Source: Thermosynechococcus sp. M46_R2017_013 (lineage in GTDB: Bacteria > Cyanobacteriota > Cyanobacteriia > Thermosynechococcales > Thermosynechococcaceae). From it: a DNA stretch of 35,593 nt. Every line of letters begins with the position of its first letter. Within the stretch, counting starts at the first letter, position 1. This document shows positions 1-35,593 of this stretch, in pieces. The notes below the pieces were generated by a model. That model did not search any database, was not told the DNA's origin, and saw only the letters and a program-made list of their open reading frames with translations. The stretch lies in the NCBI GenBank assembly GCA_015296025.1, contig DVDZ01000047.1, positions 1-35,593 of the forward strand, written 5' to 3'. A program made the position numbers and the translations under genes.

Positions 1-70
1 CTTGTTTTCTGTGGCCAACTGTACTTTGGCCTGTTGCCAGAGGGCTTCGAGTTCCTCTAGGGTGTAGGTT

Positions 71-1060
71 TCAAGGGGGGCGATCAATGGCCGCTTCAAT
101 GCACTCCAAGCGCTGAATAAAGCGTTGGTAGGTCTGCTGTAGGGCATTGACAGGATCCAGTTGGCACCAGCGGGCAAGGTTAATCACACTAAAGAGTAAA
201 TCCCCCAGTTCCGCAGTTTGTTGCTCTGCATTTCCCTGCAGGAGTGCTTCTTGAAACTCCGCTAGCTCCTCATAAAATTTCTCCCATGCACCACTAATGG
301 TTGGCCAATCTAAACCAGCACGACTGGCTCGCTCACCAATTTTCATACCCGCCATTAGGGGTGGCAGGGTACGGGCATAGCGTTGCAGCTTTTGACTGAG
401 CGGGACAGGTTCCTCGCTGCCTTTTTCAGCGGCTTTGATCTGTTCCCATTGGGCGCGCACCTCTTGAGGGGTGCTCAGGTTGACGTCGCCAAATACATGG
501 GGATGACGGCGGATGAGTTTATCGGTAATTCCTTGAATGACCTGGGCAAGGGTAAACTGATCGGCTTCCTGGGCCAGTTGACTCTGGAGAACCACTTGCA
601 GCAGCAGATCCCCCAACTCTTCAGCGATCGCTCCGGCTTCCCCCTCTTGCAGCGCATGTACCACTTCGTAGGCTTCCTCCAGAACGTAGGGAATGAGGGT
701 AGTGGCCGTTTGCTGTAAATCCCAGGGACAGCCTCGCTCAGGATGGCGCAGTTCGCGCACTACATCAATTAAGCGCTGAAATTGCACCAGGGCTTCTGGC
801 ATAGGGGGTGGCACATAGAGCTGTAGCGGGCAGGTTGCCTCCGTCAGTTCTGCCAATTCCCCAAGGGTCAGGCTCGTACTGTGGTGTTCTGCGTCAATGA
901 GTGTCAAGGGTGTCTCCAAAGGCCAGTGGTGGCGGAGGTGTTGTACCAAGCGATGGGCGATCGCCAGCGTCGGAATTGCTGTAATCAAGCCGCCCTGAGG
1001 TAAGTCTGTTGCCTCTGCCAAGACAGTTGCCGCTGACAAAACAGTTAGGGGCATAGCCAT
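71..1060 (-). CDS. mazG: MazG-type nucleoside triphosphate pyrophosphohydrolase, 3' end frame-broken
   Basis: MazG hydrolyses NTPs and dNTPs to monophosphates plus pyrophosphate, cleaning the nucleotide pool. Two MazG helical modules are visible. The first has the family hallmark CPWDLQQT followed by EEAYEV and EELGDLLLQVV; the second has EKFYEELAEFQEA and AELGDLLFSVINLARW. The EExxE and ExxD residues for metal binding are present in both. An N-terminal extension of about 90 residues precedes the first module and is not recognised. A GTG at 1072 is in frame, but ATG at 1060 or 1054 is a more usual start. The frame stops at 71-73 after ...AIDRPP. Dropping one C from the C6 run (G6 on the plus strand, 75-80) continues as RPLETYTLEELEALWQQAK to the window edge. 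That matches the known MazG C-terminus, which ends with an LE..EE.WQQ.K helix. The gene is therefore frame-broken or the base run is misread. Divergent from hslO. Confidence 0.93.
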   Translation of the reverse strand: MAMPLTVLSAATVLAEATDLPQGGLITAIPTLAIAHRLVQHLRHHWPLETPLTLIDAEHHSTSLTLGELAELTEATCPLQLYVPPPMPEALVQFQRLIDVVRELRHPERGCPWDLQQTATTLIPYVLEEAYEVVHALQEGEAGAIAEELGDLLLQVVLQSQLAQEADQFTLAQVIQGITDKLIRRHPHVFGDVNLSTPQEVRAQWEQIKAAEKGSEEPVPLSQKLQRYARTLPPLMAGMKIGERASRAGLDWPTISGAWEKFYEELAEFQEALLQGNAEQQTAELGDLLFSVINLARWCQLDPVNALQQTYQRFIQRLECIEAAIDRPP

Positions 1061-1192
1061 AGGAGAAATCACTAGACGCTGGATTAGGGTTGTTTGCTTA
1101 TCATCGCCAATTTTCTGACGTGAATGCTAGGGGCTTCCCTGCTTTGTCTGCAATCCGCCGCCTTTAGAGGAAAGATTTAAACTAAGTGTAAC

Positions 1193-1202
1193 GAAACGTT
1201 TC
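1193..1202. promoter_or_regulatory. Palindrome GAAACGTTTC just upstream of hslO
   Basis: A perfect 10-bp palindrome ends 12 bp before the hslO ATG, in the 150-bp divergent spacer between mazG and hslO. It could be an operator or a small hairpin in the leader. There is no direct evidence for either, and no recognised regulator is assigned. The rest of the spacer shows no clear -35/-10 pair. Confidence 0.25.
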
Positions 1203-1214
1203 TTTAGGTTAATC

Positions 1215-2114
1215 ATGGCAGATTTTCTGTTGCGAGCGACGGCTGCGGCCGAGGGTATCCGTGCCGTGGGTGTGATTACCACTCAACTAACTGAAGAAGC
1301 CCGCAAACGCCACCAACTCTCCTACGTTGCCACGGCTGCGTTGGGACGGACAATGGCCGCTGGCTTAATTCTCGCCTCTAGTTTCAAACAGCCCCAAGCA
1401 CGCGTCAATGTGCGCATTCAAGGCAATGGTCCTTTAGGAACGGTTTTTGCTGATGCCGGCGCCGATGGCACGGTTCGCGGCTATGTACAGTATCCCAGTG
1501 TTGAACTTCCCCCCAATGCTAAGGGCAAACTCGATGTGGGGGCGGCGGTTGGCCACCAAGGCTATCTCTACGTCATCCATGATCTGGGCTACGGCTATCC
1601 CTACTCCAGCACCGTGGAACTGGTCTCTGGAGAAGTTGCAGAAGATGTCACCTACTACCTTGCTACCTCAGAGCAAACCCCCTCAGCTCTGATGTTGGGT
1701 GTTTTTGTGGAAGAGGCTGGAGTGACTGCCGCCGGAGGGCTCATGTTGCAGGTGCTGCCTAAAGCTGCCAATGATGAACACCTCATTGCGACTCTTGAAG
1801 AACGGGTGGCCAATCTCAAGGGCTTTACACCGCTGCTCCAGGCAGGGCGAACCCTGCCGGACATCTTTCAGGAACTGCTGGGGGATATGGATCTGCAAAT
1901 TCTTCCCCAGCGGCAAATGGTGCGGTTCCACTGTGGCTGTTCCCAAGAACGGATGCTAGCGGCACTCAAGCTCCTAGGGGTGGCAGAATTAAAGGATATC
2001 CTAGCCACAGAGGCGAAGGCAGAAGCCACCTGTCAGTTCTGTAATACTGTCTATTGGGCGGATCAGCCGATGTTGGAGCAGTTGATTGCGGAGTTGGCCA
2101 CTGCCTCAGTCTAG
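1215..2114 (+). CDS. hslO: Hsp33 redox-regulated holdase chaperone
   Basis: Hsp33 is a cytosolic chaperone that turns on under oxidative stress, when zinc is lost from its four cysteines and disulfides form. The 299-residue product has the normal family length (about 290). The Hsp33 N-terminal fold is recognisable (LRATAAAEGIRAV, LGRTMAAGLILAS, GNGPLGTVFADAG). The C-terminal redox switch is complete: a CxC at residues 240/242 (HCGCS) and a CxxC at 273/276 (CQFC). The ATG at 1215 starts the conserved N-terminus directly. It is divergent from mazG; the acyltransferase gene follows 25 bp later, so the two may be co-transcribed. All switch cysteines are intact, so it should be functional. Confidence 0.97.
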   Translation: MADFLLRATAAAEGIRAVGVITTQLTEEARKRHQLSYVATAALGRTMAAGLILASSFKQPQARVNVRIQGNGPLGTVFADAGADGTVRGYVQYPSVELPPNAKGKLDVGAAVGHQGYLYVIHDLGYGYPYSSTVELVSGEVAEDVTYYLATSEQTPSALMLGVFVEEAGVTAAGGLMLQVLPKAANDEHLIATLEERVANLKGFTPLLQAGRTLPDIFQELLGDMDLQILPQRQMVRFHCGCSQERMLAALKLLGVAELKDILATEAKAEATCQFCNTVYWADQPMLEQLIAELATASV

Positions 2115-2139
2115 CCGTTGCATCTGAGGAGTTTGCGTC

Positions 2140-3528
2140 ATGTCCAGTGTGGTTGCGACTGCCCAACCCCCTTTGCAGTTTCTACCTCAACGATTTAGCT
2201 ATCCTGTTTGGTGGACAGTGGCGCAACTCCTGCCCTTTTATATCCGCTATGGCTTGGGTCTGAAGCGGGTTGAAGGGGTAAATGTGGAAACCCTTGCCCA
2301 CTATTATGAGCAGTTTCAGCTAGGCAAGGTACGACTCCTCATTGCCTTTCGGCATCCCTGTACAGATGATCCTTTGGTGATGGGCTACTTGATGTGGCAT
2401 CTACTGCCACAAACAGCACGGCGGTTGGGTCTTCGGCTGCGCCCCCCCACAACTGGTTATTTTCTTTACGATCGCGGGATTCCCCTCTGGGCAGGGAAGC
2501 AGATTGGCTGGCTCTTTTCACGGCTAGGGGGCATTTCAATCATGCGCGGTAAGCTCGACAGCCAAGCCCTGCGATCGGCACGAGAATTACTGCTGGAGGG
2601 ACAATTTCCCCTAGCGGCAGCTCCAGAGGGGGCAACGAATGAACACAACGAACTAGTGGCCCCCTTAGAGCCGGGAGTGGCGCAATTGGGGTTTTGGTGT
2701 CTGGAAGATTTGGCCAAGGCCGGGCGATCGCTCCCTGTGGTCATTCTGCCGATTGGCCTTCAATACACCCTCATTCAGCCTTCGTGGGAGCGCATGGCAA
2801 TGCTGATGGCACAACTGGAGAACCGCCTTGGTTGCCCTACCAATTCTCCCAGTGCCCAACCGCAGGAGCTCTACTGTCGCCTCCTGAACTTGGCGATGTA
2901 CCTTTTAGATCGCTTAGAGACCTTTTATGCCACCTCCTATCGCCAAGCGTTTCCGGAACTGCCGCCCTTTGATTCTGCCAATGCAGAATTAGCGGCACGA
3001 ATTCAGCGACTGCTCAATAGTGCTCTGTTGGTGGCGGAGTCCTATTTTGGTCTTAAACCCAGTGAAGACTTTGTCAGCCGCTGTCGGCGGATTGAGCAGG
3101 CAGCTTGGGAACGGATGTTTCGCAGTGATTTGGCACAACTGTCCTCCGTAGAACGCTGTTTAGCCAATTGGTTGGCCCAGGAAGCCAATGTGCGATTACG
3201 CCATATGCGTCTTGCGGAGCGTTTTACCTCAATTACCGGTAACTATGTCCGTGAGAAATTCACAATTAACCGTTTTGCGGATATTGCTCTAATTCTCTGG
3301 CGCACCTTTGATTGGCTAGAGGGAAAAACCCCGAATGTCAATCGCTTGGTGGGACTGCGGCAGGTGCGTGTCAGCGTTGGCGAACCCCTCAATTTGGAGA
3401 GCTACTGGTCTTTGTATCGTCGCGATCGCCAAGGGGCACGACAAGCCGTAAAGGAAGTCACTAATCAGATTCGCCAGCAATTTGAAGCGCTGATTGTCCC
3501 CACAGATTCTGAGGCGGAGTCCAGTTGA
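2140..3528 (+). CDS. PlsC-superfamily phospholipid/glycerol acyltransferase (large form)
   Basis: A 462-residue protein with a PlsC-type acyltransferase domain in its first half. The HxxxxD catalytic motif is at residues 72-77 (HPCTDD) and the glycerol-phosphate-binding PEG motif is at 162-164 (APEGATNEHNE). These families transfer fatty acyl groups to lysophosphatidate or other lyso-lipids at the membrane. The C-terminal 250 residues are helical and have no motif I can name; they make the protein about twice the size of a standard PlsC. A possible hydrophobic stretch near residues 23-40 could dock it to the membrane. ATG 2140 has a GAGGAG ribosome site 8 bases upstream. It meets the standard PlsC gene tail to tail with only 4 bp between stops. 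The substrate is unknown; it may remodel lyso-lipids rather than make phosphatidate. Confidence 0.85.
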   Translation: MSSVVATAQPPLQFLPQRFSYPVWWTVAQLLPFYIRYGLGLKRVEGVNVETLAHYYEQFQLGKVRLLIAFRHPCTDDPLVMGYLMWHLLPQTARRLGLRLRPPTTGYFLYDRGIPLWAGKQIGWLFSRLGGISIMRGKLDSQALRSARELLLEGQFPLAAAPEGATNEHNELVAPLEPGVAQLGFWCLEDLAKAGRSLPVVILPIGLQYTLIQPSWERMAMLMAQLENRLGCPTNSPSAQPQELYCRLLNLAMYLLDRLETFYATSYRQAFPELPPFDSANAELAARIQRLLNSALLVAESYFGLKPSEDFVSRCRRIEQAAWERMFRSDLAQLSSVERCLANWLAQEANVRLRHMRLAERFTSITGNYVREKFTINRFADIALILWRTFDWLEGKTPNVNRLVGLRQVRVSVGEPLNLESYWSLYRRDRQGARQAVKEVTNQIRQQFEALIVPTDSEAESS

Positions 3529-3532
3529 AGGT

Positions 3533-4219
3533 CTAAGTCAAACACAGGAGCGATCGCCCCTCTTGAAGCTGCTGCAGTGCCCCAAAAAGATCACCAATCA
3601 GTTGTTGAGCAGCGCTTTTCGGACAGATGAGATCGTAATTGCCCGTACTCAAGGGAGCACCAATGATCACCTTGACATCACTTCCCCACTGGGGATAGGG
3701 CTGAGCATAATCGAGTAAAATCGGCACAATCTGGATCGCTTCTTCACAGCGCCGGGCAGCCTGAAGGGCTAAACGCGCCAAACCTGGCTTTAGGGGATGA
3801 ATCTGGCGATCGCGAAAAATATTTCCCTCAGGAAACACCACTAGAGCTTGCCCTCGTCGCAAAAGTTCAACGCCCGTGCGCAGCGCACTCACTGCAGGGG
3901 CTTGGGTATTTACCGCAAAGCCACCACAGTGACCAATGACCCAGCCTTGCAGTCCCAGCATCTCATCATGGGAAACCATATAGTACAAATCGCGGCCACT
4001 CACCCGCCGCCCAGTAACGTAGGGAATAATGAGGGCATCCCAACGGGAACGATGGGTCGGTGCCAAGATCACTGGACCACTTTTGGGCACCTGCTCTTGG
4101 CCGTGTACCTCAAGGTAACGAAAATACTGCTGGAGAACAATATCCCCCAGCAAACGGTACATCAATGGGGTAAGAAGCGGTGAAATGTGGGGCAACGGGG
4201 ATTTAGCAGAATGTCGCAT
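3533..4219 (-). CDS. plsC: 1-acyl-sn-glycerol-3-phosphate acyltransferase (PlsC)
   Basis: Second acyltransferase of the PlsC family, of standard size (228 residues from the ATG at 4219). It acylates lysophosphatidate at sn-2 to give phosphatidate in membrane lipid synthesis. Seen directly: HxxxxD as HRSRWD and PEG in VFPEGNIFRD, together with the SGPVILAPTH strand that usually precedes the catalytic histidine. The reading frame opens 8 codons earlier at a TTG (4243), but ATG 4219 is the better start. It is convergent with the large PlsC paralogue. The stops are almost touching and there is no room for a separate terminator, so read-through or mutual transcriptional interference is possible. 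Confidence 0.88.
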   Translation of the reverse strand: MRHSAKSPLPHISPLLTPLMYRLLGDIVLQQYFRYLEVHGQEQVPKSGPVILAPTHRSRWDALIIPYVTGRRVSGRDLYYMVSHDEMLGLQGWVIGHCGGFAVNTQAPAVSALRTGVELLRRGQALVVFPEGNIFRDRQIHPLKPGLARLALQAARRCEEAIQIVPILLDYAQPYPQWGSDVKVIIGAPLSTGNYDLICPKSAAQQLIGDLFGALQQLQEGRSLLCLT

Positions 4220-4329
4220 CAGGCGTGAAGAGTGAGCTGGCAATCACACATAAACCCTAGCCTAGGGCGATCGCCCCCGTCCTGCTAGGGATGGTTAACC
4301 AGTTAACCCATTGGCAAATGGAGTTGGGA

Positions 4330-4896
4330 TTATCGGTTGGCAATACTGAGGATCCAAGTGCCAACGTAGCGCATCAAGGGAATGTCACCAGGGGAGCCAA
4401 TGCGGGCATTGAAGAAGTACATTCCCCCATCCTTGGGGTTGTACACATTGTTAAGAACTACTTGCACAGGCGTTCCTGCAGGAATCACCTCAGCAGGGAC
4501 AATGTCAATCACACGATTATCGCGATCAAGGGAGACTTGTGCCAGTTCAATTTTTTTGCCAAGCTCGCGGCGAAACTCGAAGAATCTATTTCCGTTGCTC
4601 CCACCAACACGGACTTCAATCCCCTTTGGATCAATAATGCCGTTGAAGTAGTCAGGGTAGGTGATGTTGATGCGGTTGATGGCCACTTTTTGCTGACCAA
4701 GGCGTAGCCAGTAGCGATCGCCCATAAAACCAGGCGTCCCATAGTCCAGGTGGTATTGTAACTCCTGTCGCCCACTAGAATCGTTCCCCCAGGTAAACGT
4801 AAACCCTTGATTTGATTGGGCACGCACAAGGGCAGGGGTCACAAGACCAAGGCTACACCCCAAGACCATAAGAGCCGACAGGAAACGTTTCACCAT
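4330..4896 (-). CDS. DUF2808 secreted protein
   Basis: A 188-residue protein of the cyanobacterial DUF2808 family, whose function is unknown. The first 26 residues form a classic signal peptide: KR, then a hydrophobic core LSALMVLGCSLGLV, then a likely signal peptidase I site at VRA|QS. The mature part is beta-rich and carries the family's typical segments (YWLRLGQQKVAINRINITYPDYFNG and ELAQVSLDRDNRVIDIVP, each seen as shorter blocks). Members are predicted to be periplasmic or outer-membrane associated. It stands alone, with 150 bp to the UPF0367 gene upstream on the same strand. No cysteines occur in the mature part. Confidence 0.85.
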   Translation of the reverse strand: MVKRFLSALMVLGCSLGLVTPALVRAQSNQGFTFTWGNDSSGRQELQYHLDYGTPGFMGDRYWLRLGQQKVAINRINITYPDYFNGIIDPKGIEVRVGGSNGNRFFEFRRELGKKIELAQVSLDRDNRVIDIVPAEVIPAGTPVQVVLNNVYNPKDGGMYFFNARIGSPGDIPLMRYVGTWILSIANR

Positions 4897-5045
4897 AGAT
4901 AACCCTATTACGACACACCACAGTTGCCTAACCTTCAGACGGGGAGGATTCGCTAAACGTTCCCCTACGGATTAGTCTGCTTAGTATCCTAACGGCAAAA
5001 ATGCACCATTGCAAAGAAAAATTAAACTTTATTGAGAGTTTACCC

Positions 5046-5327
5046 TTAATTGTTGGACTGCTGCACGAGTTGAGCAAAGAACCCACCCCGACTGGTGACA
5101 TTGGAGGGGGCATCCTTATCGGCCATTTGCACCGCCACAATTTCTGAGGTAAGCACCGTTAACTTCTTGCCCACTTGGCGATCGCACGTCAGTTCGAGGA
5201 CAGTCGGGGTGCCAGTGGCCATGGCCTGCTGAATTTGCTGATAGACTGCCGTTGCTGCCGCACTTTCCTTGCGCTCAATGCTGACGGGCATAGGGACGTG
5301 ACGTAGAGTTAGATCAATTGTGTACAT
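5046..5327 (-). CDS. UPF0367 family conserved cyanobacterial protein
   Basis: A 93-residue protein matching the small UPF0367 family of cyanobacteria and some plastids. Recognised from its start (MYTIDLTLRHVPMPVSIERK) and the middle block PTVLELTCDRQ..KK..VLTSEI.AVQ. The family function is unknown. It has no signal peptide, membrane segment or cysteine pair, so it is probably cytosolic. ATG at 5327. It lies between the CbbY-like gene upstream and DUF2808 downstream, all on the minus strand and separated by 60-150 bp; they could be one transcript or separate. Confidence 0.82.
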   Translation of the reverse strand: MYTIDLTLRHVPMPVSIERKESAAATAVYQQIQQAMATGTPTVLELTCDRQVGKKLTVLTSEIVAVQMADKDAPSNVTSRGGFFAQLVQQSNN

Positions 5328-5389
5328 TGCGTTCTTTAATTACTTAGGCTAGGTTTGTATATTCACTGTAAAACGCTGTGGTCAGAATA

Positions 5390-6145
5390 TTATCGGTGAG
5401 TGAACATGCTTGTCCACTGTTGGTGCAGCGATCGCAATAGGGGCACATCCACATAGGTTGCCCAGCCCACTTCCCCGCGAATTACTTGAAAGGGGTACTC
5501 GGGTTCCCCTAGGCAGTCCAAGACAAGTGCTGCATCGCGAAAATCATGCTCCTTGGTATAGTCGGTGATCGTGACAATGGTTACCAGACGACTGGCGGTA
5601 GCCGCCTGAATCCCATTGGCCGAATCCTCAAAGGCAAGACACTCCTGAGGCGAGAGGCGCATTTTTTCAAGGGTGTAGAAGTAAATATCGGGGGCGGGTT
5701 TCTTGGCTGGCACGACATCCCCGGCGGCAATCATCTCAAACCAGCTGACACCATCAGCAGCAAGGGCATTTTCAAGCAGTGCTGTGACATTGGCAGGGGT
5801 GGTCGTGGTAGCGATCGCCAAACGTAAGCCTACTTCACGGGCTTCGGTCAGCAATCGTTTCACCCCCGGTCGCAGAGGAATAGCTCCTTGCGCCAATAAT
5901 TCTGTATAGTAGCGGGTCTTGGCCTTGTGCAAATCGGCAATCAGGGCATCCAAATTTTGGGGACGGGGCCAATCGGGGCGAAAACGATCAAGGTAATATT
6001 TCATCCGCTCTTTGCCCCCAGCCACCGCCAGTAGTTGGCCATAGAGGGGAACATCCCACTCCCAATCCAGACCCGCCGCCGCAAAGGCTTTATTGAAGGC
6101 AACGCGATGGCCATCCCGCTCCGTATCGGCTAGGGTACCATCCAC
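5390..6145 (-). CDS. cbbY: CbbY-like HAD phosphatase, 5' end frame-broken
   Basis: HAD-superfamily phosphatase resembling CbbY, which dephosphorylates xylulose-1,5-bisphosphate, a misfire inhibitor of Rubisco. Blocks shared with CbbY are TLADTERDGHRVAFN, GLDWEWD, AVAGGKERMKYYL, LRPGVKRLL, LAIATTTTPANV, MIAAGDVVPAKKPAPDIYFYTL and CLAFEDSANGI. The lysine in KKPAPDIY and the FEDS acid are HAD motifs III/IV. The uninterrupted frame begins only at a GTG (6145) inside the DxDGT motif. As read, the product therefore lacks the nucleophilic aspartate and the first strand. An ATG at 6174 opens MAQLKA and stops at TAA (6154-6156). Adding one C to the CC at 6157-6158 joins MAQLKA to LIFDVDGTLADTE, the expected N-terminus. 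Either the gene is a fresh pseudogene or one base is missing from the sequence. Confidence 0.88.
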   Translation of the reverse strand: MDGTLADTERDGHRVAFNKAFAAAGLDWEWDVPLYGQLLAVAGGKERMKYYLDRFRPDWPRPQNLDALIADLHKAKTRYYTELLAQGAIPLRPGVKRLLTEAREVGLRLAIATTTTPANVTALLENALAADGVSWFEMIAAGDVVPAKKPAPDIYFYTLEKMRLSPQECLAFEDSANGIQAATASRLVTIVTITDYTKEHDFRDAALVLDCLGEPEYPFQVIRGEVGWATYVDVPLLRSLHQQWTSMFTHR

Positions 6146-6207
6146 ATCAAAAATTAGGCTTTAAGTTGAGCCATAGAGAGTTGTAATCAATCCCTCTTCG
6201 GGAAAAA

Positions 6208-6921
6208 TTAACGGAATGACTGTAATTTTACCAGTCGTGCTCGCGCTGCTTGATCATTGGTGACTGGTTCACGGAAATGCCATGTTTCCTCAGGGCCAAG
6301 GCCATAGACCTGTACCGAGACGGCTCCGACCCGCTGCCCCCCTTTATCCAAAAGTTCAAAATCTGCCTGAATCATGCGAAACTGCTCTTCACTGTAGTTT
6401 TTGAGAACACCAACAATAAACGGTGCCCCACCCTCAATATGCCACTTGAAGTCCGCCATGGTTACGCCCTGTTGAGCAAGGCTACCCCCAATCAACTGCT
6501 GCATCCGTTGTTGTTGCTGCCACCGACCAAGATGGTAGCTAAAGATCACCAGTAAACTCACAACTCCAGCGGCGATCGCCACCACCCAAGGAGCCGAGGA
6601 AGCATATACAGGGGCAGCTAGGGCTGGGTTAGGGGGGCGCAGATCAATGACCTCTTCCCAATCAGGTTTAGGCGAACCTTGAATGCGGCCAATAATTTTA
6701 ATGCGGGCAATGTCATCTAGGTGAAACTGTCCCAAGCGAGACTTGAGAAGATTCACTAAGGCAGAATAATGGGCAACAGTGCCGGGGGGTTTGTTCAAAA
6801 CAATGTTTAATTGGTTGCGAAACTGATTGACTTGAACAACAACGGCGTGTTCTGAAAGCACATCCTGAAGTATTTCACGAATTTGCTCAACTTGTAGTAG
6901 CCCCATGTCCGCAACCCCCAT
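6208..6921 (-). CDS. Membrane-anchored protein of unknown function with FxLyD-like C-terminus
   Basis: A 237-residue protein that I do not recognise by name. Residues 1-90 form a soluble alpha/beta domain starting LLQVEQIREILQDVLS. Next comes a proline/alanine-rich linker, one strong transmembrane helix at about 112-129 (WVVAIAAGVVSLLVIFSY), a QQQQ-rich turn and a C-terminal beta domain (about 150-237). The last domain, with GVLKNYSEEQFRMIQADFELLDKGG and GLGPEETWHFREPV as landmarks, resembles the FxLyD-type extracytoplasmic fold. That is inference from its pattern. ATG at 6921; a second ATG five codons in is possible. Upstream of the CbbY-like gene on the same strand. Confidence 0.75.
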   Translation of the reverse strand: MGVADMGLLQVEQIREILQDVLSEHAVVVQVNQFRNQLNIVLNKPPGTVAHYSALVNLLKSRLGQFHLDDIARIKIIGRIQGSPKPDWEEVIDLRPPNPALAAPVYASSAPWVVAIAAGVVSLLVIFSYHLGRWQQQQRMQQLIGGSLAQQGVTMADFKWHIEGGAPFIVGVLKNYSEEQFRMIQADFELLDKGGQRVGAVSVQVYGLGPEETWHFREPVTNDQAARARLVKLQSFR

Positions 6922-7011
6922 TGTGGAGCAATAGAATCGCCTTTGGGGAACGGTAGCGGTACCGCCCTATGTGCCAGTGTACACAAAGTTCTATGAAGCA
7001 AATCTATGGAT

Positions 7012-8463
7012 TCACGGTGGTTGACAGGCCTTGGTCAGCGGCTCACAGCGATCGCAATGGCCACACCGCCATTCGGCTGTCTCAGTAGGAAAACCAAAGG
7101 CTTGGAGGAGAAACTGCCAGCGGCATTCGCGGTGATAGAGAAACTGCTGCATTAGAGACTCTTGGGTATTTTGGGGTACAGGTGGAACTGATACTAAGGG
7201 TTGGCGACTATAGTGGAAGGGGTCTTGCCAGTGCAGTACGCCCTGTTGATGCAGTAATGCCAAGGTCAGTTCCACCTCAGGAAAGCGTTGTCGCAGCTGC
7301 TGAAGATTGCCATTGAGGGGTAAATGCGTCTGAAGTGCCATGGCGCGATTGTAGGTCTCTTCACTGTGGCGCTGAAAAAACTGCCAACGCTGTTGATCTT
7401 CGCGGTCCAAGCCCCAGCGATCGCTGACCAAAGCGAGTGCCCGTGCCGATTGACCATCTCGCCCAGCGCGTCCTACCTCTTGAAGGTATTCACTAAGTTG
7501 CAGGGGCGGTTGATAGTGGCAGATCCAACGCACATTGGGTTTATTGACACCCATGCCAAAGGCATTGGTACAGACCACAAAGGGGAGTTTGTCCTGCAGC
7601 CAATCCGTCTCAATTTGGCGTCGCTGTGCTGCTGGCAGTCCACCATGGTAAGCGGTGGTGCGGTACCCCTGCTCCTGTAGCCAACTGGCTAGGGTTTCAC
7701 AGTCGCGGCGGGTACGGGCATAGATTAATCCTGAGGTTTTCCCTTGCTGCTTGAGAAATTGCCGGAGGCAATGGCGGCGATACCCCCGACTCCACACAGG
7801 ACGTACGCTTAAATAGAGGTTGGCACGATAGGGGCTGTGAATGATCTGCACAGGCTGCTCTAGGCCTAAAACCTCAATGAGGATGCGTTGGGCATTGGGA
7901 TCGGCAGTGGCCGTAAAGGCAGCGATCGCCAGCCGTGGGTGGTGGGGTTTAAATTGACGGAGGGCAGGTCGCACCGTTCCTAAGCGACGATAAACGGGTC
8001 GAAAGCGATCGCCCCACTGTACAAGGCAATGGGCTTCATCCACAATCAGGCCATTGAGGCACACCTGCGGCGAACAGAGGTGTTGCCAAAGGAGGCTAGA
8101 AAATAGCGACTCTGGAGAGAGATAGAGCAGACGGTAGTCCCTAAGATGTGAAAGAATCTGACGTCGTTGACTGCTGGGCAGTTCACTATGGTAGGCTGCG
8201 GCGGCAAGACCCCGTTGCCGCAATTCACCCACTTGATTTTCCATAAGGGCAAGCAGCGGCGAGATCACCAGCGTCAATCCCCCTTGAAGTAGTGCTGGTA
8301 ACTGAAAACAGAGACTTTTGCCCGCTCCGGTGGGGAGGACAATTAAGGCATCCCGCCGTTGCAAGAGTGCTGTCATCACCTCAGCTTGGGGCGATCGCAA
8401 CTCAGAATAGCCCCAGTATTGACGCATTGCAGCCTGTATGGCCGCTAAATGAGTATCGGACAT
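7012..8463 (-). CDS. recQ: RecQ-family ATP-dependent DNA helicase, short form
   Basis: A 3'-5' superfamily 2 DNA helicase used in recombination and repair. Visible motifs in order: motif 0 around YWGYSELRSPQ (residues 16-26), Walker A PTGAGKS (44-50), ISPLLALMENQV (motif Ia), DEAHC (142-146, motif II), FTATAD (motif III), GLIYARTRRDCE (motif IV), FVVCTNAFGMGVNKPNVR (motif V) and QEVGRAGRDGQ (motif VI). The C-terminus ends soon after a zinc-binding knob with CGHCDRC. At 483 residues it lacks the winged-helix RQC and HRDC domains found in the 600-residue E. coli RecQ. ATG at 8463; divergent from the secreted-protein gene across 185 bp. Confidence 0.95.
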   Translation of the reverse strand: MSDTHLAAIQAAMRQYWGYSELRSPQAEVMTALLQRRDALIVLPTGAGKSLCFQLPALLQGGLTLVISPLLALMENQVGELRQRGLAAAAYHSELPSSQRRQILSHLRDYRLLYLSPESLFSSLLWQHLCSPQVCLNGLIVDEAHCLVQWGDRFRPVYRRLGTVRPALRQFKPHHPRLAIAAFTATADPNAQRILIEVLGLEQPVQIIHSPYRANLYLSVRPVWSRGYRRHCLRQFLKQQGKTSGLIYARTRRDCETLASWLQEQGYRTTAYHGGLPAAQRRQIETDWLQDKLPFVVCTNAFGMGVNKPNVRWICHYQPPLQLSEYLQEVGRAGRDGQSARALALVSDRWGLDREDQQRWQFFQRHSEETYNRAMALQTHLPLNGNLQQLRQRFPEVELTLALLHQQGVLHWQDPFHYSRQPLVSVPPVPQNTQESLMQQFLYHRECRWQFLLQAFGFPTETAEWRCGHCDRCEPLTKACQPP

Positions 8464-8648
8464 TCACTGGCTCAAGCTAGGGACCAATTTTTGCAAATTT
8501 CAACTGTTGCCCAAAAAGCGGCACAGTCTTTTGAGGATAGCAAGAGGAGTCAATTTAGAATAATTTTAAGCAAGACACTCTATGATGCCTAGGGGCTTTT
8601 AGACCTGTCACTGTTGCCGAAGTGTAAAACGCTTATGGAGATCGACCT

Positions 8649-9128
8649 ATGGGCATGAAATTTGTGCCGCTGGTATGCGTGGTAATGTTAGCAGCAGTGG
8701 TTGCTCCGGCAACTGCCCAAAACCGCCGCCAACCCATTGACCCCCAACAATTGCCTATAACTCAGCCTACCTTGCCCCAAGCTTTTGAACGCATTGATGG
8801 CAGTCAAAGGTACTGGCAGGATGAGTCGATTGCTGGCGATGCTTCCTTTGTGTTCGGTGCGCCCACCTATCGCAATAATGACATCATTCATCGGGCGCGG
8901 CGAATCAACTATCTTTCCACCGATGCGTGGTATCAGCAAAGTAATCAACCCCCCATCCGCACCCGCGATCTCGATAGTCCCTTCTGCACCTCGATGTATG
9001 GCACGCCCTTTCCCTGCAATTTGATGGTGGAGTCACCCCTACCACCGCCACAGCAGCCCTTGTTGACCCCCACTCCTCCACCCCCCCCTACAGTCATGCC
9101 AGCTCCACCAGTACGTGCCCTGTATTGA
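8649..9128 (+). CDS. Secreted protein of unknown function with polyproline tail
   Basis: A 159-residue protein with a signal peptide of about 23 residues (hydrophobic FVPLVCVVMLAAVVA, likely cleaved at ATA|QN). The mature part has no family that I recognise. It contains blocks FVFGAPTYRNNDIIHRARR and RDLDSPFCTSMYGTPFPCN, with two cysteines 9 apart that could form a disulfide in the periplasm. The last 30 residues are a proline-rich tail including PPPPP, encoded by a C8 run (9081-9088). ATG 8649 has GGAGA 8 bases upstream. A strong intrinsic terminator follows the stop by 25 bp, so it is probably a one-gene transcript. Confidence 0.72.
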   Translation: MGMKFVPLVCVVMLAAVVAPATAQNRRQPIDPQQLPITQPTLPQAFERIDGSQRYWQDESIAGDASFVFGAPTYRNNDIIHRARRINYLSTDAWYQQSNQPPIRTRDLDSPFCTSMYGTPFPCNLMVESPLPPPQQPLLTPTPPPPPTVMPAPPVRALY

Positions 9129-9153
9129 AATTTGTGAGATAAAGTTAGCAGTT

Positions 9154-9173
9154 GGGGGCAGCGCCCCCTTTTT
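9154..9173 (+). terminator. Intrinsic terminator after the secreted-protein gene
   Basis: A perfect 6-bp G/C stem (GGGGGC / GCCCCC) with a 3-base loop AGC is followed directly by TTTTT. It lies 25 bp after the stop at 9128. Confidence 0.8.
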
Positions 9174-9402
9174 AAGGCTTGAACGGCCAATCGCCGCAAA
9201 ACTCTAGCACCTGCTATGGAGTTCTATTAAAATAGATTGCAGTGATTAAATAATGAGTTAACAAATTTTTTCTTTTCTTAAAAGTGTTCCCATTGAACCA
9301 TTAGGTCAGCATTATTTTGCTTATGATTTGCAATTGCTGTGCCTGTTATCTTTGACCTCTTTCTATCTTTATGGCCTTTGCAGTGGCTACTTCTTTACTG
9401 CC
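9174..9402. other. AT-rich intergenic stretch before labA
   Basis: Together with the flanking terminator and promoter this makes a 382-bp gap between genes (9129-9510). The stretch is clearly more AT-rich than its surroundings. I see no open frame with a plausible ribosome site, no tRNA fold and no long repeat. It may hold upstream regulatory sequence for labA, but nothing specific can be supported. Confidence 0.4.
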
Positions 9403-9431
9403 TTGAATGACTATAAACTTTGCTCTATAGA
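9403..9431 (+). promoter_or_regulatory. Putative sigma-70 type promoter of labA
   Basis: TTGAAT at 9403-9408, a 17-bp spacer and TATAGA at 9426-9431. It would start transcription about 70 bp before the labA ATG. Pattern match only. Confidence 0.4.
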
Positions 9432-9510
9432 ATCTATACAACCAGCAGACAATTCAAACCGCTATTCATTGTTGTCCCATTACACAAGTCATCTATAGGC
9501 TCTCCCTATT

Positions 9511-10041
9511 ATGCTTCCCCATCAAGAACGACTCTCAATTTTCATCGATGGGAATAATATGTTCTATGCCCAGCAAAAAAATGGCTGGTTTTTCGATCCC
9601 CGTCGTGTTCTCGAATTCTTCACCCGCGATCCCAACATTGTATTGGTCAATGCCTTTTGGTACACCGGTCTTAAGGATAACCAAGATCAACGCTCGTTTC
9701 GCGATGCCTTGATCAACCTTGGTTATACTGTGCGCACGAAATTGTTGAAAGAATATTACGATGAAACCCTTGGCAAGTATTATCAAAAAGCCAATTTAGA
9801 TATTGAAATCGTAATTGATATGTTTAACACGGTTGGCCAGTACGATCGCGTCGTTCTTTTTAGTGGCGATGGGGATTTTGAGCGGGCGATCGAGCTGTTG
9901 CGCTCCAAGAACACCCACATCACGGTTGTTTCCACCGAAGGAATGATTGCCCGTGAACTGCGCAATGCCACCGATCGCTACATTGATCTCAATGAGATTC
10001 GCCCCTTTATTGAAAAAATTGACCTGCAAAACACCAATTAA
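9511..10041 (+). CDS. labA: LabA-type NYN domain protein
   Basis: A 176-residue NYN-domain protein of the LabA family. In Synechococcus elongatus LabA (low amplitude and bright) acts in negative feedback between KaiC and clock-controlled transcription; paralogues (LalA type) exist, so the exact subtype here is not certain. The fold is PIN/NYN-like. Acidic residues expected around the metal site are kept: D13 in FIDGNNMFYAQ, D97 and D103 in KANLDIEIVIDMF, and D120/D122 in LFSGDGDFERAI. That would fit a ribonuclease-type active site, though activity is not established for LabA as far as I know. ATG at 9511, AT-rich leader. Convergent with petD. Confidence 0.88.
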   Translation: MLPHQERLSIFIDGNNMFYAQQKNGWFFDPRRVLEFFTRDPNIVLVNAFWYTGLKDNQDQRSFRDALINLGYTVRTKLLKEYYDETLGKYYQKANLDIEIVIDMFNTVGQYDRVVLFSGDGDFERAIELLRSKNTHITVVSTEGMIARELRNATDRYIDLNEIRPFIEKIDLQNTN

Positions 10042-10070
10042 AAAGCGCACCCAGCGATCGCTAGATGCGC
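10040..10070 (-). terminator. Putative intrinsic terminator of petBD
   Basis: Read on the minus strand, GCGCA (10070-10066) pairs with TGCGC (10049-10045), followed by TTTTT (10044-10040). A HIP1 palindrome (AGCGATCGCT) forms the inside of the loop and can fold as a second stem. The T run overlaps the labA stop codon. It sits 30 bp after the petD stop. Confidence 0.45.
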
Positions 10071-10098
10071 AAGCAAATGAGGTATTTCCTCTTTAGAT

Positions 10099-10584
10099 CT
10101 AGAACAGGCCGAGGGTCAGGGACTTATCCAAGGGAAAAGTCGCACCAATCCCCAGCCACAGCGTCACCAATGTGCCAAAGAGGAAGACCGTCATGGCTAC
10201 AGGACGACGGAAGGGATTTTGAAACTTGTTGACATTTTCAATGAAAGGAATTAGCATCAAGCCCAAGGGAATTGAGGCATTCATGAGGACGCCCAGTAGT
10301 TTGTTGGGCACTACCCGGAAAATCTGGAAGGTGGGATAGAGGTACCACTCTGGCAAAATTTCCAAAGGGGTAGCAAAGGGATCCGCTGGTTCACCGACCA
10401 TGGCAGGATCCATCACCGCCAGACCAATCACAAGGGCGATCGTGCCCATAATTACCACGGGGAAGATATAGAGCAGGTCATTGGGCCAGGCGGGTTCGCC
10501 ATAGTAGTTGTGACCCATGCCTTTTTTCAGTTTTGCCCGCAGCACTGGATTCGTTAAATCAGGCTTTTTCAAAACTTTTGCCAT
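10099..10584 (-). CDS. petD: Cytochrome b6f complex subunit IV
   Basis: Subunit IV of the thylakoid cytochrome b6f complex, which oxidises plastoquinol and passes electrons to plastocyanin or cytochrome c6. The 161-residue product is the expected length. The quinol-site PEWY motif is at residues 78-81 ([14 protein letters not shown]). Three membrane helices are recognisable: about 36-57, 95-115 and 128-148. The N-terminus [32 protein letters not shown] is strongly conserved in the family (seen here in shorter blocks). It lies 105 bp downstream of petB on the same strand, the usual petBD arrangement, and is probably co-transcribed with it. Confidence 0.98.
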
Positions 10585-10689
10585 AAGTCAATCGTTCTCC
10601 TAGAGGTTCAGCAAGGGGGAGATTATTTGGAGCATAACAAGTGGCACCACTGAAAATAGCAGGCTCTGTTACATTTCTTGATGCTGAGC

Positions 10690-11337
10690 TTACAGGGGAC
10701 CCGAAATGCCCTGTTTACGAATCATCAGGAAGTGCATCAGCATAAAGACGGCAATTGACCAAGGCAGCACAAAGGTGTGCAAGCTATAGAAGCGAGTGAG
10801 GGTTGCTTGGCCAACACTTTCACCACCACGCATGAGTTCCACCAGTTGATCACCCACCACGGGAATCGCCGCAGGGATACCGGAAACAATTTTGACCGCC
10901 CAATAACCCACTTGATCCCAAGGCAGGGAGTAGCCCGTGACACCAAAGCTGACGGTAATCACCGCCAAAACCACACCCGTCACCCAAGTGAGTTCGCGGG
11001 GTTTCTTGAAGCCACCCGTGAGATAGACCCGAAAGACGTGCAGAATCATCATCAGCACCATCATGCTGGCGGACCACTTGTGGATAGAGCGAATCAGCCA
11101 GCCAAAGTTGACCTCATTCATGATGTACTGCACAGAGGCAAAGGCTTCAGCCACGGTGGGTTTGTAGTAAAATGTCATGGCAAAACCCGTGGCAAATTGG
11201 ATTAAAAAACAGGTGAGAGTGATACCACCCAGACAGTAAAAAATGTTTACATGGGGTGGAACATATTTGCTGGTAATGTCATCGGCGATCGCCTGAATTT
11301 CGAGGCGTTCCTCAAACCAGTCGTAAACTTTGCTCAT
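10690..11337 (-). CDS. petB: Cytochrome b6
   Basis: Cytochrome b6, the haem-bearing membrane subunit of the b6f complex. At 215 residues it has the standard length. The four histidines that bind the two b haems are in place: H86 and H100 in the second helix, H187 and H202 in the fourth. Cys35 (NIFYCLGG), which carries the covalently bound haem cn, is also present. Four transmembrane helices are visible. It is the first gene of petB-petD. The 300-bp spacer upstream is shared with the divergent 11638 gene; I could not identify the petB promoter with confidence. Confidence 0.98.
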
Positions 11338-11482
11338 AGGTAATGATTAGTCCTGCGAAACCGCTGCTTTACTTTGAAAAATGTAACATAAGCGCTCTCA
11401 GACTTTCCATATTTAGTTACAGTCCTTTTCCCATGGAGGTACTCCCTGAAAACTTGAAAACGCAGAGGTTGACCTCCCCTTG

Positions 11483-11497
11483 AGGTATCCCATACCT
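11483..11497. promoter_or_regulatory. Inverted repeat AGGTAT-CCC-ATACCT in the petB/11638 divergent spacer
   Basis: A perfect 6-bp inverted repeat with a 3-bp centre lies 27 bp upstream of the putative -35 of the plus-strand gene and 146 bp upstream of the petB ATG. It is a candidate operator for either gene, but no regulator can be named. The rest of the 300-bp spacer (11338-11637) shows nothing else I can assign. Confidence 0.3.
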
Positions 11498-11523
11498 ATA
11501 GACAAGGGCTGCACAGTCTGCGG

Positions 11524-11552
11524 TTGATTGGCGCCCCCCACCGTTCGATAAT
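11524..11552 (+). promoter_or_regulatory. Putative sigma-70 type promoter for the 11638 gene
   Basis: TTGATT at 11524-11529, exactly 17 bp spacer, GATAAT at 11547-11552. The start of transcription would fall about 80 bp before the ATG. Pattern match only. Confidence 0.4.
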
Positions 11553-11637
11553 AAAGTCTCAACAGCCTCAGGATTGCCACTTGGGGCTGTAATCCTCACA
11601 TTACCTTACTGACAACGACCGCTTGGGAGGCTTTTAG

Positions 11638-11976
11638 ATGAATCTGTTGAAGAAACTCTTTGGTGCTATTTTCGGCCTGTTTGGGGCGATCGCGAAACTC
11701 TTTGGCCTGGGCAAAAAGGGCGAATTCTACATTGAATTAGATGAAGACAAGGCTGCCCCTGCTACACCGACAACCCCTACTAAAGCGGCGGAACCTGCTC
11801 CTCAACCCCCTCAGCCCGTTGCCGCAGCGCCCACGCCCATTGTTACAGCTGCAGCAGAACCCACGGCGACCCCTGTTACCCCCAGTGTTCCCTACACCCG
11901 TTTTGCCCGTCGTCGTCCGGGAGCCAATATGGCTGCATTCTTGAATATGGCGCGGCAAGTGCGTCCCTCTACCTAG
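11638..11976 (+). CDS. Small protein with amphipathic N-terminal helix and Pro/Ala linker, unknown function
   Basis: A 112-residue protein of unknown function. Residues 1-27 form a strongly amphipathic or membrane-seeking segment with a repeated pattern (LLKKLFGAIFGLFGAIAKLFGLGKK, read here in pieces). A short conserved-looking block FYIELDEDKAA follows. Next is a low-complexity Pro/Ala/Thr linker (about 40-85), and then a basic C-terminus FARRRPGANMAAFLNMARQ. That layout suggests a membrane-surface peptide tethered to a short binding tail, but this is inference. The ATG has a strong GGGAGG site 7 bases upstream, so the gene is real. Divergent from petB. Confidence 0.7.
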   Translation: MNLLKKLFGAIFGLFGAIAKLFGLGKKGEFYIELDEDKAAPATPTTPTKAAEPAPQPPQPVAAAPTPIVTAAAEPTATPVTPSVPYTRFARRRPGANMAAFLNMARQVRPST

Positions 11977-12013
11977 GAAAATTCATCCCCAGAGGATCCA
12001 GAGGATTGAATGC

Positions 12014-12059
12014 AAAGGGGCTGTTGATGCCGGAGTGACGCATCTATGTCCCTTTTTTT
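12014..12059 (+). terminator. Putative nested-stem terminator after the 11638 gene
   Basis: An outer stem AAAGGG / CCCTTT and an inner stem GATGC / GCATC are followed by a run of seven T. It lies 38 bp after the stop at 11976. The mismatched region between the stems weakens the call. Confidence 0.4.
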
Positions 12060-12140
12060 GTCCAAGGTATCGTCTTTGGGCATTGCAAGATGTCCTTAGT
12101 TGCAGTAGCATTCTCTGGCAAATTGTGAGGGTAGATTACT

Positions 12141-13427
12141 ATGGGTCGACCGTCATCGGGTGGATGGGCAGTTGCAAAAATTTTTGCAGGGTTACTCCTC
12201 CTCTGGAGCATTGGTGCCTGTGAGGCAGACACTACCACCACTGCCCCAACCAGTGAAGGACTGCGCATTGGCTCACTATTGCCCTCAACTGGTGACTTGG
12301 CCTCTGTGGGAACCCCCATTGCGGAAGTGGTGCCCCTGCTGGTGGAAACAGTCAATGCCTGTGGCGGTGTCAATGGCCAGCCTGTCACCCTCATTGCTGC
12401 CGACGATCAATCGAATCCTGCTGCTGGCGCTGAAGCCATGACCAAGTTAGTTGAGATAGACCGCGTCGCAGGGGTCGTTGGCTCCTTTGGCAGTAGTGTC
12501 TCCAATGCTGCCGCCGATATTGCCACCCGTGGTCGGGTGATGCTCATTTCCCCTGGCAGTACCAGTACCCTATTGACAGAACGTGCCAAGAAAGGGGACT
12601 TTGACGGCTATTGGGCGCGCACTGCTCCTCCCGATAACTACCAAGCCCAAGCCCTTGCCCAACTGGCCAAAGAACAAGGATATCAACGGGTGGCCACTGT
12701 GGTGATCAACAACGACTATGGCCGTAGCTTTGAGCAGGAATTTACCCGTGCCTTCAAAGCCTTGGGCGGGACAGTCATTAATGAGGATCGCCCCACCCGT
12801 TATGATGAGCGGGCAACGACCTTTACAACCGAAGCCGCAGCGGCCTTTGGCGGTAAACCCGATGCAGTGGTGGCCATTGTCTATCCCGAAACAGGCAGTC
12901 TCCTGCTAAAGTCCGCCTTTGAGCAAGGTCTCACCCAGAACGTGGCCATTCTCCTCACCGATGGTGTGAAGTCCGAAAGTTTTCCAGAGCAGGTGGGGCG
13001 TACCGCCGATGGCAAATACATTATTGCTGGCGCTAAGGGAACAGTCCCCGGTGCCAATGGCAACGCTCTGAGCCGCCTCCAGGAACTGTGGCGCACTCAA
13101 AAAGGCGGTGATCTCCCTGCCTTTGGCGCTCAGGCTTGGGACGCAGCCGCTCTATTGGTTCTAGCTGCACAGGCCGCAGGGCAGAATACTGGGGAAGGGA
13201 TTCGCAGCAAAGTGCGCGATGTGGCCAATCCTCCTGGTGAAGAGGTGGACGATGTATGTACAGCCCTAGCCCTACTGCGAGAAGGGAAAGAAATCAACTA
13301 CCAAGGGGCCAGTGGTAACGTGGATATAGATGAAAATGGTGACGTTGTTGGGGTCTATGATATTTGGCAGGTTACCGATGACGGTAAATTAAGGATCATT
13401 GGTCAAGTGAATCCCCAAAAATCCTAA
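12141..13427 (+). CDS. Branched-chain amino acid-type ABC transporter substrate-binding lipoprotein
   Basis: A 428-residue type I periplasmic binding protein of the LivJ/LivK/UrtA-like family (Peripla_BP_6). It has a lipoprotein signal: basic start, hydrophobic FAGLLLLW, and lipobox IGAC with the modified Cys at residue 27. The mature protein begins the fold with [19 protein letters not shown]. It continues with [39 protein letters not shown] and [19 protein letters not shown], the typical two-lobe pattern. The ligand cannot be told from sequence; amino acids, urea or amides are all known in the family. No permease or ATPase gene lies nearby, so it is an orphan here. yajQ begins 2 bp after its stop, suggesting an operon with yajQ and DUF2854. 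Confidence 0.87.
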
Positions 13428-13429
13428 AC

Positions 13430-13921
13430 ATGGCAAGCACGTTTTCTTTTGATATTGTGAGTGATTTCGACTGGCAGGAGCTGGTCAATGCAGTGGATCA
13501 AACGGAGCGAGAGATCAAAGCCCGCTATGACCTCAAGGATACCCAAACCACCCTTGAATTGACCAAGGAAGGACTGACGATTCACACTGAGAGTGAATTT
13601 ACCCTCAATTCAGTGCACACCATTTTGCAACAAAAGGCGGCAAAGCGGCAGTTATCTCTGAAAATTTTTGACTATGGACCTGTGGAGGCAGCAGGCGGTC
13701 AACGGGTCAAACAACTGATTAAATTGCGGCGCGGTATCAATTCAGAATTGGCCAAGGAAATTAGCAAACTCATCCGCAATGAATTTAAGAAGGTACAGGC
13801 CGCCATCCAAGGGGATGTGGTGCGCGTCAGTGCCAAGTCCAAGGATGATCTGCAAGCTGTGATCCAACGCCTGAAAACGGAGGATTACCCCGTGCCGTTA
13901 CAATTTACAAATTACCGCTAA
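13430..13921 (+). CDS. yajQ: YajQ family nucleotide-binding protein
   Basis: A 163-residue protein with the YajQ (UPF0234) signature: [27 protein letters not shown] at the start (seen in shorter blocks), YDLKD, and the C-terminal [12 protein letters not shown]...[10 protein letters not shown]. YajQ proteins are two-domain ferredoxin-like folds. Some bind cyclic di-GMP and act as effectors; the cyanobacterial role is unknown. The start ATG lies 2 bp past the stop of the binding-protein gene, and the DUF2854 gene begins 13 bp after its own stop. All three are therefore likely on one mRNA. Confidence 0.95.
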
Positions 13922-13934
13922 GGGGTGAAGGGTC

Positions 13935-14474
13935 ATGTGGGGGTCTGTATCCCTAGGAACATTGGGGCTAATGGTCGGTTCACTGCTGACCGTGGTGGGG
14001 GTGGTGGCCTATGCAACAGGCAATGCCACGTTGAATCTGGCCGGATTTTTCTACGGCGTGCCCCTGCTCCTGGGAGGATTGGCCTTAAAGGCGGCAGAAC
14101 TTAAGCCGGTACCCTATCGTGAAGCGCCAACTGCGGAGGCGATCGCCGGCCGTGCCCAAGCCACACCCGTTCAAACTCAAATCCGCAAGGATGTCAGCCG
14201 CTATTGCTATGGTCAAGCAGCACATCTGGATAGCACCTTGGCCAGTTTAGGCTTGAGTCCCTCGGATACCGAGCGTCCTGTCTTAGTGGCGATCGCCGAG
14301 ACCTTAACGGATGGTGCTTATACATTAGTTCTAGAGTTTGACTCACCAGCAGTTCCCCTTGAGGTGTGGCAAGCCAAGCAAGCAAAGATGCGGACATTCT
14401 TTGGCCCCAATATTCGTGTGGCCGTGATGGATCAGGGAAATGACCGCGTGGCGGTGGCGCTCATTCGTGAGTAA
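13935..14474 (+). CDS. DUF2854 membrane protein
   Basis: A 179-residue protein of the DUF2854 family, found in cyanobacteria and plant plastids and of unknown function. Two adjacent transmembrane helices occupy residues about 7-27 and 33-53 (LGTLGLMVGSLLTVVGVVAY and LAGFFYGVPLLLGGLAL). A soluble domain of about 120 residues follows with the conserved RKDVSRYCYGQAAHLD and VAIAETLTDGAYTLVLEF segments. It is the last gene of the likely operon with the binding protein and yajQ; 168 bp separate it from dnaK. Confidence 0.83.
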   Translation: MWGSVSLGTLGLMVGSLLTVVGVVAYATGNATLNLAGFFYGVPLLLGGLALKAAELKPVPYREAPTAEAIAGRAQATPVQTQIRKDVSRYCYGQAAHLDSTLASLGLSPSDTERPVLVAIAETLTDGAYTLVLEFDSPAVPLEVWQAKQAKMRTFFGPNIRVAVMDQGNDRVAVALIRE

Positions 14475-14642
14475 GGTTGTGGTCAACCCTGTTCCAGTCA
14501 ATTAAGATGATTGGTGAACAGTTTTTCCTCTGAAACCAGATGTTACGATAGCATCGTTGTTGCGGCATTCTAACCAAAGAGTCAGGCTTTTTACGGCCAG
14601 TCTGCTCTTAAAAACGCATCTTTGACATGAGCGATTAGGGCT

Positions 14643-16598
14643 ATGGGTAAAGTCATCGGCATCGACCTTGGAACCACTAACAGTTGTGTGGCCGTCTTAG
14701 AAGGGGGCAATCCCGTCGTGATTCCCAGTGCCGAGGGTGGACGCACTACCCCCAGTATTGTTGCCTTCGGCAAATCGGGTGAACGGTTAGTGGGTCAATT
14801 GGCCAAACGGCAAGCTGTTACCAATGCCGAAAACACCATTTTTAGTATCAAGCGGTTTATTGGTCGCCGCTGGGAGGAAACAGCGCAAGAACGCGCCCGT
14901 GTGTCCTATACCTGTGTGCCGGGTCGTGATGGCATGGTGGATGTGCAAATTCGCGATCGCACCTATACCCCCCAAGAAATTTCCGCCATGATCCTACAAA
15001 AGCTCAAACAGGATGCTGAAGCCTATTTGGGGGAACCCGTCACCCAAGCGGTGATTACGGTACCTGCCTATTTTAGTGATGCCCAGCGCCAAGCCACCAA
15101 AGATGCAGGGGCGATCGCCGGCCTTGAGGTGTTACGCATTATTAACGAGCCAACCGCTGCCTCCTTAGCCTACGGCATTGATAAGCAGGATCAGGATCAA
15201 ACGATTCTTGTCTTTGACTTGGGCGGTGGCACATTTGATGTCTCCATTCTCCAACTGGGCGATGGGGTTTTTGAGGTGCGCGCCACAGCAGGCAATAACC
15301 ACCTAGGGGGCGATAACTTTGATGAGTGTATTCTCGATTGGCTCTTGGCCTGTTTTAAGGAGCAAGAGGGAATTGATCTTTCCAAGGACAAAATGGCACT
15401 GCAACGCCTGCGTGAAGCTGCCGAAAAAGCTAAAGTAGAGCTATCGGGCACCCTGAGCACCTCCATTAATTTGCCCTTTATTACTGCCGATGAAACAGGG
15501 CCAAAGCACCTTGAAATGGAACTCACCCGCAGTAGGTTTGAGGAACTTTCTGCCCATTTAGTGCAGGCCACCCTCGAACCCATGCAGCAGGCGATCGCGG
15601 ATGCAGGTCTCACGGTTCAGGACATTGATCGGGTATTGCTTGTGGGTGGTTCCACCCGTATCCCCGCCATTCAAGAGTTGGTGAAGCAATTCTGTGGCAA
15701 AAATCCCGATCGTTCTGTCAATCCCGATGAAGCAGTCGCCATTGGTGCTGCAATTCAAGGCGGTATTTTAAGCAAGGAAACAACTGTTAAGGATCTGCTA
15801 CTTTTAGACGTTACGCCCCTTTCCTTGGGTCTCGAAACCCTTGGCGGTGTCTTTACAAAAATTATTGAACGCAACACCACCCTCCCCACCAGCAAAACCC
15901 AGACTTTTTCCACTGCCACTGATGGCCAAACCGTGGTTGAAATTGCCGTCTATCAAGGGGAGCGTCCCATCGCCAAAGACAATAAACAACTGGCCTGCTT
16001 TGAACTCACAGGCATTGCCCCTGCCCCCCGAGGAGTACCGCAAATTGATGTTACATTTGATATTGACGCCAACGGTATCTTGAGTGTGTCTGCCGTTGAT
16101 CGCGCCACTGGTCGGCAGCAAAGCGTGCGTATTACCAATCGCGGTGGCCTCAGCAGCATGGAAATTGAGCGCATGCGCCAAGAAGCCATGATCTATGCCC
16201 AAGCAGATCAAATCAAAAAAGAAATTGCCGAACTGCGCAACCAAGCCGATGCTTTGCTATACAGCTATGAATCAATGATCAAAAACAACAGCGTTACCTT
16301 AACTCCCGATCTGCGGGCACGCATTGAGCCGGTCGTTCAGAGGATGCAGGCAGCGATGGTGGATGACAACATTACTCCCGATGAAATTCGCCAGCGGATG
16401 GAAGCCCTACAGCAGGCCTTAGGGATGTTGGGGAACTTAGTTTATCAACAAACCGCAGGTGGTTCAATGATGGCCTCCGGCCCAACAGTGGGGGCAGCCA
16501 CAATCAGTTCCCAAGCGACTCAAGTTTTAGATAGTGACGCCACAATCATCAGCGATAATGAAGAAACAGTTGTTTCAGACTATGAAGCGGTTGATTAA
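14643..16598 (+). CDS. dnaK: Hsp70 chaperone DnaK
   Basis: ATP-driven protein-folding chaperone, 651 residues. Nucleotide-binding landmarks: phosphate 1 [17 protein letters not shown] (6-22), [16 protein letters not shown] (141-156), phosphate 2 [11 protein letters not shown] (191-201) and adenosine motif [12 protein letters not shown] (333-344). The hydrophobic linker is [15 protein letters not shown] (382-396). The substrate-binding domain follows. The C-terminal 45 residues are rich in Ser/Thr/Asp and end in YEAVD rather than the usual bacterial DnaK tail. Cyanobacteria carry several DnaK paralogues (DnaK1-3); I cannot assign which this is. dnaJ follows 17 bp downstream, so the pair should be co-expressed. 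The 168-bp upstream gap has no CIRCE element. Confidence 0.96.
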
Positions 16599-16615
16599 TT
16601 TAGGTAACGGTAGCT

Positions 16616-17737
16616 ATGGCTCGTGATTTCTATGAGATCTTGGGTGTCTCACGGTCTGCGGATGCTGAGGAATTGAAACGAGCCTATCGGCGCTTGGCTC
16701 GCAAGTATCACCCCGATGTCAACAAAGAACCGGGCGCTGAAGAAAAATTCAAGGAAATCAACCGTGCCTATGAGGTGCTCTCCGATCCCCAAGCGCGGGC
16801 CAACTACGATCGCTTTGGCGAAGCCGGAGTCAGTGGTGTGGGAGCTACTGGCTTTAGTGATTTTGGTATTGGCGATATGGGTGGCTTCGCCGATATTTTT
16901 GAAACCTTCTTTGGCGGATTTACCACGAGTACTCGGCGACAGCAAGGACCAACCCGAGGTGAAGATCTCCGCTATGACCTAAAACTGGAGTTTCGCGAAG
17001 CGGTCTTTGGCGGTGAAAAAGAAATTCGCATTACCCATTTGGAAACCTGCAAGACCTGTCAAGGGACTGGGGCGAAGCCCGGCACACGACCTGTGATTTG
17101 TAGCACCTGTGGCGGCATCGGCCAAGTGCGGCGATCGGCACGAACCCCCTTTGGTAGTTTTACCCAACTAACCACCTGTCCCACCTGTGGTGGTTCTGGC
17201 GTCGTGATTGAAGATCGCTGTGAGTCCTGTGGCGGTCAAGGCCACATCCAAGTCAGCAAAAAGCTGAAGATCACGATTCCTGCCGGGGTGGACAACGGTA
17301 CACGACTACGCGTCTCGGGAGAAGGGGACGCCGGTTTGCGGGGAGGTCCTCCTGGAGATCTCTACGTCTATCTTTTTGTTGAACCCGATCCGGAGTTTCA
17401 GCGCGAAGGCAACAACATCCGATCGCGGATTAAAATTAGCTACCTGCAAGCGATTCTTGGCTGTCAAATTCGGGTGAGCACGGTGGATGGAGAGGCAGAG
17501 CTAAAGATTCCCGCAGGCACTCAACCGGGTGAAGTGTTAGTCCTAGAAGGGCGAGGTGTGCCCCGTGTGGGTAATCCTGTGGCGCGGGGCGATCACTTGA
17601 TTACCGTTGATGTGGAAATTCCCACCCACATTACCCATGAGGAACGCGAACTGCTAGAGAAATTGGCGAAAATTCGTGGTGAGCGCATGGGCAAAGGCGG
17701 TTTAGAAGGCTTCCTCGGCAGCTTATTTGGTGGTTAG
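16616..17737 (+). CDS. dnaJ: DnaJ (Hsp40) co-chaperone
   Basis: Type I Hsp40 that delivers clients to DnaK and stimulates its ATPase. The 373-residue product is complete: J domain with HPD at residues 32-34, a Gly/Phe-rich stretch (about 68-105) and four CxxCxGxG zinc repeats beginning at C145, C162, C188 and C202 ([32 protein letters not shown]). Two beta-sandwich client-binding domains and a C-terminal dimer region follow. It is 17 bp downstream of dnaK. Another frame starts before its stop, and the next protein gene follows within about 30 bp, so the mRNA probably continues. Confidence 0.97.
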
Positions 17738-17768
17738 GGAGTGTTGTAAAGCATTGGGGGTGCCAGCC

Positions 17769-18878
17769 ATGCTGACTGAGGTCTTAACAGCACTGGATCA
17801 AGGAAATTTCCAACAGGCAGAGAAACTGTTGGCGACTTTGCCTCCCGAAGACCCCCGAGTGCTCCTGTGCCGAGGTCAACTCCATCTTAAGACAGAGCGC
17901 CTAGAGGCGGCTGAGTCAAACTTTCGCCAATTACTGCGGCTTAACTGTGGCTCCAAACTGACGCAAATGGCACGGCGCGGCTTGGAAAAAATTGAGCAAA
18001 TTCGCCAACAGCAGCGACAACAGGCCATTCTAGAAACCCATACCGTGGTGGGAGTGGAGCAGCAGGGAGTTCTTGTCTTGGAGGGGGTGGTTGCTCCTGA
18101 GCAGCGGACAATTCTTGCCCGACTGTTGGCCACCCTGTTTAAGATAGATCCCTACACAGCGCGATTGTTGATTCCATCGCGGGGCTGGCGTTTGATCCGC
18201 ACAGGAAATTTTGCAGAACTCACTGTCTATTGCGAAGAACTGAAACAGCAGGGGTTTACCCTCTTTTGTGTCCCCTTTGAGGCATTGACGGCAACGCCTG
18301 TCTTGCAGGTACGTTATTTTACGGCTTTGACACCACAGCCGCGGGTGGTGTGTACTAGCTCGTTATCGCCAGAGCTAGTGGAGCTAACGTTTGCTTGGTC
18401 ACAGGTGAGCCAGCGGGTAGAGGGCTTGCTGCCAATTTTTGAGCAGGTGTTCGATCGCGATCGCCAAGGGCAAGTGACCTACAAAGAACAAATTCAGGAT
18501 CATGCCCAGTGCTGTGATCTTCATTTACTGAGCCAAAATCAAATCCTGCGCTTTTATCGCGGCGGCTACCAGTTTCACCAAGGAATTCCCCTGAATCAAG
18601 TGGTGGAGGTAGCCCAAAGCAATCTAGAGTTGGATCAGAATACCTCATGGGTCAAGTGGCGGCAGTTATCGAGTCTCTGGCAGCAGCACTGTGGCGATCG
18701 CCCCGTGTGGCAAGACTTCACCAGCTTTGCCGAAACTGCCTTGGACTTTACGGAACTCTTGAGCAAAATTCCCTCCCACATCAACCTTTTTCGCCGCGAA
18801 GACAGTCTTTGGGATGCTGCCTTCATGCTTTACAGCAGTTTAGCCTTTCATCGTGCCCGCAGTGGCAGCAACCGTTAA
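17769..18878 (+). CDS. Helical (TPR-like) protein of unknown function in the dnaK-dnaJ cluster
   Basis: A 369-residue protein counted from ATG 17769. The frame also opens at a TTG inside dnaJ (17727), but that start would overlap dnaJ and lacks support. The N-terminal 90 residues read as tetratricopeptide-like helix pairs: LDQGNFQQAEKLLATLPPEDPRVLLCRGQLHL, then RLEAAESNFRQLLRLN (both seen in pieces). The central and C-terminal parts are not recognised. No signal peptide or membrane helix. It follows dnaJ by 31 bp and precedes DUF502 by 33 bp on the same strand. That suggests a link to chaperone function, but this is context only. Confidence 0.75.
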   Translation: MLTEVLTALDQGNFQQAEKLLATLPPEDPRVLLCRGQLHLKTERLEAAESNFRQLLRLNCGSKLTQMARRGLEKIEQIRQQQRQQAILETHTVVGVEQQGVLVLEGVVAPEQRTILARLLATLFKIDPYTARLLIPSRGWRLIRTGNFAELTVYCEELKQQGFTLFCVPFEALTATPVLQVRYFTALTPQPRVVCTSSLSPELVELTFAWSQVSQRVEGLLPIFEQVFDRDRQGQVTYKEQIQDHAQCCDLHLLSQNQILRFYRGGYQFHQGIPLNQVVEVAQSNLELDQNTSWVKWRQLSSLWQQHCGDRPVWQDFTSFAETALDFTELLSKIPSHINLFRREDSLWDAAFMLYSSLAFHRARSGSNR

Positions 18879-18911
18879 GCTAGAAACAGAAGTCTGCTCG
18901 TACGAGTATCT

Positions 18912-19571
18912 GTGTTGTACCGCCTTCAACAAGCCATTAAGAATGATCTCATTGCCGGTCTACTGGTGGTGATTCCCCTGGCAACGACGATTTGGCTATC
19001 GATTTCTGTCTCCAGTTGGGTGTTGGATCTTCTTACCCGCATTCCTAAGCAAGTAAACCCTTTCAAAACATGGCACCCGCTGTTGGTGGATCTGCTCAAT
19101 GTGGGCGTGGGGATTATTGTGCCCCTAACGGGTATCTTGCTGATTGGCTTGATGGCGCGCAATATCTTTGGGCAATGGCTGTTGAACACAGGTGAGAGTC
19201 TTCTCAAGCGCATTCCCTTGGCAGGCAGCATCTATAAGGTGCTACAGCAACTCCTAGAGACAATTCTGCGGGACTCGCGCAATCGCTTTCGCCGTGTGGT
19301 GTTGGTGGAATACCCCCGTCCAGGTCTGTGGGCAGTGGCCTTTGTTACTGGTACGATGAATGGTTCATTGCAAACGGTGTTCTCGGAACCAATGCTGAGT
19401 CTATTTATCCCCTCATCCCCTAACCCGACAACGGGTTGGTATGGGATTGCCAGTGAGCGGGATGTGCGAGATTTGGATATTTCAATCGAGGATGCCTTTA
19501 AGCTGATTATTTCCGGAGGAATTGTTACACCGGGATCGGTTCCAACCTCAGCCCTGCCACCAGTGCACTAA
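18912..19571 (+). CDS. DUF502 membrane protein
   Basis: A 219-residue DUF502 family protein, found widely in bacteria and in plant plastids or endomembranes (COV-like), with no firm bacterial function. Two hydrophobic helices are clear: LIAGLLVVIPLATTIWLSI (about 13-31) and LLNVGVGIIVPLTGILLIGL (61-80). The conserved family block IPLAGSIYKVLQQLLETI follows, then a beta-rich soluble part (RVVLVEYPRPGLWAVAFVTG, FIPSSPNPTTGWYGI). The start is a GTG at 18912, with TTG as the next codon; both alternatives are non-ATG. Likely co-transcribed with the genes either side. Confidence 0.85.
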   Translation: MLYRLQQAIKNDLIAGLLVVIPLATTIWLSISVSSWVLDLLTRIPKQVNPFKTWHPLLVDLLNVGVGIIVPLTGILLIGLMARNIFGQWLLNTGESLLKRIPLAGSIYKVLQQLLETILRDSRNRFRRVVLVEYPRPGLWAVAFVTGTMNGSLQTVFSEPMLSLFIPSSPNPTTGWYGIASERDVRDLDISIEDAFKLIISGGIVTPGSVPTSALPPVH

Positions 19572-19595
19572 GAACTCTTTCTTGAGGATTGACCC

Positions 19596-20234
19596 ATGAT
19601 AACTGCTCGTCGTGTTGCCCGTGAATTGGCTTTGCTCAGTGCGGCTCAGGTGTTACGCCAACCGAAACTGCTCGATGAAAGTGACTGCCGCAGCTTAATC
19701 CTGATGGCGGTACGTACACTGGCGAGTGATGTGCGCGATACCCTCGAACAGGCTGCCACCGAATTAAGTGACAGTCAGCGACTGCTTCGCCACAGTGAGT
19801 TTCAGTTGCCCCACCTCGAAAAGGCACAAGTGGTGCTCCAAGACGCCCTCCAGCGGGCGGAAAAGGGTTTGAATAAAATAGGCACTGCCCTTGATCTGCC
19901 CGAGATTCTGTACTTTGCCCACCAAGACGAAGTCCAAGCCTACGCGATCGCCCTCCTGCGCTGTTTGCAGCGGTATCGGGCCGAGATTGAGGATTTGGTG
20001 AACCGCTCAATGGTAGATTGGCAATTGGAACGACTCACGCAGTTGGATCGCACGATTATTGAAATTGCCGTAGCAGAGATGCGCTATCTTGATGTAGCCA
20101 AGCAAGTGGCGATTAATGAGGCCATTGAACTGGCTAAACGCTACAGCGATGAAGGCAGCCACCGATTTATTAATGGTGTGCTGCGGCGAATCAGTGAAGC
20201 CCTCGACACGGCTCAGGCGGCCACGGGTAATTGA
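19596..20234 (+). CDS. nusB: Transcription antitermination factor NusB
   Basis: RNA-binding all-helical protein that joins NusE (S10) on boxA in rRNA operons to prevent early termination. The N-terminus [18 protein letters not shown] and the C-terminal block [26 protein letters not shown]...[26 protein letters not shown] are classic NusB (seen in shorter pieces). At 212 residues it is longer than the 139 of E. coli because of an insert of about 70 residues between the two halves, which is usual in cyanobacteria. ATG 19596 has GAGG 9-10 bases upstream. Its 3' end overlaps the opposing gene by 22 bp. Confidence 0.94.
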
Positions 20235-20647
20235 AACGACTGCCATAGTTGCTGTCGCCCTAACTCCACATCCTCAGACCGACATTGCCAGTTAGGATGG
20301 GCACTCATCACTAAACTTTCGAGAGTTTCCCGATCAAAGAGATGCCAAACAGGGGCACCCTCAACAGGGTGGGCGATCGCCAGTAAATTTTCAGCCACAC
20401 AGTGAATTTCTAAACAGGTGGCCGCCCGCTGAATTTGCAACTGCTGCCCCGGTAGGAGCGATCGCACCGCCTCCATGATCTCCCGCAGTTCGGAGATACT
20501 CTGGACACAGACTCCTGGAAGAGCCACCCGCTGCTGGGGATTCCCGTTAATTTGCAGCCAATAATGACGGCTGGGATCAATCCCCAAAAGCCAAGGATCA
20601 ACATCATCTAAGCGATAACGGGGAGCCAAGGAAAGTCCGTGCACCAT
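20213..20647 (-). CDS. Conserved hypothetical protein, convergent with nusB
   Basis: A 144-residue soluble protein that I do not recognise. It has no signal peptide, membrane helix or metal motif. Segments include [44 protein letters not shown] and [24 protein letters not shown] (in pieces); the composition is ordinary coding. ATG at 20647; its stop lies inside the end of nusB (22-bp tail overlap). The upstream region has a plausible promoter and two perfect inverted repeats (see 20673-20721), which suggests specific control. Confidence 0.68.
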
Positions 20648-20672
20648 GTATCCGCATTCCTAAATAACAGCA

Positions 20673-20721
20673 TCTATATCCGGCGATCCCTAGGGATCAC
20701 ACTTCCCTTATGTAGTGTGAT
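20673..20721 (-). promoter_or_regulatory. Putative promoter with overlapping palindromes, upstream of the 20213-20647 gene
   Basis: On the minus strand GTGTGA, an 18-bp spacer and TATAGA (20678-20673) could form -35 and -10. Two inverted repeats lie on top of it. One is the perfect 14-bp palindrome GATCCCTAGGGATC (20685-20698). The other is ATCACACT (20696-20703) paired with AGTGTGAT (20714-20721) across 10 bp. The two repeats share three bases. The layout fits a repressor or activator site, or alternative hairpins. Confidence 0.4.
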
Positions 20722-20859
20722 AAGTCTCCCTTATTTGATCAATCAAACTTAATAATGCTTAATCTTTTGTCAATAGTTGTTAACAAACCCCCGTTTCTTA
20801 ACCAGCAAGATCACGATTTTGTTATTTTGTTACAGCAGCTACGGGAGCCTAGGAAAAAT

Positions 20860-20889
20860 TAGTTAAAATAAAGTTAAGAACAGGTTAAT
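20860..20889 (-). promoter_or_regulatory. Pho-box-like triple direct repeat upstream of the 77-aa gene
   Basis: Read on the minus strand: ATTAACCT (20889-20882), CTTAACTT (20878-20871) and TTTAACTA (20867-20860), each separated by exactly 3 bp, for an 11-bp period. The cyanobacterial Pho box bound by SphR is described as three 8-bp repeats of the form PyTTAAPyPy(T/A) spaced by 3 bp. Two copies match fully and one mismatches at its first base. The ATG of the 77-aa gene is 26 bp away on the plus side. Confidence 0.45.
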
Positions 20890-20915
20890 TTCTGAGGGAA
20901 AAGGATAGGTAAGCA

Positions 20916-21149
20916 ATGAATAAATACGAATTTTTACATCCCCACAGCCGTTACCACGGTGAGTTTACACCCGAAAACTTTTTATTTGATGCCAACTTGC
21001 AGGAATTTGCCACGCGAGTGAGCTACATTTCTGGTCTTGAAAACAGTGGTAAGCTCTCCCCCCAAGAAGCCTACAAGCAAATTAAAAATCTTTGGAAAGA
21101 ATTAAAAGCCAGCAAAAAATGTTTATTAGATAGCACCCCCCCTAGCTAA
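20916..21149 (+). CDS. Small conserved cyanobacterial protein (DUF7219-like)
   Basis: A 77-residue soluble protein resembling a small cyanobacterial family that I recall as DUF7219. Recognisable pattern: [58 protein letters not shown]. Function unknown; it looks like a small helical protein. ATG 20916 is preceded by the A/G-rich GGGAAAAGGATAGG region, which supplies a ribosome site. Its TAA stop overlaps the opposing aroB stop (bases 21147-21148 are shared). A Pho-box-like repeat lies just upstream. Confidence 0.75.
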
Positions 21150-22252
21150 GCTTGCAGGCGCTGGAGTATCTCGCGAATCAATTCTGTTGGGACGTGATCT
21201 ACAATTTCCCCATGGCCGATCGCGGTGGGGAGAACAAAGCGTACCTTTTGCGCCTGTACCTTCTTGTCATGCTTTAGACGTGCTAACAGTCCCTCTATAT
21301 CAAAGTGAGGGGGGATTGTTGTTGGCAGTTTTGCTTTGAGAATCAACGCCCGTTGGGCGGCGGCATCTTCGACTGACCAATACCCCAAAGCCACAGCCAG
21401 TTCCCCGGCAGCAATCATGCCAATAGCAACTGCCTCACCGTGATTTAAGAGACGATAGTTGCCCATACTCTCAAGGGCATGGCCAATTGTATGCCCGTAA
21501 TTTAAGATGGCACGCAGGCCAGCTTCGCGCTCATCCTTACTCACCACATCTACCTTGGCTTGGCAAGAACGTTGAAGGATTTGAATCAACGACTCAGACG
21601 GTAGGGCACTCATGCGATCTAGGCGCGGCAATTGACTTAACAAATTAAAAAGCGTTGCATCCCAAATCACACCGTACTTAATCACCTCTGCCATGCCGGC
21701 ACGGAATTCTCTGGTGGGGAGGGTTGCTAAGACCTCGGGATCAATGGCCACAAGACGGGGTTGATGAAAGGCACCGATGAGATTTTTGCCTTGGGGATGG
21801 TTTACCCCTGTTTTCCCGCCAATGGCGGCATCCACCATCGCCAAGAGACTGGTGGGAATCTGCACTACGGCAATGCCGCGTAGCCATGTTGCTGCTGCAA
21901 AGCCGGTCATATCCCCAATGACGCCACCGCCAAGGGCAAAGAGGGTAGAATTCCGCTCTAGCCGCTGACCTAGAGCAGCATCGTAAATCTTTTCCACACT
22001 TCTTAGGGTTTTGTAGCGTTCCCCCGCCGGTAGGATACAGGGTGTGACCTGCCAGCCGCTTTTGACGAGGGCATTCTGTACATCCGCGCCGTAGTGCCGC
22101 CAAATTTGCGGATTGGAAACGATGAGGGCAGGAGCATCGGGGGTCAAGAGCGTATGTTCGGCCAACAGAGTAGGTAATTGCTGCCGTGTATTCGCGCCAA
22201 TGGCAATGCTATAGGAGTACTCACCAAGGGGAACAGGAATGAGGGTTGTCAT
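21146..22252 (-). CDS. aroB: 3-dehydroquinate synthase
   Basis: Second enzyme of the shikimate pathway: converts DAHP to 3-dehydroquinate, using NAD+ and a divalent metal, in the cytosol. At 368 residues it has the family length. Motifs: NAD-binding [11 protein letters not shown] (108-118), substrate block [21 protein letters not shown] (145-165, in part), and metal ligands E189 (AEVIKYG), H254 ([11 protein letters not shown]) and H271 ([11 protein letters not shown]). All key residues are present. ATG at 22252. Upstream and 36 bp away lies ampG on the same strand; at its 3' end the stop interleaves with that of the small plus-strand gene. Confidence 0.97.
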
Positions 22253-22288
22253 ATTTGAGTTTTCTGAAAGTATTTTCTCTAGGTCTTC

Positions 22289-23554
22289 TTAAGCATCACT
22301 ACCAGGACGAGGAAAGGCTGGCTTCGCTCGCCAAGGGGCAAAAAACGGCAGCAGTAGCAGTGCAGGTAAGGCAGCCGCGATTGTAAAGAGAAAAAAGAGC
22401 GACCAGCCCATAATCTCTACGGCTTTCCCCGCAGGGGCTGCTAAGACATCCCGACTAAAGGCAAAAAGACTGGAGAGGAGGGCATACTGGGTTGCACTAA
22501 ATTGCGGATTGCAGAGGCTCATTAAAAGGGCGGTCAAAGCAGCGATCGCCAGCCCCGCACAGAAATTATCAATACTAATGGCCGCCACCATCACCGTGGG
22601 ATTGGCACCGGCATTGGCCAAAACAAAATAGGAGACATTGCTGGAGGCTTGTAGCCCCCCCATGATCCAGAGGGCGCGGTGAATCCCTATTTGGCTGATG
22701 GCCGCCCCCCCAGCAAGGGCGCCAACAATTGTGGCAACCAACCCCACCCCTCCCTGTACTGCTCCAATTTGGGTTTGGCTAAAGCCCTGCTGCAACAGAA
22801 AGGGGGTCATCATATTACCTGTGAGGGCATCTCCTAAGCGGTAGAGACAGATAAAGAGTAAAATCACTAGTCCAGTTCCCCAACCGTAACGCTGGAAAAA
22901 ATCAAGGAAGGGTTGAATGACCGCTTCAGTCAAAGAGTGAGGGACAGGGGGATGCACGGCCGGTTCCGGCGCCCACAGCGTGGCGAGCAGACCCACCAAC
23001 ATCAGCAATGCCATGAGGACGTAAACCAGCGGCCAGGGCAGTTGATCGGCTAGGATTAGGGCTAGGGAACCTGTAACCAACAGCGCAATGCGATAGCCAA
23101 GGACGTAAATCCCTGCACCCGCTCCCATTTCAAGGGGGTCTAGGACATCGGTACGGTAGGCATCCACGGCAATATCTTGACTAGCACTCAAAAAGGCAAT
23201 GGCCAAGGCATTGACCGCCAACAGCCGTAGGCTTCTACTCGGATCCTGCACCGCCATTAGGGCGATCGCTCCCAAAAGGAGCACTTGAATCAGCAGTAAC
23301 CAGCCCCGCCGCCGTCCTAAAAAGGGGATCGCATAGCGATCCAGCAACGGTGACCAGAGAAACTTCAGCGAGTAGGGCAACCCCACTAGGCTAAATAGGC
23401 CAATGGCAGTTAAATCAATGCCCTCAACCGTCATCCAAGCCTGCAGTGTTCGACTGGTGAGAAACAGCGGCAATCCCGACGAAAAGCCCAACAAGAGCAG
23501 TGCCGCCATTTTGCGACTTTGAAAAACCTGTAGGGCTGTGCCGATTCCCGCCAT
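22289..23554 (-). CDS. ampG: AmpG-like MFS muropeptide permease
   Basis: Inner-membrane transporter of the AmpG branch of the major facilitator superfamily, which imports GlcNAc-anhydromuropeptides for cell-wall recycling. The N-terminus is strongly AmpG-like: LLGFSSGLPLFLTSRTLQAWM, then LVGLPYSLKFLWSPLLDRY and GRRRGWLL, then SASQDIAVDAYRTDVL and GAGAGIYVLGYR. About twelve hydrophobic helices fill the 421 residues; E. coli AmpG has 491 with extra C-terminal helices. ATG at 23554. Transported substrate not proven. glgP lies 56 bp upstream, and the three genes glgP-ampG-aroB are close enough to share a transcript. Confidence 0.88.
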   Translation of the reverse strand: MAGIGTALQVFQSRKMAALLLLGFSSGLPLFLTSRTLQAWMTVEGIDLTAIGLFSLVGLPYSLKFLWSPLLDRYAIPFLGRRRGWLLLIQVLLLGAIALMAVQDPSRSLRLLAVNALAIAFLSASQDIAVDAYRTDVLDPLEMGAGAGIYVLGYRIALLVTGSLALILADQLPWPLVYVLMALLMLVGLLATLWAPEPAVHPPVPHSLTEAVIQPFLDFFQRYGWGTGLVILLFICLYRLGDALTGNMMTPFLLQQGFSQTQIGAVQGGVGLVATIVGALAGGAAISQIGIHRALWIMGGLQASSNVSYFVLANAGANPTVMVAAISIDNFCAGLAIAALTALLMSLCNPQFSATQYALLSSLFAFSRDVLAAPAGKAVEIMGWSLFFLFTIAAALPALLLLPFFAPWRAKPAFPRPGSDA

Positions 23555-23610
23555 TCATTCTGTTCCACTGCTTGAGACTTGCCCTAGTGTAGAGCAAAAA
23601 GGGCAGCCAC

Positions 23611-26211
23611 CTAAAGACCACTGGCTTGACTCATGCGACTGGGGCGAAAGGCAGGCCGACAGGCATCCAGGGAAACGGGAACGGGTTTGACGTGCCAGAT
23701 GTCTCTGCAGTACTCGGCAATTGTGCGATCGCTGGAGAATTTGCCCATGCGTGCCACATTGAGGATGGACATCTGAGTCCAGTGGGTCTTGTCGCGAAAG
23801 GCTTGGGCGACCCGCTGTTGGCAATCCACATAGGACTGATAGTCCGCCAGCAGCATGTATTGATCCTCGTTGAGAAGGGAATTGACAATCGGTTCAAACA
23901 AGCCCGGCTCCCGTGGATTGAAGTAATCAGAAATGAGCGTATCAATTACCTTTTTCAGCATTGGGTTGCTGTTGTAGTACTCGCGGGGATTGTAGCCCTC
24001 GGCTTTGAGGCTCATCACCTCTTGAGCTGTCAGACCAAAGAGAAAGAAGTTCTCTGCCCCCACTTCTTGGCGAATTTCCACATTCGCGCCATCCAGTGTG
24101 CCAATGGTCAGTGCCCCGTTGAGGGCAAACTTCATATTGCCGGTGCCGGAGGCCTCTTTCCCAGCGGTGGAGATCTGCTCCGAAAGATCGGCAGCGGGAT
24201 AGACCATCTCTCCAAGCGAAACAGAGTAGTTGCTCAGGAATACCACCTTGAGACGGCCATTTACATCACTGTCGTGGTTGATCATATCGCCCACGGAATT
24301 AATCAGCTTGATGATCATTTTGGCCATGAAATAGCCAGGGGCTGCCTTGCCGCCAAAAATAAACGTGCGCGGCTGAATGTCCATGTGGGGATTGGCTTTG
24401 ATTTGCTCGTAGAGCGTAATGATGTGGAGCACCGCTAAATGCTGCCGCTTATACTCGTGGATGCGCTTAACTTGAATGTCAAAGAGGGAATAGGGATCTA
24501 CTTCGATTTGATTGTTGCGCCAGATATACTCCGCCAAGCGCTCTTTATTGGCTTGTTTGATTTGCTGCCACTTGGCTTGAAAGGCGGGATCGGTAGCGTA
24601 GGGTTCTAGACCCCGTAGATCTTCTAAGTGGGTAATCCAGCGATCGCTCTGCAGCGTTTCGGTAATCAAGCTGGCCAAGCGCGGATTGCTCATCAATAGC
24701 CAACGGCGGGGGGTAATGCCATTGGTTTTGTTTTGGAACTTGTTTGGGTACATTTCATAGAAGTCCCGCATTAGCTCCTGCTTGATTAACTCTGTGTGCA
24801 GTTCTGCCACGCCATTGACCGTATGGCTGCCGACACAGGCCAAGTGCGCCATGCGCACCTGTTTGGGATGCCCTTCCTCAATCAAAGACATGCGTGCCAA
24901 GCGGGCAATGTTGCCAGGGTAGCGCAGGCGAATCTCATTCAGGAAGCGGTAGTTAATCTCGTAAATAATTTCAAGGTGGCGCGGCAGCAGTTGACCAAAA
25001 AGTTCCACAGACCAGCGCTCGAGGGCTTCTGCTAGGAGGGTGTGGTTGGTATAGGCAAAGGTGCGCTGAGTAATATCCCAGGCCTTTTCCCAACCCAGTT
25101 GGTACTCATCCACCAGCAGCCGCATTAGCTCAGCTACGCCAATCGCCGGATGCGTATCGTTGAGCTGAATTGCCACCTTGTCAGGAAAAGCCTCAAAGCT
25201 AGTGTGCCGCCGCAGGTAAAGACGGATGATGTCCTGTAGGGAACAAGAGACAAAGAAATACTGTTGCCGCAGCCGCAGTTCTTTCCCTTGGGGGGTGTTG
25301 TCATTGGGGTAGAGAACCTTTGAAATGTTCTCACTGAAGGTTTTTTCAGAGACTGCTTGGGTGTAGTCACCCGCGTTGAAGACCTGAAGGTTAAAGTCTT
25401 GGGCGGCGCGGGCACTCCAGAGGCGAAGCGTGTTGACGGTGTTTTTGCCATAGCCAGGAATGGGTGTATCGTAGGGGGTTCCAAACACTGTGGTGCTAGA
25501 AACCCAGCGCACGCGGTAGTGCCCTTGAGCATCGGTGTAAGCTTCGGTGTGGCCGCCAAACTTAACCTCGACGTTGTAATCAGGACGGGCAATCTCCCAG
25601 GGGTTACCAAAGCGCAGCCAGTTGTCGGGCACTTCGTGCTGCCAGCCATTGGTGATAATTTGCTTGAAAATGCCAAACTCGTAGCGAATGCCGTAGCCGA
25701 CAGCGGGAATTTCAAGAGTAGCTAGAGAGTCGAGGAAACAGGCGGCCAAGCGTCCCAAACCGCCATTGCCTAGCCCCGGCTCCGGTTCGCGCTCCATCAG
25801 TTCGTTGAGGTCAAGGCCAAAGTCAGCCATCGCCTGTTTAGTTTGCTCGTAAAGGCCGACGTTAATCAGGTTATTTAAGAGTAAGCGACCAATGAGAAAC
25901 TCCGCCGATAGGTAATAGACAACCTTGGCATCCTGCTCAAAATAGGTTTGGGCGGTTTTAATCCGCCGATGCAGCAGGCGATCGCGCACGGTGTAGGCAA
26001 GAGCCATGAAGTAATCGTAGGGCGTAGCAAACATGGCATCCTTGCCTTGGATGTAGTGGAGGTTATCGACAAAAGCGCGCTTCAGGGTTTGTACTGTCAT
26101 CCCTGTGCGATCGCTCTCGATATACAAATCGCAGGGTTCGTCGTTGGCGGCAGGGCTAGGGTGGGAAACTGAATTAACAGGATGACCCTTAGGAGTGGCG
26201 GAATTATTCAT
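23611..26211 (-). CDS. glgP: Glycogen phosphorylase
   Basis: Releases glucose-1-phosphate from alpha-1,4-glucan ends; the main enzyme of glycogen breakdown in the cytosol. The 866 residues cover the full GT35 fold. The catalytic-core blocks are ERYLAAC-like (GNGGLGRLAACFLDSLATL), IQLNDTHPAIGVAELMR, NGITPRRWL and FGGKAAPGY. The PLP lysine is K694 in EASGTGNMKFALNGALTIGTLDGANVEI (read in parts). An N-terminal extension of about 30 residues is low-complexity. ATG at 26211. The upstream 163-bp gap carries an NtcA-type promoter pattern, which fits the known mobilisation of glycogen around nitrogen stress. Confidence 0.97.
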   Translation of the reverse strand: MNNSATPKGHPVNSVSHPSPAANDEPCDLYIESDRTGMTVQTLKRAFVDNLHYIQGKDAMFATPYDYFMALAYTVRDRLLHRRIKTAQTYFEQDAKVVYYLSAEFLIGRLLLNNLINVGLYEQTKQAMADFGLDLNELMEREPEPGLGNGGLGRLAACFLDSLATLEIPAVGYGIRYEFGIFKQIITNGWQHEVPDNWLRFGNPWEIARPDYNVEVKFGGHTEAYTDAQGHYRVRWVSSTTVFGTPYDTPIPGYGKNTVNTLRLWSARAAQDFNLQVFNAGDYTQAVSEKTFSENISKVLYPNDNTPQGKELRLRQQYFFVSCSLQDIIRLYLRRHTSFEAFPDKVAIQLNDTHPAIGVAELMRLLVDEYQLGWEKAWDITQRTFAYTNHTLLAEALERWSVELFGQLLPRHLEIIYEINYRFLNEIRLRYPGNIARLARMSLIEEGHPKQVRMAHLACVGSHTVNGVAELHTELIKQELMRDFYEMYPNKFQNKTNGITPRRWLLMSNPRLASLITETLQSDRWITHLEDLRGLEPYATDPAFQAKWQQIKQANKERLAEYIWRNNQIEVDPYSLFDIQVKRIHEYKRQHLAVLHIITLYEQIKANPHMDIQPRTFIFGGKAAPGYFMAKMIIKLINSVGDMINHDSDVNGRLKVVFLSNYSVSLGEMVYPAADLSEQISTAGKEASGTGNMKFALNGALTIGTLDGANVEIRQEVGAENFFLFGLTAQEVMSLKAEGYNPREYYNSNPMLKKVIDTLISDYFNPREPGLFEPIVNSLLNEDQYMLLADYQSYVDCQQRVAQAFRDKTHWTQMSILNVARMGKFSSDRTIAEYCRDIWHVKPVPVSLDACRPAFRPSRMSQASGL

Positions 26212-26246
26212 GCAACCTGTGACTCTGAAGGAATCGGAAGTAACTT

Positions 26247-26289
26247 AACTTAAGGCTAATACAGATTCATGAAATGTACATTAGATTAC
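26247..26289 (-). promoter_or_regulatory. Putative NtcA-activated promoter of glgP
   Basis: GTA-N8-TAC at 26289-26276 is the NtcA core. It is followed on the minus strand by 23 bp and then TAAGTT (26252-26247), a TAN3T -10 box. The textbook NtcA-activated promoter is GTAN8TAC, 20-24 bp, TAN3T. Transcription would start near 26240, giving a leader of about 30 nt before the glgP ATG. Confidence 0.5.
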
Positions 26290-26374
26290 CCCTGCGGGAA
26301 TTTTAATAATTGATTTATCTGCCTTTACATTTTTTTCATCTTCTTAAAGTATGCCCTCAGCTGTTGGACAACCC

Positions 26375-26806
26375 CTAATCAAACCAACCAATTTCCGCAT
26401 CCCCAAGGTGAGAAGCGTTGGGATTGGGGGTGGGAATTTCATTGACAAGGGGCTTAAATCCCACGTCCTCAAAACGGTAGGGCTGAGCTGCACTCAGTTG
26501 ACGAATAACTTGTTTGGCTTCTGCAAATTTGGCTTCTAGCGCCTGATGGCGAGCCTGGAGTTCCTGAAGGGCTGTGTCAAAAGCTTGGGCGCGATCGCGC
26601 CACGTTTGCACTTCCTGTTGCAATTGCTCTATCTGGGTATTCTGAGCAGTTTTCTCAGCTTCTGCGGCTACCAACGCTGCTTTGAGGGTCGCCACTTCTT
26701 GCTCGAGTTCTGCTTTAGTGGGCTGCTGACGACTCCGCTTGCTAGCGGTTTGACTTTGTTTGGCGACCTCTTGCCGCAGTAAGTCGCTGAGATTTTGATG
26801 TTCCAT
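26375..26806 (-). CDS. Coiled-coil protein of unknown function
   Basis: A 143-residue protein dominated by a coiled coil (about 30-105) with regular heptads rich in Ala, Gln, Glu and Leu, such as LEQEVATLKAALVAAEAEK and LQELQARHQALEAKFAEAK. A short non-coiled tail follows (QPYRFEDVGFKPLVNEIP.. ending EIGWFD), which looks like a docking motif. No signal peptide or membrane helix. I do not recognise a family. ATG at 26806; divergent from murA across 95 bp, with a TATAAA on its own strand upstream. It ends 163 bp before the glgP start on the same strand. Confidence 0.68.
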   Translation of the reverse strand: MEHQNLSDLLRQEVAKQSQTASKRSRQQPTKAELEQEVATLKAALVAAEAEKTAQNTQIEQLQQEVQTWRDRAQAFDTALQELQARHQALEAKFAEAKQVIRQLSAAQPYRFEDVGFKPLVNEIPTPNPNASHLGDAEIGWFD

Positions 26807-26837
26807 CCAATAGCTAAGTTATTTATAGGATTCATCT

Positions 26838-26868
26838 TTGCATAAAATTCGCACTGATCGGCTATAAT
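26838..26868 (+). promoter_or_regulatory. Putative sigma-70 type promoter of murA
   Basis: A perfect TATAAT (26863-26868) lies 33 bp before the murA ATG, with TTGCAT (26838-26843) as a possible -35 at a long 19-bp spacing. Confidence 0.5.
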
Positions 26869-26901
26869 CGCTTGGAATTCTTTTGGCTGTGAGAGTGAAA
26901 A

Positions 26902-28221
26902 ATGCTAACCTCGACCGCAACACCGCTGACCACAGAGCAGGCACACCTCAAGATTCAGGGGGGCTATCGGTTATCGGGTGAGGTGAGGATTAGTGGAGCC
27001 AAGAATTCAGCACTTGTGTTGATGGCAGGGGCACTCTTAGCAGCCGACACAACCATTCTGCGTGCAGTGCCTGATTTAGCTGATATTCGCCGCTTGGGAG
27101 AAATTTTACAAGCATTGGGGGTGAAGGTACAACGCCTCGGGAGTGAAACGATTGCTATTGATGCTACGGACTTAAATACCAATGATCCCCCCTATCGCCT
27201 CGTTAGCCAACTGCGGGCGAGTTTCTTTGCCATTGGCCCTCTAGTGGCACGGTTGGGTGTTGCCCGCGTCCCCCTGCCGGGGGGGTGCGCCATTGGTGCC
27301 CGCCCGGTGGAGCTGCACGTGCGTGGTCTGCAAGCAATGGGTGCCGAAGTTACGATTGATCACGGTGTTGTTACCGCCAGTGCCACCAAACTCAAGGGAA
27401 CACGGATTTATTTGGACTATCCGAGTGTCGGCGCAACGGAGACCCTGATGATGGCAGCCACCCTTGCCGAGGGGGAAACCACAATTGAAAATGCCGCCCA
27501 AGAACCCGAAGTGGTGGATTTGGCGAACTTTTGTATCGCAATGGGGGCAAAAATCTATGGCGCAGGTACCAATTCAATCACAATTGTGGGGGTCGATCGC
27601 CTCCACGGCACTGAATATGAAATTATTCCCGATCGCATTGAGGCCGGTACATTTCTTTTGGCAGCCGCTGTCACTCGCTCGGCAATTACCCTTGCCCCCG
27701 TGATTCCCAGTCATCTGACTCCCGTTATTGCTAAACTCGAGGAAATGGGAGCAACGGTTGAATTTCCCGATCCCACCCGTGTGCGCTTTATCCCTGCCCA
27801 ACGCTACCGTGCCACCGATATTGAAACGCTCCCCTACCCTGGCTTTCCCACGGATATGCAAGCTCTAATGATGACGTTGCTGGCCATCAGCGAAGGAAAT
27901 AGTTTGGTCAGCGAAACGGTGTTTGAAAATCGCTTTGGCCATGTGGCTGAGCTGAATCGCATGGGTGCTGATATCCGTGTCAAGGGCAATCACGCCGCGA
28001 TTCGAGGGGTACCCCATCTTTCCAGTGCCCCCGTAACGGGTACCGATTTACGCGCCACAGCAGCTTTGGTGGTTGCCGGACTAGCGGCTCACGGAGAAAC
28101 CCACGTCTATGGCTTGCAGCATTTGGATCGGGGGTATTGGCAAATGGAAGCCAAGTTGCAGGGTTTGGGCGCACGGCTAGAACGCTATGTACCAAGTGCA
28201 GCCACCTCTCTAGTCTTTTAG
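26902..28221 (+). CDS. murA: UDP-N-acetylglucosamine 1-carboxyvinyltransferase
   Basis: First committed step of peptidoglycan synthesis: transfers enolpyruvate from PEP to UDP-GlcNAc in the cytosol. The 439-residue protein has the N-terminal [19 protein letters not shown] block with the substrate lysine K34. The fosfomycin-reactive cysteine is C129 in [16 protein letters not shown]. The late block [20 protein letters not shown]...ENRF is also present (in pieces). Length and all key residues are normal. ATG at 26902 with a GTGAGAGTG leader. A decayed transposase begins one base after the TAG stop, so the natural 3' flank and terminator of murA may have been displaced. Confidence 0.97.
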
Positions 28222-28222
28222 C

Positions 28223-28610
28223 TCATCGGCGGGACGTCCCGCGCTCCCCCGAAGGGGAATCTTGCTGCTCAATGTACCGCTTCAAGACGGGTACGGTGAC
28301 CGCGCCACCACTGGCGAGGACTCATTCCAAAACACCGACTTGCCATGGCACTTGTTCAGCCGCAGCCTGCAACTAGAGCCAGACTTCAGGTTGTGAATGA
28401 ACTTGGGCAGCACCAAAACAGGAGGTGGATGTGGTCGGCCTCACCGTTGACCTCTGTCAGCTCAGCAGTTTTTAGGATGAAGCGTGTACGCTTAATCCAG
28501 AAAATGAACACTTTGCGGCAATATGTTGGGGTCAAAAAAGTGAGCCTAGGGCATCGGCTCACTATAAAATGCAAAGGTCGAAAGACTGGAAAAGCCCGCC
28601 CTCTACGCAC
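28223..28610 (-). pseudogene. tnpA: IS200/IS605-type TnpA (Y1 transposase) remnant
   Basis: Three shifted reading frames on the minus strand line up with one TnpA protein. Frame A (28610-28386) gives LTFLTPTYCRKVF and EVNGEADHIHLLF, the latter holding the HUH histidine pair. Frame B continues with KFIHNLKSGSS, then SVFWNES. Frame C gives VTVPVLKRYIEQQDSP, whose Tyr sits where the catalytic tyrosine of Y1 transposases lies, and stops at 28225-28223. At least two frameshifts separate them, so no active enzyme can be made. No TnpB or guide-RNA remnant is seen. The stop lies one base past the murA stop. The true element ends are not identifiable. Two G/C hairpins near its 3' end (28229-28242, 28245-28258) resemble subterminal structures. 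Confidence 0.75.
28534..28563 (-). terminator. Putative intrinsic terminator of the proS-methyltransferase operon
   Basis: On the minus strand an 8-bp perfect stem AGTGAGCC / GGCTCACT with a 9-base loop is followed by a T run (six T including the last stem base). It lies about 58 bp after the stop of the last operon gene, inside the transposase remnant. Confidence 0.65.
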
Positions 28611-28620
28611 AGCGTGAGGA

Positions 28621-29166
28621 TCAGGAGTATGTCACTCCGGCCTTGGGAGCAAGCGGGATTTCGTTGCCGATGCCTCCTGTCCATTGGGCCATCACATTCT
28701 CGAGAACTTCAGCCACTGTGGGCGTCCAATGTTTCCATGCGCCGAGGGGTAAGGCCAATGCTCCCCAATAGGCACCAAAAAGACAGCTCAAGAAAAGACC
28801 AGCGTTCGCTTGTTGCTGGCTGACAATTTGATGAGCTAATTCTAGATCCCAAGGGGCGATCGCCAAGGCATAGCGGAGAATGTCCCCTCTGGCGGCGGGG
28901 ACAGATAAAGGCTCAGGTGCCCAAGCCGCGTCTAGGTATTCATGCAGCAGGGTTTGGATGTCTTGCAACTCTTTGGCCACTGAAACTAGGGGTTGATCCC
29001 ATGAGGCGAGCAGTTGTGGAAGCTGTACGCACCAATCCCCCTGGTCACGGAGCAGCCATTGTTGCGGCAGTGTCTGTGCTAAATTCGCATCCTCCTTAGC
29101 TAGACCCCATAGGAGTCCTAGCAGGGCACCGCGAAACTGCTCATAGACTCCGCCTCTGACCCTCAC
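28621..29166 (-). CDS. Protein of unknown function, last gene of the proS operon
   Basis: A 181-residue protein from the GTG at 29166, whose GTGA overlaps the TGA stop of the methyltransferase gene by three bases. A longer frame from ATG 29220 would overlap by 58 bp and is less likely. It begins VYEQFRGALLGLLWGLAK, similar to the opening RGALLGLAxGD of ADP-ribosylglycohydrolases. A late block QANAGLFLSCLFGAYWGALALP also fits that fold. The metal-binding aspartates of the active family are not seen, so if related it is probably non-catalytic. That relation is a weak inference. A terminator follows inside the transposase remnant. Confidence 0.65.
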   Translation of the reverse strand: MRVRGGVYEQFRGALLGLLWGLAKEDANLAQTLPQQWLLRDQGDWCVQLPQLLASWDQPLVSVAKELQDIQTLLHEYLDAAWAPEPLSVPAARGDILRYALAIAPWDLELAHQIVSQQQANAGLFLSCLFGAYWGALALPLGAWKHWTPTVAEVLENVMAQWTGGIGNEIPLAPKAGVTYS

Positions 29167-29792
29167 GCTGATTGCTTTTGACCAACGACAGCATAAAAAG
29201 GATCGGTAAAGGCCAGCCAAGACCAGCGACGAGGTAGATGCGTTTTAATCACCTTGAGGGCGGGAATACTGTTAATGTAGGTTTGCACTAACTGTAGGCG
29301 ATCGCTCTCTGTAGCGTCTCGCCAAGCCTGAATTGCCTTTTCAAAAAACATCCGATTCGAGAAGCTGACAATAACGATGCCTTGGGGCTGCAGGATACGG
29401 GCAATTTCTGTGAATATGGCCTCTGGATACTGTAGATACTGTACAGACACTGCCATGAGTACGGCATCAAAACTGGCATCCTCTAGGGGCAAAGCCAGCT
29501 CTTTGTTTAAGTCTTGGACAAAGTAACGATCTAGCCGCGGGTTACGGGCTAACTCCGCCGCATTCATACCATGACCCACCACCTCCCCAAAGGATAACTC
29601 TGGGGGTAGATGGGAGACCCAACTACTCATGAGATCCAAGATCCGCATTTGCGGCTGCAAGTATTGGCGGTAAAGATCCGTCAGGCGCGCCAGAAAGAAG
29701 TCATCCACATGGGTCACAAAGCGGGGCACCGCATAAAAGAGATCGTCGCTACGGCTATCTAATTTCGTGCGCTGTTGGGGATTCAGAATCAT
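29163..29792 (-). CDS. Class I SAM-dependent methyltransferase
   Basis: A 209-residue Rossmann-fold methyltransferase (type 11-like). Motif I is the unusual [14 protein letters not shown] (residues about 50-63) in place of the usual LDxGxGxG. A motif II-like acid follows, then motif [22 protein letters not shown] and motif [20 protein letters not shown]. The substrate is unknown. The C-terminus [19 protein letters not shown] is typical for this cyanobacterial/plant subfamily. Its ATG overlaps the proS stop (ATGA), and its stop overlaps the next gene (GTGA). All three are therefore translationally coupled. Confidence 0.85.
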
Positions 29793-31597
29793 TGGGCTAA
29801 CTGCTGAGTGATCTCCTTCTCAAGATAACGAACCACCTCGGTCAAGGGGAGGGTAGATTTGGCACCTGTTGCGCGAATCACCAGTTCCACTTCGCCATGG
29901 GTGATCGCCCGCCCAGTTACCAGCCGGTAGGGAATGCCAATCAAATCAGCATCTTTGAATTTCACCCCTGCCCGTTCATTGCGATCGTCAAGGAGAACCT
30001 CAATCCCTACCGCCTGCAGTTGCTCATAGAGGTCAGTGGCCACTTGCAGTTGCTGGCTGTCCTCAATGTTGGGCACGACAATGATCACTTGATAGGGGGC
30101 GATCGCCAGTGGCCAAATAATCCCTTGGGCGTCGTGGTGCTGCTCCACCGCCGCCTGTGCCAAGCGGGAAACACCAATGCCATAGCAGCCCATCACCAGC
30201 GGCACCTCTTCCCCCTGTTCATTGGTGTAGGTGGCCTTCATTGCCTGAGAATACTTGGTGCCCAATTGGAAAATATGGCCAATTTCAATACCCCGAGCAC
30301 TTTCTAGGTACTGATTGGGATCGTGACAGGCGCGATCGCCGGCTTGGGCTTTGCGCACATCCGCCACAATTGCCGGCAGGGGACAGGATTTGCCCCAGTT
30401 CACCCCCACCCGATGCTGTTGATCGCAATTGGCTCCTGTAATAAATCGCTGCAACGCCGTCACGGTACAGTCGGCAATGCGAATCCACTGGGGAATAATC
30501 TGGGGATCGGCTTTAATAACGGCATCCTCTAGATCAGGGCCAATGTAACCAAAGGGAATGGGGGTTGCTGCCCACTCTTGAGCCGTATTGGCATCCGCCA
30601 TCCGCAGATCCAGCAATTTTTTTGCCCCGTAGTTGGGCGCAAGGGAAGTGAGAGTGTTGGACAACTTGACGCTGTTCACCTCTTGATCGCCGCGAATACT
30701 CACCAACACTAGACCAATCCGTCCGTTATCAAACACCGCACGATAGAGCACATTTTTTACAATTTGGCTGGGATGGCACTGTAACTGTTCAACGAGGGCA
30801 TCAATTGTTGCCGCATTGGGAGTCTCCAGCGTTGCCACCTTTTTGTAAGTTGTAGGCAGGGGATCTGGGGGCAGTGACACCGCCTTTTCCGCATTGGCAG
30901 CGTATTGACCGTCAGCCGTATAGAGGACTTCATCTTCGCCGGCAGCGGCCAGCACCATAAACTCATGGGATGCTGAGCCACCAATTGCACCCGAATCTGC
31001 CTCTACGGCGCGAAACGTCAGGCCACAGCGGTGGAGAATCCGGCTGTAGGTTTTGTACATGAGCTGATAGGTCTCCTTGAGGCTGGCCACATCAGCATGG
31101 AAGGAGTAGCCATCCTTCATAATGAATTCCCGTCCCCGCATCAGCCCAAATCGCGGTCGAATCTCATCGCGGAATTTTGTTTGGATTTGGTATAGGTGAA
31201 CGGGCAACTGCCGATAGGAGCGAATTAAGTCCTTGGCAAGAGTGGTGATGACCTCTTCATGGGTAGGGCCTAGTCCTAACTGTCGCTGGCTACGATCCGT
31301 CAAGGAAAACATAATCCCCTCAGCCTTGGTATAGGTATCCCAGCGCCCGGACTCTTGCCAGAGCTCAGCGGGTTGCAATTGCGGCAGCAAACATTCCAGG
31401 GCGCCACTGCGATTCATTTCTTCGCGGACAATAGCACTGACTTTTTGCAGCACTCGCCACATCAGGGGCAGGTAGCTATAGATGCCACTGGCAATCCGTC
31501 GAATATATCCCGCCCGCAGCAATAATTTGTGACTGGGAATTTCTGCTTCCGCTGGATCATCGCGAAGCGTAACAAAGAGCATTTGCGAGAGGCGCAT
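29789..31597 (-). CDS. proS: Prolyl-tRNA synthetase
   Basis: Class II aminoacyl-tRNA synthetase charging tRNA-Pro, bacterial type with an inserted editing domain, 602 residues. The N-terminus [34 protein letters not shown] is standard (in part). Motif 2 region is [27 protein letters not shown]. The YbaK-like editing insert (about 225-390) includes [13 protein letters not shown]. Motif 3 lies in [13 protein letters not shown]. The anticodon-binding domain ends the protein ([22 protein letters not shown]..). ATG at 31597. It heads the coupled operon with the methyltransferase and the 28621 gene. Confidence 0.97.
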
Positions 31598-31886
31598 AGC
31601 TGGGCTACCGATACTGCACAGAGCCTCTATTTTACGATTTACGATGACCAGCGATCGCTAGGGGGTAGCCATTGGTTCGGATTCCGCTAGTGGGGGTTGA
31701 ACAGGTATCGGCGTAGGAGCAGCAGGACCTTCCGGTGTAGGTGAAGGACTGGCAGGAGCAACCGCGGTCTCAGGTGTTGGCGTAGATCTAGGAGAGGCTT
31801 CCGGTGCGGCTGCAGGGATGGTGGCCTCTGGCGTCGGTGTTGCCGGGGCAGATGATTCTGGCTCGGCTGCTTGTTCAGAGGTACGT

Positions 31887-33530
31887 TTAGGGACACTGGG
31901 GGGGGCTTTCCCACCAGGGAATTGTGGGAATCGCTTGCTGCCGTTGACGCAGGCTCAATTCGTAATCCCATTGCCAAATTTTGTTCAAGGCTGCACGGTA
32001 GAGGGCGCGATCGCGACGAATTTGCTCAGCGGTTTGGATGGCTTCCTCAAGTTTGCCTTCCTGGGCCAAACGAATGGCTCGATCCAAAATGGGACGATCC
32101 TCAATTTCTTCGAGTTTCTCTTGCCACTCGTTGCGATAGTTGGCCACTGCGGTAGCGAGCACAGCATTGGCGGGGAACAATCGGAGAACTCCCAAAGCAG
32201 CTTGGTATTGTTTCTGTTCTGCGAGGGCGATCGCCGCATGGAGCAGGGGCTGCTCATCAATTGTGCGCAGATCCCGCTGCCAAAGAGCAATTAAACCCTG
32301 GGCTTGAGCCCGTTCCGGCTGACCAAGGGACACCTGCCGAGCTTGAGCAATGGCCAATGCATACCCCCAGCGCAGACGGGAACTAGCAAGCCACGAGGCC
32401 CACTGAAGATGCTGCCGGTTACGTAACTGTTGCTGCCATCTTTTGAGGTAAGCTTGAGCCGATTCATAAAGTGGATCGGTGCTGGGAATTTGCTGCACCC
32501 GAGCAATCGCCTCCCAGTAGCTCAAAACTGTGCCCTTGGCTGCAAGAGCTTTGGCCTGACCCAAGATGACAATTGGGCGATCGTGGTAGGAAACATCAAG
32601 AGCTGGGGCAATTTTCTCAATCAGGGCTAAAGCGCCCTCGCGATCGCCTGTCGCCAAGCGTTCCTCTGCATAGGTAAACACTTTGGGAATCCAACGGCGA
32701 ATATCCGCCTGGGCCTGGGAATAGACAACCGCCTGTGGGGGAATTTTTAGAGCCAGCATCACCGCCTCTGCTAGTTCATTGGCCGTTAACCAAGCCGCCA
32801 AATCCCGTGCCTGCACCAGTTGTACCCACGCATCCTGTTCTTGGGAGATGCGCGCCGAGAGCTTTTGTGCCTGTTCGCGCCAGTAGTCGGTGGCCAATTG
32901 ATTCATTAATTTCACTTGCAGCAATGCCAATCCCCAATCCTGCTGGCGCAGCGCCGCCTCAGCCGTGGCCAGTAAGTTCCCCCCTTCTCCCACATTTGTT
33001 GCAGTCAGCAGCTCTTGGGCTTGGGAGTAGGCCGCTGCGGTGGTGGGGATTTTTTGCAAAAGCAAGGTGGCTAGGTCAATATTGCCTTGGCTTAACTGTT
33101 GATGGGCAATCACCAATAGGGCGGCTGACCACTCATCCACACGCCGCTTAGCTTGGGGAAAGAGGGGGTGATCTTCTGGCCATTGACTGACCGTTTCAAT
33201 TGCTTGAGCTAGAGAGGGTAAGTTGCCGTGGAGGGCTGCTTGATCGGCGCAGTAGAGGCGATCGCCCTCGCTCATAATCAGGCTGGGGTGACGACAATCG
33301 GGCAAGGGGGGTAAAACCAATAGCCAAGCAGTGGCGGTCATCAGGGTTGCCCCGGAGATTAAAAAGGGGATGAGCCAAGGCCACCCCTCATATGCCATAA
33401 GTCGTTGGCAGTAGGTTTGCCAACGGGCGGGCAGAGATTCAGTGGTTGTTGTCTCCATAGGGGCGATCGCTAGCTCCGCTGACTTAGGAACCCGCCGGAA
33501 CCACCGTTGCCAAACCTCTAGTACTTTCAT
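31887..33530 (-). CDS. Membrane-anchored helical repeat protein, 3' end frame-broken
   Basis: A large protein of unknown function, 547 residues from ATG 33530 to the stop at 31887 (a GTG at 33554 is also in frame). A short cytoplasmic N-terminus is followed by one transmembrane helix (PWLIPFLISGATLMTATAWLLVL). About 450 residues of tetratricopeptide-like helix pairs come next, with recurring units such as GDREGALALIEKI and EGKLEEAIQTAEQIRRD. The repeated AxxLxxA spacing suggests a protein-binding scaffold. The frame ends at SPPQCP in a C8 run (plus-strand G8, 31898-31905). Removing one C continues for 80 codons in a Pro/Thr/Ala/Glu-rich tail with three (S/T)PTPE units, ending at 31658. The intact protein would be 623 residues from the ATG. 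Confidence 0.78.
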   Translation of the reverse strand: MKVLEVWQRWFRRVPKSAELAIAPMETTTTESLPARWQTYCQRLMAYEGWPWLIPFLISGATLMTATAWLLVLPPLPDCRHPSLIMSEGDRLYCADQAALHGNLPSLAQAIETVSQWPEDHPLFPQAKRRVDEWSAALLVIAHQQLSQGNIDLATLLLQKIPTTAAAYSQAQELLTATNVGEGGNLLATAEAALRQQDWGLALLQVKLMNQLATDYWREQAQKLSARISQEQDAWVQLVQARDLAAWLTANELAEAVMLALKIPPQAVVYSQAQADIRRWIPKVFTYAEERLATGDREGALALIEKIAPALDVSYHDRPIVILGQAKALAAKGTVLSYWEAIARVQQIPSTDPLYESAQAYLKRWQQQLRNRQHLQWASWLASSRLRWGYALAIAQARQVSLGQPERAQAQGLIALWQRDLRTIDEQPLLHAAIALAEQKQYQAALGVLRLFPANAVLATAVANYRNEWQEKLEEIEDRPILDRAIRLAQEGKLEEAIQTAEQIRRDRALYRAALNKIWQWDYELSLRQRQQAIPTIPWWESPPQCP

Positions 33531-33634
33531 GTCCTGCTGCGGCTCCTCACCCACTGCCTATCATTTCCCTCGGATGCTAGGGAAGTCGTTAGAACTTGTT
33601 ATAGCAAATCAACTTGGCAATTCCCTTCTCAAGT

Positions 33635-33661
33635 TGCCGTTTTCCACGGCAGGATTATAAT
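33635..33661 (+). promoter_or_regulatory. Putative promoter of the EamA transporter gene
   Basis: A perfect TATAAT at 33656-33661, with TTGCCG (33635-33640) upstream at a short 15-bp spacing. The start of transcription would fall around 33668. Confidence 0.4.
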
Positions 33662-33690
33662 TTAAGGATATGAATCGCAATAATCCTTAA
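33662..33690. promoter_or_regulatory. Inverted repeat TTAAGGAT ... ATCCTTAA at the EamA transcription start
   Basis: Perfect 8-bp arms (33662-33669, 33683-33690) separated by 13 bp start right after the putative -10. It could be an operator or a leader hairpin. A six-codon frame MNRNNP lies inside it (33670-33690). Confidence 0.4.
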
Positions 33691-33715
33691 CATTTCTCCT
33701 GATTTTGCAACGCCT

Positions 33716-34702
33716 GTGACCGCACTCTGGCAACGCTTAATTTTAATCTCTCCCTTTTTCTTTTGGGGAACTGCCATGGTGGCTATGAAAGAGGTGATGC
33801 CCCACACCTCGCCGCTGTGGGTTGCCGGTGTACGCCTTGTGCCCGCAGGCCTTCTGGTTTTAGCAGTGGCGATCGCCCTCGGTAAACCCCAACCCAATAG
33901 TTTGCGGGCCTGGGGATGGATTAGTCTTTTTGCTCTTGTGGATGGTTTCTTATTTCAGGGGTTTCTGGCCACAGGCTTAGCGAACACTGGGGCAGGGCTT
34001 GGCTCTGTAATGATTGACTCCCAACCCTTGGCGGTGGCATTGCTGTCTCGCTGGCTGTATCAAGAGCAAGTTGGTGGTTGGGGTTGGCTGGGGCTATTTC
34101 TTGGCTTAGTGGGCATTAGTGGCATTGGTCTAGGCGATGATCTGTTGACTTTGCTCCATGAACCGAGCGCATGGCAAGGTATTCCTTGGGGACAGTGGTG
34201 GCAGCGGGGTGAACTGTGGATGCTCTTGGCTGCCCTCTCAATGGCAGTGGGGACAATTCTCATGCGTCCCTTGACACGCTATGCGGATCCCGTTGTCGCT
34301 ACAGGCTGGCACATGGTCTTGGGGGGGCTACCCCTATTGCTCTGGCCGAGTCTCAATACTCCCGCCCCCTGGGCAACCCTACATTGGGCCGATGTCCTCA
34401 ACCTTGGCTATGCGACCCTCTTTGGCAGTGCACTGTCCTACGGTGTCTTTTTCTATTTTGCTGCAAAGGGAAACCTCACCAGTCTCAGTGCCCTGACGTT
34501 TCTCACACCAGTCTTTGCCCTCACCTTTGGCCATTGGATTTTGGGCGAAACCCTCAGTCAAATTCAGTTGGTGGGGGTGGGGTTGACTCTCATTAGCATT
34601 TACATGATCAATCAGCGCCAAGCTCTCAAACTCCCCTTACCCACTCGCTTGCGTGAATCGGCAACTTCTGTCAGCGTTAAGGTGGTTGATCAGATGAAAT
34701 AG
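33716..34702 (+). CDS. DMT-superfamily EamA transporter
   Basis: A 328-residue inner-membrane protein of the drug/metabolite transporter superfamily, with two EamA repeats of five helices each. Landmarks are FFFWGTAMVAMKEVMPHTSPLWVAGVRL (helix 1-2, in part), FQGFLATGLANTGAGLGSVMIDSQPLAVALLS, and in the second half LTFLTPVFALTFGHWILGE. EamA members export amino acids, nucleosides or other small metabolites; the substrate here cannot be told. The best start is GTG 33716 (VTALWQR), with no obvious Shine-Dalgarno. The spacer upstream holds a TATAAT box and an inverted repeat. Confidence 0.88.
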   Translation: MTALWQRLILISPFFFWGTAMVAMKEVMPHTSPLWVAGVRLVPAGLLVLAVAIALGKPQPNSLRAWGWISLFALVDGFLFQGFLATGLANTGAGLGSVMIDSQPLAVALLSRWLYQEQVGGWGWLGLFLGLVGISGIGLGDDLLTLLHEPSAWQGIPWGQWWQRGELWMLLAALSMAVGTILMRPLTRYADPVVATGWHMVLGGLPLLLWPSLNTPAPWATLHWADVLNLGYATLFGSALSYGVFFYFAAKGNLTSLSALTFLTPVFALTFGHWILGETLSQIQLVGVGLTLISIYMINQRQALKLPLPTRLRESATSVSVKVVDQMK

Positions 34703-34745
34703 CCTGAGTCTGCGAGCCGCAGCGTTACCAGCCCCCAGCAAGTTT

Positions 34746-35531
34746 ATGAATCAACCCATTCACTTGATCCAGTTATCCGATCTGCATTTATTTGCCACAG
34801 AGGAAGGCAGACTCCTTGGTCTGCCCACAGCTCAATCCCTAGCTGCTGTTTTAGATGCAATTCGCCCTCAGTTTCCCAATGCCCTCCTACTGACGGGAGA
34901 TTTGGCCCAAGAACCCGTTGCCACCACCTACGACCGTTTGGCCACTGCCTTTGGGGACTTCACCTGTCCTGTATATTGGATTCCCGGCAATCATGATGAA
35001 CCAAGGGCAATGCTGCCGGCGCTTGAACGTCTGCCGCTGAGGGGCGATCGCCAGATCACCCTTGGCACTTGGCAAGGCCTGCTCCTCAGCTCCCAAGCGG
35101 ATGGTAAAGTTCATGGTGAATTGAGTCCTGAGATTTTAAGTTGGCTAGAGGAGACCTTGAGTCGCACCGGCGATCGCCCCACATTCATTGCCCTGCACCA
35201 TCCCCCCTTTAAGACCGGTGCCCCTTGGCTCGACAGTAGCCGCCTACAGAACCCTGAGCATCTTTTTGCCGTTCTCGATCGCCATCCGCAGGTGAAACTT
35301 GTTCTCTTTGGTCACATCCATCAAGAATTTGCCACAGAGCGGCAAGGGGTAACGTATCTAGGTTGCCCTTCCACCTGTATCCAGTTTTTGCCTCGCGCCC
35401 CTGAATTTTCCCTTGAACCCATTGGCCCGGGTTTTCGCCATCTATGGTTATGCGCCGATGGCACATTTCGCACCCATATTGAGCGGGTAGAGATTCCCCT
35501 GACATTGGACTTTAGCGCCAAAGGGTATTGA
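34746..35531 (+). CDS. cpdA: CpdA-like 3',5'-cyclic nucleotide phosphodiesterase (metallophosphoesterase)
   Basis: Class III calcineurin-like phosphodiesterase, 261 residues, resembling CpdA, which hydrolyses cAMP. The two-metal site motifs are in order: SDLHL (D12, H14), GDLAQ (D52), GNHDE (N82, H83), HHPP and GHIH. Cyanobacteria use cAMP in signalling, so a CpdA role is plausible, but other cyclic nucleotides cannot be excluded. Cytosolic; no signal peptide. ATG 34746 lies 44 bp after the EamA stop on the same strand. Confidence 0.88.
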   Translation: MNQPIHLIQLSDLHLFATEEGRLLGLPTAQSLAAVLDAIRPQFPNALLLTGDLAQEPVATTYDRLATAFGDFTCPVYWIPGNHDEPRAMLPALERLPLRGDRQITLGTWQGLLLSSQADGKVHGELSPEILSWLEETLSRTGDRPTFIALHHPPFKTGAPWLDSSRLQNPEHLFAVLDRHPQVKLVLFGHIHQEFATERQGVTYLGCPSTCIQFLPRAPEFSLEPIGPGFRHLWLCADGTFRTHIERVEIPLTLDFSAKGY

Positions 35532-35577
35532 TACTAATTCAATTTAACTTAAAGATAGCGCTCATAAAGGCTGTGTC

Positions 35578-35593
35578 ATGAACAACAGTCGGT
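35578..35593 (+). CDS. Possible start of a further gene (cut by window end)
   Basis: An ATG at 35578, with AAAGG 7 bases upstream, opens MNNSR before the window ends. Five codons are too few to call a product. Confidence 0.25.

Follow-up and report, generated by a model that had tools for sequence, protein, structure and literature searches.

A conserved triple Pho box over the likely promoter of a DUF7219 gene in Thermosynechococcus, a probable site of repression by SphR

In Thermosynechococcus sp. M46_R2017_013, a repeat that resembles a Pho box lies between a gene for a small conserved protein and a minus-strand gene. Which of the two genes does it control, and does it turn its target on or off in phosphate starvation? 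We addressed these questions using a stretch of 35,593 nucleotides (referred to below as the window) and related genomes. The reading that we favor, with a little more confidence than doubt, is that the repeat is a conserved operator of the SphR type which represses the gene of the small protein, a member of the DUF7219 family, in phosphate starvation.

The repeat and its probable regulator

The repeat occupies positions 20860..20889 on the minus strand. Its three units, ATTAACCT (20889-20882), CTTAACTT (20878-20871) and TTTAACTA (20867-20860), read ATTAACCT-gtt-CTTAACTT-tat-TTTAACTA on that strand, with 3-bp spacers and a period of exactly 11 bp, which confirms the triple 8-bp repeat described in the initial annotation. 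The array agrees with the published consensus of the SphR unit, YTTAAYYW (PMC13226834), at 23 letters out of 24, the mismatch being the first A of ATTAACCT; it does look like an SphR Pho box, as had been proposed from its near-perfect fit to the cyanobacterial site. In Synechocystis, the binding of PhoB/SphR requires each of the three TTAA cores (PMC11126600). We predict from pattern searches and from the consensus of the flanks that the array is an SphR operator.

The pattern TTAACNTN4TTAACNTN4TTAAC, with up to 3 mismatches, occurs once in the 35.6-kb window, at 20860-20889 (the mean is 0.03 in dinucleotide shuffles), and the same site is the sole exact match across the 2.4-Mb genome. TTAA is a frequent word in AT-rich spacer DNA, where such a repeat might arise by chance, but this explanation is contradicted by the shuffles, by the controls at other periods and by the conservation of the array amid otherwise diverged DNA (see below), and we give it almost no credit.

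All of the 16 array-bearing genomes that were searched encode an SphR-like response regulator, with 55-74% identity outside the genus. The protein of the genus combines a receiver domain with a DNA-binding domain of the PhoB type, and the gene after the sphR orthologue of G018 encodes a kinase that matches HisKA, HATPase and, weakly, PAS; on the basis of these domains, of the neighboring kinase and of the known features of the family, we take this protein to be SphR. In the window's own draft genome, unlike in its relatives, the sphR-like frame is not intact, as it contains a frame change and a TGA (L236, about 1440-1460; G000:C36, about 5353-5955), which may be an assembly error.

Conservation of the array and identity of its target

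The array ends 26 bp before the ATG (20916) of the DUF7219 gene and lies about 213 bp from the start of the minus-strand ORF (20647); both distances had been given correctly in the initial annotation. The DUF7219 gene (20916..21149, plus strand) codes for 77 amino acids. The small conserved protein mentioned in that annotation is a clear member of the Pfam family DUF7219 (PF23856, E 2.3e-30), which it matches with 104.4 bits, compared to a gathering cut-off of 27, and a 95% identical protein exists in Thermosynechococcus sp. M98_K2018_005. It has no match in NCBIfam, and a sequence search of the PDB returned nothing meaningful. The AlphaFold2 model (mean pLDDT 86) predicts that helices 19-43 and 49-71 form a hairpin. 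The search of the PDB for similar folds gave weak helical hairpins only (best E 0.5), with RNA polymerase chains leading; the superposition on a hairpin of the beta-prime subunit covers about 47 residues, with a TM of about 0.58 and about 26% identity, and is not significant (E near 1). We draw no conclusion from these matches, since any two-helix hairpin can score so.

In each of the 11 genomes of the genus (11/11), TTAAC-N6-TTAAC-N6-TTAAC with at most 1 mismatch marks the DUF7219 promoter and no other locus; in G028 it does so with two matches that overlap. The other DUF7219 groups that were inspected in the genus (L012, L030 and L031) have no array. In the alignment of the upstream regions of nine close orthologues, the units form distinct blocks of conservation, and in L009 an insertion of exactly 11 bp upstream of DUF7219 creates a fourth unit, in phase. 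The spacing of the repeat, whose persistence in close relatives the initial annotation had suggested checking, is therefore retained.

The minus-strand gene (20213-20647), whose product has no Pfam match, is divergent from DUF7219 in the nine closest orthologue loci. It could be the gene that SphR activates from this operator: the array is forward relative to it, and published SphR boxes reach as far as -403 (PMC1906773). However, the array is kept before DUF7219 in G026, G019 and G018 (L011, L029 and L013), between -56 and -26 or between -47 and -17 relative to the start codon, and in these genomes the nearest long upstream ORF is co-directional with DUF7219; it is also kept in other families, where the ORF nearest upstream is co-directional in many cases, and a long conserved stretch separates it from the minus-strand gene. 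The persistence of the array where the upstream gene differs indicates that it belongs to DUF7219. Activation of the minus-strand gene is thus very improbable, and this gene is rejected as the main target. The initial annotation had left the choice between the two genes open; the small protein stands and the minus-strand gene does not. A side effect of the array on the latter may occur. The conserved stretch itself, at 20700-20780 (GTAGTGTGATAAGTCT, TTAATAATGCTTAA), is probably the control region of the minus-strand gene.

Across the phylum, DUF7219 is found in 144 of the 386 genomes sampled. Outside the genus, 18 of 121 non-redundant DUF7219 upstream regions contain a reversed triple GTTAA of period 11, up to 2 mismatches being allowed; in the same regions, the counts at other periods are 0-2, and shuffles give 0.15 on average and 2 at most. 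A second sample, of 79 named DUF7219 loci, contains 14 reversed arrays of period 11, compared to 0-2 at other periods. Among the 14, one is from Thermosynechococcus itself, and others are from Symplocastrum, Microcoleus, Trichocoleus, Chlorogloea and Alkalinema. Some loci may be in both samples, and related species do not count as independent. Forward matches of period 11 number 7 in the 121 regions and 5 in the 79 loci, and most are probably identical sites read through GTTAAC. The distance from the array to the DUF7219 start is 100-200 bp in some other families. The majority of DUF7219 genes outside the genus have no array, and in the gene tree (few columns, weak support) the array-bearing genes are clustered, not in a single clade. 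We note that six genomes of one genus (G116, G374, G272, G118, G257 and G329; L087-L092) carry a different, near-identical triple, TTAACCTTTTGTTAACYYAAGCTTAAC.

Many PhoB-like regulators are encoded in the genomes studied here, and it may be asked whether the array is the operator of another member of the OmpR/PhoB family, with an 11-bp period and a similar core. Against this, the flank positions that were not used in the selection of the arrays outside the genus give AGGTTAAR, whose reverse complement is YTTAACCT, the SphR unit, and the sphX/pstS box of the genus uses the YTTAACCT unit too. We consider a regulator other than SphR quite improbable.

The sign of the regulation

The likely promoter of DUF7219 coincides with the array. 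The sole plausible candidate for a -10, TAAAAT (20864..20869, plus strand), sits inside the first array unit, and TANNNT is kept at this position in 11/11 genus orthologues. A sigma-70 promoter with both hexamers has no match in the region. Between the array and the ATG, the 26 bp contain a likely ribosome-binding site, AAGGA (20901..20905, plus strand; AAGGATAG is kept in close orthologues), and no visible -10 candidate. The transcription start would be near 20877, under the array.

An SphR site has been reported for sphX of T. elongatus (PMC1906773). In 11/11 genomes of the genus, a triple box precedes one gene of the sphX/pstS type, and it is always forward; the DUF7219 array, conversely, is reversed and points away from its gene. 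SphR boxes that activate are described as overlapping the -35 or preceding it, and the boxes near the -10 of urtA as repressing (PMC13226834). The DUF7219 array is neither forward nor placed at or upstream of the -35, the -10 used as reference being itself a candidate.

We argue that repression is more likely than activation, since the array is reversed compared to that of sphX/pstS, no -10 is visible downstream and the array overlaps the likely -10. In the mechanism that we propose, the three units, at their period of 11 bp, would be occupied in phosphate starvation by phosphorylated SphR, which would block RNA polymerase at the DUF7219 promoter and so repress the gene; a block is proposed because the likely -10 and start point lie under the units, which also face away from the gene.

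The alternative is activation of DUF7219 by SphR in phosphate starvation, with an array that acts from a reversed position on a promoter that we fail to recognize. Most known SphR targets are indeed activated (PMC13226834), and in two loci outside the genus, L261 and L112, a TATAAT-like hexamer is present within about 12 bp downstream of the array, which would fit activation there. For the gene studied here, the orientation of the array, the 26 bp to the ATG devoid of a -10 candidate and the position of the likely -10 inside the array make activation unlikely, and the phosphate-starvation small protein suggested in the initial annotation is doubtful if it is taken to be an induced one. Outside the genus, -10-like hexamers are also found in phase with the units, which is merely suggestive, because TAAAAT requires just AAT after GTTAA. 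In the papers searched, we found neither start-site maps nor phosphate expression data for Thermosynechococcus.

A possible nitrogen input and comparison with known systems

If DUF7219 is repressed by SphR, what turns it on? An NtcA-like site, GTTACAGCAGCTAC (20829..20842, plus strand), is located 21 bp before the TAAAAT. It reads GTT-N8-TAC and departs from GTA-N8-TAC. ChIP data show GTN10AC to be the core of NtcA sites that is strongly conserved (PMC3898017). This core is found at a spacer of 21 or 22 in 10/11 genus orthologues (the site is partial in L007 and absent from G018); among them are L011 and L029, whose upstream DNA otherwise differs and for each of which the chance of finding it at spacers 20-24 is about 0.02. 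Class II NtcA promoters have GTAN8TAC 20-24 bp before TAN3T, and the DUF7219 promoter of the genus looks like one of them. Outside the genus, this geometry is found 5 times at DUF7219, compared to a mean of 1.2 and a maximum of 5 in shuffled sequences, which is no clear enrichment.

With an apparent class II layout and an SphR-type array at one promoter, DUF7219 would be expressed when nitrogen is in demand and shut off when phosphate is lacking, in a manner similar to that described for urtA of Synechocystis. The latter is reported to be activated by NtcA and repressed by SphR (see PMC13226834 on the boxes near its -10). This precedent is disputed, because another study found no SphR site at urtA (PMC1906773). 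In the urtA promoters of the genus (L326-L332), GTA-N8-TAC is followed by a unit of the YTTAA type over the likely -10, where NtcA and SphR-like signals would overlap; the spacer to TAACCT is 23 bp in 4/6. A wider hypothesis, that we put forward tentatively and hold less probable than its opposite, is that DUF7219 is a nitrogen-on, phosphate-off small protein under a reversed SphR array that embeds its -10, and that the arrays present in many families represent an ancient part of the Pho regulon that acts by repression and has an uncharacterized helical-hairpin protein at its center.

We found no published description of the DUF7219 array, the supplementary tables of PMC1906773 aside. According to this article, these tables contain high-scoring SphR sites at many conserved hypothetical genes, and sphX ranks second among the T. 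elongatus sites; the DUF7219 site may already have been predicted there in 2007. The predicted site links to phosphate control a widespread and uncharacterized cyanobacterial family. If the array is repressive, it would provide a second and clearer case, beside urtA, of SphR as a repressor and of nitrogen and phosphate signals converging on one promoter.

How does this promoter compare with those already described? The window protein belongs to the DUF7219 family, only part of which bears the array. The array resembles the SphR Pho box (CTTAACCT / YTTAAYYW) in unit sequence, 3-bp spacers, number of units and presence of SphR in the genome, and differs from it in orientation, which is reversed with respect to the gene, and in position, since it covers the likely -10 rather than lying at or upstream of the -35. 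Like the sphX/pstS box of the genus, it is a triple unit of period 11 bp that is conserved in 11/11 genomes; that box is forward and has a degenerate middle unit (of the TTTTCCCT type), and in the genomes of this genus the DUF7219 array is the closer of the two to the consensus of SphR. Last, the urtA promoter shares with that of DUF7219 an NtcA-type site, a spacer of 21-23 bp and a TAN3T inside a YTTAA-type unit; however, urtA has a perfect GTA-N8-TAC and one good unit with at most a weak second one, in the forward orientation, whereas DUF7219 has GTT-N8-TAC and three good units, reversed.
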